The notes below the pieces were generated by a model. It did not search any database and had not been told where the DNA came from. It saw nothing but the letters and a program-made list of their open reading frames with translations. A stretch of DNA of 64,000 nucleotides from Rhodobacter sp. SY28-1. GTDB taxonomy: Bacteria > Pseudomonadota > Alphaproteobacteria > Rhodobacterales > Rhodobacteraceae. The stretch is from NCBI RefSeq assembly GCF_005222785.1, contig NZ_STGH01000003.1:248001-312000 (forward strand), written 5' to 3'. Positions 1 through 64,000 of this stretch are shown in pieces. Numbering within the stretch: the stretch's first letter is position 1; each line of letters opens with the position of its first letter. Both the position numbers and the translations under genes were made by a program.

Positions 1-2
1 TC

Positions 3-833
3 ATCATCTATTCCGATGCGCTGAACCATGCCTCGATGATCGAGGGCGTGCGGCGCGGCGGCGGCGAGAAGCGGATCTTCCGGCACAACGACGTCGCGCA
101 TCTGCGTGAGCTGTTGGCGGCGGATGATCCGGCGGCGCCGAAGCTGATCGCCTTCGAATCGATCTATTCGATGGACGGCGACTTTGGCCCGATCAGGGAA
201 ATCTGCAATCTTGCAGAAGAATTCGACGCGCTGACCTACTTGGACGAGGTCCACGCCGTTGGCATGTACGGACCGCGCGGGGCAGGGGTGGCGGAACGCG
301 ACGGGCAGATGCACCGCGTGGACATCATCAACGGGACACTGGCCAAGGCCTATGGTGTCTTCGGCGGCTACATCGCGGCCTCGCCCCGGATGGTGGACTC
401 GGTGCGGTCCTATGCGCCGGGGTTCATCTTCACCACCTCGCTGCCCCCTGCCGTTGCGGCGGGGGCAGCGGCTTCGGTCCGGTTCCTGAAGGGCGCGGGC
501 GGAGCGGAGCTTCGCGAAAAGCACCAGACGCAGGCGCGGATCCTGAAGATGCGGCTCAAGGCGATGGGCCTGCCGATCATCGACCATGGGTCGCATATCG
601 TGCCGGTCCATGTCGGCAACCCGGTGCACTGCAAGATGCTGTCGGACATGCTCTTGGAAGACCACGGCATCTACGTCCAGCCGATCAACTTCCCGACCGT
701 TCCGCGTGGTACGGAACGGCTGCGTTTCACGCCCTCGCCGGTGCATGGACCGCAGGAGATCGACCAACTCGTCCGCGCGATGGACAGGCTTTGGGCACAT
801 TGTGCGCTGAATCGCGCCGAAGCCGTCGCGTGA
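3..833 (+). CDS. hemA: 5-aminolevulinate synthase, C-terminal part (5' end outside window)
   Basis: Condenses glycine with succinyl-CoA to 5-aminolevulinate, the first step of tetrapyrrole (haem, bacteriochlorophyll, B12) synthesis by the C4 route; PLP enzyme of the alpha-oxoamine synthase family. The frame is open from base 3 and shows [12 protein letters not shown], the [12 protein letters not shown] segment, the [16 protein letters not shown] stretch that holds the PLP-contacting Asp and His, and [14 protein letters not shown] with the PLP-binding Lys. About 276 residues are present, roughly two thirds of a usual 400-residue enzyme; the start lies upstream. Use of this enzyme rather than glutamyl-tRNA reductase is typical of alphaproteobacteria. 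Paralogues (hemA/hemT) exist in some Rhodobacter and cannot be separated here. Confidence 0.95.
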
Positions 834-952
834 GGGCTTTGGCCTGTGGAAAACCCCTTGCCCTGTGGTAGGGTTTGCCCAATAGAACAAGGCAGTGAGT
901 CGCTGGGGAAGGCGACCGCGTAGAGTAGTGCACCGAAGGGGACAGCGGGCGG

Positions 953-2173
953 ATGATCGGTTGGAGGTCGAAACCTTCGACAACCGAAGAGGACAAGCCA
1001 AAGGGCTTTGACGACTTCGAGTTGCGTCTCGGCGACCTGATGCGCGGCGAGCGGGCCACGCTTGGGAAATCGCTGCTTGACGTCCAGCGCGAGCTGAAGA
1101 TCAAGGCCACCTACATCGCTGCCATCGAAAACGCCGACCTTTCCGCCTTCGAGACCCCCGGTTTCGTGGCAGGTTACGTCCGGTCCTATGCCCGCTACCT
1201 GGCGATGGACCCGGAGTGGGCCTTCGAACGTTTCTGCGCCGAGGCCGGCTATTCCGTGTCGCACGGATTGTCCGCCGCCGCCGCACCGCAGCAGATCGTC
1301 AAGGCGCGTGCGCGTCGTGATTTCTCGGACCCGCTGGGCGATCCGAATGCCAGCTTCATCCCGCGTGGCGAAGCGATCTGGAGCCATGTCGAACCCGGCG
1401 CCGTCGGGTCTATCGCCGTGCTTGTCGCGCTGATCGGGGCCATCGGCTATGGCGGCTGGTCGGTCCTGCAGGAAGTGCAGCGTGTGCAGCTGGCCCCGGT
1501 GGACGAAGCCCCGACCGTGGTGGCGCAGATCGACCCGCTGTCGAACGTCGGCACCGCAACGCCAAACGTTGTCGCAACCCGCCCCGCCGAGCCCGCTGCC
1601 GAAGCGGTGGCAAGCGCCGAAGGCACGGCATCGGTGGACGTGTTGGATCGCCTTTACCGTCCGCAGGCGCTGGACGTGCCGGTCCTGACCTCGCGCGATG
1701 GCCCGATTGCCGCGATCAACCCGCGGGAAACCGGGGTTCTGGCCGAGGTGGCCGAGGCAGACGCCGTCGACGCCGCGATGGACGAGGCGCTTGGCAGCGA
1801 AGTCCAGGTCATCGCTGATGCCAAGGAAGGCGTCGAAGTGCTGGCCGTCCGCCCCTCCTGGGTGCGGGTGAATGCCGCCGATGGGACAATTCTGTTCGAA
1901 AAGATTCTCGACGCCGGTGAACGCTATTCCGTCCCGCCGCTGGAAACCGCCGCCGTGTTCCGCACCGGCAACTCCGGGTCGATCTACTTTGTGGTGGATG
2001 GTGTAACCTATGGCCCGGTGGCGCCCGGCGCGCAGGTCGTGAAGGACATCGCCCTGTCGCCCGAGGCGCTGACACAGACCTTCGCCCTGGCCGACCTGAC
2101 CGCAGACCAGGATCTTGCGAACTTCGCCACGGCGGATGCGACCGACGTTCTGGCCCCTGCGGCATCGGAATAA
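953..2173 (+). CDS. RodZ-like helix-turn-helix membrane protein (DUF4115)
   Basis: 406 residues. A cytoplasmic Cro/CI-type helix-turn-helix fills about residues 22-100 (LGDLMRGERATLGKSLLDVQ, then YIAAIENADLSAFE), one transmembrane segment lies at about 149-170, and an Ala/Pro/Val-rich linker leads to a C-terminal DUF4115-like beta domain near 295-385 (SWVRVNAADGTILFEKIL). This is the RodZ layout; RodZ links MreB to the elongasome, so a cell-shape or envelope role is inferred. It sits between hemA and ispG, an order common in Rhodobacteraceae. The ATG at 953 follows a GGGGACAG ribosome site. The helix-turn-helix could also bind DNA, but the membrane anchor and DUF4115 favour the cytoskeletal reading. 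Confidence 0.8.
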   Translation: MIGWRSKPSTTEEDKPKGFDDFELRLGDLMRGERATLGKSLLDVQRELKIKATYIAAIENADLSAFETPGFVAGYVRSYARYLAMDPEWAFERFCAEAGYSVSHGLSAAAAPQQIVKARARRDFSDPLGDPNASFIPRGEAIWSHVEPGAVGSIAVLVALIGAIGYGGWSVLQEVQRVQLAPVDEAPTVVAQIDPLSNVGTATPNVVATRPAEPAAEAVASAEGTASVDVLDRLYRPQALDVPVLTSRDGPIAAINPRETGVLAEVAEADAVDAAMDEALGSEVQVIADAKEGVEVLAVRPSWVRVNAADGTILFEKILDAGERYSVPPLETAAVFRTGNSGSIYFVVDGVTYGPVAPGAQVVKDIALSPEALTQTFALADLTADQDLANFATADATDVLAPAASE

Positions 2174-2240
2174 CCTGCCGACCATTGCCCGTGCCTGCCC
2201 CGCGGCCTATGCTGACCGGGCAAAGACCGGAGCCTGACCG

Positions 2241-3365
2241 ATGACCCACAACCCCGTCCGCCCCTGGCGCAACATCCAGCGTCGGACTTCGCGGCAGATC
2301 AGGGTGGGCAAGGTGCTGGTAGGCGGCGACGCGCCGATTTCCGTGCAGACCATGACTAACACGCTGACCACCGACGTGGCGGCCACCATCGAGCAGATCC
2401 AACGCTGCGCCGTGGCCGGGGCGGATATTGTTCGAGTCTCGACGCCGGACGTCGAGTCGACCCGCGCGTTGAAGGAGATCGTCGCCGAAAGCCCGGTCCC
2501 GATCGTCGCGGACATCCATTTTCACTACAAGCGCGCGATCGAGGCGGCCGAGGCCGGTGCCGCCTGCCTGCGGATCAACCCGGGCAACATCGGCGACGCG
2601 AAGCGCGTGGCCGAGGTGGTCCGGGCCGCCAAGGATCACGGCTGTTCGATCCGCATCGGGGTCAATGCCGGGTCGCTGGAAAAGCACCTCTTGGAGAAAT
2701 ACGGCGAGCCGTGCCCCGAGGCGATGGTGGAATCCGGCCTGGACCATATCAAGCTGTTGCAGGACAACGATTTTCACGAGTTCAAGATTTCGGTGAAGGC
2801 CTCCGACGTCTTCCTCGCCGCCGCCGCCTACCAGCAACTGGCCGACGCCACCGACGCGCCGATCCATCTGGGGATCACCGAAGCCGGGGGCCTTGTTTCT
2901 GGCACGGTGAAGTCGGCCATCGGGCTGGGCAATCTTCTGTGGATGGGGATCGGCGACACGATCCGCGTCAGCCTATCCGCCGACCCGGTGGAAGAGGTCA
3001 AGGTTGGCTTCGAGATCCTGAAATCGCTCGGCCTGCGCCACCGGGGCGTCACGATCATATCTTGCCCCTCCTGCGCGCGGCAGGGCTTCGACGTCATCAA
3101 GACCGTCTCGGCGCTGGAGGAGCGGTTGGCCCACATCACGACCAGCATGTCGCTCTCGATCATCGGCTGTGTGGTGAACGGCCCGGGCGAGGCGCTGATG
3201 ACCGATATCGGCTTTACTGGCGGCGGGGCGGGGAAGGGCATGGTCTATCTGGCGGGCAAGCAGGACCACACGCTGTCGAACGACCGGATGATCGACCACA
3301 TCGTCGGGCTGGTGGAACAGAAGGCGGCCGAGATCGAGGCGGCCGAGAAGCTGGCGGCAGAGTAA
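2241..3365 (+). CDS. ispG: 4-hydroxy-3-methylbut-2-en-1-yl diphosphate synthase
   Basis: Penultimate step of the non-mevalonate (MEP) isoprenoid pathway: reductive ring opening of MEcPP to HMBPP using a [4Fe-4S] cluster. 374 residues, the normal length for the bacterial two-domain form. The N-terminal TIM-barrel part shows VQTMTNTLT and [17 protein letters not shown]; the C-terminal domain has the cluster ligands Cys275 and Cys278 ([11 protein letters not shown]) plus Cys310 and Glu317 ([10 protein letters not shown]). The ATG at 2241 follows GGAG with ordinary spacing. It lies 67 bases after the RodZ-like gene in the same direction, so co-transcription is possible. Confidence 0.97.
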
Positions 3366-3447
3366 GTCTCCTCGTTCGACTTCGTCTCCTCGTCGGTGGT
3401 CCAGCGAGAAGTGACGACGTCATCGACGAGCGGCCCCGGAGAGCGGC
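3366..3447. repeat. Intergenic inverted repeat between convergent ispG and LysR genes
   Basis: Arms CTCGTCG (3389-3395) and CGACGAG (3424-3430) are perfectly complementary across a 28-base loop. A similar arm pair with a 26-base loop stands at 36204-36243, and the tract at 28028-28101 has related CGACGAGGAGCGGCC-like text. It may be a transcription end or a degraded dispersed repeat; there is no clear T-tract. Confidence 0.35.
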
Positions 3448-4338
3448 CTAGTCCTCGGCCATCACCTGCGCCAGATGGTCGATGAAGACGCGCAGACGGG
3501 CGGTTACCGACTGTGCCGAAGGGTAGACGAAGTAGATCGCCTTCCGCGGTGTGGACCAGTCCGGCAGGACGCGCACCAGCCGTCCGGCGGCAATGTCGGG
3601 TCGGGCGACGATGCCGGGCAGGGCGGCCACACCCGCGCCCGCAACCACCGCATCCCGCACCGCCAGGTGTGAGCCAAGCCGCAGGGGCGGCTGGTAGGGC
3701 AGGACGACCTCTTCGCTGCCGTTCTGCAAAGGCAGGCCGCCGGGCCAGGGGGCGGCAAGGCCGACGAGATCGAAGTGCGCCAGATCTTGCGGATGGCGCA
3801 ACGTCTCCAGCCCCGGCAGATCGGGGGCGGCAACCATCATCGCCTGACCATGCGACAGCCGACGAGCGACCTGCGTCGAATCCTCCAGCGGGCCGAACCG
3901 GATGCAGCCGTCGAAACCCTCCTCCAGCAGGTCGGGCGCGCGATCCAGGAAATGCACCTCCAGCGTCACGTCTGGGTGCAGCTTGCGGAACCCGGCGGCA
4001 ATCGCGCCCAACAGCACGTTGCCGAAGCTTTGCGGCACCGCCAGCCGCAGATGCCCGCGCGGGGTGCCGCCGGATTCGCCAAGCGCGCGGCGGATGTCCT
4101 CGGCCTCGCCCAGAAGGCGGTCGGCGCGGGCGGCCAGCACCTCGCCCTCCTGCGTGGCGCGCAGCGTGCGGGTGGACCGCTCGATCAGCCGCACGCCAAG
4201 ATGGCTTTCCAGATCGGCGACGCGCTTGGACAGGGTCGATTTCGGGATCCGCAGCGCCAGGGCGGCGGCAGAGAAGGAGCCTTCGCGCAGCACGGTGCGA
4301 AAGCCGCGCAGGGCAGAGAGGTCGAGATCATTGTCCAT
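3448..4338 (-). CDS. LysR-family transcriptional regulator, divergent from MFS exporter
   Basis: 296 residues from the ATG at 4338; the frame stays open further upstream, but that extension is not LysR-like. The N-terminal winged helix-turn-helix reads LDLSALRGFRTVLREGSFSA then IPKSTLSKRVADLESHLGVR, followed by a substrate-binding domain (RGHLRLAVPQSFGNVLLGAI to the end). It belongs to the group with the RLIERSTRTLRATQEGE segment, often placed next to the genes it controls. It is transcribed divergently from the MFS carrier starting at 4426; the 87-base gap carries two CTTGC/GCAAG palindromes, so it probably regulates that exporter and itself. The inducer cannot be read from sequence. Confidence 0.9.
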   Translation of the reverse strand: MDNDLDLSALRGFRTVLREGSFSAAALALRIPKSTLSKRVADLESHLGVRLIERSTRTLRATQEGEVLAARADRLLGEAEDIRRALGESGGTPRGHLRLAVPQSFGNVLLGAIAAGFRKLHPDVTLEVHFLDRAPDLLEEGFDGCIRFGPLEDSTQVARRLSHGQAMMVAAPDLPGLETLRHPQDLAHFDLVGLAAPWPGGLPLQNGSEEVVLPYQPPLRLGSHLAVRDAVVAGAGVAALPGIVARPDIAAGRLVRVLPDWSTPRKAIYFVYPSAQSVTARLRVFIDHLAQVMAED

Positions 4339-4352
4339 GATTTTGGACACAC

Positions 4353-4414
4353 CTTGCAAGAATGGCCATCTGGTGCAGGATCGTGGATTTTGACATCTTG
4401 CGCAAGACAAGATG
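4353..4414. promoter_or_regulatory. Paired palindromes in the LysR/MFS divergent promoter
   Basis: CTTGCAAG at 4353-4360 and TCTTGCGCAAGA at 4396-4407 are both perfect palindromes sharing CTTGC/GCAAG half-sites. The second is overlapped by a CATCTTG-N7-CAAGATG inverted repeat (4394-4414). LysR regulators usually bind two such sites in a shared divergent promoter, so these are the likely operators of the flanking LysR protein. Confidence 0.55.
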
Positions 4415-4425
4415 AAGGAAATCAC

Positions 4426-5634
4426 ATGGACCAGGTAGAGACAGCACCGCAAAGCCGCGCGGTGACATTCGCCGTTCTGGGTCTGGCCTCGATGACGATC
4501 ATGGCGAATGCCACGGTCGCCTCGTCCTTGCCGGGTCTGAGCGAGCATTTCACCGACATTCCCCATATCGACACGCTGGCCGGGCTGATCGTGACGCTGC
4601 CCTCGCTGGCCATCGTGCTGTCGGCGGGCGTGATGGGCGTGCTGATCGACCGCTGGGACCGGCAGAAGCTGCTGCTGCTGACCGCCGCTCTCTATGCCAT
4701 CGGCGGGACCTCGGGGCTGTGGGCGGAAAGCCTGTGGGGGATGCTGGCCGGGCGGCTGGCGTTGGGGCTGGGGGTGGCGGGGACGATGAACCTTGGCATG
4801 ACCTGGGCATCGGACCTGTGGCAGGGCCCGGCGCGGGCGCGGTTCCTGGGCATGCAGGGGGCGGCCATTTCCGCGGCCGGGATCGTCTTCATGCTCTTGG
4901 GCGGGCTACTGGCCAGCTACCACTGGCGCGGGGCCTTTGCCGTTTACGCCCTGATCTTGCCGATCTCGGCGCTGGCCTATCTGGCTCTTGGCCCGCATGC
5001 CCGGCGCATCGCGGCGGAACGCGACCGGCCCCGTCCTGCGCAGTCCACCGCCGACCGCTTTCCCTGGTCGGCCTATGCCTTCATCGCACCACTCGCATTC
5101 CTGTTCCAGGCCGCCTTCTACATCACGCCCACCCGCCTGCCTTTCCATCTGGAGGCACTTGGGGTCACCAGCCCGCTGGTCGTCGGTGCGCTGATGGCGG
5201 CGCTGGTCACGGTTTCGGCCCCGGTGTCGCTGATGTATGGCCGAATCCGGTCACGGCTGTCGGCGATGACGATCTTTGGCCTGTCCTTCGTGCTGATCGG
5301 GCTGGGCTTGGTGTGCCACGCCCTGGCGAGCGACTGGCACGGGGTCCTGGCCGGGTCGCTGATCGCGGGTCTGGGCATGGGCATCTCGATGCCGAACTAC
5401 ACGACCTGGTTCATGGCACGCGTTCCCGCCAGCATGCGGGGCCGGGCGTCGGGCCTGCTGACCACGGCCTTCTTCCTGGGCCAGTTTGCCTCGCCGCTCG
5501 TCTCGGCCCCGCTGGTGGCCTGGTTCGGGCTGGCCGGAACCTTCGCGGTCATCGGGACGACGCTGGTCATGCTGGGTGTCGGGCTGTGGATCGCGCAGGG
5601 GCTGCGCCCGGAACCGACCGCCCTGGAAGCATAA
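4426..5634 (+). CDS. MFS transporter (DHA1-like drug/metabolite exporter)
   Basis: 402 residues with about 12 hydrophobic helices. The ATG at 4426 is chosen because the sequence after it starts a typical MFS N-terminus (a short polar leader, then AVTFAVLGLASMTIMANATV); the open frame upstream is antisense to the LysR gene. The MFS signature is seen after helix 2 as GVMGVLIDRWDRQKLL, and helices 4-5 carry GRLALGLGVAGTMNLG. Such carriers use the proton gradient to export small molecules. It is divergent from the LysR gene and followed by a strong hairpin terminator. The substrate is unknown. Confidence 0.88.
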   Translation: MDQVETAPQSRAVTFAVLGLASMTIMANATVASSLPGLSEHFTDIPHIDTLAGLIVTLPSLAIVLSAGVMGVLIDRWDRQKLLLLTAALYAIGGTSGLWAESLWGMLAGRLALGLGVAGTMNLGMTWASDLWQGPARARFLGMQGAAISAAGIVFMLLGGLLASYHWRGAFAVYALILPISALAYLALGPHARRIAAERDRPRPAQSTADRFPWSAYAFIAPLAFLFQAAFYITPTRLPFHLEALGVTSPLVVGALMAALVTVSAPVSLMYGRIRSRLSAMTIFGLSFVLIGLGLVCHALASDWHGVLAGSLIAGLGMGISMPNYTTWFMARVPASMRGRASGLLTTAFFLGQFASPLVSAPLVAWFGLAGTFAVIGTTLVMLGVGLWIAQGLRPEPTALEA

Positions 5635-5640
5635 CGACAA

Positions 5641-5667
5641 CGGGCGGCCCTGTTGGGCCGCCCGTTT
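5641..5667. terminator. Bidirectional hairpin terminator between convergent genes
   Basis: CGGGCGGCCC, a four-base TGTT loop, then GGGCCGCCCG followed by TTT: a perfect 10-bp stem between the MFS gene (stop 5634) and the convergent DsbA-like gene (stop 5690). Confidence 0.85.
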
Positions 5668-5689
5668 CAATCCACAGCCGGTGTTGACC

Positions 5690-6436
5690 TTAACTGCGCG
5701 CGTCCGAGACGAAATCGCGCATCACGTCCAAAGGTGCATAGCCGCGCATCACCATGTCCTTCAGCACAAAGGCCGGCGTCCCGGTGATCTCCATCTGGGT
5801 CGCGAGTTCATGGTTGTCCTGGATGACCTGCATCACCGCGGCCGAGTTCATCCGCTCGAGGATCGGCTGCGCCTCAAGCCCCAGATCGGTGGCCAGCCGC
5901 GACAACGATTCCGGCGACGGCTCGCCCCGCAGCGTCATCAGCGCGTCATGCGCCTTGTCATAGGCCTCGGGCCCGTGCAGTTGCAGGACTGCGATCGCAA
6001 ACTGCGACGAGATCAGGGAGGCTTCGCCCAGGATCGGGAACTCTTTGACAACAAAGCGGATATTGCCATCGGTCTTGATCAGCTCTGCGACTTCGGCATA
6101 GGCCTGACGGCAGTAGCCGCAGCGGTAATCCATGAACTCGACCAAGGTGATGTCGCCGTTCGGATTGCCGCCGACCCAGTCGTTGGGATTGTTGAAGATC
6201 ACGTCGTTCAGCGACGAAACCATCTGTACGTCGCGCAGCAAGGCGGCTTCCTGCTCGCGCGCCTGCAGGATGTCCATCGCCTCGATCAGCACCTCGGGGT
6301 TTTCCAGAAGATAGGCCCGCACCTCGTCCCGGAAGGCCGACCGCTCGGCATCGGTCATCTTGGGGGCGACGGGTTCTTCGGCAAAGGCAGGGAGACTGGC
6401 AAGGCCTGCGATCAGGCCAAGGGCGAGGCGGTTCAT
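5690..6436 (-). CDS. DsbA-family periplasmic thiol:disulfide oxidoreductase
   Basis: 248 residues. A signal peptide is clear at the N-terminus (MNRLALGLIAGLASLPAFA), then a helical N-terminal extension of about 65 residues rich in Glu/Ala, then a thioredoxin fold with a CGYC active site at Cys106-Cys109 and the cis-proline Thr220-Pro221 (TGTPAFV). This is the Com1/DsbA-like layout of secreted thiol oxidases of alphaproteobacteria; a role in oxidative folding or in cytochrome c thiol chemistry is likely but not separable by sequence. The ATG at 6436 follows GGAGA; an upstream in-frame start would place residues before the signal peptide. Confidence 0.88.
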   Translation of the reverse strand: MNRLALGLIAGLASLPAFAEEPVAPKMTDAERSAFRDEVRAYLLENPEVLIEAMDILQAREQEAALLRDVQMVSSLNDVIFNNPNDWVGGNPNGDITLVEFMDYRCGYCRQAYAEVAELIKTDGNIRFVVKEFPILGEASLISSQFAIAVLQLHGPEAYDKAHDALMTLRGEPSPESLSRLATDLGLEAQPILERMNSAAVMQVIQDNHELATQMEITGTPAFVLKDMVMRGYAPLDVMRDFVSDARS

Positions 6437-6605
6437 GGGGTCTCCTGCGGGTGGGAATGCGGTGCGCAGGATAGGGGCGGGGGCGAGACGTGACAAGCCG
6501 CTCGCCGCTTTGTGATCCCGGGCGCATGTTGTCGGGGGGCAACGGCGGCCTTTGCCCGCAAGTCACGGAATTTACTTCCGCGCGGCGCGGGGGGATAAGG
6601 CTGCG

Positions 6606-7808
6606 ATGATCCTTCTGCGCCCCGTCTTCCTGCTGTTGATGCTGCTTCTGGCCCTGCCGCTGCGGGCCGAAGGGCTGTCGGCGCTGGCGCGGGTCGATCC
6701 GATGCGCTCGGCCCTGGTCGCGACGGGCACGGGGCTGGAACTGCGCCTCGCGCTCAGCCAGCCGGTGCCCTGGCGGGTGCGGATGCTGGACAATCCGCCG
6801 CGCATGGTGATCGACACGCGCGAGATCGACTGGGCCGGGGCCGAGGTGCTGGCACTGGTACGGCCTGCCGTGGCGATGCGGGCGGGATCGTTCCGGCCGG
6901 GCTGGTCGCGGCTGGTGCTGGAACTTGACGGTCCGCACCGGGTGGACAAGGCCGAGATGACGACCGGCGCGACACCGCGGCTGAACCTGGTGCTGGTGCC
7001 GACCGATGCTGCCAGCTTTGCCGCCGAGGCTGCGCGGCCCGACCTGCCGGAATGGGGCCTGCCCGACGCGGCCGACCTTGCAGCGCCCGTGGCAGAAGGC
7101 GGCGGCCCGGTGGTCGTGGTGCTGGACCCCGGCCATGGCGGCATCGACCCCGGCGCCGAACGCGACGGGCAAAGCGAGGCGGCGCTGATGCTGACCTTTG
7201 CGCGCGAGTTGAAAGAGGCGCTGGTGCGCGACGGGCGGTTCCAGGTGGTCCTGACCCGCGACGACGACATCTTCGTTCCGCTGGAAACCCGCACCTCTGT
7301 CGCGCGAGAGGCCGGGGCGGACCTGTTCCTGTCGCTGCATGCCGATGCCCTGGCCGAGGGCGACGCGCAGGGGGCCACGGTCTATACGCTGGCCGAAGAG
7401 GCGTCGGACGCGGCCTCGGCGGCGCTGGCCGAACGGCATGACCGCGACGACCTTCTGGCGGGGGTGGACCTGTCCGAACAGGACGACGTGGTAGCCGAGG
7501 TGCTGATGGACATGGCGCGCACCGAAACCCAGCCCCGCACCGACCGGCTGGCCGCCGCTGTGGTAGGTGCGATCAAGGCGGCCGAATTGCGGATGCACCG
7601 CCATCCGCACCAGCAGGGGGGATTTTCCGTGCTGAAGTCCCCTGACATTCCCTCGGCGCTTCTGGAAGTGGGGTTCCTGTCCTCGGACCGGGACTTCAAG
7701 CGGCTGTCGGATCCCGCGTGGCGGGCCAAGCTGGCCGAGGCGGTGGTGCAGGGCATCATCGCCTGGTCGGTCGAGGATACGGCGCTGCGGGCGACGGCCA
7801 GCCCCTAA
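6606..7808 (+). CDS. amiC: N-acetylmuramoyl-L-alanine amidase (AMIN + Amidase_3)
   Basis: Cleaves the amide between N-acetylmuramic acid and the peptide stem, splitting septal peptidoglycan. 400 residues from the ATG at 6606, which begins a signal peptide (MILLRPVFLLLMLLLALPLRA); an earlier in-frame start would add a polar leader. An AMIN-like domain (about 25-125) is followed by a zinc amidase_3 domain with ligands His177 (DPGHGG), Glu191 and His245 (LSLHADA) and catalytic Glu354 (SALLEVGFLS). An inserted helix of about 50 residues (YTLAEEASDA to DMARTET) matches the autoinhibitory helix region of AmiB/AmiC, which EnvC/NlpD-type factors displace. It lies about 100 bases before mrcA, a conserved wall-gene order. 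Confidence 0.93.
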   Translation: MILLRPVFLLLMLLLALPLRAEGLSALARVDPMRSALVATGTGLELRLALSQPVPWRVRMLDNPPRMVIDTREIDWAGAEVLALVRPAVAMRAGSFRPGWSRLVLELDGPHRVDKAEMTTGATPRLNLVLVPTDAASFAAEAARPDLPEWGLPDAADLAAPVAEGGGPVVVVLDPGHGGIDPGAERDGQSEAALMLTFARELKEALVRDGRFQVVLTRDDDIFVPLETRTSVAREAGADLFLSLHADALAEGDAQGATVYTLAEEASDAASAALAERHDRDDLLAGVDLSEQDDVVAEVLMDMARTETQPRTDRLAAAVVGAIKAAELRMHRHPHQQGGFSVLKSPDIPSALLEVGFLSSDRDFKRLSDPAWRAKLAEAVVQGIIAWSVEDTALRATASP

Positions 7809-7909
7809 GGCATGCGAAAGCCTGCCTGCGCCGTGACTTGTGACTGGCCAAGGTTTTGACGTAGGCGCGCGTCTGCTATACTGCGGGACGAAATCAGAAA
7901 GGGTTGTGG

Positions 7910-10468
7910 GTGCTTCGGTTCGTCGGAAACGTGTTGGGCGGTGTCTTCTCCTTCGTCACGCTGGGGCTGGTCTTTGCCGCGCTGACGCTGGGCGGGATCT
8001 TCTTCATGTATTCCCGCGACCTTCCCAGCCACGAAAACCTTGCGCAGTACACGCCTGCCACGATCAGCCGGATCTATTCCGGCGAAGGCCGGATCATCGA
8101 TGAATTCGCGCAGGAACGGCGGCTGTTCGTTGCTTCCGAGGATATCCCCGACCTGGTGAAGCAGGCCTTCATCAGTGCCGAGGACAAGAATTTCTATAAG
8201 CACCACGGTTACGACACCCGTGGCATGGTCGCGGCACTGATCGAGGCGGTGCAAAGCCGCGGCGAAAGCATGCGCGGGGCTTCGACCATCACCCAGCAGG
8301 TGATGAAGAACTTCCTCCTCGACGGCTCGCGGTCGGTCGAGCGGAAGATCAAGGAGATCATTCTTGCGACCCGGCTGGAGCAGACTCTGTCCAAGGACAA
8401 GATCCTGGAATTGTATCTGAACGAGATCTTTCTCGGCCAGAATTCCTATGGCGTCGCCGCGGCCGCGCAGACCTATTTCAACAAGCCGCTCAGTGCCCTC
8501 GCCCCGCATGAGGCGGCTATGCTGGCCGCCATGCCGCAGGCGCCGGGCAAATATCACCCGGTGACCGCCAAGGAGCGGGTGACCGAACGGCGCAACTATG
8601 TCCTGCGCGAGATGTGGCAGAACGGCTATATCGACGAGGCAACCTATCTGGCCGAAAAGGACATGCCGCTGCAGTCGGTGCAGAATGGCGACTTCGAGGC
8701 CTTCCGCGAGGCGCTGCCGCCGCGTGACTATTTCACCGACGAAATCCGCCGCCAGCTGTCGGGCGTCTTCGGCGAGCAGGAGTTCTTTTCGGGTGGCCTG
8801 ACGATCCGGGCGACGGTCGATCCCGACATGCAGAAGGCCGCAGCGGAGGCCTTGCGCAAGGGGCTGGAGCAGTACGACCGGAACCAGGGCATCTGGCGCG
8901 GGACCGGCAAGACCATCCCGGCCGAGGTGCTGGGGTCCGAGGCCAGCTGGCGCGAGGCGCTGGCCAAGGTCGAGGTGCCGCGCGATGTCGAGGCCTGGTT
9001 CCCGGCAGTGGTGCTGGAAGTGGGCGAGAACGATGCCCGCATCGGTATCGAAGGGGTGATGGACGACGAGGATGGCCACTACATTCCGGCCGAGGACGTG
9101 ACCTGGGCGCGCAAGCGGCTGGAAGGCGGCGAGTTGGGCCGCAGGGCAAAGGTCGCGGGCGATCTGGTGGCCGTGGGCGACGTTGTCCTTGTCCGCGCCG
9201 TGACCAACGACGACGGCACCTTCGCGCGCTGGTCGTTGCGCCAGGTGCCCGAGGTGCAGGGCGCCTTCATGGCGATGGACGTGAACACGGGCCGCGTCCT
9301 GGCGATGCAGGGCGGCTTCTCCTACCAGGATTCGGTCTTCAACCGCACCACGCAGGCCACTCGCCAGCCAGGGTCCAGCTTCAAGCCCTTCGTCTATGCC
9401 GCCGCACTCGACAGCGGGTTCACCCCGGCAACCATCGTCGTCGACGCGCCGATCGAGATCGACACGCCGCAGGGCCTGTGGACGCCCAAGAACGCTTCGG
9501 GCAAGTACTACGGACCGACCCCCTTGCGCACCGGGATCGAACAGTCGCGGAACCTGATGACCATCCGCATCGCGCAGGAAATCGGGATGCAGACCGTGGC
9601 GGGCTATGCCGAGCGTTTCGGGGTCTATGACCGGCTTGGGCCGTTCCTTGCGAATGCCCTTGGCGCGCAGGAGACCACGCTGTTCAAGATGGTTGCGGCC
9701 TATGCCATGTTCGCCAACGGGGGCGAACGGGTGGAGCCTACCCTGGTCGACCGGGTCCAGGACCGCTTCGGCAAGACGATCTACCGCCACGACCAGCGCG
9801 TCTGCGAGGATTGCGCCGACGCCAGCCTTCCGGCCGGGCAGGGGGTCCGCATCGACACCAACCGCGAGCGGGTGATGAACGCGATCACCGCCTACCAGCT
9901 GACCAGCATGATGCAGGGCGTGGTCCAGCGCGGCTCGGCCAGTCGTCTGAACCTGCCCGTCCCGATCGCGGGCAAGACCGGGACCACGAACGATGCCAAG
10001 GACGTCTGGTTCATCGGCTATTCCTCGAACATCGTCGCGGGCTGCTACATCGGCTTCGACCAGCCCCGGACGCTTGGCGAAAGCGCCTTTGGCGGCACGC
10101 TCTGCGTTCCCGTCTTCCAGGACTTCATGGAAACCGCGGTCAAGAAATACGGCGGGGGAGAGTTCAAGGTCCCGCCTGGCGGCTATTTCCGCAAGATCGA
10201 CCGCTTTACCGGCCAGCCCCTGCCGGATGATGCCGCGGGCGACTATGTGGTGTCGGAATACTTCCGCGAGGGCGAGGATGCGCTGATCGGCCTAGGCCTC
10301 GTCGTCGACGGCGGCTTCGCGATGGGGGAAAACCTGCCGCTCTTCGCCTATGGCGAGGGCGAAGCACCCATCGACCAGGGCAAGACCGTCACCAACTCTG
10401 AAGGTCAACAGGTCATCGTGCCGAAGAAGGCCGATTTCGGCACCGTCTCGTCCGGCGGCCTTTACTGA
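7910..10468 (+). CDS. mrcA: Penicillin-binding protein 1A, bifunctional class A
   Basis: Polymerises glycan from lipid II and cross-links it. 852 residues from the GTG at 7910; this start is chosen because AAAGGG (7898-7903) sits six bases before it, whereas the TTG at 7904 abuts that site. Order: N-terminal membrane helix (about 8-30), glycosyltransferase-51 domain (about 55-230; FISAEDKNFYKHHGYD, RGASTITQQVMKNF), an OB-like insertion near 290-410, then the transpeptidase with SxxK at Ser489 (PGSSFKPFVY), SRN (IEQSRNLMTI) and KTG (IAGKTGTTNDAKD). The length and insertion match alphaproteobacterial PBP1a. Its neighbours are the amidase upstream and prfB downstream. Confidence 0.96.
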   Translation: MLRFVGNVLGGVFSFVTLGLVFAALTLGGIFFMYSRDLPSHENLAQYTPATISRIYSGEGRIIDEFAQERRLFVASEDIPDLVKQAFISAEDKNFYKHHGYDTRGMVAALIEAVQSRGESMRGASTITQQVMKNFLLDGSRSVERKIKEIILATRLEQTLSKDKILELYLNEIFLGQNSYGVAAAAQTYFNKPLSALAPHEAAMLAAMPQAPGKYHPVTAKERVTERRNYVLREMWQNGYIDEATYLAEKDMPLQSVQNGDFEAFREALPPRDYFTDEIRRQLSGVFGEQEFFSGGLTIRATVDPDMQKAAAEALRKGLEQYDRNQGIWRGTGKTIPAEVLGSEASWREALAKVEVPRDVEAWFPAVVLEVGENDARIGIEGVMDDEDGHYIPAEDVTWARKRLEGGELGRRAKVAGDLVAVGDVVLVRAVTNDDGTFARWSLRQVPEVQGAFMAMDVNTGRVLAMQGGFSYQDSVFNRTTQATRQPGSSFKPFVYAAALDSGFTPATIVVDAPIEIDTPQGLWTPKNASGKYYGPTPLRTGIEQSRNLMTIRIAQEIGMQTVAGYAERFGVYDRLGPFLANALGAQETTLFKMVAAYAMFANGGERVEPTLVDRVQDRFGKTIYRHDQRVCEDCADASLPAGQGVRIDTNRERVMNAITAYQLTSMMQGVVQRGSASRLNLPVPIAGKTGTTNDAKDVWFIGYSSNIVAGCYIGFDQPRTLGESAFGGTLCVPVFQDFMETAVKKYGGGEFKVPPGGYFRKIDRFTGQPLPDDAAGDYVVSEYFREGEDALIGLGLVVDGGFAMGENLPLFAYGEGEAPIDQGKTVTNSEGQQVIVPKKADFGTVSSGGLY

Positions 10469-10552
10469 ACCACCCACAGCACCGGGGCCGCACCCTTGCC
10501 GGGGCGCGGCCTTCGCTTTATGACCGCCAGCGACTGAGTACAGGACCGATCC

Positions 10553-11680
10553 ATGCGCGCCGAAACCCAAGGCAATGTCGAAGCCATCGAAAAGACGCTG
10601 AAACTGCTGGCCCAGCGGATGGATTGGGAAACCGCGCCGCACCGGCTTGAAGAATTCGATGCGATGATCGAATCCCCGGACCTGTGGAACGACCCGGCCA
10701 AGGCGCAAAAGCTGATGCGCGACCGCCAGGCTCTGCTGGACGCGGTCAACGCCTATAAGCTGATCTCGGGCGGGCTGAAGGACAACGTCGAGCTGATCGA
10801 ACTGGGCGAGTTGGAAGGCGATGCCGAGATCGTCAAGGAAGCCGAGGCCGCGCTTTCGGACCTTGTGAAGGTCGCCGAGGCGAAAGAGCTCGAGGCGCTT
10901 CTGGACGGCGAGGCGGACGGCAACGACACTTTCCTCGAAATCAACGCGGGCGCAGGCGGCACGGAAAGCTGCGACTGGGCCAGCATGTTGGCGCGCATGT
11001 ATGTCCGCTGGGCCGAGGCGCATGGCTTCACCGTGGAACTGCAGTCCGAAAGCGAAGGCGACGGCGCGGGGATCAAGTCGGCCAGCTACAAGATCAGCGG
11101 CAAGAACGCCTATGGCTGGCTGAAGACCGAGGCCGGGGTGCACCGGCTGGTCCGCATATCGCCTTATGATTCTGCCGCCCGCCGCCACACCAGCTTCTGC
11201 TCGGTCTGGGTCTACCCGGTCGTCGACGACAACATCGAGATCGACGTGCAGGACAAGGATATCCGCATCGACACCTTCAGGTCGTCGGGCGCGGGCGGCC
11301 AGCACGTCAACAAGACCGACTCCGCCGTGCGGATCACTCACTTCCCCAGCGGGATCGTGGTGACCTCGTCGCTCAAATCCCAGCACCAGAACCGCGACAT
11401 CGCGATGAAGGCGCTGAAAAGCCGTCTCTACCAGATGGAACTGGACAATCGGAACGCCGCCATCAACGAGGCGCATGAGAACAAGGGCGATGCGGGCTGG
11501 GGCAACCAGATCCGCTCTTACGTCCTGCAGCCCTACCAGATGGTGAAGGACCTGCGGACCGGGTACGAGACCAGTGACACCCAAGGCGTGCTGAACGGCG
11601 ACCTTGACGGGTTCATGGCGGCGACGCTGGCGCTGAACGCATCTGGCAAGAAGCGCGGCGAGATCGCCGACGTCGACTGA
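10553..11680 (+). CDS. prfB: Peptide chain release factor 2
   Basis: Recognises UGA and UAA and triggers peptide release at the ribosomal P site. 375 residues. It carries the RF2 codon-reading tripeptide as Ser203-Pro204-Tyr205 (RISPYDSAARRHTSF; SPF in E. coli) and the GGQ motif at 248-250 (GAGGQHVNKTDSAVR) that reaches the peptidyl-transferase centre. The reading frame is continuous from the ATG at 10553: the in-frame UGA and +1 programmed frameshift that autoregulate E. coli prfB are absent. It follows mrcA by 84 bases. Confidence 0.96.
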   Translation: MRAETQGNVEAIEKTLKLLAQRMDWETAPHRLEEFDAMIESPDLWNDPAKAQKLMRDRQALLDAVNAYKLISGGLKDNVELIELGELEGDAEIVKEAEAALSDLVKVAEAKELEALLDGEADGNDTFLEINAGAGGTESCDWASMLARMYVRWAEAHGFTVELQSESEGDGAGIKSASYKISGKNAYGWLKTEAGVHRLVRISPYDSAARRHTSFCSVWVYPVVDDNIEIDVQDKDIRIDTFRSSGAGGQHVNKTDSAVRITHFPSGIVVTSSLKSQHQNRDIAMKALKSRLYQMELDNRNAAINEAHENKGDAGWGNQIRSYVLQPYQMVKDLRTGYETSDTQGVLNGDLDGFMAATLALNASGKKRGEIADVD

Positions 11681-11729
11681 CCCCGCAAGCCCCTTGCCTG
11701 ACGCTTCGCAGCCCGCTTAATCTTTGGGC

Positions 11730-12497
11730 ATGAGCGTTACGCACCCGCCCGCCACGCCCGAGATCAACCTGGTCGAGATGTCCGACCTGCGCGAAAGCCT
11801 TTACCTGGGCTGGCGCGATTTCAGGCGTGCGCCGCTTTTGGGGCTCGTGTTCTCGGCGGTCTATGTGCTGGGCGGCTGGTTGATCCTCTGGGCGATGACG
11901 GCCAAGGGTCAGCTTTGGTGGACCCTGCCTGCCAGCGCCGGGTTCCCGATCCTTGGCCCCTTCATCGCCTGCGGGTTCTACGAGATCTCGCGTCGACTGG
12001 AGGCAGGCGAGCCGCTGGTCGCATCCGAAATCTTCGGCGTGATCTTCCGGCAGAAGGACCGCCAGATCCCGGCGATGGCGGCGGTTATCGTGGTCTACTT
12101 CCTGTTCTGGAACTTCCTGTCGCACATGATCTTCGCGCTGTTCCTGGGCAACGCGGTGATGACGAACGTGTCCTCCTCGCTGGCGGTGTTCCTGTCGCCG
12201 CAGGGGCTGGCGATGCTGGCTTTCGGGACGGCGGTGGGCGCGGCCTTCGCGACACTTCTGTTCTGCCTGACCGTGGTCAGCCTGCCGATGCTTCTGGACC
12301 GCGAGGTGGATTTCGTCACCGCGATGCTGACCAGTTTCGCGCTGGTGCGCGAGAACCCGCGCGTCATGCTGTCCTGGGGCGCGCTGATTGCGGTGTGCCT
12401 GTTCGTCGGCATGATCCCGGGCTTCCTTGGCCTGTTCCTGGTCCTGCCCCTGTTCGGACACGCCAGCTGGCACCTCTACCGCCGCGCCATCACCTGA
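11730..12497 (+). CDS. DUF2189 domain integral membrane protein
   Basis: 255 residues from the ATG at 11730 (a TTG two codons earlier is less likely). After a soluble leader (NLVEMSDLRESLYLGWRDFR) there are about six hydrophobic helices, ending in GFLGLFLVLPLFGHASWHLY, the closing helix and small polar tail characteristic of the DUF2189 family. These inner-membrane proteins are widespread in alphaproteobacteria, often near cytochrome oxidase genes, but have no established function. It follows prfB by 49 bases and is convergent with the exporter downstream, six bases from its stop. Confidence 0.75.
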   Translation: MSVTHPPATPEINLVEMSDLRESLYLGWRDFRRAPLLGLVFSAVYVLGGWLILWAMTAKGQLWWTLPASAGFPILGPFIACGFYEISRRLEAGEPLVASEIFGVIFRQKDRQIPAMAAVIVVYFLFWNFLSHMIFALFLGNAVMTNVSSSLAVFLSPQGLAMLAFGTAVGAAFATLLFCLTVVSLPMLLDREVDFVTAMLTSFALVRENPRVMLSWGALIAVCLFVGMIPGFLGLFLVLPLFGHASWHLYRRAIT

Positions 12498-12503
12498 CAT
12501 CCG

Positions 12504-13943
12504 TCAACGGGTCGGGCGGGCCACCAGCAGCGCCAACACTGCGGCCAAGGCGGCCATCAGACTTGCAGTCAGCGCCACGGTTCCGAAGGCCGCACCGGTT
12601 GCCGCAAGGTGTTCGGCCGTGTCCCCGGTGACACCAAACCCCGGCGCGCCCGGCCCGTAGGCACTGGCCGCCATCCGGCCGAGAAGCGCCACCGCGATCA
12701 GCCCCGCGACCCGCGCCACGGCGTTGTTCACGCCCGAGGCCGCGCCCTGTTCGCCATCCTCCGCCCCCTGCATCGCCGCCGCCGTCAGGGGCGCGACAAC
12801 CAGTCCCAGACCCAACCCCGCCAGCGCGGTGAAGGGCACGACATGGGTCCAGAATTGCCCGTCCGGCGCAAAGTGCCACAGGCCCGCATAGGCTATGGCC
12901 ACCAGCGCCGACCCCACCGCCATCAAAGGCCCCGCGCCCCAACGGTCAGCCATTCGGCCCGCCGGGGCTGACATCACCCCGATCAGGATCGAGATCGGCA
13001 GAAAGGCCGCCGTCACCTCCAGCGCCGAGACGCCCCAGGCGGAAACGGCGGTCATCGGCAGGTAGAACATCACCCCGTTCAGCGCGAAATACAGAACGAA
13101 GGTCACCACGTTGGTCACCGCCAGCGTCCGGTTGCGGAACAGGCCCAGCCGCAGCATCGGGGCAGGGGCGATGGCCTCCCAGGCGACAAAGGCCAGAAGG
13201 CTGGCCATGGCGGCAGGCGCGACCCAGAGGGGGGCGGCTGCTTCCGTCAAGGCCCAAGCCATCAGACCCAGGCCCAGCGTCGCCAGAGCCGCACCGGGCA
13301 GGTCCACCCGGACCCCGGGCTTGCCGATGTCGCCGGGCGTGCGGCCATGCACCAGCCACAGCGCGATCAGCCCCAGCGGCAGGTTCAGCGCAAAGACCAG
13401 CCGCCAGCCAAGCTCGCCCCCCCAGGTGACGAACATGCCGCCCAGCACCGGCCCCAGCGCCGTCGTCAGGGTCGAGGCCGCCGCCCAGAGGCCAAGTGCC
13501 CGGCCCCGTTCATCGCGTGGATAGGCGCGCGAGACCATCGCCATCGACCCCGGCACCATCAGCGCAGCGCCGACGCCCTTGGCAGCGCGGGCGGCGATCA
13601 TCTGTTCGGGCGTCAGTGCGAAGGCACAGGCCAGCGACCCGGCGACGAAGACCAGGATGCCCAACGAGAAGATGCGCGCGATGCCGAACCGGTCGCCCAT
13701 CGCCCCGCCGACCAGCACCAGCGAGGACACGGCGAGAAGGTAGGAGGCGTTGATCCACTGCGCCTGCGGCAGGCTCGCCCCCAGCGCCTCGCGCATCGCG
13801 GGCAGGGCGATCGAGGTGACGGAAGAGTCGATGAAGCCCATCGACGAGGCCAGGATCGCGGCCCAGAGGATGATCCTGCGGTCGCCCTCTGCACAGAAGG
13901 AAACGGGCACCGGAGTGCCCTCCGATGCCCGCGAAAGCGTCAT
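12504..13943 (-). CDS. MFS exporter, DHA2/EmrB-QacA type (14 helices)
   Basis: 479 residues with about 14 hydrophobic segments, the size and count of the DHA2 drug:proton antiporters. The N-terminal half shows ILASSMGFIDSSVTSIALPA (helix 1, motif D1-like), WINASYLLAVSSLVLVGGAM and GDRFGIARIFSLGI (motif A); helix 5 carries GPVLGGMFVTWGGELGWRLV (antiporter motif C). Substrate unknown; no membrane-fusion partner is adjacent. It ends six bases from the DUF2189 gene and begins 12 bases downstream of the bactofilin stop, so it may be read with that operon. Confidence 0.88.
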   Translation of the reverse strand: MTLSRASEGTPVPVSFCAEGDRRIILWAAILASSMGFIDSSVTSIALPAMREALGASLPQAQWINASYLLAVSSLVLVGGAMGDRFGIARIFSLGILVFVAGSLACAFALTPEQMIAARAAKGVGAALMVPGSMAMVSRAYPRDERGRALGLWAAASTLTTALGPVLGGMFVTWGGELGWRLVFALNLPLGLIALWLVHGRTPGDIGKPGVRVDLPGAALATLGLGLMAWALTEAAAPLWVAPAAMASLLAFVAWEAIAPAPMLRLGLFRNRTLAVTNVVTFVLYFALNGVMFYLPMTAVSAWGVSALEVTAAFLPISILIGVMSAPAGRMADRWGAGPLMAVGSALVAIAYAGLWHFAPDGQFWTHVVPFTALAGLGLGLVVAPLTAAAMQGAEDGEQGAASGVNNAVARVAGLIAVALLGRMAASAYGPGAPGFGVTGDTAEHLAATGAAFGTVALTASLMAALAAVLALLVARPTR

Positions 13944-13955
13944 GGTCGGTCAGGC

Positions 13956-14462
13956 TTATTCGGCGTCGCTGGCCGCGGCAGGCGTGTCCAGGCGGACAGT
14001 CCCGGCAGGGGTGCGGCCATTGGCCAGCGGGTCTTCCTGCCGCTGGACCGAGCCTTCGAAATGCGCGCCGGACTCGATCGCGATGGTCTTGTGGATGATG
14101 TCACCCTCGACCCGTGCGGTCGAGGTGAGGCGGACTTTCAGGCCACGGACGCGCCCGATGACGCGCCCGTTGACGACGATGTCGTCGGCCACGATCTCGC
14201 CGCGGATGGTCGCGCTTTCGCCGACGGTCAGAAGATGCGCGCGGATGTCGCCTTCAACGGTGCCCTCGACCTGGATGTCGCCGGTGGTCCGCAGGTTGCC
14301 CACCACGGTCAGGTCCGACGACAGCACCGAGGCCCCCGCCTTGCCCTTCGGCGACGAGGGGGTGAAATCCATGCTGGGCTTGGTCATCGGGGTCTCCGGG
14401 GCTTTGGGCTTCTCGGCCTCGGCCTTCGGGCCCGGCTCGTTGATGCGGCTCTTAGAAAACAT
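13956..14462 (-). CDS. Bactofilin (polymer-forming cytoskeletal protein)
   Basis: 168 residues. A central right-handed beta-helix of short repeats (about 45-140: SSDLTVVGNLRTTGDIQVEG, then TVEGDIRAHLLTVGESATI, then IVADDIVVNGRVIGRVRG) is flanked by disordered polar tails, the bactofilin plan. Bactofilins self-assemble into membrane-bound sheets or filaments without nucleotides and position wall enzymes. The start codon overlaps the end of the M23 peptidase gene by 11 bases, so the two are translationally linked. That pairing is known from other bacteria (for example CcmA with Csd1 in Helicobacter), where it sets cell shape; the same role is inferred here. Confidence 0.92.
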   Translation of the reverse strand: MFSKSRINEPGPKAEAEKPKAPETPMTKPSMDFTPSSPKGKAGASVLSSDLTVVGNLRTTGDIQVEGTVEGDIRAHLLTVGESATIRGEIVADDIVVNGRVIGRVRGLKVRLTSTARVEGDIIHKTIAIESGAHFEGSVQRQEDPLANGRTPAGTVRLDTPAAASDAE

Positions 14463-15789
14463 TCTTCGCTGCCTTTATGAAGGTCATCGGGTTTACCGCT
14501 TCACCGCCAAGGCGAACCTCGTAGTGAAGGTGTGTGCCGGTGGACCGGCCTGAATTGCCCATATCACCGATCCGGTCGCCGCGCGAGACCCTTTGGCCCA
14601 CCTCGACCCGGATCTGGCTAAGATGCGCATACCGCGTCTCGACGCCGAAATCGTGCCGGATCTTGACCAGACGGCCATAGCCGTTGTCCCAGCCGGCATG
14701 CACGACGACCCCATCGGCAGTGGCGTAGATCGGGGTGCCATAGCTGCCCGCCATGTCGGTGCCCTCATGCATCCGGGTGCCTGCTCCCTTGGGGTCGCGG
14801 CGGTAGCCGAAGCCGGAGGTCCAGCGGAAACTGTCCTTGACCGGCATAGCGAAGGGCAGCTTGAAGGCCGCGATCCGGTACATGTTCATCCGGTCCAGCC
14901 CGCCCAGGATCGCATTGGCACGCACTTCTTCCGGCGACAGGACCCCGCCCGAGGTCGCGAACGAGATCGGCGTCAGCGGACCGCCCTGGCCGGAATAGCC
15001 ATCACGGACCGCGCCGATCAGGTCGTCGGGCGACATTCCGGCCTCGCGGAACATGTTGTCCAGGGGTTCGACCGAAATCGTCAGCGCCTCTTCCAGCTTG
15101 GAGAAGATGGCGTCGTTGCGCATCTCCATCGCTTCCTTGGCGTCGGCGATCAGGCGGGCTTCCTCGCGTGCGGCCTCGGCTTCGGCAATCTCTTCGTTGC
15201 GCTCCTCGGCGGCATCGCCAAGCGCCCCGGTCAGGAATTCCAGCGTGGCAATGGTGTCCGCCGCGCGGCCGGCCTCGGAGGTGCCACCGCTTTGCTGGTT
15301 CAGCGCCAGCGTCACGCGCTCCACCTCGGCGCGGGCGGTGTCGCGCTCCTTGATCGTCTCGCGCAGGGTGTTCTGGATCGCCTCGATCCCGGTTTCCAAC
15401 TCCCGCCGCCGGTCTTCGGACGCCAGAAGCCGTTCCTGCATCTCGGACACCTGGGTCAGGGCGATGTTGAACCGTTCCTGGGCGCGAACGGCTTCCTCGG
15501 CCCGCAGGTCGCGGTCTGACGACAGGGCGTTCAGCCGCTGTTCATACAGGGCCTGCTGGCGCACCGACTGTTCGCGTGCCGATCCGGCGCCAATGCTGTC
15601 CATCATGATCAGCGCGGTGGCGACAATGGTCCAGGCCAAGGCCAGGGTGCCGCCGACCAGCGCGATGATCTGGGTTGCCGGGCGCAGCCGGATAAAACGC
15701 GTCTCGGTATCGGATTTCAGGAAGAGCCGTTGTTCGGGAAAGTGCCGTTCCAGGCTTTGATGGAACCGATAGGCGAGGCGATTCAGCAC
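14452..15789 (-). CDS. M23-family (LytM) peptidoglycan endopeptidase, membrane-anchored
   Basis: 445 residues. A short cytoplasmic leader, one membrane helix at about 39-62 (IIALVGGTLALAWTIVATAL), a long coiled coil (about 70-240, rich in Glu/Ala/Arg), a linker, then a zinc LytM domain near 325-440. Ligands are His341 and Asp345 (HEGTD) and His422 of the HLH pair 420-422 (THLHYEVR), so it looks catalytically intact and able to cut DD or LD crosslinks in the periplasm. It is upstream of and overlapping the bactofilin gene; the cytoplasmic leader is a plausible bactofilin contact. The terminal GEAVNPMTFIKAAKNVF is the usual M23 tail. Confidence 0.93.
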   Translation of the reverse strand: MLNRLAYRFHQSLERHFPEQRLFLKSDTETRFIRLRPATQIIALVGGTLALAWTIVATALIMMDSIGAGSAREQSVRQQALYEQRLNALSSDRDLRAEEAVRAQERFNIALTQVSEMQERLLASEDRRRELETGIEAIQNTLRETIKERDTARAEVERVTLALNQQSGGTSEAGRAADTIATLEFLTGALGDAAEERNEEIAEAEAAREEARLIADAKEAMEMRNDAIFSKLEEALTISVEPLDNMFREAGMSPDDLIGAVRDGYSGQGGPLTPISFATSGGVLSPEEVRANAILGGLDRMNMYRIAAFKLPFAMPVKDSFRWTSGFGYRRDPKGAGTRMHEGTDMAGSYGTPIYATADGVVVHAGWDNGYGRLVKIRHDFGVETRYAHLSQIRVEVGQRVSRGDRIGDMGNSGRSTGTHLHYEVRLGGEAVNPMTFIKAAKNVF

Positions 15790-15957
15790 GTTGGGGTCAT
15801 CCGTTCATAGCCTTGGCAGAGGCTTCGCTACGTTACCCCAAGGCGAAGGCCCCGGGCTTGCCCTGATTAGCCAGCCCATTTCAGGGCCGCAACAATTTTG
15901 ACCATATCCGGGGTTTTTCCGCGCGGGATAGGCTTTTCATCGGCAAGAAACCGCCGA

Positions 15958-16773
15958 TTACTCCGCGCTTTCGGCCAGCGGCCAGTAGAAGTCGGGCGGC
16001 AGGCCCGCGTCGGCGCGCTTTTCCTCGTTGAAAGGGGGTTTCAGGGACCCGTGGAAATAGCGCCGCACCAGACGGTGAAACTCCTCCTTCGGATCGCTGC
16101 CCTCCCGGCCGCACAGCCAGTTGAACCATTTCGAGCCATAGGCCACATGGGCGACCTCCTCGGCATAGATCACCTCAAGCGCGGCCAGCGCCTGGGTCTG
16201 CCCGTGCTTGCGAAAGATCTCGATCATGCCGGGGGTCACATCCAGTCCCCGCGCCTCAAGCACCATGGGCACGACGGCAAGGCGGCCCAGAAGGTCCGTG
16301 GCGGTATCTTCGGCGGCGCGCCACATGCCGGCATGGGCGGGCAGGGCGCCGTAATGGCTGCCCATCGCTTCAAGACAGTCGCAGATCAGGTTGAAATGCT
16401 TGGCTTCCTCGTCCGCCGACTTCACCCAGTCGTCGTAGAATCCCATCGGCATCGGCTGGTCGGTAAAGCGGGCAATGATGTCCCAGTGCAGGTCGACCGC
16501 GTTCAATTCGATATGCGCCACGGCGTGGAGCAGCGCGATGCGGCCTTCGGAGGAACCGGGGCGGCGGCGCGGGACGTCCCTTGGGTCCAGAAGCTCGGGC
16601 CGGTCGGGCCGGGCCGGGCGCAGGGGCGGGGTGGCCTGGCCGATGAGCAGGGGCCGACCCGCCGCACGCGCAGCGAACCAGCGCGCGGCATGGGCGCGAC
16701 CGAGCGCGGTCTTGGCACGGCCATCAGCGGTGGTCAGTACTTCCACCGCCATTTCCGCCAGGCTTTGCGTCAT
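15958..16773 (-). CDS. DUF455 ferritin-like protein
   Basis: 271 residues. A helical ferritin-like fold is indicated by paired metal-ligand motifs: HAVAHIELNAVDLHWD (E..H) and the second pair ADEEAKHFNLICD plus EVIYAEEVAHVAYG. Together these supply carboxylates and histidines for a di-iron centre. Family DUF455 is found across proteobacteria and is loosely related to MiaE-type hydroxylases; no substrate is established. It is downstream of the bcp gene in the same direction, with a 66-base gap occupied by two perfect palindromes. Confidence 0.85.
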   Translation of the reverse strand: MTQSLAEMAVEVLTTADGRAKTALGRAHAARWFAARAAGRPLLIGQATPPLRPARPDRPELLDPRDVPRRRPGSSEGRIALLHAVAHIELNAVDLHWDIIARFTDQPMPMGFYDDWVKSADEEAKHFNLICDCLEAMGSHYGALPAHAGMWRAAEDTATDLLGRLAVVPMVLEARGLDVTPGMIEIFRKHGQTQALAALEVIYAEEVAHVAYGSKWFNWLCGREGSDPKEEFHRLVRRYFHGSLKPPFNEEKRADAGLPPDFYWPLAESAE

Positions 16774-16787
16774 CGCACTGTCCCCCC

Positions 16788-16830
16788 AAAAGTCTTCGAA
16801 GACTTTTGCAAATTCCTTCGAAGGAATTTG
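16788..16830. repeat. Two abutting perfect palindromes with TTCGAA cores
   Basis: AAAAGTCTTCGAAGACTTTT (16788-16807) is a perfect 20-bp palindrome; one base later a perfect 22-bp palindrome spans 16809-16830 with the core AATTCCTTCGAAGGAATT. CCC and GGG runs flank the pair. It lies between the bcp stop and the DUF455 start, both on the minus strand. It could be a tandem terminator, an RNA-processing site or a dispersed repeat; the palindromic 3' TTTT supports termination on either strand. Confidence 0.7.
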
Positions 16831-16839
16831 GGCCCTATC

Positions 16840-17304
16840 TCACAATGCCTGCGCTGCCGCCAGAACCTCGTCGGCATGGCCCTTGACGCTGACCTTGTTC
16901 CAGACCCGCGCCACCTTGCCCGTCCCGTCTATCAGCACCGTCGTCCGCTCGATCCCCATGTAGGTCTTGCCGTACATGCTTTTCTCCAGCCAGACGCCGT
17001 AGTCCTCGCTGGTCGTCCCGGTCTCGTCCGAGGCCAGGATTATCCCGTCCAAGCCATGCTTCTTGCAGAACTTGTCATGGCTCTTCACGCTGTCCTTCGA
17101 CAGGCCGATCACCGTGGTTCCGGCGGCGGTGAACTCGGCCTTACGGGCGTTGAAATCCTGCGCCTCCAGCGTGCAGCCGGGCGTGTCGTCCTTGGGGTAG
17201 AAATACAGCACCACCTTGCCCGGTCGCAGAGCCGACAGCGTCACGGTGCCGCCACCATCGCGTGGCAGGGTGAAATCGGGGGCGATCTGTCCTTGGGAAA
17301 TCAT
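16840..17304 (-). CDS. bcp: Thiol peroxidase of the Bcp/PrxQ family
   Basis: 154 residues from the ATG at 17304 (MISQGQIAPDFTLP); the longer frame upstream lacks family sequence. It reduces hydroperoxides with thioredoxin as donor. The peroxidatic cysteine is Cys44 in KDDTPGCTLEA, preceded by the conserved YFYPKD. The resolving cysteine usual five residues later is absent (Gln49); the next candidate is Cys80 (KFCKKHG), so it may be a PrxQ variant with a distant resolving Cys or a one-Cys enzyme. The gene is monocistronic or leads into DUF455. Confidence 0.92.
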   Translation of the reverse strand: MISQGQIAPDFTLPRDGGGTVTLSALRPGKVVLYFYPKDDTPGCTLEAQDFNARKAEFTAAGTTVIGLSKDSVKSHDKFCKKHGLDGIILASDETGTTSEDYGVWLEKSMYGKTYMGIERTTVLIDGTGKVARVWNKVSVKGHADEVLAAAQAL

Positions 17305-17460
17305 GCGCGGCTCCTTGCCCGGTCGCGGGCGTGTCAGGGATTGTGACTTTCCATCTAGCGGATGATCCGCAAAGATAAAGATGCGTCGTGGGCTGGTTGG
17401 GCACGGCGGGCAAAGAACATGCCGCAAGGCAGGTCGGGGTAGCGAGGCAGAAGGCAGAAG

Positions 17461-20400
17461 ATGCAGGACCAGTCGGCGGGGTTGGAAGACGGGGCCGGCC
17501 CCGTTGCCGCACCGCCGCGATCAAGGTTGCCGACGCTGCGCCTGAGCCGGGCAGAGCGCGGCCCGTCCGACATTGCGCCATCACCGCCGGTCAGACGCCC
17601 CCGCAGGCGGGGCCGCCTGAGTCTGACCGTGATCGTGACGCTGGTCGTGATGGCGCTGGCCTTCGGCTATCTGACGCTCTCCTATACCGGCAAGACGCTG
17701 CGCCTGCCGACCTGGAGCGTGGCCGAAATCGAGGCGCGGCTGAACGAAAGCCTTGACGGCGCGCGGTTGCCGAAAGGGTCGGCCCTGTCGCTTGGCGCGG
17801 TGGAACTGGCGGTCGACAGCGACTTCGTCCCGCGCTTCCGGATGCAGGACATCCGGCTGATCGCCAGCACGGGCCGGTCGCTTCTGACCCTGCCCGAGGC
17901 GTCCTTGTCCTTCGATCCGACCTCGCTTCTGTCGGGCAAGATCCGACCCAGCCATGTGCGCCTGACCGGGGCCCGCATCGCCGTCCGCCGGGATGCGGCG
18001 GGCCGGATCGACCTGCAGTTCGAGGGGCGCACCCCGGCTGCCGGACCAAGGGACGCCGCGGCCGTGCTCGCGGCGGTGGAACGGCTGTTTGCAAGCCCGA
18101 CGTTCGCCTCGCTGCAGACGATCGAGGCCGAAGGCCTGACCCTGAACCTGACCGACGACCGCGCCGGGCGCAGCTGGCAGGTCGGAGACGGCCGTCTGGT
18201 CATCGAAAACGGCGCGACTGCGATTTCCGCCGAATTGGGGCTGACGCTGCTGGACGGGGCCGATCCGGCGCAGGCCGTGCTGACACTTGTGTCCGACAAG
18301 GATGCCGAAACGGCCCGGCTTGCCGCCAAGGTCGACAACATCGCCGCGACCGACCTTGCCGCGATGGCCCCGCCACTGGCGTTCCTGGCCTTCGTCGATG
18401 CGCCGATCTCGGGCCGGCTGGAGGCGCGGCTGGATGACGCCGGCAGCTTTGCCAGCCTGTCGGGCACTCTTGGCTTTGGCGCCGGAAGCCTTGCCCCGGG
18501 CCGGGGTGCGCGACCTGTGGCCTTTGACAGGGCCTCGCTCTCGCTCAGCTATGATCCCTTCGCCGCCCGGATCGACCTTGCCAACCTGTCGGTCGAAAGT
18601 GCCTCGCTGCGGCTGACGGCCCGCGGGCATGGCGACCTGCTGGACGCCTTGGGCGCGCCCGTGGTGCCCGGCGCGCTGCCCGACAGCATCCAGACACAGA
18701 TCGCCTTCGACAGGGTGATGGTCGACCCCGAGGGCCTGTTCGAAGCGCCGGTCCGCTTCAACCAGGGCGCCCTCGACCTGCGGTTGCGCCTAGACCCGTT
18801 CCGGATGGACATCGGCCAGTTGTCGCTGGTCGAAGGCGACGAACGCCTCCTCCTCTCCGGCTCGGTCGCGGCCGAGGAGGCAGGCTGGGGCGGGGCGCTG
18901 GACCTGTCGCTGAACCAGATCGCGACCGAGCGGCTTCTGAAGGTCTGGCCGGTCTCGGTCGTGCCGAGGACCCGGGTCTGGTTTGCCGACAACGTGGGGC
19001 AGGGGCAGCTGACTGACGTGCAGGCGGCCCTGCGGCTGGAACCCGGCGGGCAGCCGCAGTTCAACCTGTCCTACGAATTCTTCGATACCGAGGTCCGCTT
19101 TGTGCGCACCCTGCCGCCGATCCTGAACGGGCGCGGCCATTCCACGCTGGACAACAAGACCTACCTTGTCGCGCTGGACCAGGGCCATGTCATCGCGCCC
19201 GAGGGGGGGCGGATCGAGGCGGACGGGACCGTCTTCCAGATCCTCGACATCACCCAGCGCCCGGCGACGGCCAAGGTCGATCTTGTCACTTCGGCCAGCC
19301 TGACCGCCACGCTGTCGCTTCTGGACCAGGAACCGTTCAGCTTCTTTTCCAAGGCCGGGCAACCCTACAACCTCGGCGACGGGCGCGCCGAGCTTCAGGC
19401 CACGATCCTGATGCCGATGAAGCCGAAGATCCCCTTCGAAGAGGTGAACTTCACCGTCGCCGGGACGATCCGCGACTTCACCTCGCCCGTGCTGGTGCCG
19501 GGCCGCATCCTGACCGCGCCGGAGGTGGCCGTGGCGGTCAATACCGACGGGTTGCAGCTGGCTGGCAAGGGCAAGCTTGACCTGATGCCCGTCGACCTGA
19601 CCTACCTGCAGGGCTTCGGGCCGGAACAGAAGGGACGCGCCCGGGTCAACGGGACGGTGATGCTGTCCGACGCCGTCCTGCGCGACTTCGGGGTCGAACT
19701 GCCCGCCGGATCGGTCAGGGGCGAGGGGCCAGCGGCGATTGACGTGGCCATGGTCAAGGACGAACCCCCGCAGCTGACCCTGACCTCGAATCTGACCGGC
19801 CTTGCCCTGCGGCTGGATGCGCTTGGCTGGTCGAAGGGGGCCACGGCCAAGGCCGCGCTTGACCTGGAGGCGACGCTGTCCCGCCAACCGGTGGTGGAGC
19901 GTCTGACCCTGAAGGCCGCGGGGCTGGACGCGCGGGGTCGGATCACCACGCGGGAGAACGGCGGGCTCGACAAGGCCGAATTCGACCGGGTGGTCGCGGG
20001 CGACTGGCTGGACGCCCCCGTCACGCTGACCGGGCGCGGAAAGGGAGCCGCGGTCGATGTCGCGCTGACTGGCGGCACGCTGGACATGCGCAGGATGCCC
20101 GAAGGCGACAGTGGCGCCGGGGGCGGCGGGCCGATCAGGGTTCGCCTTGATGCGCTGCGGATTTCCGAAGGCATCCGGCTGACCGACTTCCGCGGCGATT
20201 TCGGATCGAATGGCGGGTTCAACGGGACCTTCACCGCAGGGGTCAACGGCAGCGCCGAGATCGCGGGTGTCGCTGCGCCGGCCAAGTTTGGCACCGCCGT
20301 CCGCATCACCTCGCAGAACGCAGGCGCGGTGATGGCCGCGGCAGGCATCTTCGATCAGGGGCGCGGCGGGACCTTGGACATGACGATGGTTCCGCGCGGT

Positions 20401-20886
20401 CCCAAGGGCGAATACAGCGGCAAGGCGACCTTCACCCGCCTGCGCGTGCAAGGTGCGCCCGCACTGGCCGAGCTTTTGTCCGCGGTATCTGTCGTGGGCC
20501 TGCTGGAACAGATGAACGGCGAAGGCCTTGCCTTCAACAACGGCGAAGTCTCGTTCATCCTGTCGCCGAAGGCCGTCGAGATCACGCAAGGTTCGGCGGT
20601 CGGGGCCTCGCTTGGCATTTCCTTTGCAGGCCTCTATCTGACCGGCAGCGGGCGGATCGACCTTCAGGGGGTGATCTCGCCGATCTATCTGGTGAACGGG
20701 GTGGGACAGATCCTGACACGGCGCGGCGAGGGGCTCTTCGGCTTCAACTACCGGCTGACCGGGACGACCGCCGATCCCAATGTGTCGGTCAACCCGCTGT
20801 CGGTGCTGACCCCGGGCATGTTCCGCGAACTGTTCCGCCAGCGCCCGCCGAACCTGAAGGACGCCGAAGGGGATACGGGCGGATGA
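17461..20886 (+). CDS. AsmA/YhdP-like large envelope protein (DUF3971)
   Basis: 1141 residues. A disordered basic cytoplasmic leader (RRPRRRGRL) precedes one membrane helix (about 53-75), then about 1050 periplasmic residues of repeating beta sheet with DUF3971-like and AsmA-type C-terminal segments ([20 protein letters not shown], then [20 protein letters not shown]). YhdP, TamB and AsmA proteins form hydrophobic-grooved bridges for phospholipid traffic to the outer membrane; that role is inferred from family. The start at 17461 is preceded by GGCAGAAG. The last bases overlap queA (ATGA, 20883-20886), so translation is coupled. Confidence 0.82.
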
Positions 20887-21923
20887 AGCTGGACGATTTC
20901 GACTTTGACCTGCCGGAGGGCCTGATCGCCACTCGGCCGGCCCGGCCCCGCACGTCGGCGCGGCTGCTGCTGGCCGAGGGCGACCGGATCAGCGACCGGC
21001 ATGTCTCCGATCTGGTGGACATCTTCCGTCCCGGCGACCGTCTGGTCCTGAACAACACCAGGGTCCTGCCCGCGCGCCTCTTCGGCACCCGCCAGCGCGG
21101 CGAGGCCGTAGCGAAGGTCGAGGTCACGCTTCTGGAACCCCAGCCCAGGGGCTGGCGCGCCCTGGCCAAGCCCCTGCGGAAGGTCCAGCCGGGCGAGGTG
21201 ATCCGCTTCTCTGACCGTCTGTCTGCCACCGTGGCCGAGAAGACGGAAACCGACCTGACGCTGGCCTTCGACCTGACCGGCGAGGATTTCGATGCCGCCT
21301 TGGCCGAGGCAGGCGTGATGCCGCTGCCGCCCTATATCGCCGCCAAGCGCGCGGCGGATGACCAGGACCGCACCGACTACCAGACGGTCTTTGCCCGCCA
21401 TGCCGGGGCCGTTGCCGCGCCGACCGCCTCGCTGCATTTCGACGAGGATCTTCTCAAGACCCTTGCCGCCAAAGGGGTCGAGTTCACCGAAGTCACCCTG
21501 CATGTCGGCGCGGGAACCTTCCTGCCGGTCAAGGTTCAGGACGTGACCACCCACCGGATGCACGCCGAATGGGGCCGGGTCTCGGCGGCCGCGGCCGAGG
21601 AGATCAACGCGACCAAACGGGCAGGGGGCCGGGTAATCCCGGTCGGCACCACCGCGCTCCGCCTGATCGAAAGTGCGGCCGACGAGGAGGGCGTCCTGCA
21701 CCCCTATGAGGCCGCGACCGACATCTTCATCTATCCCGGCTATCGTTTCCGGGTCACCGATGCGCTGATGACCAACTTCCACCTGCCGAAATCGACGCTG
21801 GTGATGCTGGTCTCGGCCCTGATGGGCGAGGCGCGCATCCGCGAAATCTATGCCCATGCGATCCGCGAAGGGTATCGCTTCTTCAGCTATGGCGACAGCT
21901 CGCTTCTGATCCCTAACGGGTGA
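20883..21923 (+). CDS. queA: tRNA preQ1(34) S-adenosylmethionine ribosyltransferase-isomerase
   Basis: Transfers and isomerises the ribosyl group of SAM onto preQ1 at the wobble position of tRNAs, making epoxyqueuosine. 346 residues, full length, with the family segments [17 protein letters not shown] at the N-terminus, [40 protein letters not shown] and [16 protein letters not shown]. The ATG at 20883 overlaps the AsmA-like stop. It ends in an 11-base convergent overlap with the acetyltransferase gene. No tgt gene is in the window. Confidence 0.97.
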
Positions 21924-22641
21924 AGACGAAGCCCTGCCAGTCGCCCCGGTCCCGCCCGCGCGGGGCAAGGTCCAGCGCCGCCCGGTCGCAGGCCTTGAAG
22001 CCGCAGGACAGAAGCAGCCGTGCCGAGGCCCGGTTTTCGGGGTGCACGCGCGCGGTGATCCGGGTGATCTGCGGCTTGCGAAGGGCCAGCCGATCCAGGA
22101 ACCGCTGCACCATCTGCCGTCCCAGCCCCTTGCCGCGATGGGCTGCGCCGATCCAGTAACTCAACTCGCCCGTGTCGGGCGTCACGCCATATTCCAGGCG
22201 GACCTGGCCGATGGGCTGGCCGCCCAGCGTCGCGACCCGGACCTTGTGATGGCCGCCTTCGGTCGACAGCGCGATCAGGGCCCGCGCCGTGTCGTCATTG
22301 AGGGCCGCGGGCCGATCCTCCAACATCCAGGTCCAAAGGCCGGGGTCGGACATCAGGGCGCGATAGACGGCCAGGTCATCCTCGACCCAGACCCGCAGGG
22401 TCAGTGCGGGGTCCTTGTGGTAGACCGGCGTGCCACCGATCTGCTTGTGCAGCGGAATTGCGCCCACCTGCCAAGAGAGTGGCGCGGCGAGGTCTTCGTC
22501 CTCCTCCGGGACATAGTGGACCCAGCCCTGCTGGAGCGGACAATAGGCAAGATCGGCACCAACGACGCGGGCTTCTTCCAACTCGCGCGCATCCAGGACA
22601 CCGTCAAATCGTTTGCGAAGATCGTTGCCGTGCCGTGCCAT
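21913..22641 (-). CDS. GNAT-family N-acetyltransferase
   Basis: 242 residues from the ATG at 22641, which has a consensus GGAGGA site eight bases before it. The C-terminal half is a GNAT fold: [19 protein letters not shown] (beta4), then the acetyl-CoA loop [17 protein letters not shown] and [17 protein letters not shown] near the end. The N-terminal 80 residues, rich in acidic residues ([12 protein letters not shown]), are not GNAT and may form a lid or partner surface. Substrate unknown. Its last 11 bases overlap queA on the opposite strand. Confidence 0.82.
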
Positions 22642-22793
22642 ACGTCCTCCAGAAGAATGCTGATTTACTATGATCCCGCAGATGGGAAGGCGGTTGGGGA
22701 TTTCAACAGGCCAAACCGGAAACAATCGCGTGCGGCTTGCCAGAGCGGGGGAGTTCGGGCAGGGAACAGGACAAAGCAGGGAAAGGACGAAGC

Positions 22794-23144
22794 ATGAGCT
22801 ACCTTGCCGTCAAGGCCATCCTCTCCGGGCTTCTCATCGCGGCGATTTCCCAGATCGCCCTGCGCAGTCCCGGCTTTGCCGCGCTGGTGGCGTCACTGCC
22901 CCTGGTGTCGATCCTGGGGATGATCTGGCTCTGGAACGATACGCGCGACGGCGCCCGGATCGCCTCGCATTCCGAGGCGACGTTCTGGTATGTCCTGCCT
23001 TCGCTGCCGATGTTTCTGCTGGTGCCCTGGCTGATGCGGCAGGATGTCGGCTTTTGGCCCGCGCTGTCGCTTGGCTGCGCCCTGACGGTCGCGCTGTACT
23101 TCGGTCTGATGTGGCTGGCACCCCGCTTCAACCTTCCGCTCTGA
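22794..23144 (+). CDS. DUF3147 family small membrane protein
   Basis: 116 residues, nearly all hydrophobic, with four predicted helices: VKAILSGLLIAAISQIA, LVASLPLVSILGMIWLW, FWYVLPSLPMFLLVPWL and ALSLGCALTVALYFGLMWL. The SLPLVSILGMIWLWND and EATFWYVLPSLPMFLLVPWL segments are those I recognise from DUF3147 proteins. Function unknown; the fold suggests a small transporter or membrane partner. The ATG at 22794 follows AAGGAC; an earlier in-frame start would add a polar leader. It is 13 bases before the MFS gene and probably co-transcribed with it. Confidence 0.8.
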   Translation: MSYLAVKAILSGLLIAAISQIALRSPGFAALVASLPLVSILGMIWLWNDTRDGARIASHSEATFWYVLPSLPMFLLVPWLMRQDVGFWPALSLGCALTVALYFGLMWLAPRFNLPL

Positions 23145-23157
23145 AAAGGCTCCGCCC

Positions 23158-24408
23158 ATGCTGAAGGTTCTCACCCAATCCTGGCCGCTCTTGATGGGCG
23201 TCATGCTTCTGATGGTCGGCAACGGCATCCAGGGCACGCTTCTGGGCATCCGCGGCAATATCGAGGGCTTCACGACCTATCAGCTGTCCTATGTGATGGC
23301 CGCCTATTTCCTGGGCTTCCTCTTCGGCTCCTGGGCTGCGCCCCGGATGATCCGCCGGGTGGGCCATGTCCGGGTCTTTGCCGCCCTCGGCTCGCTGATT
23401 TCGGCGATTCTGGTGATCTATCCGGTCTACCCGGACTGGGTCATCTGGACCCTGCTGCGCGTCTTCGCGGGCTTCTGCTTTTCCGGCATCTACATCACCG
23501 CCGAAAGCTGGATCAACAACACCGCCAGCAATGACACCCGCGGCCAGGCGTTGTCGGCCTACATGATCGTGCAGATGATCGGCATCATCGCCTCCCAGGT
23601 GCTGCTGAACCTGCCCGACCCCTCGGGCTTTGCCTTGTTCATCCTGCCTTCCGTGCTGGTGTCGCTGGCCTTCATGCCGATCCTCCTTGCCCCCACGCCC
23701 GCGCCCGCCTTCGATTCCACCCGCCGCCTTTCCTTCCGACGGCTCTTCACAATCTCCCCGCTCGGCTGCGTCGGGATGCTGCTGACCGGCGGCGTCTTCT
23801 CGGCGATGTTCGGCATGGCCTCGGTCTGGGGCGCGCAAGAGGGACTGACGCTGGGTCAGATCTCGATCTTCGTCGGTGCGCTTTATGTCGGCGGCCTGGT
23901 CCTGCAGTACCCGATCGGCTGGGCCTCGGACCGGATGGACCGCCGGACGCTCATCATGGGTCTATCGGCCGTTGCAGCGGTTGTCATGACCCTTGCGGCC
24001 TTCGTTCCCTTGCCCTTCCCGGCCTATGTCGGCGTCGCCCTGATCCTTGGCGGCATCACCAACCCGGTCTATGCGCTGCTCATCGCCTACACGAACGACT
24101 TCCTGTCGCGCGAACAGATGGCGGGCGCCTCGGCCGGTCTCATCTTCCTCAACGGTTTTGGCGCGATCTTCGGACCCACCTCGACCGGCTGGGTGATGGA
24201 GCAGATCGGCCCCTCGGGCTTCTTTCTCTTCATCGGCATCCTCTACGCCGCCCTTGCCGGTTACGCGGTCTACCGCATGACCCGCCGGGCCTCCCCCACC
24301 GTCTCCGGCGCGTTCCGCGGCGTCACCCCCGGCGCCTCGCCCCTCGCGGTCGAGGCCGTGCTGGACGAGGCCGTTAAGGAAGATCCCCCGCCCGGGACCG
24401 CCACCTGA
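23158..24408 (+). CDS. MFS transporter, YcaD-like
   Basis: 416 residues, about 12 helices. Motif A-like FLGFLFGSWAAPRMIRRVGH lies after helix 2, and AESWINNTASNDTRGQALSAY, the cytoplasmic segment typical of YcaD-type carriers, lies in the first half. The last 45 residues are a soluble tail (SPTVSGAFRGVTPGASPLAV). Substrate unknown. It follows DUF3147 by 13 bases. Confidence 0.88.
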   Translation: MLKVLTQSWPLLMGVMLLMVGNGIQGTLLGIRGNIEGFTTYQLSYVMAAYFLGFLFGSWAAPRMIRRVGHVRVFAALGSLISAILVIYPVYPDWVIWTLLRVFAGFCFSGIYITAESWINNTASNDTRGQALSAYMIVQMIGIIASQVLLNLPDPSGFALFILPSVLVSLAFMPILLAPTPAPAFDSTRRLSFRRLFTISPLGCVGMLLTGGVFSAMFGMASVWGAQEGLTLGQISIFVGALYVGGLVLQYPIGWASDRMDRRTLIMGLSAVAAVVMTLAAFVPLPFPAYVGVALILGGITNPVYALLIAYTNDFLSREQMAGASAGLIFLNGFGAIFGPTSTGWVMEQIGPSGFFLFIGILYAALAGYAVYRMTRRASPTVSGAFRGVTPGASPLAVEAVLDEAVKEDPPPGTAT

Positions 24409-24470
24409 GATCGGTGGTTGCGATATCGGCCAATCCCTGCAAGGCTTTGCCTGACGCAGGGAGGAAACCG

Positions 24471-25055
24471 ATGTCCGATCCGATCGAGCTTCTGGACTTC
24501 TGGCTGCATGAGATCGGGCCGGACGGCTGGTACGCGGGCGGGGAAGAGATCGACACTCTCTGTCGCGATCGGTTCGAGGATCTCTGGCAAGCCGCCCATG
24601 ACGGAGGCCTCGACCATTGGGTCGACGGCACCGTGGGCACGCTGGCCTACCTGATCCTGACCGACCAGATCCCGCGCAACATCCATCGCGGCACCGCGCT
24701 CGCCTTCGCCACCGACGCCCGCGCCCGGGCCGCCGCCCGCAAGGCGCTTGAGGCGGGCTGGGACATGAACGCCCCGGAACCCGAACGCCAGTTCTTCTAC
24801 ATGCCGTTCGAGCATTCCGAGGACCCCGCCGATCAGGCTCTGTCGGTGCAGCTTCTGACCGAACGGCTGGCCTCGGATCCCGAAATGGCGCTGCACGCCC
24901 GCGCGCATCAAGAGGTCATCGCCCGCTTTGGCCGCTTTCCGACCCGCAACGAGGCGCTGGGGCGGGCCAGCAGTGCCGAGGAACAGACTTACCTCGCTGA
25001 CGGGGGCTACATGGCCGTCGTCAACCGGCTGAAAAGCCATGCATCCGGTGCATAG
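24471..25055 (+). CDS. DUF924 family protein
   Basis: 194 residues, cytosolic and helical. Family landmarks are the opening IELLDFWLHEIGPDGWY, the LAYLILTDQIPRNIHRGT segment, RQFFYMPFEHSEDPADQ and ARFGRFPTRNEALGR. The all-helical fold resembles TPR-like proteins; there is no established role. The ATG at 24471 has a GGGAGGAAA site. It precedes lpdA in the same direction, 76 bases away, but lpdA has its own candidate operator. Confidence 0.85.
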   Translation: MSDPIELLDFWLHEIGPDGWYAGGEEIDTLCRDRFEDLWQAAHDGGLDHWVDGTVGTLAYLILTDQIPRNIHRGTALAFATDARARAAARKALEAGWDMNAPEPERQFFYMPFEHSEDPADQALSVQLLTERLASDPEMALHARAHQEVIARFGRFPTRNEALGRASSAEEQTYLADGGYMAVVNRLKSHASGA

Positions 25056-25092
25056 GGCCACGGCAAGGCCAGTGTTGCTTGAGGATTTCAGA

Positions 25093-25110
25093 TAGTTTAA
25101 TGGCAAACTA
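25093..25110. promoter_or_regulatory. Perfect inverted repeat before lpdA
   Basis: TAGTTT-N6-AAACTA, a perfect 6-bp dyad with an AT-rich centre, ends 21 bases before the lpdA ATG. Spacing and symmetry suit a dimeric repressor covering the promoter or ribosome site. The regulator is not identified. Confidence 0.45.
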
Positions 25111-25131
25111 CTTTTTCTGGAGGAGGGAAAG

Positions 25132-26529
25132 ATGGCTGCCCAAAGCTTCGACGTAATCGTGATCGGTGCCGGACCGGGGGGCTATGTTGCCGCCATCCGT
25201 GCCAGCCAGCTTGGCCAGAAGGTCGCCATCGTCGAACGGGAACACCTGGGCGGCATCTGCCTCAACTGGGGTTGCATCCCGACCAAGGCGCTTCTCCGCA
25301 GTGCCGAGGTCTTCCACCTGATGCATCGCGCCAAGGAATTCGGCCTTTCCGCGCAAGGCATCGGCTACGACCTGCCCGCCGTTGTGGCGCGGTCTCGCGC
25401 CGTCGCGAAGCAGCTGTCGGGCGGCATCGGCCATCTGATGAAGAAGAACAAGGTTACCGTCTTCATGGGCGCGGCCACCCTGCCGAAGAAGGGCACCGTT
25501 TCGGTCAAGACCGACAAGGGCACGGAAGAGCTGACCGCGAAGTCGATCATCCTCGCCACCGGTGCGCGGGCGCGGGAACTGCCGGGGCTGGAGGCGGACG
25601 GCGATCTCGTCTGGTCCTACAAGCATGCCCTCGTCGCCGCGCGGATGCCGAAGAAGCTGCTGGTGATCGGCTCGGGCGCCATCGGCATCGAATTCGCCAG
25701 TTTCTTCAACACCTTGGGCGCCGATACCACGGTTGTCGAAGTGATGGACCGCATCCTGCCGGTGGAAGACGCCGAAATCTCCGCCTTCGCCAAGAAGTCC
25801 TTCGTCAAGCAGGGGATGAAGATCCTGGAAAAGGCCGCGGTCAAGAAGCTGGACCGCAAGCCGGGCGTCGGTGTGACTGCCCATATCGAGCAGGACGGGA
25901 AAGTCACCACGCAGGAGTTTGACACCGTCATCTCTGCCGTGGGCATCGTCGGCAACGTCGAAAACCTCGGCCTCGAAGCCCTGGGCGTGAAGATCGACCG
26001 CACCCATGTCGTCACGGACGAATACTGCCGCACTGGCGTCGAGGGTCTTTATGCCATCGGCGACATCGCCGGCGCGCCCTGGCTTGCGCACAAGGCAAGC
26101 CATGAGGGCGTTATGGTTGCCGAACTGATCGCGGGCGGCCATCCGCATCCGATCAAGCCGAACTCCATCGCGGGCTGCACCTATTGCCATCCGCAGGTCG
26201 CCAGCGTCGGCCTGACGGAAGCCAAGGCGAAAGAGGCTGGCTATACGGTGAAGGTCGGCCGTTTCCCCTTTCTCGGCAATGGCAAGGCCATCGCTCTGGG
26301 TGAAAGCGAAGGCATGATAAAGACCGTCTTCGACGCTAATACGGGGGAGCTTCTGGGCGCCCACATGGTTGGCGCGGAAGTGACCGAGCTGATCCAGGGC
26401 TATGTCGTCGGCCGCAGCCTTGAGACGACCGAGGAAGACCTGATGAACACCGTCTTCCCGCACCCGACCCTGTCTGAAATGATGCACGAAGCCGTGCTCG
26501 ACGCCTACGGACGCGCGCTGCACATCTAG
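25132..26529 (+). CDS. lpdA: Dihydrolipoyl dehydrogenase
   Basis: E3 component of 2-oxoacid dehydrogenase complexes and glycine cleavage; re-oxidises dihydrolipoamide with NAD+. 465 residues: FAD-binding GAGPGGYVAAI (12-22), redox pair Cys43/Cys48 in CLNWGCIPTKAL, NAD-binding GSGAIGIEFASFF, FAD-binding GLYAIGDIAGAPWLAHKASH, and the C-terminal dimer interface with the catalytic His-Glu dyad in HPHPTLSEMMHEA. No E1 or E2 genes are adjacent, so this stand-alone copy may serve one or several complexes. It has an AGGAGGG ribosome site. Its TAG stop abuts the stop of the convergent membrane-protein gene with no base between. Confidence 0.97.
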   Translation: MAAQSFDVIVIGAGPGGYVAAIRASQLGQKVAIVEREHLGGICLNWGCIPTKALLRSAEVFHLMHRAKEFGLSAQGIGYDLPAVVARSRAVAKQLSGGIGHLMKKNKVTVFMGAATLPKKGTVSVKTDKGTEELTAKSIILATGARARELPGLEADGDLVWSYKHALVAARMPKKLLVIGSGAIGIEFASFFNTLGADTTVVEVMDRILPVEDAEISAFAKKSFVKQGMKILEKAAVKKLDRKPGVGVTAHIEQDGKVTTQEFDTVISAVGIVGNVENLGLEALGVKIDRTHVVTDEYCRTGVEGLYAIGDIAGAPWLAHKASHEGVMVAELIAGGHPHPIKPNSIAGCTYCHPQVASVGLTEAKAKEAGYTVKVGRFPFLGNGKAIALGESEGMIKTVFDANTGELLGAHMVGAEVTELIQGYVVGRSLETTEEDLMNTVFPHPTLSEMMHEAVLDAYGRALHI

Positions 26530-26958
26530 TCAGCTGAAGCCGATCATCCGCCCCGCGACCAGCGCCGCGCTCCACAGCAGAAGCGAGGCCAGCGCCGCCG
26601 GGGCGGAAAGTTCCCCGGCCCGCAGGTGCCAGGCGGCATTGGCCAGGGCCAGGGCAATCAGCGCCAGCTTGGCCTGGAACCAGCGGTTGCCGACATAATC
26701 CCCGGCCTGGGCGATGAACAGCAGCGCACCACAGCCCGCCGCCAGCACCAGCCCGGACACGGCATAGGGTCTCAGCGCGCGGATCGTCGCCCTTCCGGCC
26801 CGGCGGTCGCCAAGCGAGGTCACCGCCATCGGCACCACCGTCCCGAACAGAAGCGCGATTCCCGCGATATGCCCCGAACTGACCAGCGGATAAGTCCAGC
26901 GCGACCTGCGCAGATGCTCGGCCAGGGTGCTCGCTTCCAGGGTCTCGATCAAAGTCAC
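26530..26958 (-). CDS. Four-helix membrane protein (DUF6644/CopD-like), partner of the secreted His-His protein
   Basis: 142 residues with four hydrophobic helices (RWTYPLVSSGHIAGIALLFGT; PYAVSGLVLAAGCGALLFIA; FQAKLALIALALANAAWHL; ALASLLLWSAALVAGRMIG). Histidines lie in or at the edge of helices 1 (SGHIAG) and 3 (AWHLRAG), as in haem- or copper-linked CopD/DUF2214-type proteins, but family assignment by eye is tentative. It overlaps the stop of the upstream secreted-protein gene by four bases (26955-26958), a translationally coupled pair. Function not established; a metal or redox role is an inference. Confidence 0.6.
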   Translation of the reverse strand: MTLIETLEASTLAEHLRRSRWTYPLVSSGHIAGIALLFGTVVPMAVTSLGDRRAGRATIRALRPYAVSGLVLAAGCGALLFIAQAGDYVGNRWFQAKLALIALALANAAWHLRAGELSAPAALASLLLWSAALVAGRMIGFS

Positions 26959-27314
26959 GACCGGTCAGGGTAAAGATCGTAGGTCACGCCGCCCAGGATC
27001 AGCCGTTCCGCCTTCATCACCAGCTGCGCGGGATCAGCCGAGCGGTGGCCACGCGCCACGATCTCGACCCCCGGGGCCAGCATGTCATCAGTTATCCCTG
27101 CCTGATCGTTCCGCCAGGGCTGGCCGACCTCGACCGTCCAGACCTCTCCTGCCGCGTCCACGGTCAGCAGGCCGTGCGGATTGCCCAACTCGGCGGCGGT
27201 GACGATCCCGCTCAACTCGAACTCGCCATCGTCGGTCCAGCGCCAGCCGTGATGGGCAAGGGCAGGGGTGGCCAGGGTCAGGATTGCAGCGAGAAGCAGG
27301 CGTCGGCTGAGCAT
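26955..27314 (-). CDS. Secreted DUF6152-like protein with predicted N-terminal His-His
   Basis: 119 residues. The signal peptide (MLSRRLLLAAILTLATPALA) predicts cleavage after ALA, leaving HHGWRW at the mature N-terminus. The remainder is a small beta domain (ELSGIVTAAELGNPHGLLTV, then GEVWTVEVGQPWRND, then PGVEIVARGHRSAD) like DUF6152/OB-type periplasmic proteins. A free N-terminal histidine is the hallmark of copper sites in CopC and histidine-brace proteins, so metal binding is suggested, not shown. Start 27314 is chosen because the signal peptide begins there. It overlaps the membrane-protein gene downstream. Confidence 0.65.
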   Translation of the reverse strand: MLSRRLLLAAILTLATPALAHHGWRWTDDGEFELSGIVTAAELGNPHGLLTVDAAGEVWTVEVGQPWRNDQAGITDDMLAPGVEIVARGHRSADPAQLVMKAERLILGGVTYDLYPDRS

Positions 27315-27469
27315 GGCGGGGTCCTTCCGTGCTGGGGTCCCGTCAAAGGTAGTGCGGGATGTCGCCGCGTCCCACGTCACAACCGCGTGACGGGTCGCTG
27401 CGGCCGGGGATTGGCCGCTGATCCGGAATGTCGTATCGGTGGGCCGGGTATCCAGGGCATGGCCGACGA

Positions 27470-28027
27470 ATGCGCTCACTGAACCGGGTGGTGATGCAGA
27501 AGGAAAGCCGGGACTGGATCTCTGGTCTTGGCCCCGAACGGCTGGACGTGCTGGAACTGTCGGGGAAGTGGGGCGAGTCCTTCCCCTTCCGCAGCTATCA
27601 GGCGCTGAACCGCTGGAAATTCGATCCCTGCAAGGGGCCGATGCTGGATGGCAACGGCAAGGTCATCCGCTTTGACCTGATCCTCGCCAACCAGGTGTGG
27701 GAACATCTGGATCGCCCCTATGCCGCGACGCGCAACATCTACCGGATGCTGCGCAAGGGCGGCTGGTTCTGGGTCGCGGTCCCGTTCTTCGCGCCGTTCC
27801 ACGGCGCCCCAGTCGACTGTTCGCGCTGGACTGCGCGGGGGCTGAAGAACCTGCTGGTCGAGGCTGGGTTCGAGGCGGACCGGGTGCAGTCCTTCCAATG
27901 GGGCAACCGCCACGTCGCGCAGCGCAATCTTGAGGTCCCCTGGCCGCCCGTCTTGCGCGACGACGACGACCTGACCAATGACCCCGAGTTTCCGGTCGTT
28001 GCCTGGGCGATGGCGCAGAAGGACTGA
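27470..28027 (+). CDS. SAM-dependent methyltransferase-like protein (class I fold, degenerate motif I)
   Basis: About 185 residues if the ATG at 27470 is used (MRSLNRVVMQKES); an ATG at 27428 and one at 27494 are also possible, and none has a strong ribosome site. The motif I strand is LDVLELSGKWGESF, lacking the usual GxGxG loop. The later motifs are intact: FDLILANQVWEHLDRPYAAT (motif post-I) and IYRMLRKGGWFWVAVPFFAP (motif III), matching the Methyltransf_11 group. Tail segments with DCSRWTARGLKNLLVEAGF and QWGNRHVAQRN are conserved-looking. The substrate is unknown, and the altered motif I could mean weak SAM binding. Confidence 0.7.
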   Translation: MRSLNRVVMQKESRDWISGLGPERLDVLELSGKWGESFPFRSYQALNRWKFDPCKGPMLDGNGKVIRFDLILANQVWEHLDRPYAATRNIYRMLRKGGWFWVAVPFFAPFHGAPVDCSRWTARGLKNLLVEAGFEADRVQSFQWGNRHVAQRNLEVPWPPVLRDDDDLTNDPEFPVVAWAMAQKD

Positions 28028-28101
28028 CGCCTCCTCCTGCGCCTTCGGCGTTGCGTCGGAGAGCGCAGCGAGGAGCGACGAAGTCGACGAGGAGCGGCCC
28101 G

Positions 28102-28578
28102 TTAGTAATCCGGTGGCTCCCCGCAACTCCCCAACTGGTCGCCCAGCATCCGCGTGAACAGCGCATCCCGCACCAGCCCTGCCTCGTGCAGGAACTGTGC
28201 CTGCACCCGATAGGCCTCGGCCTCCAGCGCGGCTGGGCAGGGCGCGCGGCTGTCCGCCCCCTCGGCGAACTGGGCGGCGTAGACCATTTCGTGCAACAGG
28301 AAGCTTTGCCCATAGGCCGTGGTCAGGTCCAGGTCCGGGGCCAGCTCGATCCGCCCGGTCTCGGGGAAATAGGCCCCGGCCTGAGAGCGCATTCCCGGCA
28401 GACCCTCCAGTGCCGCAAAGCCGATCTCGGGGCAGGGGACCGGCTGGTAGTCCGTGGTATCGACCAGCGCAAGATTCAGCTTGGCCACCAGCGGGCACAG
28501 GTCCGCGGCCCGGACCGATGGGGCCAGCAGGACGGGGGCCAGAAGCAGGATGGCAGCAAGGGGCTTCATGAAACCCAT
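28102..28578 (-). CDS. Secreted protein with degenerate zincin-like HEMVY motif
   Basis: 158 residues. A signal peptide (PLAAILLLAPVLLAPSVRA) is followed by a mature domain with four cysteines (DLCPLV, PVPCPE, SRAPCPA, LGSCGEPP) and SFLLHEMVYAAQFAEG. The latter looks like a zinc-metalloprotease helix HExxH in which the second His is Tyr, so catalysis is doubtful. It resembles DUF6647-type periplasmic proteins, but the assignment is tentative. It is divergent from the MFS gene at 28790 and convergent with the methyltransferase. Confidence 0.55.
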   Translation of the reverse strand: MGFMKPLAAILLLAPVLLAPSVRAADLCPLVAKLNLALVDTTDYQPVPCPEIGFAALEGLPGMRSQAGAYFPETGRIELAPDLDLTTAYGQSFLLHEMVYAAQFAEGADSRAPCPAALEAEAYRVQAQFLHEAGLVRDALFTRMLGDQLGSCGEPPDY

Positions 28579-28789
28579 GCTGCAGCTTCATGAAAACTTT
28601 GCAAGCCTGACATGAAGCTGTGCAGCCACGTTTTGTGACGTGGGTGCCGCCTGGCCGGAAAGCGAAAATCCGGATGTTGAGACTCTCCTGACGCGCGCAA
28701 GCAAGTGTCTGGAATCATTGAATGACGGGGTTTCTGCCACCGTGGACGGCCCTCTGGTATCCCATCCCCAAACGGGCTACCAATCCGGA

Positions 28790-29950
28790 ATGCGCCCGCT
28801 TCCCCCCATGCTCGTCGTCGTCCTCCTCTGGGCCGCTGGCCTGGGGGCCGCCGCCCAGTTCGGAAAGATCTCGATCCTTTATGAGGACCTCCGCGCCTCC
28901 TACGGTGGCAACGGAGAGGTCGCCCTCGGCCTCGTCGTCTCGATCGTCGGCATGGTTGGCCTGATCTTCGGGACGACCGCCGGACTGCTGGTCGCCCTCA
29001 TCGGCCCCCGCCGCGCCATCGTCGCCGCGCTGGCCGCCGGGGCTGCGATGTCCGCCCTTCAAAGCCTGATGCCCGCCTATCCCCTGATGCTCGCCTCCCG
29101 TATCATCGAGGGCGCATCCCACCTGTCCATCGTCGTTGTCGGCCCTACGATGATCGCGGCCTTGGCCCCAGAGCACCGAAGACCGCTGGCGATGACCCTC
29201 TGGTCGTCCTTCTTTGGCGTGACCTACACGATCCTGGCCGTGATCGGTCCCCATGCGACGCCGACCGGCCTCTTCCTCGGCCACGCCGGTTACATGGCCG
29301 CCCTCGCCGTCATCTTGGCCCTGACCCTGCCGCCCGACCCGCGCGGGCAGGCCCTGCCGATGGGCAACCTTCTTTCCCAGCACGCGGCGATCTACCTCTC
29401 CCCCCGCCTCGCCGCCCCGGCGATGGGGTTCTGCTGCTACACCTTCCTCTATGTCGCGGTCCTGACGCTCCTCCCGCCCGAGACGCCCGAGAGCCACCGC
29501 GCCCTGATCGCCGCCGGGATGCCGCTGGTTTCCATAGCCGTCTCACTGACGCTGGGGGTGCGGCTTCTTGGCCGCATGTCCGCCGTCCGGCTGGTACAGG
29601 CGGGCTATGCGGTGGCGATCCCGGGCTTTCTGCTGCTTTGGCTGACATGGGGGCAGGGCGCCGGAATGGTGGCGGGTGGGTTCCTGCTCTCTGCCGCGCT
29701 TGGCATCGTTCAGGGCGCCAGCTTCGCCTCGATCCCCGAACTGAACGCGACGCCCGAAGACCGCGCGCGGGCCGCCGGGGCGGTGGCGCAGCTTGGGAAC
29801 CTTGGCACGACAACCGGGACCCCGGTTCTCGCGGCACTGCTGGCTAGCGCGGGCCCTACGGGTCTTGTGGTGGCGGCGGTCATCCTGTGCGGGCTGGGGA
29901 TAGCGATCCACGCCCTGCAAAAGGCCCGCCGCGAAGCGGTGCCTCAGTAG
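28790..29950 (+). CDS. MFS transporter (CynX/NimT-like)
   Basis: 386 residues from the ATG at 28790; an earlier frame start adds about 50 polar residues unlike a transporter N-terminus. About 12 helices; the region after helix 2 (GTTAGLLVALIGPRRAIVAA) is a weak motif A, and ASRIIEGASHLSIVVVGPTMIAA marks helices 4-5. Substrate unknown. Its stop overlaps the rhodanese gene by seven bases on the opposite strand. Confidence 0.82.
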   Translation: MRPLPPMLVVVLLWAAGLGAAAQFGKISILYEDLRASYGGNGEVALGLVVSIVGMVGLIFGTTAGLLVALIGPRRAIVAALAAGAAMSALQSLMPAYPLMLASRIIEGASHLSIVVVGPTMIAALAPEHRRPLAMTLWSSFFGVTYTILAVIGPHATPTGLFLGHAGYMAALAVILALTLPPDPRGQALPMGNLLSQHAAIYLSPRLAAPAMGFCCYTFLYVAVLTLLPPETPESHRALIAAGMPLVSIAVSLTLGVRLLGRMSAVRLVQAGYAVAIPGFLLLWLTWGQGAGMVAGGFLLSAALGIVQGASFASIPELNATPEDRARAAGAVAQLGNLGTTTGTPVLAALLASAGPTGLVVAAVILCGLGIAIHALQKARREAVPQ

Positions 29951-30303
29951 GCGACGACAGCCCCGCCGCCCGCCGCCCAGTCGCGCAGGCCGCCAAGGTT
30001 GTGGACTGGGCCATAGCCCAGCCGGGTCAGCACGTCAGCCGCCATTCCCGACCGCCCGCCGGAAGCGCAATAGACCGCGATGGGCAGCCCATGCGGCAGC
30101 TCGCAATCCGAGTGCTTGGGATCGGCCTTGAGGCCCAGAAGCGACAGCGGGATCAGTCTTGCACCCTTGGCCACGCCCGAAGCCTTGGCTTCGGCGACCT
30201 CACGGACATCAATCAGGATCATCCGTTCCTCGGCGACCAGTTCGGCCACCTCGGTCACGCTGGGGCGGGCGGCAGAAGGTGCAGAGCGGAAGGCAGAGAA
30301 CAT
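29944..30303 (-). CDS. Rhodanese-like single-domain protein
   Basis: 119 residues, one rhodanese domain: MILIDVREVAEAKASGVAKG, GARLIPLSLL, and the active-site loop CASGGRSGMAADVLTRLGY with the catalytic cysteine in CASGGRS, followed by VHNLGGLRDWAAGG. Single-domain rhodaneses of this type carry sulfane sulfur in the cytosol. No signal peptide is seen. It stands alone, divergent from uvrA. Confidence 0.9.
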   Translation of the reverse strand: MFSAFRSAPSAARPSVTEVAELVAEERMILIDVREVAEAKASGVAKGARLIPLSLLGLKADPKHSDCELPHGLPIAVYCASGGRSGMAADVLTRLGYGPVHNLGGLRDWAAGGGAVVAY

Positions 30304-30380
30304 GGGAGACCTCGTTTGGTTGATAAAACCTATATAGCTTGGAAGATGATAAAGTAAAGCCCGGCTGATCCGGCTGTATT

Positions 30381-30395
30381 GTTCATGATACGTTC
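30381..30395 (+). promoter_or_regulatory. LexA (SOS) box before uvrA
   Basis: GTTC (30381-30384), seven bases, GTTC (30392-30395): an exact match to the GTTC-N7-GTTC direct repeat bound by LexA in Rhodobacter and other alphaproteobacteria. It is 69 bases before the uvrA start. Confidence 0.88.
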
Positions 30396-30463
30396 ACACT
30401 TTCGGGTTGGAGACTCATCAAAAGTGACCTATGTCTTGCGCCTGCTGGTCCAAGGGACAGGTC

Positions 30464-33328
30464 ATGGCCGAACAGAAGTTCATCGAAGTGCGCGGCGCGC
30501 GCGAACATAACCTGAAGGGCGTGGATGTCGCGATCCCGCGCGATCAGCTGGTGGTGATCACCGGGCTGTCGGGGTCGGGCAAGTCGTCCCTCGCCTTCGA
30601 CACGATCTATGCCGAAGGCCAGCGGCGCTATGTCGAGTCGCTTTCGGCCTATGCGCGCCAGTTCCTCGACATGATGGGCAAGCCGGATGTTGACCACATC
30701 TCGGGCCTGTCCCCGGCGATTTCCATCGAGCAGAAGACCACCTCGAAGAACCCTCGGTCGACCGTCGGGACGGTGACCGAGATCTACGACTACCTGCGCC
30801 TCTTGTTCGCCCGGGTCGGTACGCCGTACTCCCCCGCGACCGGCCTGCCGATCACGGCGATGCAGGTGCAGGACATGGTCGATGCCGTGATGGCGATGGA
30901 AGAGGGGACGCGGGCCTATCTGCTGGCCCCGATCATCCGGGACCGCAAGGGTGAGTACAAGAAAGAGTTCCTGGAGCTTCGGAAGCAAGGCTTCCAGCGC
31001 GTCAAGGTCAACGGGGCCTTCTACGAATTGGAGGAACCCCCGACGCTCGACAAGAAGTTCCGCCACAACATCGACGTTGTGGTGGACCGGATCGTCGTGC
31101 GGGAAGGCATCGAGACGCGGCTGGCCGACAGCTTCCGCACCGCGCTGAACCTTGCTGACGGGATTGCGGTCATCGAGCTGGCCGATGTCGCCGAGGGCGC
31201 GGAGCCCACCCGCATCACCTATTCCGAGAAATTCGCCTGCCCGGTCAGCGGCTTCACCATCGCCGAGATCGAACCGCGGCTCTTCTCCTTCAACGCGCCC
31301 TTCGGCGCCTGCCCGGTCTGCGACGGGCTGGGGATGGAGCTGTTCTTCGACGAACGCCTCGTCGTGCCCGACCAGAACCTGACCCTGATGCAAGGCGCTA
31401 TCGCGCCATGGGCCAAGTCGAAATCGCCCTACCTGACCCAGACGATGGAGGCGCTGTCCAAGCACTATGGCTTCAATCTGAAAGCCAAGTGGAAGGACCT
31501 GCCTGACACGGTGAAGGACCTGTTCCTGCGCGGCTCGAAAGGCGAGGAGATCGAGTTCCGCTATGACGAGGGCGGGCGGGTCTATCAGGTGAAGCGGGTC
31601 TATGAGGGGATCATTCCCAACATGGAACGCAGATACCGCGAGACCGACAGCGCCTGGAGCCGCGAGGAGATGGAGCGCTATCAGTCTAACCGCGCCTGCG
31701 GGGCCTGTGGCGGCTATCGCCTGAAGCCCGAGGCGCTGGCGGTCAAGATCGCCGGGCTGCACATCGGGCAGGTGGTGCAGATGTCGATCACCGAGGCCTT
31801 CGCCTGGGTGGAAGGTGTGGCCGGCACACTGACGAAACAGCAGAACGAAATCGCGCGGGCCATCCTGAAGGAAATCCGCGAACGCCTTGGATTCCTTGTG
31901 AATGTCGGCCTGAACTATCTGACGATGAGCCGCGCGGCGGGTACGCTGTCCGGCGGGGAATCGCAGCGGATTCGTCTGGCGTCCCAGATCGGCAGCGGCC
32001 TGACCGGGGTGCTCTATGTGCTGGACGAGCCCTCCATCGGCCTCCACCAGCGCGACAATGACCGGCTCCTGACCACGCTGAAGAACCTCCGCGACGCGGG
32101 GAATACGGTGCTGGTGGTCGAACATGACGAGGACGCGATCCGCGAGGCGGATTATGTCTTCGACATGGGGCCGGGGGCTGGGGTGCATGGCGGGGTGGTG
32201 GTCAGCCATGGGACACCTGCCGAAGTGGCGGCCGATCCGGCGAGCCTCACGGGCCAGTACCTCTCTGGCGCGCGGGAGATTTCCGTGCCGAAGACGCGGC
32301 GGAAAGGCAACGGCAAGACACTGACCGTGGTTGGCGCCACGGGCAACAACCTCAAGAACGTCACGGCCGAGTTCCCCTTGGGCAAGTTCGTCTGCGTGAC
32401 GGGCGTGTCGGGGGGCGGAAAGTCCTCGCTCACCATCGAGACGCTGTTCAAGACCGCCGCCATGCGCCTGAACGGTGCCCACGAAACCCCGGCGCCTTGC
32501 GAGACGATCAAGGGGTTCGAACACCTCGACAAGGTGATCGACATCGACCAGCGGCCGATCGGTCGGACCCCCCGGTCGAACCCCGCGACCTACACCGGCG
32601 CTTTCACCCCGATCCGCGACTGGTTTGCCGGACTGCCCGAATCCAAGGCGCGGGGCTACGGACCGGGGCGGTTCAGCTTCAACGTCAAGGGCGGCCGCTG
32701 TGAGGCCTGCCAGGGCGATGGCGTCCTCAAGATCGAGATGAACTTCCTACCGGATGTCTACGTGACCTGCGAGACCTGCAAGGGCCACCGCTACAACCGC
32801 GAAACCTTGGAAATCAAGTTCAAGAACAAAAGCATCGCCGACGTTCTTGACATGACATGCGAAGATGCCCGCGAGTTCTTCCAGGCAGTCCCGGCGATCC
32901 GCGAGAAGATGGAAGCGCTGAGCGAGGTGGGCCTTGGCTATATCAAGGTCGGCCAGCAGGCGACGACGCTGTCAGGCGGCGAGGCGCAACGGGTGAAGCT
33001 CTCGAAGGAACTCAGCCGCCGCGCCACCGGGCGGACGCTGTATATCCTCGATGAGCCGACCACTGGCCTGCATTTCGAGGACGTGAGGAAGCTTCTGGAA
33101 GTGCTTCATTCCCTTGTGGAACAGGGGAATACGGTGGTGGTGATCGAGCACAATCTGGACGTGGTCAAGACCGCCGACTGGGTGATCGACATCGGCCCCG
33201 AAGGCGGCGATGGCGGGGGCGAGATCGTGGCCACCGGCACGCCCGAGGACGTGGTAAAGGTCGAGGGCAGCCACACCGGCCGCTACCTCAAGGACCTCCT
33301 GAAACCGCGCCGTCTGGCTGCCGAGTAA
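30464..33328 (+). CDS. uvrA: Excinuclease ABC subunit A
   Basis: DNA damage sensor of nucleotide excision repair, loading UvrB. 954 residues from the ATG at 30464 (AAGGGACAG before it); a few codons upstream remain open. Two ABC modules: first Walker [21 protein letters not shown], zinc-finger cysteines [11 protein letters not shown] and [14 protein letters not shown] signature [16 protein letters not shown] with [13 protein letters not shown]; second Walker [16 protein letters not shown], zinc cluster RCEACQGDG and [10 protein letters not shown], signature [29 protein letters not shown]. Expression should be SOS-inducible through the box at 30381. Confidence 0.98.
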
Positions 33329-33357
33329 GGCCGGACACTCCGCCCGGCCAGCCCGCG

Positions 33358-33717
33358 TCAGTCAAGCGCGCGATCAAGTATCCGCACGGCCTCGAGGACG
33401 ATAAGGGTATCCCGCGCAACGCGCAGGATCTGGCTGTCCACGGTCAGGTATGTGCTGCCATCGCGGTAGTCCCGCAGCTTGAGACGTTCCCAGTCGGACC
33501 GCGGGATCAGGACGTAATCTCCATAGACGCGGTCGCCATGACGCCAGTCGTCATGAGCGTGCTTGTTCCCCTTTTTCGCCTGCCCGGGCGGCACGCAAGG
33601 CACCTCTTTCTTGGCAAGGCCCGGCGGACAGTGGCGGGCGTCCTTTGCCTCGACCGAGAACCCGGTCAGCGCGATGGCAAGAGTTACGGCGGTGATGATG
33701 CTGGGCTTCGTTATCAT
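33358..33717 (-). CDS. Small secreted RcnB-like protein with CPPGLAKK repeats
   Basis: 119 residues from the ATG at 33717. Signal peptide to about residue 24 (IITAVTLAIALTGFSVEA), then a twin motif CPPGLAKKEVPCVPPGQAKKG near 30-50 and a C-terminal small domain (DGSTYLTVDSQILRVARDT). This pattern is frequent in Rhodobacteraceae periplasmic proteins, sometimes mislabelled from chance likeness to repair genes; the fold is RcnB-like. Function unknown. It is followed upstream by a second protein of similar C-terminal form. Confidence 0.7.
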   Translation of the reverse strand: MITKPSIITAVTLAIALTGFSVEAKDARHCPPGLAKKEVPCVPPGQAKKGNKHAHDDWRHGDRVYGDYVLIPRSDWERLKLRDYRDGSTYLTVDSQILRVARDTLIVLEAVRILDRALD

Positions 33718-33804
33718 TGGGTTTCCTGTCTTTGCCAGACGGAATGCCAGCGGCGCACAAAAGGTTCCATTCACTTCGACGTTTGCCGCTGGGGTCGGCA
33801 AGAC

Positions 33805-34161
33805 TCAGCGCAGATGCGCCGTGCGGCGGTTGCGGATCACCTCCAGCACGACACCCGTCTCGTTCTGGACCCGGTAGACTGCGCCTTCCATCGCGTAATA
33901 GCGCCAGGTTCCGTCCGAGAGTTTCAGACTATAGCGCCGTGGGTCGATCAGCAGCGAACGCGTCTCGTACGGAAACCGGTCGCCGATGACATAGGTGGTG
34001 GTGCTGGGCTTCACCGAAACCGTCTTGGCGCCGGTCGAGGCGTTGGTGCTGCCTTGATCGCAGACCGAAGCGACGATGGAGCCGCAGTCGCCCGCCTCGG
34101 CCGGGGTAAGAGCGGGAAGAGCCAGTCCGAGGATCAGAAGTGGCAGTATGAGATGTCGCAT
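33805..34161 (-). CDS. Small secreted protein related to its neighbour (RcnB-like tail)
   Basis: 118 residues. A signal peptide (LPLLILGLALPALTPAEA), two cysteines (DCGSIVASVCDQG), then a Thr/Ser-rich linker, the strand YVIGDRFPYETRSLLI and a C-terminal DGTWRYYAMEGAVYRVQNET. The last part aligns by eye with DGSTYLTVDSQILRVARDT of the downstream gene, so the two look like distant paralogues. The CPPGLAKK repeat is missing here. Function unknown. Confidence 0.65.
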   Translation of the reverse strand: MRHLILPLLILGLALPALTPAEAGDCGSIVASVCDQGSTNASTGAKTVSVKPSTTTYVIGDRFPYETRSLLIDPRRYSLKLSDGTWRYYAMEGAVYRVQNETGVVLEVIRNRRTAHLR

Positions 34162-34262
34162 GCGAACCTCGCCATGTTTTCATGACGGCAACTCAGAATG
34201 CTGCGACGCGGTTCCGCCGAAAGAACCGAGTCTTTTCTTGTGACACCTTGGGGCCTGAAACG

Positions 34263-34472
34263 TCAGGTCTTCTTCATCGGGCAGGTCGAGATGCCGAGGA
34301 TCGAGTAGAGCGGACAGGTGGACAGCAGGCTGGTGGCCAGCGGCACGACGCCGATCAGCTTGGCGTAGTGCCAGAAGCCCTCGCCGCGGTCGAGGAAGAA
34401 CCAGACCAGCAGCGCAGCGCCCAGGACGAAGCGCAGCACGCGGTCGACGGTTCCGACATTGGTTGCAAACAT
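34263..34472 (-). CDS. DUF2892 membrane protein
   Basis: 69 residues from the ATG at 34472 with a GGAGGG site. It has the DUF2892 plan: NVGTVDRVLRFVLGAALLVW (entry helix), a short loop, then PLATSLLSTCPLYSILGIST with a C-terminal Cys pair (STCPLYS, ISTCPMK). Such proteins are widespread, often fused to or next to rhodanese and sulfur-handling proteins (YgaP). Function unknown. Confidence 0.82.
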   Translation of the reverse strand: MFATNVGTVDRVLRFVLGAALLVWFFLDRGEGFWHYAKLIGVVPLATSLLSTCPLYSILGISTCPMKKT

Positions 34473-34566
34473 GGCTTTCCCTCCGATTGGGGCGCGACGT
34501 CCGCCGCGCACAGGTCCATTCTGCAACTTTCGCGTTCTGGAGCTATGATCTGGCGCAAGCCAAATG

Positions 34567-34593
34567 AAAAAGGCCGCCCGAGGGCAGCCTTTT
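34567..34593 (-). terminator. Hairpin terminator after mmsA
   Basis: On the minus strand AAAAGGC-T-GCCC, loop TCG, GGGC-G-GCCTTTTT: a stem with one mismatch and a T-run, placed about 20 bases after the mmsA stop. Confidence 0.8.
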
Positions 34594-34610
34594 GCGTCAC
34601 TTCGGCGTGA

Positions 34611-36110
34611 TCAGTCCAGCGCCTTGAAGTTCAGGCTTGCGCCTTCCTTGATGCCGCTGAACCAGCGCGCGGTCACGGTCTTGGTCTTGGTGTAGAAGCG
34701 GAAGGCGTCCGGCCCGTACTGGTTCAGGTCGCCGAAGGCTGACCGCTTCCAGCCGCCGAAGCTGAAGTAGGACAGGGGAACAGGGATCGGGAAGTTGATC
34801 CCGACCATGCCCACGTTGACCCGGCTGGCAAAGTCGCGCGCGGTGTCGCCATCGGCAGTGAAGATCGCGGTGCCGTTGCCGTATTCGTTGTCCATCACAA
34901 GTTTCAGCGCATCGTCGTAGGACTTGGCACGGACGGTTGACAGGACCGGCCCGAAGATCTCCTGCTTGTAGATCTCCATGTCCGGGGTGACGTTGTCGAA
35001 AAGCGACGGGCCGACGAAGAAGCCGTTCTCATAGCCCTGCAGCTTGAATCCGCGACCATCGACCACCAGCTTCGCGCCTTGTTCCACGCCGGAATTGATC
35101 AGGCCCAGAATGCGGTCCTTTGACGCCTGCGTGATGACCGGGCCGAAATCGATATCGTTTCCAGCGGTATAGGGGCCGACCTTCAACTTCTCGATCCGCG
35201 GGACGAGGCGCTCGATCAGTGCATCTGCGGTCTTTTCACCGACTGGAACCGCCACGGAAATCGCCATGCAGCGTTCGCCCGCCGCACCGTAGCCCGCACC
35301 CACAAGCGCGTCGGCGGCCTTGTCGAGGTCGGCATCCGGCATGATGATCATGTGGTTCTTGGCACCACCAAAGCACTGGGCGCGCTTGCCGTTCGAGGCC
35401 GCCCGACCGTAGATGTACTGCGCGATCGGGGTTGAGCCGACGAAGCCCACGCCCTGGATGACCGGGTGGTCCAGGATGCCGTCGACGACGGTCTTGTCGC
35501 CGTTCACCACCTGCAGGACACCATCCGGCAGTCCCGCTTGCTGCAGGAGTTCCGCCAGGAACAGCGAGGTCGAAGGCACCCGTTCTGACGGCTTCAGGAT
35601 CATCGCGTTGCCCGAAGAAATCGCCGGGCCGATCTTCCACAAGGGGATCATCGCGGGGAAGTTGAACGGCGTGATTCCGGCAACGACGCCAAGGGGTTGG
35701 CGCATCGCATAAAGGTCGATGCCAGGGCCGGCGCTGTCCATCATCTCGCCCTTCAGCATCGCGGGCGCGCCCATGCAGACCTCGATGACTTCCAGACCAC
35801 GCTGCACGTCGCCCTTGGCGTCGGGGATGGTCTTGCCGTGCTCACGGGCGACCATCTCGGCCAGCTTGTCCATGTTCTGGTTGATGAGTGCCCCGAAGGC
35901 CATCATCACGCGCGCCCGGCGCTGCGGGTTGGTGGCCTGCCAGCCGACCTGGGCCTTGGCGGCTTCCTGGATCGCGTGATCCAACTCGCCCAGCGTGGCC
36001 AGAGCGACGCGCGCCTGCACTTCACCCGTGGCGGGGTTCATGACATCGGCGAAGCGGCCCGAGGTGCCCGCGACGCGCTTGCCGTTGATCCAGTGTCCGA
36101 TCTCTTGCAT
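34611..36110 (-). CDS. mmsA: CoA-acylating methylmalonate-semialdehyde dehydrogenase
   Basis: Oxidises methylmalonate and malonate semialdehydes to propionyl- and acetyl-CoA in valine, inositol and beta-alanine breakdown. 499 residues from the ATG at 36110 with a GGAGGA site; earlier codons overlap the divergent promoter. ALDH fold: TPFNFPAMIPLWKIGPAI (active-site tunnel), ILKPSERVPSTS, VGFVGSTPIAQYIY, the catalytic Cys in GAAGERCMAIS and QEIFGPVLSTVRA. The loop QCFGGAKNHMIIMPDADLD and NFPIPVPLSYFSFGGWKRS are MmsA-type. It is divergent from a LysR gene that probably controls it. Confidence 0.96.
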   Translation of the reverse strand: MQEIGHWINGKRVAGTSGRFADVMNPATGEVQARVALATLGELDHAIQEAAKAQVGWQATNPQRRARVMMAFGALINQNMDKLAEMVAREHGKTIPDAKGDVQRGLEVIEVCMGAPAMLKGEMMDSAGPGIDLYAMRQPLGVVAGITPFNFPAMIPLWKIGPAISSGNAMILKPSERVPSTSLFLAELLQQAGLPDGVLQVVNGDKTVVDGILDHPVIQGVGFVGSTPIAQYIYGRAASNGKRAQCFGGAKNHMIIMPDADLDKAADALVGAGYGAAGERCMAISVAVPVGEKTADALIERLVPRIEKLKVGPYTAGNDIDFGPVITQASKDRILGLINSGVEQGAKLVVDGRGFKLQGYENGFFVGPSLFDNVTPDMEIYKQEIFGPVLSTVRAKSYDDALKLVMDNEYGNGTAIFTADGDTARDFASRVNVGMVGINFPIPVPLSYFSFGGWKRSAFGDLNQYGPDAFRFYTKTKTVTARWFSGIKEGASLNFKALD

Positions 36111-36179
36111 GGAATCCTCCCTGTGTTGGGGGTCTTTTACTCTTGCACAAACGCCAGACAAAGCGGCAATGTGCCAAAA

Positions 36180-36198
36180 GCATTTTGCAGGAATGCAA
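36180..36198. promoter_or_regulatory. Candidate LysR operator in the mmsA/LysR divergon
   Basis: TTGCA-N4-TGCAA (36185-36198) overlapped by GCATT-N7-AATGC (36180-36196): two nested dyads in the 158-base gap between mmsA and the LysR gene. Confidence 0.45.
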
Positions 36199-36203
36199 GC
36201 CTC

Positions 36204-36243
36204 CTCGTCGCATTTCATTCGCTCGCCGGGGGCTCACGACGAG
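36204..36243. repeat. CTCGTCG/CGACGAG inverted repeat
   Basis: CTCGTCG (36204-36210) and CGACGAG (36237-36243) are complementary across 26 bases, in the untranslated region just before the LysR start. The same arms occur at 3389-3430. Confidence 0.35.
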
Positions 36244-36268
36244 AAGCGCAGCGCATAAGGAGTTTGCC

Positions 36269-37168
36269 GTGGACTGGGACGACCTGCGCGTGTTCCTGGC
36301 GGTCGCGCGGACCGAAAGCCTGTCGGCGGCGGGCAAGCGGCTGAAGGTCGACCCGGCCACCGTGGGCCGTCGCATTGCGCGGCTGGAGGAAGCAACCAAC
36401 GCCCGCCTCTTCACCAAATCCCCGCAAGGCTATGCGCTGACCGAGGAAGGCGCGCGGCTGATCCCGCATGCCGAACAGGCAGAACGGGCCGCGTTGGGGG
36501 CCGAGGAAAGCCTCTCCGGCCCCGGCGGCCTGACCGGCCTGATCCGTCTGGGCGCCCCGGACGGCTGCGCCAATTACCTTCTGCCGCAAGTCCTGTCCCG
36601 CATCTGCGACGCGAACCCGGGGTTGGAGGTGCAGATCGTCGCACTTCCCCGCGTGTTCAATCTGTCGAAACGCGAGGCGGACATGGCCATCGCCGTTTCC
36701 CGCCCCGAGGCCGGGCGGCTGACCGTGCAGAAGCTGACCGACTACCGCCTGCACCTTGCCGCCAGCCGCGACTACCTTGCCAGCGCACCGCCGATCGTTA
36801 CGCCTGCCGACCTGCAGGCCCACCGGATCGTCGGCTACATCCCGGACATGATCTTCGACAAGGAACTCGACTACCTGGCCGAAATCGGGATCGGCCCGGC
36901 GACGCTCACCTCCAACTCCGTCTCGGTCCAGTTGAACTGGCTGCGGACCGGGGCAGGGGTGGGGGTGGTCCATGACTTTGCCCTGCCTGCCGCGCCGGAA
37001 CTGACCCGCATCCTGACCGACCGGATCAGCCTGACCCGCGCCTTCTGGCTGATCCGCCACGAAAGCGACGCGCGGCTGGACCGGCTGAACCGCTTCGCCG
37101 ACCAGCTGACCCGCGAGGCGCGCGCCGAGATGGGCCGCCTTGACGCGGCGGTTGAAACGCGCGCTTGA
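36269..37168 (+). CDS. LysR-family regulator, probable controller of mmsA
   Basis: 299 residues from a GTG at 36269 preceded by AAGGAG with proper spacing; the frame is open upstream but those codons are in the promoter. The winged helix-turn-helix begins DWDDLRVFLAVARTESLSAA and continues DPATVGRRIARLEEATNARL; the ligand domain follows (TGLIRLGAPDGCANYLLPQV). The DWDDLRVFLAVAR opening and the GCANYLLPQVLSRI segment place it in the subgroup adjacent to semialdehyde dehydrogenase genes. The divergent layout with mmsA argues for its control. Confidence 0.9.
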   Translation: MDWDDLRVFLAVARTESLSAAGKRLKVDPATVGRRIARLEEATNARLFTKSPQGYALTEEGARLIPHAEQAERAALGAEESLSGPGGLTGLIRLGAPDGCANYLLPQVLSRICDANPGLEVQIVALPRVFNLSKREADMAIAVSRPEAGRLTVQKLTDYRLHLAASRDYLASAPPIVTPADLQAHRIVGYIPDMIFDKELDYLAEIGIGPATLTSNSVSVQLNWLRTGAGVGVVHDFALPAAPELTRILTDRISLTRAFWLIRHESDARLDRLNRFADQLTREARAEMGRLDAAVETRA

Positions 37169-37224
37169 CAGAATCCCCTTCCCGGTCCGACCCTTGACCT
37201 CCGGTCAGAGGGAGGGGCCGTCCC

Positions 37225-37659
37225 ATGCTCGTACAGCACATCCTCACGTCCAAAGGTGACCACGGTGTGATCACGGTCGCACCCGGAACCTCGGTCCAAG
37301 AGGTCGCAGCACTTCTGTCGTCGAAACGCATCGGTGCGGTGATCGTCTCAGCCGACGGCAAGGCCGCAAAGGGCATCGTCTCGGAACGCGACATCGTGCG
37401 CGAACTTGGCAAGCGCGGGGCAGCCTGCCTGTCCGACAAGGTCGAAAGCCTGATGACTGCCAAGATCGTGTCCTGCACCCGTTCTGAAGGCACCGATGCC
37501 GTGCTGGGCCGGATGACCGACGGGCGCTTTCGCCACATGCCAGTGATCGAGGACGGGCAGATGGTCGGCCTCATCTCCATCGGCGACGTGGTCAAGGCCC
37601 GGCTGATGGAACTGGCGGCGGAAAAGGACGCGCTGGAAGGCATGATCAAGGGCTTCTGA
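37225..37659 (+). CDS. Two-CBS-domain protein
   Basis: 144 residues made of a pair of CBS domains: TVAPGTSVQEVAALLSSKRI with GIVSERDIVREL in the first, and MTAKIVSCTRSEGTDAVLGR with HMPVIEDGQMVGLISIGDVV in the second, then a C-terminal helix. CBS pairs bind adenosine nucleotides (AMP, ATP, NAD or SAM) and act as energy sensors. Target unknown; it is 72 bases before coaD, and a link to nucleotide or cofactor sensing is speculative. Confidence 0.9.
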   Translation: MLVQHILTSKGDHGVITVAPGTSVQEVAALLSSKRIGAVIVSADGKAAKGIVSERDIVRELGKRGAACLSDKVESLMTAKIVSCTRSEGTDAVLGRMTDGRFRHMPVIEDGQMVGLISIGDVVKARLMELAAEKDALEGMIKGF

Positions 37660-37731
37660 CGTCGGATTCACGCTTGCGCCTGCGCGGGCAATATTGTTGC
37701 GTGCGCGAACAGGCAGGTTCGGGGGACAACC

Positions 37732-38226
37732 ATGCGCATCGGGCTGTATCCGGGGACCTTCGATCCCATCACTCTGGGCCATATCGACATCATCCAGCGC
37801 GCCATGGCGCTGGTCGACCGGCTGGTGATCGGTGTCGCGATCAACCGGGACAAGGGGCCGATGTTCAGCCTGGAAGAGCGGGTCGCGATGGTCGAGGCCG
37901 AATGCGCTGCAATTCAGGCCAAGACCGGGGGCGAGATCGTGGTGCACCCGTTCGAGAACCTGCTGATCGACTGCGCCCGTGACGTGGGGGCAGGGATCAT
38001 CATCCGGGGCCTGCGCGCCGTCGCGGATTTCGAATACGAGTTCCAGATGGTCGGCATGAACCGGGCGCTTGATGCCTCGATCGAGACGGTCTTCATGATG
38101 GCCGATGCCCGGCGGCAAGCGATTGCCTCGAAGCTGGTCAAGGAAATCGCCCGACTGGGCGGCGACGTGTCAAAGTTCGTGACGCCCCCGGTCCAAGCTG
38201 CCCTGCAGACGCACCGAAAACGATGA
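37732..38226 (+). CDS. coaD: Phosphopantetheine adenylyltransferase
   Basis: Transfers AMP to 4'-phosphopantetheine in CoA synthesis. 164 residues, full length. Nucleotidyltransferase motifs GLYPGTFDPITLGHIDII near the N-terminus (T/HxGH family) and GLRAVADFEYEFQMVGMNRA in the middle, with the late KEIARLGGDVSKFV. It lies between the CBS protein and the sensor kinase, with a 13-base gap before the latter. Confidence 0.97.
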   Translation: MRIGLYPGTFDPITLGHIDIIQRAMALVDRLVIGVAINRDKGPMFSLEERVAMVEAECAAIQAKTGGEIVVHPFENLLIDCARDVGAGIIIRGLRAVADFEYEFQMVGMNRALDASIETVFMMADARRQAIASKLVKEIARLGGDVSKFVTPPVQAALQTHRKR

Positions 38227-38239
38227 CCTCGGGTGCAAG

Positions 38240-39262
38240 ATGACGGAAAAGCTGAGCTTTCTGGAAAGGGTCAGCCGGTGGGAGCCCTACTCCCTCCCGT
38301 CGGGCCTGCGCTGGGTCCTTGCAGTTCTGGCCTTCGCAGTGGCTCTGGTCATCCGGTACGAGCTTGAGGGTATTCTGCCGCCCGGCTTTCCCTATCTCAC
38401 CTTCTTCCCGGCCATCCTGATCAGCGCCTATTTCCTTGGCCCGGCGCAGGGCATCTTCGTTGCCATCGCAAGCGGGGCTGCGGCCTGGTATTTCTTCATT
38501 CCGCCGCTGAACAGCTTTGCCTTCTCCGGTGCCACGGCTGTGGCGCTGGCGTTCTATGTGTTCGTGGCGGCGGTTGAAATCGGCCTGACCACCCTCGCGC
38601 AGGGGGCCCGACGCGCGCTGAGTATCGAGCGCGAGGAGAAAGAGATGCTGGCGGAACAGCGGCAGCTGATGTTCCATGAATTGCAGCACCGGGTGTCGAA
38701 CAACCTGGCCACGGTGTCTGGTCTTCTGAAGCTGCAACGCCGGATGGTCAGCGATGATGCAGCGGGTGTCGCGCTGGACGATTCCGTGCGCCGGATCGAC
38801 CTGGTGGCCCGGATCATGCGCAACCTGCATGACCCTTCAGGCCAGACCGTGGATCTGGCCCGCTTCCTGGCGGATACCGGTCGCGACATCCTGGAAAGCA
38901 CAGGCGCCACGGGGCGTGTCGCGCTCAAGGTCGAAGCCGATCCGCTTCTCGTCGGTCCGGACGTGTCGGTGCCGCTGGGATTGATCGCGACAGAGCTGTT
39001 GGCCAACACGCTGGAACATGGCTTTCCCGGCGAAAACTCTGGCCAGATCGGTGTAAGGCTTGACGCCGGTCAGGAAGAGGGCAGGGCGCTCTTGCAGATC
39101 CGCGACAATGGCCATGGTTTGCCCGACGGGTTCGACATCGAACAGGCTCGTAGCCTGGGCCTGTCCATCGCGCGGCAGTTCGCCAAACAATTGGGCGGCA
39201 CCCTTGTGATGGAGCGCCGCCCGGAAGGCGGGACCGAAGCCCGCCTGGAATTCAGCTATTAG
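38240..39262 (+). CDS. Membrane sensor histidine kinase (DUF4118, HisKA_2/HWE-like)
   Basis: 340 residues. The N-terminal four-helix membrane domain is DUF4118-like (LRWVLAVLAFAVALVIRYEL, FPAILISAYFLGPAQGIF, AIASGAAAWYFFIPPLNSF). A short linker leads to the dimerisation box FHELQHRVSNNLATVSGLLK with likely phospho-acceptor His150. Then a HATPase: VPLGLIATELLANTLEHGF (N box), IRDNGHGLPDGFDI (G1), SLGLSIARQFAKQLGGTL (G2). The HisKA_2 family is the one linked to alphaproteobacterial general stress and light sensing. No response regulator is adjacent, so it is an orphan kinase here. Confidence 0.92.
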   Translation: MTEKLSFLERVSRWEPYSLPSGLRWVLAVLAFAVALVIRYELEGILPPGFPYLTFFPAILISAYFLGPAQGIFVAIASGAAAWYFFIPPLNSFAFSGATAVALAFYVFVAAVEIGLTTLAQGARRALSIEREEKEMLAEQRQLMFHELQHRVSNNLATVSGLLKLQRRMVSDDAAGVALDDSVRRIDLVARIMRNLHDPSGQTVDLARFLADTGRDILESTGATGRVALKVEADPLLVGPDVSVPLGLIATELLANTLEHGFPGENSGQIGVRLDAGQEEGRALLQIRDNGHGLPDGFDIEQARSLGLSIARQFAKQLGGTLVMERRPEGGTEARLEFSY

Positions 39263-39265
39263 GCC

Positions 39266-39442
39266 TCAGGCGGCCTTGCCGTACACGGCTTCACGCGCGA
39301 TCTTGTCAGCGTCGGCGGGGAAAAGCCCCAGGTCCAGCGCGATATCGGCAGGAAGGTTCGCGATCTCGTCGCGGGTCTGGCGATACAGCGCATAGTTGGC
39401 AGCTGCAGTCTTCAGCATTTCGTACACAGAGATCATCTTCAT
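39266..39442 (-). CDS. DUF1127-like microprotein
   Basis: 58 residues from the ATG at 39442 with AAGGA before it. A basic-aromatic helix (YALYRQTRDEIANLPADIAL) precedes a LGLFPADADKIAREAVYG tail, the DUF1127 pattern known from alphaproteobacterial small proteins that bind RNA or regulators in stress and phosphate responses. It is convergent with the sensor kinase (three bases apart) and has a GTTAGCGC palindrome 63 bases upstream of its start. Confidence 0.75.
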   Translation of the reverse strand: MKMISVYEMLKTAAANYALYRQTRDEIANLPADIALDLGLFPADADKIAREAVYGKAA

Positions 39443-39504
39443 CGTCCTTCTACATCCGCGAGGGGTCTGCTTATCCTCCTCGCATGGCTTGAAGATAGAG
39501 GTTC

Positions 39505-39518
39505 TGTTAGCGCCAACA
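39505..39518. promoter_or_regulatory. GTTAGCGC-type operator before the DUF1127 gene
   Basis: TGTTAGCGCCAACA is a 14-bp palindrome with one mismatch, of the same form as the sites before gap1 and gap2. A LacI-family regulator of central carbon (CceR type) is the suspected binder. Confidence 0.55.
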
Positions 39519-39566
39519 ACGCCCAATGCTGCGGTGCGGCTATGCAGGTTTTGCATGGCTAGAAAA

Positions 39567-39595
39567 CGAAAAAAGGGCGCACGACGGCGCCCTTT
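39567..39595 (-). terminator. Hairpin terminator after gap1
   Basis: Minus strand: AAAGGGCGC, loop CGTCGT, GCGCCCTTTTTT. A perfect 9-bp stem with a T6 run, 20 bases after the gap1 stop. Confidence 0.9.
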
Positions 39596-39614
39596 CTCCA
39601 ATATTTCAACGGTT

Positions 39615-40616
39615 TCAGATCAGCTTGCCCATCGCGACGGCCGTGTCAGCCATGCGGTTTGAGAAGCCCCATTCGTTGTCGTACCAGGACAGGATCGACA
39701 CGAAGGTCCCGTCCATCACCTTGGTCTGGTCCATATGGAAGACCGAGGAATGCGGGTCGTGGTTGAAGTCCGACGAGACCAGCTTTTCGTTGGTGTAGCC
39801 CAGGATCCCCTTCAGCGGCCCGTCGGCCGCCGCCTTGATCGCGGCGTTCACCTCTTCGACAGTGGTGGCGCGCTTGGCGATGAACTTCAGGTCCACGACC
39901 GACACGTTCGGCGTCGGCACGCGCATCGCGAACCCATCCAGCTTGCCCTTCAGCTCGGGCAGGACCAGACCCACAGCCTTGGCCGCACCGGTCGAGGTCG
40001 GGATCATCGACAAGGCCGCCGCCCGCGCGCGGTAGAGGTCCTTGTGCATCGTGTCCAGCGTCGGCTGGTCGCCGGTATAGCTGTGGATCGTGGTCATCAT
40101 GCCCTTATCGATCCCGATGGCGTTGTTCAGCACGAACGCCACGGGCGACAGGCAGTTGGTGGTGCAGGAGGCGTTCGAGACGACGATGTCATCCTTGGTC
40201 AGCGTGTTGTGGTTCACGCCGTAGACGATGGTCTTGTCCGCACCGTCGCCGGGCGCCGAAATCAGCACGCGCTTGGACCCGTTCGCCAGATGCGCCTGGC
40301 ACTTTTCCTTCGAGGTGAAGATGCCGGTGCATTCCATCACGATGTCCACATCGCCCCAGGGCAGGTCGGCGGGGTTCTTCAGCGCCGTCACCCGCATCGG
40401 GCCGCGGCCGACGTCGATGGTATCGGCGCCCGTGGTCACGGTGGCGGGGAACTTCCCATGCACCGAATCGTAGCGGAGGAGATGCGCGTTCGTCTCAACC
40501 GGCCCAAGGTCGTTGATCGCCACGACCTCGATGTCGGTGCGGCCCGACTCGATGATGGCGCGCAGAACGTTGCGCCCGATGCGTCCAAATCCGTTGATGG
40601 CAACCTTGACGGCCAT
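39615..40616 (-). CDS. gap: Glyceraldehyde-3-phosphate dehydrogenase, NAD-type
   Basis: Interconverts glyceraldehyde 3-phosphate and 1,3-bisphosphoglycerate in the Calvin, Entner-Doudoroff and glycolytic routes. 333 residues from the ATG at 40616 (AGGAAG before it). Rossmann motif NGFGRIGR, catalytic Cys151 in SNASCTTNC with the downstream HSYTGDQ. Position 36 is Asp (AINDLG), the residue that selects NAD in this family. A tail [20 protein letters not shown] follows. Tandem with gap2 and near tkt; a carbon-state operator precedes it. Confidence 0.96.
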
Positions 40617-40647
40617 GACTCTTCCTCCGAAGCAGGGACCTGTTCCC

Positions 40648-40660
40648 GATAGCGCTAACA
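40648..40660. promoter_or_regulatory. GTTAGCGC-type operator before gap1
   Basis: GATAGCGCTAACA contains the palindrome TAGCGCTA; on the other strand it reads TGTTAGCGCTATC. It is about 32 bases upstream of the gap1 start and matches the sites before gap2 and the DUF1127 gene. Confidence 0.6.
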
Positions 40661-40700
40661 AAGACATATCGCCGGGAAATGCAACCGCAGTTTGACGGTG

Positions 40701-40844
40701 TCAGTTCCAGAAAGCCACCCATTCGATGAGGTCGAGGAACTTTCGCGCCAGAAACATCAGCGCCGACCCGCCGTTCAGGGCGAGGTCGGCGATGATCCCT
40801 GCGATCAGGAACAGTCCCAGCCAGAGCGCGATGGTGTTGGTCAA
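40701..40844 (-). CDS. 47-residue membrane microprotein between the two gap genes
   Basis: Starts with TTG at 40844, preceded by an AGGGGGG-type ribosome site, and ends TGA at 40701. The translation begins MTNTIALWLGLFLIAGIIAD (one hydrophobic helix), then LALNGGSALMFLARKFLDLI and ends EWVAFWN. No frame on either strand explains this gap better, and the spacing on both sides fits a gene in the gap2-to-gap1 transcript. I recognise short homologues of this type in related genomes, but no function is known. Annotation pipelines with a length cutoff would miss it. Confidence 0.7.
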   Translation of the reverse strand: MTNTIALWLGLFLIAGIIADLALNGGSALMFLARKFLDLIEWVAFWN

Positions 40845-40871
40845 GACGGCCCCCCTTGGGGCCGACGCCCC

Positions 40872-41873
40872 TTACTGCGCAAGCCGCCCCATGACGCCGG
40901 CCACATCGGCCATGCGGCAGGAGAAGCCCCATTCGTTGTCATACCACGCCAGCACCCGGACGGAACGCCCCGCGACCTTGGTCTGGTCGGGAGCGAAGAT
41001 AGACGACTGCGGCGTGTGGTTGAAGTCGATGGATACCTTCGGTTCGGGGTCATAGGCCATGACCATGCCCATGTAGCCTGCGCAGGCTTCCCTTACGATT
41101 TCGTTGACCTCCGCCACCGTGACCGACTTCTCGGCGATGAAGGTCAGGTCCACCGCGGACACGTTCGGCGTCGGCACCCGGATTGCGCTACCTTCCAGTC
41201 GGCCGGCCAGTTCCGGCAGCACCTCGCCAATCGCCTTGCCCGCCCCGGTCGAGGTCGGGATCATCGCCATCGCCGCACTGCGGGCGCGGTACAGGTCCTT
41301 GTGCCGCCGGTCCAGCGTCGGCTGGTCGCCGGTGTAGCTGTGGATCGTGGTCATGATGCCCGATTCAATTCCGATGCTGTCGTTCAGCACCTTGGCCAGC
41401 GGTGCCAGGCAATTCGTGGTGCAGGACGCGTTCGAGACGACCTTGTGATCGGGGAGCAGGCTGCGGTGGTTCACGCCGTAGACGACGGTCAGGTCGGCGC
41501 GTTTCGCCGGGGCCGAGACCAGAACCCGCTTCGCCCCGCGCCCCAGATGTACGGCGGCCTTGTCGCGGTCGTTGAACTTGCCGGTGCATTCCAGAACGAC
41601 GTCGACGCCACCCCAGTCCAGTTCTTCGGGGTTGTATGTCGACATCATCCGGATCGGGCCGCGACCCAGGTCCAGCCCGTCTTCCGTGACCTTCACCACC
41701 CCCGGAAACCGCCCGTGGACGCTGTCATAACGCAGAAGATGAGCGTTCGTCTCCACTGGCCCCGTGGCATTGATCGCCACCACCTGCACGTCATTGCGGT
41801 TTGATTCCGCGATATGCGCCAGCGTGCAGCGCCCGATGCGACCAAAGCCGTTGATGCCGACAGTAACCGTCAT
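40872..41873 (-). CDS. Second glyceraldehyde-3-phosphate dehydrogenase, GapB-like (probable NADP use)
   Basis: 333 residues, colinear with gap1. Catalytic Cys151 in SNASCTTNC and the dimer segments are intact, but position 36 is Ala (AINATG) where gap1 has Asp; loss of this Asp is the change that lets gluconeogenic GapB enzymes take NADP. The GKFNDRDKAAVHL and [12 protein letters not shown] segments also resemble GapB. So a gluconeogenic or Calvin-cycle NADPH-linked role is inferred. The upstream region has two operator copies, 19 bp apart between centres. Confidence 0.92.
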   Translation of the reverse strand: MTVTVGINGFGRIGRCTLAHIAESNRNDVQVVAINATGPVETNAHLLRYDSVHGRFPGVVKVTEDGLDLGRGPIRMMSTYNPEELDWGGVDVVLECTGKFNDRDKAAVHLGRGAKRVLVSAPAKRADLTVVYGVNHRSLLPDHKVVSNASCTTNCLAPLAKVLNDSIGIESGIMTTIHSYTGDQPTLDRRHKDLYRARSAAMAMIPTSTGAGKAIGEVLPELAGRLEGSAIRVPTPNVSAVDLTFIAEKSVTVAEVNEIVREACAGYMGMVMAYDPEPKVSIDFNHTPQSSIFAPDQTKVAGRSVRVLAWYDNEWGFSCRMADVAGVMGRLAQ

Positions 41874-41957
41874 GAAGATCGTCCCCCTTGAATTCCTGGA
41901 AACGGTCCTAGCCGGTCGGAAACCGCACGCAAGAAGAAAAACGACACATTTTCCGTA

Positions 41958-41989
41958 TGTTAGCGCAATCTTTGCCTGTTTGCGCTAAC
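41958..41989. promoter_or_regulatory. Two GTTAGCGC operators before gap2
   Basis: TGTTAGCGCAAT (41958-41969) and GTTTGCGCTAAC (41978-41989). The second is the reverse complement of GTTAGCGCAAAC, so both carry GTTAGCGCAA; centres are 19 bp apart, about two helical turns. Confidence 0.65.
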
Positions 41990-42060
41990 CCCGGGCACCG
42001 CTTTGCCGAATCCTGCGTTGCACGCTACATCCATGGTTGAACTCGCAAGGGGCATGACGC

Positions 42061-43035
42061 ATGAGCGGACTTCTGGCACTTCTCGACGACGTGGCGGCCA
42101 TCGCCAAGGTTGCGGCCTCCTCGGTCGACGACATCGCGGCGGCGGCGGCCAAGGCCGGGACCAAGGCCGCGGGCGTCGTAATCGACGATGCCGCCGTCAC
42201 CCCGAAATATGTCCACGGCTTTTCAGCCGACCGGGAACTGCCGATCATCTGGCGCATCTCGCTGGGGTCGCTGAAGAACAAGCTCATCATCCTGCTGCCC
42301 GGCCTTCTGGCGCTGGATCATTTCGCACCCTGGGCGATCACGCCACTTTTGATGCTGGGCGGGGCCTATCTGTGTTTTGAGGGCGCCGAGAAACTGGTCC
42401 ACATGTTCGCCCCCCATGCCGACCATGAGGTCGAGAAGGACTTCGACACCAAGGACCCGGCCCATCTGGAAGAGGAAAAAGTCGCGGGTGCGATCAAGAC
42501 CGATTTCATCCTGTCGGCTGAGATCATGACCATCGCGCTGGCCACCATCGAAAGCCCCAGTTTCTGGATGCAGGCGATCACGCTGGCCGTGGTCGGGGCC
42601 TTCATCACCGTGGCGGTCTATGGTGCAGTGGCGCTGATCGTGAAGATGGACGACGTCGGCCTGCACATGGCCGCGACGGGCCGCACCGGGGCGGGTAGGG
42701 CGCTGGGGCGCGGGCTGGTGCTGGCGATGCCGAAGCTGATGGCGTTTCTGTCGACCGTGGGCACAGCGGCGATGCTGTGGGTCGGCGGCAATATCGTGAT
42801 CCACGGGCTGGAGGTCACGCATCTTTGGGCCTGGCCCTACGAGACGATCCACCACATCGCCGAAGCCGTGGCCAATGCCGTGCCGGTGGCCAAGGGGTTT
42901 GTCGAATGGCTGGTGACGGCAGCACTGGACGGCGTCTTCGGCCTGATCCTGGGCGTGATCCTGATCCCGGTCGCCACCCGCATCATCGGGCCGATCTGGT
43001 CGTCGCTGACCGGGTCGAAGGCCGCGGCCCACTAA
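42061..43035 (+). CDS. DUF808 family membrane protein (YedI-like)
   Basis: 324 residues. The amphipathic leader (GLLALLDDVAAIAKVAASSV, DDIAAAAAKAGTKAAGVVID) and the AYLCFEGAEKLVHMF segment are diagnostic of DUF808, followed by about six hydrophobic helices. YedI is an inner-membrane protein of unknown function. The ATG at 42061 lies about 190 bases from the divergent gap2 start, so the two share a promoter region. Confidence 0.85.
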   Translation: MSGLLALLDDVAAIAKVAASSVDDIAAAAAKAGTKAAGVVIDDAAVTPKYVHGFSADRELPIIWRISLGSLKNKLIILLPGLLALDHFAPWAITPLLMLGGAYLCFEGAEKLVHMFAPHADHEVEKDFDTKDPAHLEEEKVAGAIKTDFILSAEIMTIALATIESPSFWMQAITLAVVGAFITVAVYGAVALIVKMDDVGLHMAATGRTGAGRALGRGLVLAMPKLMAFLSTVGTAAMLWVGGNIVIHGLEVTHLWAWPYETIHHIAEAVANAVPVAKGFVEWLVTAALDGVFGLILGVILIPVATRIIGPIWSSLTGSKAAAH

Positions 43036-43063
43036 CCCCTTCGGGCCCACCTGCGGGCCAGGC

Positions 43064-44176
43064 TCAGCCCTGTGCCAACCGCGTGGCCAGGGCCGAGACA
43101 AGGTCGGTGCGGGTCACGATGCCCACGACCTTCGGCCCGACGACCACCGGCACCGCTTCGGCTCCACCATCCGACAGTATCGGCAGCAGCGCCCCGACCG
43201 GGGTCCTGGGGGTCACGCGCTGCACGGCGGTCTGCATGATGTCGCCGGCCATAGGCGCCTTTGACCGATGGTCGTCAATCAGCCGGACCAGTGCTGCAAG
43301 CAGGCTGCGGTGCAGGCGGAACGCATCCTCGCGCGCGCGGCGGATCAGGTCCAATTGGAAGATCAGCCCCAGAAAGCGCCCGTCCTCGGCCACCACCGGC
43401 AACGAGGTGAACCCGCGCGACCGGAACAGCTCTGCCACTTTTGACAAGGGCGCTTCGGGGCCGACTGTCACCAGATCGCGCGACATGACATCGGCGCAGG
43501 TGAAGTTTTCCATCCTCCTGGCTGCGGCGGCTTGTTCAGCCGCCCCGATCAGCCGGGCCAGATCGGCGACGCCGAGGTTGGCAGATTGATGAAAATCCTC
43601 AAGGATTCCGGCCAGATCAGCCGGGTCCAGTCCAAGCCGGGTCTGCGGCGCAGGGTCCAGCGTCCCATGCGCGCCCGGCTGCGCGGGTTGACGGAACGGG
43701 TAGGACCTTCCCACGCTCCAGTTCCACAGGATGCCCAGGCCCACCAGCGCGGCCGAACCGACGGCCACCGTCGCCAGCATGAGAACATCGCCAGCGTTTT
43801 CCACCGCCATGAAAAGCGCCACCGCACCGCCCGGCGGATGCAGGGCCCGGGCCAACAGCATCGCCAGAATGGCCAACCCGACGGCCAGCGCAACCGCCCA
43901 TTCCGACGGGGGCAGGGCGGCCAGCACCGCCAGCGCGACCAGCGCCGACACGGAGTTTCCGACCACGACCGACCAGGGCTGCGCCAGCGGAGAGTTCGGG
44001 ACCGCATAGATCAGCACGGCCGAGGCCCCGAAGGGGGCGATCAGCCAGCCAAGCCCCAGCCAGCGCAAGCTTACCCCCACCAGCAGCAGTCCCAGTGCCA
44101 CGCCTGTCGCGGCCCGTGCCACATCCACCGGCTTTGGCCCGGCCATCGCCGGCCCCAGACCTCGCAAATCCGCCAT
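43064..44176 (-). CDS. HPP family membrane protein with C-terminal CBS pair
   Basis: 370 residues. N-terminal HPP domain with four to five helices (LGLGWLIAPFGASAVLIYAV, NSPLAQPWSVVVGNSVSALV, ALHPPGGAVALFMAVENAGD carrying the family's HPPGGA). The C-terminal half holds two CBS domains (TCADVMSRDLVTVGPEAPL, IMQTAVQRVTPRTPVGALLP). HPP proteins include nitrite transporters in chloroplasts; the CBS pair suggests adenylate control. Convergent with DUF808. Confidence 0.88.
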   Translation of the reverse strand: MADLRGLGPAMAGPKPVDVARAATGVALGLLLVGVSLRWLGLGWLIAPFGASAVLIYAVPNSPLAQPWSVVVGNSVSALVALAVLAALPPSEWAVALAVGLAILAMLLARALHPPGGAVALFMAVENAGDVLMLATVAVGSAALVGLGILWNWSVGRSYPFRQPAQPGAHGTLDPAPQTRLGLDPADLAGILEDFHQSANLGVADLARLIGAAEQAAAARRMENFTCADVMSRDLVTVGPEAPLSKVAELFRSRGFTSLPVVAEDGRFLGLIFQLDLIRRAREDAFRLHRSLLAALVRLIDDHRSKAPMAGDIMQTAVQRVTPRTPVGALLPILSDGGAEAVPVVVGPKVVGIVTRTDLVSALATRLAQG

Positions 44177-44236
44177 CGCCCTCTCTCCCTCGACGGCGAC
44201 CCTGACTGCTTGCCAAGGAAAAGGGAAGACAGGCTG

Positions 44237-44809
44237 TCAGCCCATGCTGCGCATCCGGCGCCGGTTGCGCAATCGGCGCAGGCGCGGGTTCAGGAACAGG
44301 ACGATCCCGCTGAAGCCGAAGACCACCATCGCCGTTGCAGTGATGTCGGCCAGCCAGGTGCCGAAGGTCGACGTCAGCCAGCCCCGCACGTGCAACCGCT
44401 TGAACAGGCTTTCCCAATAGATCCGCGTCTCCAGCACGGTCCCGTCGGGTGCATGGGTGATCCGGCGGCTGTCGGTCTTGATCCAGTAATGCCCGGTCTT
44501 CAGCGCCACGATCACCTGGGCCTCGCCCGTATCAAAGATCGCCGCCTCGCGCCCGTGATAGCTGGTGTCGGGGTCGACGGACAGGGACTTGCCAGGAAAC
44601 AGGCTTTCGGCCAGCGCCCGCGCTTCCTCGGGTGTCATCGGGCGCGGGGCAGGCCAGGTGTCAAACAGGTCCTCGTCATAGCCGTCCTGATCCAGCACGC
44701 CCATCACCAGGCCTTCGTGGTTCAGAAACAGGCCAGTCAACCCGATGATCAGGACCCAGGGCAGCACGATCACCCCAAGCCAGCTGTGGATCGTCTTCAG
44801 AAGCCGCAT
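44237..44809 (-). CDS. PepSY-domain membrane protein, short form
   Basis: 190 residues: an N-terminal helix (IHSWLGVIVLPWVLIIGLTG), a periplasmic PepSY-like domain (DTSYHGREAAIFDTGEAQVI, HYWIKTDSRRITHAP) and a second helix near 150-170 (TATAMVVFGFSGIVLFLNPR). The arrangement matches PepSY-TM proteins, which often accompany ferric-siderophore uptake or act as reductases; this is the compact two-helix form. No TonB receptor is nearby, so the role is open. Confidence 0.8.
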   Translation of the reverse strand: MRLLKTIHSWLGVIVLPWVLIIGLTGLFLNHEGLVMGVLDQDGYDEDLFDTWPAPRPMTPEEARALAESLFPGKSLSVDPDTSYHGREAAIFDTGEAQVIVALKTGHYWIKTDSRRITHAPDGTVLETRIYWESLFKRLHVRGWLTSTFGTWLADITATAMVVFGFSGIVLFLNPRLRRLRNRRRMRSMG

Positions 44810-44882
44810 AAGGTTCTTTCCTTGACCGCATTGACGACCGGACCCTAGTCGGCAGCCGGCAAGCCGTCAGCCCAAATGAAAA

Positions 44883-44901
44883 CGGCGGCCCTAAGCCGCC
44901 G
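44883..44901 (-). terminator. Hairpin terminator after tkt
   Basis: Minus strand: CGGCGGC, loop TTAGG, GCCGCCG then TTTTC. A perfect 7-bp stem, about 27 bases after the tkt stop. Confidence 0.8.
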
Positions 44902-44928
44902 CTTAAATCCGTTTCCTAATCCAAAGGC

Positions 44929-46944
44929 TCAGAGCAGGGCCTTTGCTTTTGCGACCGCTGCCTCGGCAGTGATGCCGAACTCGGCATAGAGCCGCTCCAT
45001 CGGGGCCGAGGCGCCGAAGGTCGACATGCCGACGAAATCGGCCTTGGCCTCACGGCCACGCTCGCCCAGAAGCCAGCGGTCCCAACCCATGCGGACGCCT
45101 GCCTCGATGGCCACACGCACCGGCCCGGCGGGCAGCACCTTCTTGCGGTAAGCCTCGTCCTGCGCGGCAAAAAGCTCCATCGACGGCATCGACACGACGC
45201 GGGTGCCGATCCCTTCGGCCTCAAGCATGTCGCGGGCCTTCAGGGCGATCTCGACTTCCGAGCCGGTCGCCATCAGGATCACCTGACGCTTCCCCGTTGC
45301 CTCGGCCAGCACATAGGCGCCCTTGGCAACCAGGTTGTTCGCCGTGTGGGTCTTCCGCACCGCCGGAAGGTTCTGACGCGACAGCGCCAGCACCGTGGGT
45401 CGGGACTTCTCGGTCAGCGCGATTTCCCACGCTTCCGCGACCTCGACCAGGTCTGCGGGGCGGATGACCAGGGTGTTCGGGGTGCTGCGAGAAATCGCCA
45501 GATGCTCGACCGGCTGGTGGGTCGGACCATCCTCGCCCAGACCGATGGAGTCATGCGTCATGACGTAGACCACCGGGATGCCCATCAACGCCGACAGGCG
45601 CATGGATGGGCGGGCATAGTCGGTAAAGCACATGAATGTCCCGCCATAGGGCCGCACGCCGCCATGCAGCGCCATGCCGTTCATCGCGGCGGCCATGCCA
45701 TGCTCACGGATGCCGAAGTAGACATAGCGGCCTTTGCGATCCTCGGGCGTGAAGACGCCCAGGTCTGCCGTCTTGGTGTTGTTCGACCCCGTCAGGTCCG
45801 CCGAGCCGCCGATGGTTTCCGGCAGGACCGGGTTGACCGCCGCCAGCACCTTTTCTGACGCCGCACGGGTCGCCAGCTTGGGCAGGTCGGCGACCGCCTG
45901 CTTCTTCACTGTGCGGATCGTCGCGCCCAGCTTGGCAGGGGCCTCCAGCGCGAAGATACGCTTGAATTCGGCCTGCTTCGCGGGCGACAGGGCCGCGAAG
46001 CTCGCGTCCCAGTCGGCGCGGGCCTTGGCGCCACGAGTGCCCAGGCTCTCCCACCAGGCCTTGATGTCGGCCGGGATCTCGAACGGCCCGCCGGTCCAGC
46101 CATAGGCATCCTTGGCCGCCTGCAGCTGTGCCTTGTCGGTCAGGGCGCCGTGACCCTTCGACGTATCCTGTGCCGCATGCCCGATGGCGATATGCGTCTT
46201 GCAGGCGACCATCGCGGGGCGGGGGCTGGCCTTGGCCGCCGTCAGCGCCCGGTCGATGTCCGCCGGATCATGCCCGTCACACTCGAACACATCCCAACCG
46301 CTCGCCGCGAACCGCGCCTTCTGGTCGGTCACGTCGGCGATGCTGACCTTGCCGTCGATGGTGATGCCGTTGTTGTCCCACAGCACGATCAGCCGCGACA
46401 GCTGCTGCTTGCCCGCCAGACCGATGGCTTCCTGGCTGACGCCTTCCATCAGGCAACCATCGCCCGCGATGACCCAGGTGTAGTGGTCCTGGATCTTCGC
46501 CCCCCAGCGCGCGCGCAGGTTTTCCTCGGCCATCGCGAAACCGACCGCGTTGGAGATCCCCTGGCCCAGCGGCCCCGTCGTTGTCTCCACCCCCGCGACA
46601 TGGCCGTATTCCGGGTGGCCTGCGGTGATGGCACCCCACTGGCGGAAGTTCTTGATCTGCTCCAGCGTCATGTCCGCGTAGCCGGTCAGGTGCAAAAGCG
46701 CGTAGATCAGCATCGACCCATGCCCCGCCGACAGGATGAACCGGTCGCGGTCGGCCCAGCGGGGGGCCTTGGGGTCAAAGCGAAGATGCTTCTCGAACAG
46801 CACCGTCGCCACATCGGCCATCCCCATCGGCATCCCCGAATGGCCCGAATTCGCCGCTGCCACGGCATCCAGTGCCAGCGCGCGGATCGCGGTGGCGCGC
46901 ATCCAGTGATCGGGGTTCTTGGTGCGAAGGGTCTGGATGTCCAA
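44929..46944 (-). CDS. tkt: Transketolase
   Basis: Transfers two-carbon units between sugar phosphates in the pentose phosphate and Calvin routes (thiamine diphosphate, Mg). 671 residues from a TTG at 46944 ([15 protein letters not shown]), chosen because AAAGGA sits eight bases upstream and the next ATG would remove the conserved opening. Motifs: [37 protein letters not shown] (ThDP/Mg), [19 protein letters not shown] in the second domain, [14 protein letters not shown] long open extension upstream of the TTG on the same strand is antisense to the coiled-coil gene and is rejected. It sits between the gap pair and zapA. Confidence 0.94.
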
Positions 46945-47167
46945 GGCGGCATTCCTTTGGGCTGAACGGGACAATGGGGTCGCATGCGTCCTAACCAGCG
47001 GGACCGGCAAGATCAAGCTTGCTCCCCAAGGCCTTGGGAAGAAAGGCCGGTCGCCTTTCCGGGGTTTCGCGCTAAGATCGCGGCAAGGCTGTGACGGGCG
47101 ATTCGGGACGGAATCGTCCAGGGGTGTGCGGGTGTGCGTGTTGCGCCCGGGGACAAGAGGGATAGGG

Positions 47168-47665
47168 ATGCAGGAAATCACCGAACTGGAAAAGCGGATC
47201 GCTGCCGCGCTGGAACGGATTGGCAAGGGGTTGGACCGCCTCTCCTCGCAGCCCCGGCCCGGCCCCTCGGTTACGGGCACGGCTGCTCCACCCGCCGACG
47301 CGATGCTGCGCGCCCAGCTTGAGGAAGAGAAGTCCCTGACTGCCCAGCTGCAGGCCCGCCTGCGTGCCGCCAAGGACCGCGAGGCGCGCGGCGACCTGCA
47401 GGAAAAGGTCGACCGGCTGACCCAGGAACTGGATGTGCAGGGGCTGGAACTGCAGCGGATGCGCCGGGTCAATGCCAGCTTGCGCGAACAGCTGGAAACG
47501 CTGCGCAGCGCCCAGGCCAGCGGCGTGACCGAGCCTGGCCAGATCAACAAGGCGATGCAGGCCGAGCTTGACGCCCTGCGGGCCGCCCGGCTGACCGAGA
47601 TCGCCGAGATGGACGAAATCCTCGCCGCCCTGGAACCCCATCTGACGGAGGCCCGCAATGCCTGA
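47168..47665 (+). CDS. Coiled-coil protein upstream of and overlapping zapA
   Basis: 165 residues from the ATG at 47168 (GAGGGATAGGG before it). An opening helix ([20 protein letters not shown]), a Pro-rich break, then a coiled coil (about 45-120; [39 protein letters not shown]). Its last eight bases overlap zapA, so the two are translated together. Family unknown to me; a division-associated partner analogous to ZapB is an inference from context and form. Confidence 0.65.
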
Positions 47666-48020
47666 TCTCGAAGTCACTATCGGCGGCCGCCCGTTCCAGG
47701 TCGCCTGCCAGCCCGGCGAAGAACACTTCCTGCGCTCTGCCGCTGCTATGCTCGACACCGAGGCGCAGCCCATCGTCGCGCAGTTGGGCCGCCTGCCCGA
47801 AGCCAAGATGCTGCTGATGGCGGGGCTCATGCTGGCCGACAAGACCGCCGCAGTCGAGGATGAGCTTCGCACCCTGCGCGCCCGCGTCGCCGAACTTGAG
47901 GCGCGCCCGGTCGCCACCCGCGATGTCGCCGTGGTGCCAAAGCAGGTCTCGGACACCCTTGCCGAAATCGCCGCCCGCGCCGAAGCGATGGCGTCCCGGG
48001 TCGAAGAACAGGTCCGCTGA
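47658..48020 (+). CDS. zapA: Cell division protein ZapA
   Basis: 120 residues. The ZapA N-terminal motif reads [20 protein letters not shown] followed by [17 protein letters not shown]; a C-terminal helix mediates dimerisation. ZapA bundles FtsZ filaments at the Z ring. It overlaps the coiled-coil gene upstream and touches the MliC-like gene downstream (last A of the stop equals the first A of its start). Confidence 0.93.
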
Positions 48021-48340
48021 TGCGCGGCCTTGTCGCTTTGGCGCTGCTATTGCCGCAGGCCGCACTGGCGCAAGACTTCAGCACCATGCGCTACCAGTGC
48101 GATCGCGGCGTCGAAGTCCCCGCGACCTATGTCAACGGGCCGGACCAGAGCCTTGCCGTGATCCATGTCGAGGGGAGCCAGATCACGCTGGTCGGCGAAC
48201 CCGCAGCCTCGGGTGCGCGCTATGGCTGGCCGTCGGACGGGTCGAACTATGTCTGGTGGACCAAGGGCGACGAGGCGACGCTGTATTGGAAGACGCCCGA
48301 CGGCGAGATGCCGCTTCTGACCTGCAAGACGGCAGCCTGA
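48020..48340 (+). CDS. MliC/PliC-like lysozyme inhibitor, secreted
   Basis: 106 residues. Signal peptide to about residue 18 (GLVALALLLPQAALA), then an eight-strand beta domain with the inhibitor signature: ATYVNGPDQSLAVIHVEGSQ, SGARYGWPSDGSNYVWWTKG and the cysteine pair Cys27/Cys102. These proteins protect the cell wall from host or competitor lysozyme. It shares its junction with zapA (a one-base overlap). Confidence 0.82.
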   Translation: MRGLVALALLLPQAALAQDFSTMRYQCDRGVEVPATYVNGPDQSLAVIHVEGSQITLVGEPAASGARYGWPSDGSNYVWWTKGDEATLYWKTPDGEMPLLTCKTAA

Positions 48341-48348
48341 AACGAAAC

Positions 48349-48367
48349 GGCCCGCCAGGGGCGGGCC
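48349..48367. terminator. Hairpin between convergent genes
   Basis: GGCCCGCC, loop AGG, GGCGGGCC: a perfect 8-bp stem eight bases after the MliC-like gene and 24 bases before the grxD stop; no T-run. Confidence 0.6.
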
Positions 48368-48390
48368 AAGTCTTTCGTAAGGCGGGATCT

Positions 48391-48750
48391 TCAGGCGTTC
48401 GCTTCGCGGATCTTGTCCGCAGCAGCCTTGTCGAAGGCCACGCCCTTGGCTTCCAGAAGCTGGTCAAGCTCCCCGGACAGCGTCATCTCGGTGACTATGT
48501 CGCAGCCGCCGACGAATTCGCCCTTCACATAGAGCTGCGGGATCGTCGGCCAGTCAGAGAAGTCCTTGATCCCCTGCCGGATTTCCGGGTCGGCCAGCAC
48601 GTTCACGTCCTGGAATTCGACGCCCATGAAATTCAGCACCCCGGCCACGCGGGACGAAAACCCGCACTGCGGCATCATCTTGGTGCCCTTCATGAACAGC
48701 ACCACATCGTTCTTCTCGATCGTGTCCTTGATCGTTGCCTCAGCGCTCAT
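48391..48750 (-). CDS. grxD: Monothiol glutaredoxin (Grx4 family)
   Basis: 119 residues. CGFS active site at Cys29-Ser32 in [17 protein letters not shown], preceded by [11 protein letters not shown] and followed by [20 protein letters not shown], which binds glutathione. CGFS glutaredoxins hold [2Fe-2S] clusters with BolA partners and serve iron-sulfur trafficking. It is the last gene of the purL-bolA cluster; the start overlaps the upstream membrane-protein gene by four bases. Confidence 0.96.
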
Positions 48751-48989
48751 CGCCTGATCTCCTGTTCGTCATCGTTCGCATTGTGATAGCTGCCCGCGCT
48801 GCGCTGCGCCAGATAGGCCGCCATCCGACGTTCGCTTTCCTGGGTCGCGGCTTTCCTGGCCTCGAAATCCTTGTCTTCGGGTGCCGGGCCGCCGTTCTTC
48901 CTGCGGCTCCGCGCCTTCAGAATGGTGACGATCCCGATCAATGGCAGCAGCGCCGTGACCAGACCACCCAATCCCGCACCCGTTGCCAT
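48747..48989 (-). CDS. Small membrane protein A between bolA and grxD
   Basis: 80 residues, one N-terminal helix ([20 protein letters not shown]) then a basic, charged cytoplasmic tail ([33 protein letters not shown]). The ATGA overlap with grxD (48747-48750) implies coupled translation. I do not recognise a family. Confidence 0.6.
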
Positions 48990-49007
48990 CCCCGCGATCC
49001 CTTTCCC

Positions 49008-49319
49008 TCAGACCAGCCCCAGGTCCCGCCCGACGACATAGGCAGCGGCAACGATCCCCACAAGGATCATCGCCAGAAACGGACCCTTAAGGCCTGGCCG
49101 GTCCGCCACCATGCGCGGCAGCCGCAGCAGCGCAAAAAGCAGGAGCAGCAGGATCGCCCCATGCAGGGCCAGGTTGAACGTCACATACCAGTCTGGCTCC
49201 GCCTCGACGATCTCTCCGGCTTCCGGTCGGTCTATCCATTCCATGACCGCGATGAAGACCGAACCGAGCGACATGACCACGGCCCCCATCCGTTCCTGCT
49301 TCGCCTGGGCCTCGGACAT
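49008..49319 (-). CDS. Small membrane protein B between bolA and grxD
   Basis: 103 residues with three helices: MGAVVMSLGSVFIAVMEWID, FNLALHGAILLLLLFALLRL and GPFLAMILVGIVAAAYVVGR. A short acidic periplasmic stretch (IVEAEPDWYVT) separates the first two. Its stop is 18 bases before protein A. No family recognised; the tight placement suggests a role with the iron-sulfur pair. Confidence 0.6.
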   Translation of the reverse strand: MSEAQAKQERMGAVVMSLGSVFIAVMEWIDRPEAGEIVEAEPDWYVTFNLALHGAILLLLLFALLRLPRMVADRPGLKGPFLAMILVGIVAAAYVVGRDLGLV

Positions 49320-49333
49320 GATCGTTCCTTTCG

Positions 49334-49570
49334 TCAGTCGGGTGCCTTTGTCGTCAGCGCCAGCGCATGTAGGGCGCCGTTCGGGCCGTCCATCTTGCCC
49401 TTCAGCGCGGCATAGACCGCGCGCTGCTGCTGGACACGGTTCAGGCCGCGGAACGACTCGTCGATCACCTCGGCCGCAAAATGCGCGCCGTCGTCGCCCT
49501 GCACGCTGATCCTGGCGTTCGGGAAGGCCTCCCGGATCAGGGTTTCGATGTCGCGGGCGTCGATGGGCAT
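49334..49570 (-). CDS. bolA: BolA family protein
   Basis: 78 residues from the ATG at 49570 with GGAGAG before it. A BolA fold: IETLIREAFPNARISVQGDD, HFAAEVIDESFRGLNRVQQQ, and the closing KMDGPNGALHALALTTK with its conserved His. BolA proteins pair with CGFS glutaredoxins to handle [2Fe-2S] clusters; grxD is in the same operon. Confidence 0.92.
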   Translation of the reverse strand: MPIDARDIETLIREAFPNARISVQGDDGAHFAAEVIDESFRGLNRVQQQRAVYAALKGKMDGPNGALHALALTTKAPD

Positions 49571-49595
49571 GGGCACTCTCCGTTGTGCAATCAAC

Positions 49596-50095
49596 CTAAG
49601 CCCGGGTCAGAGACGGTTCAAGGGCTTCCCACTCTGGTCTCAGGATACCGAAGAGCAGGGTATCCACTGTCCGCCCAAGCACCGGAACGAAGTCATGGCT
49701 GCGCAGGCAGGCCTCTTGCACGAACCCCGCGCGGCGGTAGACCGTCTGCGCCCGCAGGTTCTCGGCGCTGCAATCCAGCCAGACCCGCCGCGCGCCATGG
49801 GTGACGAAAGCCCGCTCCAGCAGAGCGCGCAGGAACACCTGACCCCGGCCCTGACCCGCCTCGTCCAGCGCCAGCCGCATCAGCTCCACCCGGCCCGAGG
49901 CATGCCCGATCTCGCAGAAGATCGCGAAACCTGCGCGCGTCCCCGCCGGCTCCCAGATCAGGATCTCGCAATCCGGCGCGTCGAGATAGACCTGCAGGCC
50001 CGCCGCGTCCTCATCGGTGATGTAAAGCGCATAGTCGGGCCGCTGGGCCAAAGCGCGGATGAAAGAGAAATCCGCAGACGTGGCCTGCCGGAAGC

Positions 50096-50099
<4 letters not shown>
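49596..50099 (-). CDS. GNAT-family N-acetyltransferase
   Basis: 167 residues: [20 protein letters not shown] at the start, the strand [20 protein letters not shown], the acetyl-CoA loop [20 protein letters not shown] (QGRGxG/A) and [20 protein letters not shown]. Substrate unknown. The start codon overlaps the purL stop by four bases, so it is part of the purL operon. Confidence 0.85.
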
Positions 50100-52249
<2,150 letters not shown>

Positions 52250-52323
52250 GGCATCCCCTCTGGCAGCTTGGCCGCCTCATATGCGAAAGGCCCGCCAAGG
52301 GCAAACCACCACCTCCCCCCACG

Positions 52324-52354
52324 CCCGAAAATTTTTCGCCGAAAAATTTCGGGG
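52324..52354. repeat. AT-rich near-perfect palindrome in the purL/YciI divergent region
   Basis: CCCGAAAATTTTTCG (52324-52338), one base, CGAAAAATTTCGGG (52340-52353): arms match except for one bulged base. It stands between divergent purL and the DGPF genes, so it cannot end either; it may be an operator, RNA structure or dispersed repeat of the TTCGAA type seen at 16788. Confidence 0.6.
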
Positions 52355-52369
52355 CCGCGCCCATCGTCG

Positions 52370-52396
52370 TGTCGAAATCCCTCCACGTCGCCCGTC
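52370..52396 (+). promoter_or_regulatory. Candidate ECF42-type promoter of the DGPF/sigma operon
   Basis: TGTCGA (52370-52375), 17 bases, CGTC (52393-52396), about 50 bases before the first DGPF start. TGTCGA at -35 with a CGA/TC-like -10 is, as I recall, the motif reported for ECF42 sigma factors, which would make the operon self-activating. Confidence 0.5.
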
Positions 52397-52447
52397 CTTG
52401 CCTTAGGATCGCGCACACATCCGCAGCGCGGCCAGACAGGAGATACG

Positions 52448-52795
52448 ATGAAATACATGCTGACACTCTACGCCGCCCCCGATGCCGAACCCAGCCCCGG
52501 CACGCCCGAGTTCGACGCGATGATGGGTGAATACTTCGGGCTTGAGGAGAAGATGAAAGGCGTCGCCACTTTTCTTGCCGGCGAAGGCCTGCAGCCGGTT
52601 CAAACCGCCACCACGCTTCGCAAGCGCGAGGGCCGCGTCGAGACGATGGACGGCCCCTTTGCCGAGACTCGCGAACACCTTGGCGGATTCTACCTGATCG
52701 AGGCCGCCGATCTCGACGCCGCGCTCCGCTTTGCCGCCGAAATCCCCGCCGCCCGCTACGGCTCGGTCGAGGTGCGCCCCGTGATGGAGTACTGA
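52448..52795 (+). CDS. YciI/DGPF-domain protein 1
   Basis: 115 residues from the ATG at 52448 (AGGAGATAC before it). A single YciI-like fold with the name-giving motif in VETMDGPFAETREHLGGFYL and a C-terminal PAARYGSVEVRPVMEY. DGPF proteins form dimers in an alpha/beta ferredoxin fold and accompany ECF42 sigma factors; their function is unknown. It is followed after one base by a second copy. Confidence 0.88.
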   Translation: MKYMLTLYAAPDAEPSPGTPEFDAMMGEYFGLEEKMKGVATFLAGEGLQPVQTATTLRKREGRVETMDGPFAETREHLGGFYLIEAADLDAALRFAAEIPAARYGSVEVRPVMEY

Positions 52796-52796
52796 G

Positions 52797-53135
52797 ATGA
52801 AATACATGTGCCTGATCTACACCGATCCCAACGTCACTCCGCCGATGGGCGACAGCATGAACGCCGCCTATTTCGATCTGAACCGCCGGATGAAAGAGGC
52901 TGGCGTGATGATCTCCGGCGATGCGCTGCAACCCACCCGGACGGCAACCTCGCTGCGCAAGCGCGGGGACAAGGTCGAGACGATGGACGGCCCCTTCGCC
53001 GAAACGCGTGAGCATCTGGGCGGCTACTACGTCATCGACTGCCCCGACCTCGACCAGGCGCTGCACTGGGCGGCGCAGATTCCGGGTGCCGCCTACGGCA
53101 CGGTCGAAGTGCGCCCGCTTGTCGTCTTCGGATGA
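52797..53135 (+). CDS. YciI/DGPF-domain protein 2
   Basis: 112 residues, paralogous to the preceding gene: MKYMCLIYTDPNVTPPMGDS at the N-terminus, VETMDGPFAETREHLGGYYV with the DGPF motif, and QIPGAAYGTVEVRPLVVFG at the end. The two copies agree over most of the motif region, so a recent duplication or a heterodimer is possible. Its stop overlaps the sigma-factor start (ATGA, 53132-53135). Confidence 0.88.
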   Translation: MKYMCLIYTDPNVTPPMGDSMNAAYFDLNRRMKEAGVMISGDALQPTRTATSLRKRGDKVETMDGPFAETREHLGGYYVIDCPDLDQALHWAAQIPGAAYGTVEVRPLVVFG

Positions 53136-54331
53136 TCGAAGCCACCCTAGGCCGGGTGATGCAGGACGACCGGGGGCGGCTTCTGGCCGCCCTCATCGCC
53201 CGCACGGGCGATTTCCAGCGGGCCGAGGACGCGCTGCAGGAGGCCGCCGCCTCGGCTCTGGTCCACTGGGGCAGGGCAGGGGTCCCCGCCAGCCCCACTG
53301 GCTGGCTTCTGCGCGCCGCCCTGCGCAAGGCCATCGACGGCTATCGCCGCGATACGACACTCTCGCGCCACCGCGACGCCATTGCCGTCCTGGCCGAGGA
53401 AGAGGCCGCCGACCCCGATCCGCAGACCATCCCCGACGACCGCCTGCGACTGATCTTCACCTGCTGCCACCCCGCGCTGGAGGAGAAATCCCGCATCGCC
53501 CTGACCCTGCGGTCGCTCTGCGGCCTGACCACCGCACAGGTCGCCGCCGTCTTCCTGGACGCCGAGCCGACGATGGGCCAGCGCCTCAGCCGCGCCAAGG
53601 CCAAGATCGCCGCTGCACGCATCCCCTTCACCGTTCCTGGAGCAGAGGACCTGCCCGACCGGCTGAACTCCGTCCTGACCGTGGTCTACCTGATCTACAC
53701 CGCCGGCTATGCCCAAGGCCCGCAGATCGGCATCGACCTCTGCACCGAGGCGATCTTCCTTGCCCGCCTGCTGCTCCAACTCGCCCCCGACCAGCCCGAG
53801 GTCGAGGCCGCGCTGGCGCTTCTCCTCCTCACTCAGGCTCGCGCCGCAGCACGCATCGGCCCCGATGGCCAGAGCCTGCCGCCGATTCGGCAGGACCGCA
53901 GCCTGTGGAACCGCGCCGCGCTTGACGAGGGGTTGGCGCTTCTCGACCGCGCCATTTCCCGCCGCGCCCCGGGACCGTTCCAGCTGAAAGCCGCGATCGC
54001 CGCGCTGCATTCCGCCGACGGTCCACCCGACTGGCCGCAGATCGCCGCCCTCTACGCGCGCCTGCATGATTATGAGCCGACCCCCGTGATCGCACTGAAT
54101 CACGCCGTCGCCCTGGCCGAAAGCGGGCAATTGGCGCAGGCGCTGGCGCAGGTGCAGGCGCTTGGCGCACAGCTTGACGGCTACCAGCCCTTCCACGCCG
54201 CCCGCGCCGACTTCCTTGCCCGCATCGGCGACAGCGCCTCGGCCCGGCCTGAATACCTGCGCGCCATCGCACTGGCCGGGTCCGAGGCCGATCGCAGCTT
54301 CCTGCAGGCCCGCCTCTCCGCGCTGAAATGA
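53132..54331 (+). CDS. ECF42-type RNA polymerase sigma factor with C-terminal TPR-like extension
   Basis: 399 residues. An N-terminal sigma region 2 (GDFQRAEDALQEAAASALVH, GWLLRAALRKAIDGYRRD) and region 4 (RSLCGLTTAQVAAVFLDAEP, TMGQRLSRAKAKIAAARI) span about residues 1-180. A helical C-terminal extension of some 210 residues follows (VYLIYTAGYAQGPQIGIDL, NHAVALAESGQLAQALAQVQ with TPR character). This long form with DGPF partners is the ECF42 group, which has no anti-sigma factor; the extension is thought to be required for activity. Translation is coupled to the second DGPF gene. Confidence 0.9.
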   Translation: MIEATLGRVMQDDRGRLLAALIARTGDFQRAEDALQEAAASALVHWGRAGVPASPTGWLLRAALRKAIDGYRRDTTLSRHRDAIAVLAEEEAADPDPQTIPDDRLRLIFTCCHPALEEKSRIALTLRSLCGLTTAQVAAVFLDAEPTMGQRLSRAKAKIAAARIPFTVPGAEDLPDRLNSVLTVVYLIYTAGYAQGPQIGIDLCTEAIFLARLLLQLAPDQPEVEAALALLLLTQARAAARIGPDGQSLPPIRQDRSLWNRAALDEGLALLDRAISRRAPGPFQLKAAIAALHSADGPPDWPQIAALYARLHDYEPTPVIALNHAVALAESGQLAQALAQVQALGAQLDGYQPFHAARADFLARIGDSASARPEYLRAIALAGSEADRSFLQARLSALK

Positions 54332-54338
54332 AAAAAAA

Positions 54339-54359
54339 GGCCGAGCATTACGCTCGGCC
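54339..54359 (-). terminator. Hairpin terminator for the LysR transcript
   Basis: Minus strand: GGCCGAGC, loop GTAAT, GCTCGGCC then a T8 run: a perfect 8-bp stem. The T-run is on the minus strand, so it serves the LysR gene ending at 54503 rather than the sigma gene. Confidence 0.85.
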
Positions 54360-54502
54360 AAGTCCAACAGGGAGGTACGAAGGGACAAGAGCAAGCTCAT
54401 CGTCGCTTCGAGAGTTCAAATAGTGCCCCATGCTTGCGCAAACAAGTCTGGAATGCCCGACGTTTGGGCATTGCCGCTATGCACATGCTGCATGGCAGCA
54501 TT

Positions 54503-55408
54503 TCAGGCGGCAGCGTCCTCGGACTGGCGGCGGCGGAAGGCCATGATCTCCTCGGTCACGAAATCGCGGAAGGCCGCCACGCGCTTGGAATGGCGCAACT
54601 CCTCCGGATAGGCCAGGAACACCGGCACCTCGGCGCTTTCCACATCCGGCAATACCCTGACAAGGTTGGGGAAGTCCTCGGTCAGATAGTCCGGCAGCAC
54701 CCCGATCCCCAGATGGTTCAACACCGCCTGCAACACCCCGAAATAGTTGTTCACCGTCAGGGTCGAGGGGATGTCATGCGTCATCAGTTCCGCCACCAGC
54801 ATCGCCCCCGCGGCAACCTGGGGCGTCCCGGCATGTTGCGCGATCAGCCGATGACTGGAAAAATCATCCATCGTCTCGGGCGTGCCATGCGCCGCCAGAT
54901 ATTCCGGCGTCGCAAACAACTGCATCTTGATGTTCATCAGCCGCTTGCGGATCAGGTCGGCCTGGGACGGCTCCTTCATCCGGATGGCCACGTCCGCCTC
55001 GCGCATCGGCAGGTCAAGGACCCGTTCCTCCAGCATCAGGTCGATCTTCAGCGCCGGGTACTTCTCGTACAGCCGCGCCAGCCTGGGGGCGAGCCACAGC
55101 GTCCCGAACCCCATCGTCGTCGTCACCCGCAATTCGCCAAAGACCTCGTCCTCGCTGTCCCTGATCCGCGCCGCCGTCGCATCCAGCCGCCGCACCATCT
55201 GCTGGGTCGCGTCATACAGAAGCTCGCCCTGTTCCGTCAGGATCAGCCCCCGCGCATGGCGGTGGAACAGCGTGACCGACAGGCTCTCCTCCAGCGCGCG
55301 AATCTGGCGGCTGACCGCCGATTGCGACAGGTGCAGCACGTCGCCCGCATGGGTCAGGCTGCCCTTCTCCGCCACCGCGTGAAAGATCCTCAGCTTGTCC
55401 CAGTCCAT
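54503..55408 (-). CDS. LysR-family regulator
   Basis: 301 residues. Winged helix-turn-helix MDWDKLRIFHAVAEKGSLTH, HLSQSAVSRQIRALEESLSV, then LFHRHARGLILTEQGELLYD and a ligand domain (GELRVTTTMGFGTLWLAPRL, IGVLPDYLTEDFPNLVRVLP). Divergent from murI with a 194-base gap. No clear operator is seen; the target is unknown. The 171-base gap after its stop holds its terminator and no gene. Confidence 0.88.
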   Translation of the reverse strand: MDWDKLRIFHAVAEKGSLTHAGDVLHLSQSAVSRQIRALEESLSVTLFHRHARGLILTEQGELLYDATQQMVRRLDATAARIRDSEDEVFGELRVTTTMGFGTLWLAPRLARLYEKYPALKIDLMLEERVLDLPMREADVAIRMKEPSQADLIRKRLMNIKMQLFATPEYLAAHGTPETMDDFSSHRLIAQHAGTPQVAAGAMLVAELMTHDIPSTLTVNNYFGVLQAVLNHLGIGVLPDYLTEDFPNLVRVLPDVESAEVPVFLAYPEELRHSKRVAAFRDFVTEEIMAFRRRQSEDAAA

Positions 55409-55602
55409 GCCCCATCCTCATCCCTTGCGCCGGGAACCCTACCACGACCCGCTCCAAATAGGGAAACCTGTTCATAAGTAAAGCAGCGGCAGCCTGACCT
55501 TGACCCCGGTCCTAGGCTCTTTCGCCCCCGCGGCTTGCGGCCTATGATCACCGAAAAGGCAAACGCGCGCAGTGGCTGCGCGTCCCAAGGGGTGAGGCAG
55601 GC

Positions 55603-56415
55603 ATGGCAGTTGGCGTCTTCGATTCGGGCCTCGGCGGGCTGACTGTTCTGGATGCGCTGACAACACGCCTGCCGGATGTGCCCTTCGTCTATTTCGGCGA
55701 CAATGCGCATGCCCCCTACGGCGTCCGCACCGCCGACGACATCTTCGCGTTGACCTGTGCGGCGACCGAACGGCTCTGGGCCGAAGGCTGCGATCTGGTG
55801 ATCCTCGCCTGCAACACCGCCTCGGCCGCCGCGCTGAAGCGGATGCAGGAAACCTGGGTGCCCGCAGACAAGCGCGTCCTCGGTGTCTTCGTGCCGCTGA
55901 TCGAGGCGCTGACCGAACGTCAGTGGGGTGACAATTCCCCTCCGCGCGAAGTGGCCGTTAAGCACGTCGCCCTTTTCGCCACCCCCGCCACTGTCGCTTC
56001 CCGCGCCTTCCAGCGCGAGCTTGCCTTCCGCGCGATCGGCGTCGATGTCGAGGCGCAACCCTGTGGCGGCGTTGTCGATGCCATCGAACAGGGTGATGAG
56101 ATCCTGGCCGAGGCGCTGGTGCGGTCCCATGTCGAGGCGCTGAAGCGCCGGATGCCGACACCCGAGGCCGCGATCCTGGGCTGCACGCATTACCCTTTGA
56201 TGGAAAAGGTCTTCCAGGATGCTCTCGGGGCAGGGGTCAAGGTCTATTCCCAGGCCAATCTGGTGGCCGAAAGCTTGGCCGACTACCTGACCCGCCGCCC
56301 GCAGTTCCGGGGGACGGGCACGCAGTCGAAGTTCCTCACCACGGGCGATCCCGCCTACGTCTCGAACAAGGCGACCCAGTTCCTGCGCCGGAAGATCACG
56401 TTTGAGGCCGCGTGA
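55603..56415 (+). CDS. murI: Glutamate racemase
   Basis: Makes D-glutamate for peptidoglycan without a cofactor. 270 residues, full length. The two active-site cysteines are Cys70 ([10 protein letters not shown]) and Cys194 (LGCTHYPLM); [15 protein letters not shown] and [13 protein letters not shown] bind substrate. The stop and the next start share one base (TGA overlaps ATG at 56415), so DUF1684 is coupled. Confidence 0.96.
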
Positions 56416-57155
56416 TGTTGCCCCTTGCCGACTGGCGCGCGGCTCGCCTTGCCGCGCTGACTGCACCGGACGGCTGGCTGAACCTCGTGGCGCGGATCGA
56501 GCTTGCCCCCGGTCGCCACCCGATTGGCGCCGCGCAAGAGGTGCAACTGCCTTCCGGTCCCGATCTTCTCGGCACCCTGGAAATCTCTGACGGCAAGGCG
56601 TTCTTCTCCCGACCGGGCGAGGCGCCGCAGCCCTTCCAGCCCATCCCCGACGCCTTTCCACAGCTTCGGGTGGACCCGTTCCTGCTGGAAATCCACACCG
56701 TTGATGGCACTCCGGCTTTGCGCGTCCGCGATCTTGCGAAGACGCCGACCGTCACGCTGCGCCAGTTCCCAGATGCCCCCGACTGGGTCATCCGCGCCAA
56801 GTGGGAGAGCTTCGCCCCGGAAGCCTCTGAAGTTGCAATGAAAGACGGCTCAAGGGCCGCCGTCACCCTGACGCATCGCGCGACCTTCCAGCATCAGGGC
56901 AAGCCTGTCACCCTGACGCCGACCCATTGGAAATCCGGCAAGCCGATGTTCGTCTTCCGCGACGCCACGGTGGGCGAAACCTACCCCGCCTGCCGCTTCC
57001 TCTTCGGCGAGGACCCGAGCGACACCGAAATCACCCTCGATTTCAACCGCGCGATCAGCCCGCCCTGCGCCTTCACCGACTTCGCGATCTGCCCCCTGCC
57101 GCCCCCCGGCAACATCCTGCCCTTCCGCATCGAAGCCGGGGAATTGGCCCCGTAG
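56415..57155 (+). CDS. DUF1684 family protein
   Basis: 246 residues from the ATG at 56415 that shares a base with the murI stop; a GTG one codon earlier is possible. A beta-rich protein with HPIGAAQEVQLPSGPDLL near the start and the family block VGETYPACRFLFGEDPSDTE, FNRAISPPCAFTDFAICPLP at the end, with the two Cys in PPCAFTDFAICP. DUF1684 proteins occur in bacteria and archaea with no known function. Co-transcribed with murI. Confidence 0.85.
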   Translation: MLPLADWRAARLAALTAPDGWLNLVARIELAPGRHPIGAAQEVQLPSGPDLLGTLEISDGKAFFSRPGEAPQPFQPIPDAFPQLRVDPFLLEIHTVDGTPALRVRDLAKTPTVTLRQFPDAPDWVIRAKWESFAPEASEVAMKDGSRAAVTLTHRATFQHQGKPVTLTPTHWKSGKPMFVFRDATVGETYPACRFLFGEDPSDTEITLDFNRAISPPCAFTDFAICPLPPPGNILPFRIEAGELAP

Positions 57156-57233
57156 GTCGGGGTTCACCCCGACTCTCGTGCCACCGCCGACCCGCGCCCT
57201 CCCTTCGTAGGGTGGGCTATCCGCCCACCGTCC
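57156..57233. terminator. Two hairpins between convergent DUF1684 and FNT genes
   Basis: GTCGGGGT/ACCCCGAC (57156-57173, 8-bp arms) and GGTGGGC-N5-GCCCACC (57211-57229). Neither has a T-run, so they are probable but weak terminators; the second looks like a widespread GTAGGGTGGGC-type element. Confidence 0.5.
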
Positions 57234-58010
57234 TCACCCCCGCATTGCGCCGTAAGCAAAGCGATAGGCCAGTGCCACGCCGCCCGCACCGCCAACCACA
57301 TTGCCCAGGCTGACCCATAGCAGGTTGCCCAGAACGCCAGCCGCCGCGGCCTCTGACCCGGCCCAAAGGCCCGCCGGGAACAGGAACATGTTCGCCACCG
57401 AATGCTCCAGCCCCAGTGCGACGAAGGCGGTGACGGGCCAGAGGACGCCCAGAATCTTGTCAGTCGCCGTCCGCGCCGCGAAACTCAGCCAGACCGCCAG
57501 ACAGACGAGCGCATTGCACAAGGCACCCCGGACAAACGCCTCCAGCGGCGGAAGCGAGGCTTTTACGGTCGCAGCCTTCGCCGCCACCGCCCCCATCGGG
57601 CCGTCCAACATCCCCGAAAGACCGAAGGCCAGGGCCAATCCGATCGCACCGACAAGGTTGCCTGCGTAGACGATGCCCCAGTTCCGCAACAGTGCGGCCA
57701 GAGTGATCTTGCGGTCCACCGCCGCCATCACCATCAGCGCATTGCCGGTGAACAATTCGGCCCCGCCCACGACGACAAGGATCAGCCCCAGCGCAAAGAC
57801 TGCGCCGCCCAGCACGCGGTGAGGTCCAAAGCCAGGGTCTGCGCCCGCCATCGCGATGCACCAGAAGGCCGCGCCAAAGCCGATGAAGGCCCCGGCTAGC
57901 ATCGCCAGTGTCGCCATCCTGTGCAGGGGCAGGGCGGCCTTTGCGACCCCCGCCGTTTCGATCAACGCGGCAATCTCGGCGGGCTTGTAGGCGTCATGGT
58001 CGCTCGGCAT
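57234..58010 (-). CDS. Formate/nitrite transporter family channel
   Basis: 258 residues from the ATG at 58010 (GGAGGCC before it). Six-helix FNT fold: AELFTGNALMVMAAVDRKI holds the FTGN slit segment, WGIVYAGNLVGAIGLALAF the second, and AFVALGLEHSVANMFLFPAG the central-histidine segment (GxEHSVANMF). FNT channels move formate, nitrite or hydrosulfide; the substrate cannot be chosen by eye. No formate or nitrite enzyme is nearby. Confidence 0.9.
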   Translation of the reverse strand: MPSDHDAYKPAEIAALIETAGVAKAALPLHRMATLAMLAGAFIGFGAAFWCIAMAGADPGFGPHRVLGGAVFALGLILVVVGGAELFTGNALMVMAAVDRKITLAALLRNWGIVYAGNLVGAIGLALAFGLSGMLDGPMGAVAAKAATVKASLPPLEAFVRGALCNALVCLAVWLSFAARTATDKILGVLWPVTAFVALGLEHSVANMFLFPAGLWAGSEAAAAGVLGNLLWVSLGNVVGGAGGVALAYRFAYGAMRG

Positions 58011-58063
58011 GCGGGCCTCCCTTGCGGACGACAGCATAGTCGCTTGCGGCCCCCGGCAAAGCG

Positions 58064-58091
58064 AAAAGGCACGCCCAGCGGCGTGCCTTTT
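58064..58091. terminator. Bidirectional hairpin terminator beside efp
   Basis: AAAAGGCACGCC, loop CAGC, GGCGTGCCTTTT: a perfect 12-bp stem with A and T runs on both sides, about 80 bases after the efp stop and before the FNT start on the minus strand. Confidence 0.85.
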
Positions 58092-58171
58092 CACTGCTTT
58101 CCAGATTCTTAACGTCTGCGACCAAGTCCTTGATACGTCAAGGGTAGCGGCGTTTGTCCACCGTGGACAGA

Positions 58172-58738
58172 TCAGTCCTTGGCGCGCTCGACGTAAGAGT
58201 CGTCGTCGGTGTTGATGACGATCCGGGTGCCCGGCCCGATATGCGGCGGCACCATGACCCGCAGGCCATTGTCAGTCATCGCGGGCTTGTAGGAGGACGA
58301 GGCGGTCTGCCCCTTGGTGACCGGCTCGGTCTCGACGATCTCGACGGTGATCTTCTGCGGGACTTCAAGGGCGATCGGGATCCCGTCGAAGGTCTTGACG
58401 TAGCACTTCATCCCCTCCTGCAGGTAGGGCTTGTTCGCGCCCATCACGTCCTCGGTGACGACGACCTGCTCGTAGGTGGTCGGCTCCATGAAGTGGAAGC
58501 CCTCGCCGTCCTCGTACAGGAAGTCATACTCCCGTTCGTCGACGGTGGCCTTCTCGACCATTTCCGTGGTCCGCCAGCGCTCCGACACCTTCACGCCGTC
58601 GGAAATGCGGCGCATGTCGACGGAGGTGGTCGGGGTGCCCTTGCCGGGGTGGAAGTTCGAGGCGGTGAGCACGACGTAGAGCTTGCCGTCCATCTCGACG
58701 ACGTTGCCCTTGCGGAGCGAGGAGGCGATGACTTTCAA
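58172..58738 (-). CDS. efp: Elongation factor P
   Basis: Relieves ribosome stalling at proline runs. 188 residues from a TTG at 58738 (AAGGA seven bases before it); the next candidate start would remove the conserved [16 protein letters not shown] opening. Three OB-like domains; the modified Lys is Lys33 in [17 protein letters not shown] lysine in this loop needs EpmA/EpmB-type (R)-beta-lysylation, and epmA is divergent from it at 58826. The tail [21 protein letters not shown] is standard. Confidence 0.94.
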
Positions 58739-58825
58739 AGGTCGGGTCCTTGTTATATCGGGGGCGCGGTCCCTGTGGACCCGCATCTGCCCGCGCCCGT
58801 AACCGATCCCGACCGGAATTTCCAG

Positions 58826-59866
58826 ATGAATCCCGCATCCCCCTGGTGGAGCCCCTCGCGCCACGCCGACCGCCGCCCGATTCTGATGACCCGCAACCGC
58901 ATCCAGGTGGCGATCCGGGGCTGGCTTGCCGGGGAAGGGTTCACCGAGGTCGACCCGGCGGCGCTGGCGATTTCCCCCGGGAACGAGGCGCACCTGCACG
59001 GTTTCGCAACGGAGGCGATCGGGAATGACGGGTTGCCCCGGCGGATGTACCTCCACACCTCGCCCGAGTTCGCGATGAAGAAGCTGCTGGCGGCGGGGGA
59101 GAGCCGCATCCACGCCTTCTCCCACGTCTGGCGCAACCGGGAGCGGGGGGTGCTGCACTCCCCCGAGTTCACAATGCTGGAGTGGTACCGGGTCGGGGAG
59201 GGGTACGAGATCCTGATGGCCGACACGATAGCCTTCCTGCGGCTGGCAGCGCGGGAGGTGGGGGCCGAGGTGCTGCGGTTCCGGGATCGGACTTGCGATC
59301 CGTTCCAGGAACCAGAGCGGGTGTCGGTGGCGGAGGCCTTCCTGGTCCATGCGGGGGTCGACCTTTTAGCCTCAATCCGCGGGGATGGGTCGACGGATGT
59401 CGGCATCCTCGGGGCGGAGTTGGACCGGATCGGGGTGCGCCGCGCCGAGGACGATACCTGGTCTGACATGCTGAGCAGGGTGTTGTCGGAAAAGGTGGAG
59501 CCGAAGCTGGGGATGGGGCGGGTGACGATCCTCGACCGCTACCCTTCGGCCGAGGCGGCGCTGGCGCGGAAGGTGCCAGGGGATGCGCGGGTGGCGGAGC
59601 GGTTCGAGGTTTATGCCTGCGGGGTGGAGCTGGCGAACGGGTTCGGGGAGCTGACCGACGCGGGCGAGCAGCGGCGGCGGTTCGAGGCGGAGATGGCGGA
59701 GAAGGCGCGGGTCTATGGCGAAAGTTATCCTCTGGACGAGGACTTTCTGGCCGCGCTGGAGATCATGCCTCCCTCGGCGGGGATTGCGATGGGGTTCGAC
59801 CGGGTGGTGATGCTGGCGACCGGCGCGCCGCGGATTGACGACGTGATGTGGACGCCGGTGCCCTGA
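58826..59866 (+). CDS. epmA: EF-P--(R)-beta-lysine ligase (EpmA/GenX/PoxA)
   Basis: 346 residues from the ATG at 58826; the long open frame upstream is antisense to efp. It has a class II aminoacyl-tRNA-synthetase catalytic core like lysyl-tRNA synthetase without the anticodon domain: [20 protein letters not shown] (motif 2 area), [40 protein letters not shown] and the motif 3 [16 protein letters not shown]. It activates (R)-beta-lysine and attaches it to Lys33 of EF-P. The head-to-head layout with efp joins enzyme and substrate; the aminomutase EpmB is not in the window. Confidence 0.93.
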
Positions 59867-60244
59867 TCTGTCCGCGGTGGACATTTCCGGATTTATAAGT
59901 AATAACAGTCATTTGGTCGTGGTCGTTAGGGGTTCGTTAACCGGGACCCGCTGGACCCGTTTCGGGCGGTTTTCAAGAGGAGCGGCTGACGCCGCAAGCC
60001 ATTTGTCTCGTCGTCGGTCTTCGCCTCCTTCTCGGTCATTGGGGATGCTTCGCCCCCCAAACCCCCAGAGGATATTTGCCGAAGAGAAAGCGCAGGGGCG
60101 CGGAGCGGAAGACGGACCGTCCAGAGATGAAAGGTTGCGACGCGAGCCCAAGGTCGGGAATTGCGCCGGTAACAGTCGCCGGTCTTGCATTGCGGGCGCG
60201 AGCGGCGCAAAGAAGGCGCGTTTCTGTCTTGGAAGGACGCAGCC
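59867..60244. other. 378-base gap without a convincing gene; Rhodobacteraceae-type intergenic element
   Basis: No frame here looks coding. From about 60041 to 60090 it carries a GGGG/CCCC hairpin, CCCCAAACCCCCAGAGGATATTT split over the line, then an A/G-rich GCCGAAGAGAAAG. I know this CCCCCAGAGGATATTT pattern as a common intergenic element of related genomes, often by transcript ends. The last part is the argC leader with GGAAGGA before its start. Confidence 0.5.
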
Positions 60245-61273
60245 ATGACCCATCGCATCGCCATCCTCGGGGCCTCGGGCTATACGGGGGCGGAGCTTGT
60301 CCGCCTGATCGCGACGCATCCGTCGATGCAGATCGTGGCGCTGTCGGCCGACCGCAAGGCGGGGATGGCGATGGCGGAGGTGTTTCCCTTCCTGCGGCAT
60401 CTGGACTTGCCCAAGCTGGTAAAGATCGACGAGATCGATTTCGCCGGGGTTGACCTGTGCTTTTGCGCGCTGCCGCATGCGACGACGCAGGAGGTGATCG
60501 CCAAGCTGCCGAAGACGCTGCGGATCGTCGACCTTTCGGCGGACTTCCGGCTGCGCGACCCGGCGGAATACGAGAAGTGGTACGGCCAGCCGCACACGGC
60601 GGTGGAGATCCAGAAGGAGGCAGTCTACGGGCTGACCGAGTTCTACCGCGACGAGATCAGGGCCGCTCGGCTGGTGGCGGGCACGGGCTGCAACGCGGCG
60701 ACGGGGCAGTTCGCGCTGCGGCCCTTGATCGCGGCGGGCTGCATCGACCTGGACGACATCCTGATCGACCTGAAGGCCGGGGTGTCCGGCGCGGGGCGGT
60801 CGCTGAAGGAGAACCTGCTTCACGCGGAATTGTCCGGGGGCACGCATGCCTATTCGGCGGGCGGAAAGCATCGGCATCTGGGCGAGTTCGACCAGGAGTT
60901 TTCCAAGGTCGCTGGGCGGCCCGTGCGGGTGCAGTTCACGCCGCATCTTCTGCCGATGAACCGGGGGATACTCGCGACGGTCTATGTGAAAGGCGATGCG
61001 AAGGTCGTCCATCAGACGCTTGAAAAGGCGTATGAAAGCGAGCCGTTCCTGCAGGTTCTGCCCTTTGGATCACTGCCCTCGACCCGCGACATTGCGGGGT
61101 CGAACTTCTGCCATCTGGGAGTGATCGGCGACCGGGTTCCGGGCCGCGCTGTGGTGGTTTCCGTGCTGGACAACCTGACCAAGGGATCGTCTGGGCAGGC
61201 AATCCAGAACGCGAACCTGATGCTGGGACTGCCCGAGACGGAAGGGTTGATGCTGGCGCCGGTGTTCCCCTGA
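60245..61273 (+). CDS. argC: N-acetyl-gamma-glutamyl-phosphate reductase
   Basis: Third step of arginine synthesis. 342 residues from the ATG at 60245; upstream in-frame codons are not conserved-looking. N-terminal Rossmann motif [20 protein letters not shown], the catalytic Cys149 in [17 protein letters not shown], and the family segments [20 protein letters not shown] and [16 protein letters not shown]. It is the type 1 enzyme of about 345 residues. It sits 94 bases before the ccmE gene and probably forms a unit with it only loosely. Confidence 0.96.
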
Positions 61274-61376
61274 TGCCGGTCTGAAGCCCGGCTTGCGGGA
61301 TGTGGGACTTGACGCGGGTCAAGGCGTGCCCACCTTGGGTCTGGCAAGGGTTGCCTGACGGCAGAGGATGCGGGTG

Positions 61377-61859
61377 ATGAGCGGCAAGACGGAATTCCGG
61401 GGTCTCAAGGGGCTGAAGAAGCAACGGCGCATCCAGATCATCGCGCTGGCGGCGGTGGCCCTGATCGGGGCGACGGGGCTGGTCGGCTATGCCATGCGCG
61501 ACGGGATCAACTTCTTCCGCTCTCCCAGCCAGGTGATGGAAGCGCCCCCCGCGCCGGGCGAGACGTTCCGGATCGGCGGGCTGGTCGTCGACGGGTCAAT
61601 CGTGCGCGGCGCGGGCACCGAGGTTTCCTTTGCGGTCACCGACACCAATGCGACAGTGCCGGTTCGCTATACCGGCATCCTGCCGGACCTCTTTGCCGAA
61701 GGGCAGGGGATGGTGGCGCTGGGGCGCATGGAGGGCGATACGTTCGTTGCGACCGAAGTGCTGGCCAAGCATGACGAGACCTACATGCCGAAGGAAGTGG
61801 TCGACGCGCTGAAGGAGCAGGGCGTCTACGTCGATCCGAACGCCAAGCCGGAAAGCTGA
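61377..61859 (+). CDS. ccmE: Cytochrome c maturation haem chaperone CcmE
   Basis: 160 residues from the ATG at 61377, nine bases after GAGG; an earlier ATG at 61368 abuts that site. One N-terminal membrane anchor (IIALAAVALIGATGLVGYAM) and a periplasmic OB domain (FRIGGLVVDGSIVRGAGTEV, VRYTGILPDLFAEGQGMVAL). The covalent haem ligand is His132 in LAKHDETYMPKEV with Tyr136. The other ccm genes are elsewhere, as in many alphaproteobacteria where ccmE is detached from the cluster. Confidence 0.95.
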   Translation: MSGKTEFRGLKGLKKQRRIQIIALAAVALIGATGLVGYAMRDGINFFRSPSQVMEAPPAPGETFRIGGLVVDGSIVRGAGTEVSFAVTDTNATVPVRYTGILPDLFAEGQGMVALGRMEGDTFVATEVLAKHDETYMPKEVVDALKEQGVYVDPNAKPES

Positions 61860-61882
61860 GCGCGCGCTGCCGAAGGGCGGCG

Positions 61883-61897
61883 TTAATGGTACTTTGC
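61883..61897 (+). promoter_or_regulatory. Partial CtrA-like site before the endolysin gene
   Basis: TTAA-N7-TTGC, one perfect half and one half with two mismatches to TTAA-N7-TTAA. CtrA and GafA activate gene-transfer-agent lysis genes in Rhodobacter, so a weak site here is plausible but unproven. Confidence 0.3.
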
Positions 61898-61929
61898 GAG
61901 GCTTCCCCCGGGTTTGAGCGGGGGTGCCG

Positions 61930-62541
61930 ATGCCGGATGTTCGTCAGATAGCCGAAGAGATCGTGAGCCGCGAGGGCGGCTTCGTGAATGACCCGGACGA
62001 TCCGGGTGGGGCGACCAATCACGGGGTGACCATCGGGACGTTGCGGCGGCTGGGGATCGACGTGAACCGCGACACGCGGATCGATGTGGCCGATGTGAAG
62101 GCTCTGACCCGGAAACAGGCGGTCGAGATCTATCTGAAGCACTATTTCGAGGGGCCGGGGATCGCGGCGCTGCCCGAGGTGCTGCAGGCGAGTGTCTTCG
62201 ACATGTACGTCAATGCCGGCGGGAACGCAGTGAAGATCCTGCAGCGCTTGCTGTCGGACATGGGCTTTCCCTGTGACCCGGATGGCGCCATCGGGCCGCA
62301 GACGATCCGGGCGGCGCAGATGGCCTATGAGGCGGCGCCGTCGCATCTGCCGGATGCCTACGGGATCGCGCGGCGGAACTACTATTATGCGCTTGCCGAC
62401 AAGCGACCGGCGAGCCGGAAGTTCGCCCGGGCGCGGGATGGCGGCAAGGGGGGCTGGATCAAGCGGGCAGAGGAGTTCATCTCTCCGAAATATCACCTGA
62501 CCGAGGCGCAGCACCGGGCGCGGGTGTCGGCATGGGGATGA
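61930..62541 (+). CDS. GTA-type endolysin (N-acetylmuramidase, GH108-like)
   Basis: 203 residues from the ATG at 61930. The catalytic Glu15 lies in VSREGGFVNDPDDPGGATNH, the EGGxxxxxxDxGGxT signature of glycosyl hydrolase 108; PDGAIGPQTIRAAQMAYEAA resembles the peptidoglycan-binding C-part of these holin-partnered muramidases. No signal peptide, as for holin-dependent lysins. Its end overlaps the holin start by ten bases. The pair corresponds to the detached lysis genes of the Rhodobacter gene transfer agent. Confidence 0.85.
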   Translation: MPDVRQIAEEIVSREGGFVNDPDDPGGATNHGVTIGTLRRLGIDVNRDTRIDVADVKALTRKQAVEIYLKHYFEGPGIAALPEVLQASVFDMYVNAGGNAVKILQRLLSDMGFPCDPDGAIGPQTIRAAQMAYEAAPSHLPDAYGIARRNYYYALADKRPASRKFARARDGGKGGWIKRAEEFISPKYHLTEAQHRARVSAWG

Positions 62542-63005
62542 TCGGCAAGCTCGTTGGTGCTCCGGGCGCGGTGACGGCGCTGGGCGAGGCGGCGAAGGGG
62601 GTGGCAGAGGTCTTCGTGCCCAGTTCCACCAAGCGGATGGAACTGTCGGCGGACGCGCAGATGGCGGCGCTGCGGCAGTTGGGGGAGGAGTACCAACACC
62701 CAGCGCTGTCCTGGTTCGACCGGCTGGTGAACGGGTTGAACCGTTTGCCGCGGCCGTTCCTGGCCTTCGGGACCATCGGGCTTTTCGTCTATGCGATGGT
62801 GGACCCGCAGGCCTTTGCCTTCCGGATGGTGGGGCTGAACGCGGTGCCCGAGCCCTTGTGGTGGCTCTTGGGCGCGATTGTCGCCTTCTACTTCGGGGCG
62901 AGGGAGACGCATTACTTCCGCAACCGGGCGGTGGTGTCCCCCTTTGCCGGATCGGCGGCGGAGCCGGAGGAGAACGCGGCGCTGGAGGAGTGGCGGCGGG
63001 GCTGA
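62532..63005 (+). CDS. GTA-type holin (three-helix, gene-transfer release)
   Basis: 157 residues. After an amphipathic leader (GMIGKLVGAPGAVTALGEAA) and a polar segment with YQHPALSWFDRLVNGLNRLP, two or three hydrophobic helices follow (FLAFGTIGLFVYAMVDPQAF, LWWLLGAIVAFYFGARETHY), matching the 3TM GTA holin family. A charged tail ends the protein. It overlaps the endolysin gene and is 57 bases before argS. It would form pores that release the endolysin to the wall. Confidence 0.85.
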   Translation: MGMIGKLVGAPGAVTALGEAAKGVAEVFVPSSTKRMELSADAQMAALRQLGEEYQHPALSWFDRLVNGLNRLPRPFLAFGTIGLFVYAMVDPQAFAFRMVGLNAVPEPLWWLLGAIVAFYFGARETHYFRNRAVVSPFAGSAAEPEENAALEEWRRG

Positions 63006-63062
63006 AGCTTGACCTCTGATCGGGCCTCTGGCATGGCCATGGGCATCAGAGGATGTGATCAA

Positions 63063-64000
63063 ATGAACCTGTTCGCCGATATCCGTGAGCTTGTGGTGGC
63101 CGAGCTGGAGGCGTTGATGGCCTCGGGCGTATTGCCGTCGGGGCTGGACCTGTCTGCCGTCGCGGTCGAGCCGCCGCGCGATGCGGGGCATGGCGAGATG
63201 GCGACCAATGCGGCGATGGTGCTGGCGAAACCGGCGGGGATGCAGCCTCGGGCGATTGCGGACGCGCTGGCGTTGCGGCTGATGGAGGACCCGCGCGTGG
63301 CGGGGGCCGATGTCGCGGGGCCGGGGTTCCTGAACCTGCGGCTGGAGCCTGCGGCCTGGCAGGGGCTGGTGCGGGCGGTGCTGGAGCAGGGGACGGGCTA
63401 TGGCCGGTCCGTCATGGGTGCGGGGCGCAAGGTCAACGTCGAGTTCGTGAGCGCGAACCCCACGGGTCCGATGCATGTGGCCCATGCCCGGGGCGCCGTG
63501 GTGGGAGATGCGCTGGCGGCGCTCTTGGACTTCGCAGGCTATGCGGTCACGCGCGAGTATTACATCAACGATGGCGGCGGGCAGGTCGATGTGCTGGCCC
63601 GGTCGGCCTTTGAGCGGTATCGCGAGGCGCATGGGCTTAGCCCCGAGATCGCCGAGGGGCTGTATCCGGGGGATTACCTGATCCCGGTGGGTGAGGCGCT
63701 GAAGGCCAAGTATGGCGACAGCCTGCTGAATCAGCCGGAAAGCGTCTGGCTTGCGGATGTGCGGGTGTTTTCCACCGACATGATGATGGCGATGATCCGC
63801 GAGGATCTGGCCGCGCTGGGCGTCAAGATGGATGTCTATTCCTCGGAGAAGGCGCTTTACGGCACGGGCCAGATCGAAGCGGCGATCGAGCGGTTGAAGG
63901 GGCTGGGGCTGATCTATCAGGGCGTGCTGGAGCCGCCGAAGGGCAAGGCGCCCGAGGATTGGGAGCCGCGGGAGCAGACGCTGTTCCGCTCGACCTCGTT
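63063..64000 (+). CDS. argS: Arginyl-tRNA synthetase, N-terminal part (3' end outside window)
   Basis: Class I synthetase charging tRNA-Arg. About 312 residues are present. The N-terminal tRNA-binding domain ([38 protein letters not shown]) leads to the catalytic core with the HIGH-like HVAHARGA in [20 protein letters not shown] and [14 protein letters not shown], both diagnostic of ArgS. The KMSK loop is beyond the edge. It follows the holin in the same direction. Confidence 0.96.

Follow-up and report, generated by a model that had tools for sequence, protein, structure and literature searches.

The window, that is the whole stretch of 64,000 nucleotides analysed here, corresponds to C3:248001-312000 in the assembly of Rhodobacter sp. 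SY28-1 (4.28 Mb, 11 contigs). Close to its end, an endolysin gene and a holin gene are located behind a short leader with several sequence elements (Table 1). The reading frames of the two genes overlap by 10 bases, and an alternative in-frame start of the endolysin (GTG) is present at 61924. The endolysin matched the equivalog model NF040573 with 359.7 bits (cut-off 240), GH108 with 92 bits and PG_binding_3 with 79.2 bits. Its EGG motif, the Glu of which we take to be catalytic, could be aligned in the two solved relatives shown; a signal peptide of the endolysin was not seen by eye. In the whole genome, GH108 and PF11351 were each matched once. The first-pass annotation had described a GH108-like endolysin and an overlapping holin of the gene transfer agent (GTA) family, flanked by ccmE and argS; its coordinates were exact, and the scores lie far above the curated cut-offs. 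It had further called the holin three-helical. Membership in PF11351, whose family name includes 3TM, was confirmed, but as to helix number hydropathy gave just two modest peaks (residues 72-90 and 99-123, maximum 1.46 over 19 residues).

Table 1. Genes and leader elements at the lysis cassette, in window coordinates.
Feature	Position	Strand	Basis
ccmE, co-directional upstream neighbour	61368..61859	+	PF03100 115.3 bits; NF009731 222.3 bits, cut-off 152
GTTAA, CtrA half-site (TTAA 61883-61886, 47 bases before ATG)	61882..61886	+	conservation in relatives
GAGGCT, local counterpart of conserved CAGnCT element	61898..61903	+	fixed spacing to TTAA in relatives
Hairpin over Shine-Dalgarno region, pairs 61900-61902/61926-61928 and 61905-61910/61919-61924	61900..61928	+	predicted fold, -18.9 kcal/mol
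Endolysin, GH108 and PG_binding_3, holin-associated N-acetylmuramidase	61930..62541	+	family matches
Holin, GTA_holin_3TM family	62532..63005	+	PF11351 98.8 bits, cut-off 24.8
argS, outside cassette, runs past window end	63063..63998	+	open reading frame, start ATG 63063

The genes argC, ccmE and argS near the cassette are housekeeping genes. An 8-base inverted repeat (CCTCTGAT/ATCAGAGG) was noticed in the window at 63013-63052, immediately 5' of argS. ccmE is also listed, in the accessible part of PMC9765227, among 14 gene families with a translational-efficiency trend that tracks GTA genes.

Head-tail genes were searched from g2 to g15. A GTA head-tail cluster with open frames for g2-g15 was found on the same contig at C3 ~16.4-30.1 kb, approximately 280 kb from the cassette. 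Hence the cassette is detached from any capsid cluster locally, as had been claimed, but a cluster does exist on the contig. Family matches were obtained for terminase, portal, protease, HK97 capsid, connector, head completion, tail completion, tail tube, distal tail, hub, NlpC peptidase and g15, the latter by GTA_TIM (C3:27483-28364, 484.8 bits). The frame of g10 in the NCBIfam scan and that of g11 in the Pfam scan were without family match; both were assigned by their position and by relatives that the cluster of genus G065 contains. A GafA homologue (DUF6456, 212.5 bits) is encoded at C3:768 kb and CtrA (NF045991, 432.8 bits, cut-off 350) at C3:461 kb. The sequence TTAAC-N6-GTAAC begins 69 bases 5' of the gafA start codon GTG; a similar CtrA site is reported for R. 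capsulatus gafA in the available text of PMC6363796. Capsid cluster, gafA and ctrA, for which a genome search had been proposed, are thus all present on one contig. Together with the CtrA-type site before gafA, they support the earlier suggestion that the host may make gene transfer agents, and from these sequences we strongly infer that it does. A second capsid-like protein (G000:C3:77214-78185), 36% identical to the GTA capsid and ~47 kb from the GTA cluster, perhaps belongs to a separate prophage.

Relatives of the endolysin were collected by a contig scan, which returned at least 567; loci were kept for the best 80 of these at least 567. Among these best 80 loci, a holin relative lies directly 3' of the endolysin in 79 (exception L050), ccmE directly 5' in 71 and argS within 1.5 kb downstream in 33, all counts being lower bounds as some loci end early. 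The address is therefore old on its ccmE side and, on the side of argS, confined to a subgroup. For a family survey, 150 genomes of at least 90% completeness were searched, each from a different genus. The endolysin equivalog NF040573 passed in 125 genera, GTA_TIM in 130, the holin in 126 and GafA in 137. Endolysin and holin were both found in 124 genera, neither in 23 and one alone in 3; the corresponding numbers were 123, 11 and 16 for endolysin and GafA, and 117, 12 and 21 for endolysin and GTA_TIM (odds ratio 13.5). In 14 control genomes, Caulobacter vibrioides included, PF05838, PF11351 and NF040573 had zero matches. Five genera (G042, G048, G075, G079, G096) carry two endolysins over the cut-off and two holin matches. 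Since both genes are doubled there, the pair seems to have been duplicated as a unit. The endolysin copies L089 (G048), L098 (G079) and L114 (G042) are without ccmE upstream. Conversely, a GTA capsid without an NF040573 endolysin over the cut-off was found in 12 genera (G004, G018, G035, G043, G049, G076, G087, G092, G112, G120, G134, G141); in these, particles are therefore released by another route or not at all.

GH108 endolysins are common in phages, and the pair might be a prophage or phage-remnant lysis module that landed between housekeeping genes and is unconnected with a GTA. Indeed, 587 phage records matched the endolysin, which fits the phage family phrog_315 (117.5 bits), and the holin weakly fits phrog_3427 (E 0.007). 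However, the phage endolysin matches were all less than 60% identical (at most ~35% among the 20 matches listed), and phage records matching the holin were absent at E 1. Closer likeness to a prophage pair, which the first-pass annotation had named as contrary evidence, was looked for and not seen: the closest relatives of both genes are not in phages. On the distance of the phage records and the conserved neighbourhood (ccmE directly upstream in 71/80 best loci, the equivalog in 125/150 genera), a prophage origin was rejected as highly improbable.

The partial CtrA-like site noted earlier upstream of the pair proved to be a half-site that is conserved in relatives. TTAA lies no more than 80 bases from the endolysin start in 133 of the 142 related loci that have ccmE upstream and in 22 of the 26 that lack it (168 loci, 158 distinct leaders). 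Restricted to the 121 leaders directly behind ccmE, which were drawn from 141 loci, TTAA is present in 101 (composition shuffles: mean 19, maximum 30), and TTAAC or GTTAA in 94 (shuffle mean 9.5), mostly 43-59 bases 5' of the start codon. The spaced element TTA-N12-CAG was found in 53 of the 158 leaders vs 1.3 in dinucleotide shuffles. GAGGCT in the window is a possible -10 region; a sigma-70 scan found no site. CtrA half-sites in the R. capsulatus lysis promoter are already published (PMC9638019, in the portion available), and GafA binds that promoter according to the accessible part of PMC6363796.

A GH108 equivalog with an adjacent PF11351 holin, a head-tail cluster, gafA and ctrA, and a half-site, which mark a cassette of the RcGTA type, were thus all found. 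The pair is almost certainly a holin-endolysin cassette of the rcc00555/556 type of an RcGTA-like GTA, a known kind that lies away from the head-tail cluster; this identity together with a role in lysis and release is very probable. If R. capsulatus is a guide, CtrA and GafA would switch on the GTA cluster and the cassette in a few stationary-phase cells. The holin would then permeabilise the inner membrane, the GH108 muramidase would reach the wall, the cell would burst and the particles would leave. The pair marks the host as a probable GTA maker, in which the GTA release genes have become resident host genes next to ccmE.

The leader between the TTAA/CAG block and the endolysin start codon can fold into a hairpin in the family as well as in the window. 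Taken alone, the hairpin of the window is unexceptional (z -1.18; 26/200 shuffles equally stable, 40/200 for a 91-base piece), and a shortened leader refolds into a different hairpin of -13.5 kcal/mol. Across 118 leaders, the mean folding z, computed for the 45 bases before the start codon together with the codon itself, was -2.07, vs -0.11, -0.31, -0.32, -0.16 and -0.30 in five control windows; leaders of argS were also low (mean z -1.00, 39 loci). The control window at the argC start begins 9 bases inside the gene and gave zero usable rows for the opening cost described below. The longest stem had on average 7.7 pairs vs 5.5 in shuffled sequences (109 leaders). Among these 109 leaders, 102 distinct 3' arms were counted, and 83 of the 109 contain a tetramer resembling a Shine-Dalgarno sequence, a count made without a control. 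When 5' halves were swapped between loci, the fold weakened from -17.4 kcal/mol (native) to -12.4 kcal/mol and was weaker in 95/109 cases (p 5e-17, p-values being rough as the leader sequences are related by descent); the same swap in the adjacent control window of 30 had no effect. Because the arms vary and swapping weakens the fold, the sequence appears to drift while complementarity is kept. For the family of leaders, a hairpin that includes the ribosome-binding site and shows compensatory change was thereby found.

Other searches for structure were negative. Stems of at least 4 pairs near the start were present in 117/121 leaders and in 91% of shuffles, so this count does not discriminate. 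RNAalifold on a MAFFT alignment of 44 leaders gave no common pair, and the covariance model built from it was without structure; we read this as misregister of the alignment, because the arms differ in sequence and spacing. Known RNA families were not matched at E 1 in 61300-63200, and a simple scan found no intrinsic terminators in 61200-63200. A covarying hairpin over an endolysin ribosome-binding site was not found in the limited open-licence literature, so novelty is claimed tentatively.

The strength of the hairpin depends on the upstream gene. Mean z was -1.95 with ccmE upstream (133 leaders) vs -0.51 with a divergent neighbour (14 leaders; p 3e-4). Behind other co-directional genes it was -2.54 where the gene is close by (4 leaders) and -1.16 where it is distant (6 leaders); non-ccmE co-directional and divergent leaders differed with p 0.012. 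For this comparison a crude codon score served to call the upstream genes, L141 was excluded and identical leaders were counted once. A hairpin that is strong behind a co-directional gene and near background behind a divergent one is what protection against read-through predicts. Opening the region -15..+3 was calculated to cost 14.25 kcal/mol when the leader is long vs 7.46 kcal/mol when it starts at -22 (114 leaders); the long and short values were 7.24 and 5.10 for argS leaders (39), and within the gene they were 8.91 and 8.14 (121). In a read-through RNA from ccmE, the endolysin ribosome-binding site would be held in the hairpin. An RNA started at the promoter of the cassette itself, which would lie beside or within the 5' arm, could not form the hairpin and would be translated. 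We slightly favour this reading of the hairpin as a fail-safe guard against accidental endolysin expression by ccmE read-through. Both the transcript start inside the hairpin and the guard function are predicted from the leaders, and the conserved TTAA-N11-CAG block just upstream agrees with such a start. If true, the guard explains how a lethal gene can lie 70 bases behind a housekeeping gene.

The inverted repeat could instead act at the DNA level, as the binding site of a dimeric regulator, GafA for example, and not as an RNA structure. GafA is dimeric (PMC9638019, as stated in the part available) and binds the lysis promoter as cited above (PMC6363796). A protein site, however, should keep its sequence, while the 3' arms are nearly all distinct (102/109) with their halves still complementary, and leaders with a divergent upstream gene have a weak repeat; a regulator site is thus improbable.

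The cassette is not confined to genomes with a capsid. With the capsid of the window genome as query (E 1e-20, full length), 22 of 125 endolysin-bearing genera were without a full-length GTA-type capsid match. Three of these were placed in the class by hand: G064 and G130, whose best matches are 36-37% identical, and G031, which has a fragment with a stop; partial or broken capsids in G056, G063, G105 and G108 were counted as present. A baseplate hub over the cut-off was found in 3 of the 22 (G003, G012, G102) and was absent in 19. GafA was retained in 21 of the 22 genera, and likewise the holin. Endolysin profile scores were alike (median 348.9 capsid-less vs 351.7 capsid-bearing, p 0.78). 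TTAA was present in 17 of the 21 scored capsid-less leaders (mean z -2.49; the G088 stretch covers the end of the gene alone and was left out) and in 34 of 38 capsid-bearing control leaders (mean z -1.89). Four of the 22 assemblies are single contigs (G003, G050, G111, G128), and some capsids may be unassembled, since 5/22 assemblies have at least 300 contigs. Moreover, the endolysin occurs without GTA_TIM in 8/150 genera. Given endolysins without TIM (8) or capsid (22) and capsids without endolysin (12), the cassette is not strictly tied to the particle.

From this it might be argued that the cassette serves the host as an independent lysis device under GafA and CtrA, for example for release of DNA or vesicles, with GTA release as one use. 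The 22 capsid-less genera would fit, with GafA and holin kept, endolysin scores undiminished, and half-site and hairpin persisting. Against this, the capsid losses may be recent, the fragmented assemblies mentioned above weaken the count, and disruption of rcc00555 in R. capsulatus lowers gene transfer and lets particles accumulate inside the cells (Hynes et al. 2012, via the accessible part of PMC3423380). We consider an independent host device rather unlikely next to a cassette for GTA release. An intact endolysin in capsid-less genera was not found described in the limited open-licence literature. Since the lysis gene and its leader are retained without capsids, it can be tested whether the host gains from GTA lysis beyond gene transfer.

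In 12 genera, GTA_TIM was matched by its last third alone, from profile position 203-213. In the 10 readable genera (loci L178-L187: G050, G064, G127, G038, G085, G095, G124, G130, G072, G126), the terminase runs to residue ~186 and continues in frame into g15 from ~640, with the same junction codon; in L188 (G028) and L189 (G140) the contigs begin at the junction. The terminase part retains two motifs, presumably Walker A and W.DE. Both flanks are as in the cluster of the window genome in 8/10 (G064 downstream only, G126 upstream only). The chimera is open over its full length in 8 genera (827-878 codons) and to the contig end in G126; in G050 it is broken. In four complete clusters the junction sites are ~11.1-11.3 kb apart. 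The endolysin was kept in 11 of the 12 genera (all but G095). pN/pS, calculated with synonymous sites near saturation, was alike in the two groups: 0.386 in chimeras (9) vs 0.373 in complete clusters (20-21) for g2, and 0.527 (9) vs 0.526 (20-21) for g15. In trees, from which monophyly was judged with many weak forks and bootstrap not settled, chimeras were scattered among complete clusters: G038 grouped with G067 (97/94, g2 tree), G064 with G047 and G008 (100/100, g15 tree), and G095 with the long branch G029 in the g15 tree (97/91), but not in the g2 tree. Chimeras also grouped with each other in the g15 tree (G130, G127, G072 and G140, 84/84; G085 and G124, 96/96).

Because the chimeras are scattered, the same ~11 kb deletion either recurs or has spread as an allele by recombination. 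Deletion via long repeats was considered and is unsupported; 2-4 identical bases were found at the junction (four complete clusters, the site being misplaced in two). Three further genera have GTA clusters decayed in other ways: G003 (L191) has a different g2-g15 joint and a GTA_TIM with a stop, in G031 (L192) g2 through part of g5 is left, and G065 (L193) retains g2 through some of g12 and, in addition, the end of g15. It is a tentative and rather doubtful proposal that the GTA of the chimera genera was reduced to a regulated self-lysis system without particles, in which the chimera, GafA and the holin-endolysin pair were kept along with half-site and hairpin guard, with the same-junction deletion recurrent or recombination-spread. 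If it holds, a GTA was possibly worn away by the very DNA exchange that it serves. GTA 'cheater' lineages and a deletion bias have been discussed in print (PMC10883770, in the part available); such a terminase-g15 fusion was not found in the limited open-licence literature.

Among known systems, Caulobacter crescentus resembles the present case in that its GTA uses lysis by genes other than core-cluster holin-endolysin genes (LypABC). It differs in that holin-endolysin homologues are absent there according to its authors, in the accessible text of PMC13236601. Likeness to RcGTA rcc00555 (endolysin) and rcc00556 (holin) is closer: the pair is apart from the head-tail cluster, a half-site is present in the promoter, and gafA and ctrA accompany it. 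This likeness is drawn from families and published descriptions, and activity in the present host is predicted. For the leader, the counterpart is the lysozyme gene e of phage T4, with which no sequence kinship is claimed. There, according to the available part of PMC3014915 (see also PMC2988022, likewise available in part), a hairpin holds the ribosome-binding site in a longer, upstream-started RNA, and the promoter is located at the 5' arm. Both are thus lysis genes with the ribosome-binding site in a hairpin of the read-through RNA, a function that was measured in T4 and is predicted here. They differ in their switch: in T4 it is late phage transcription, whereas here CtrA/GafA would act as the switch, with read-through arriving from the host gene ccmE.
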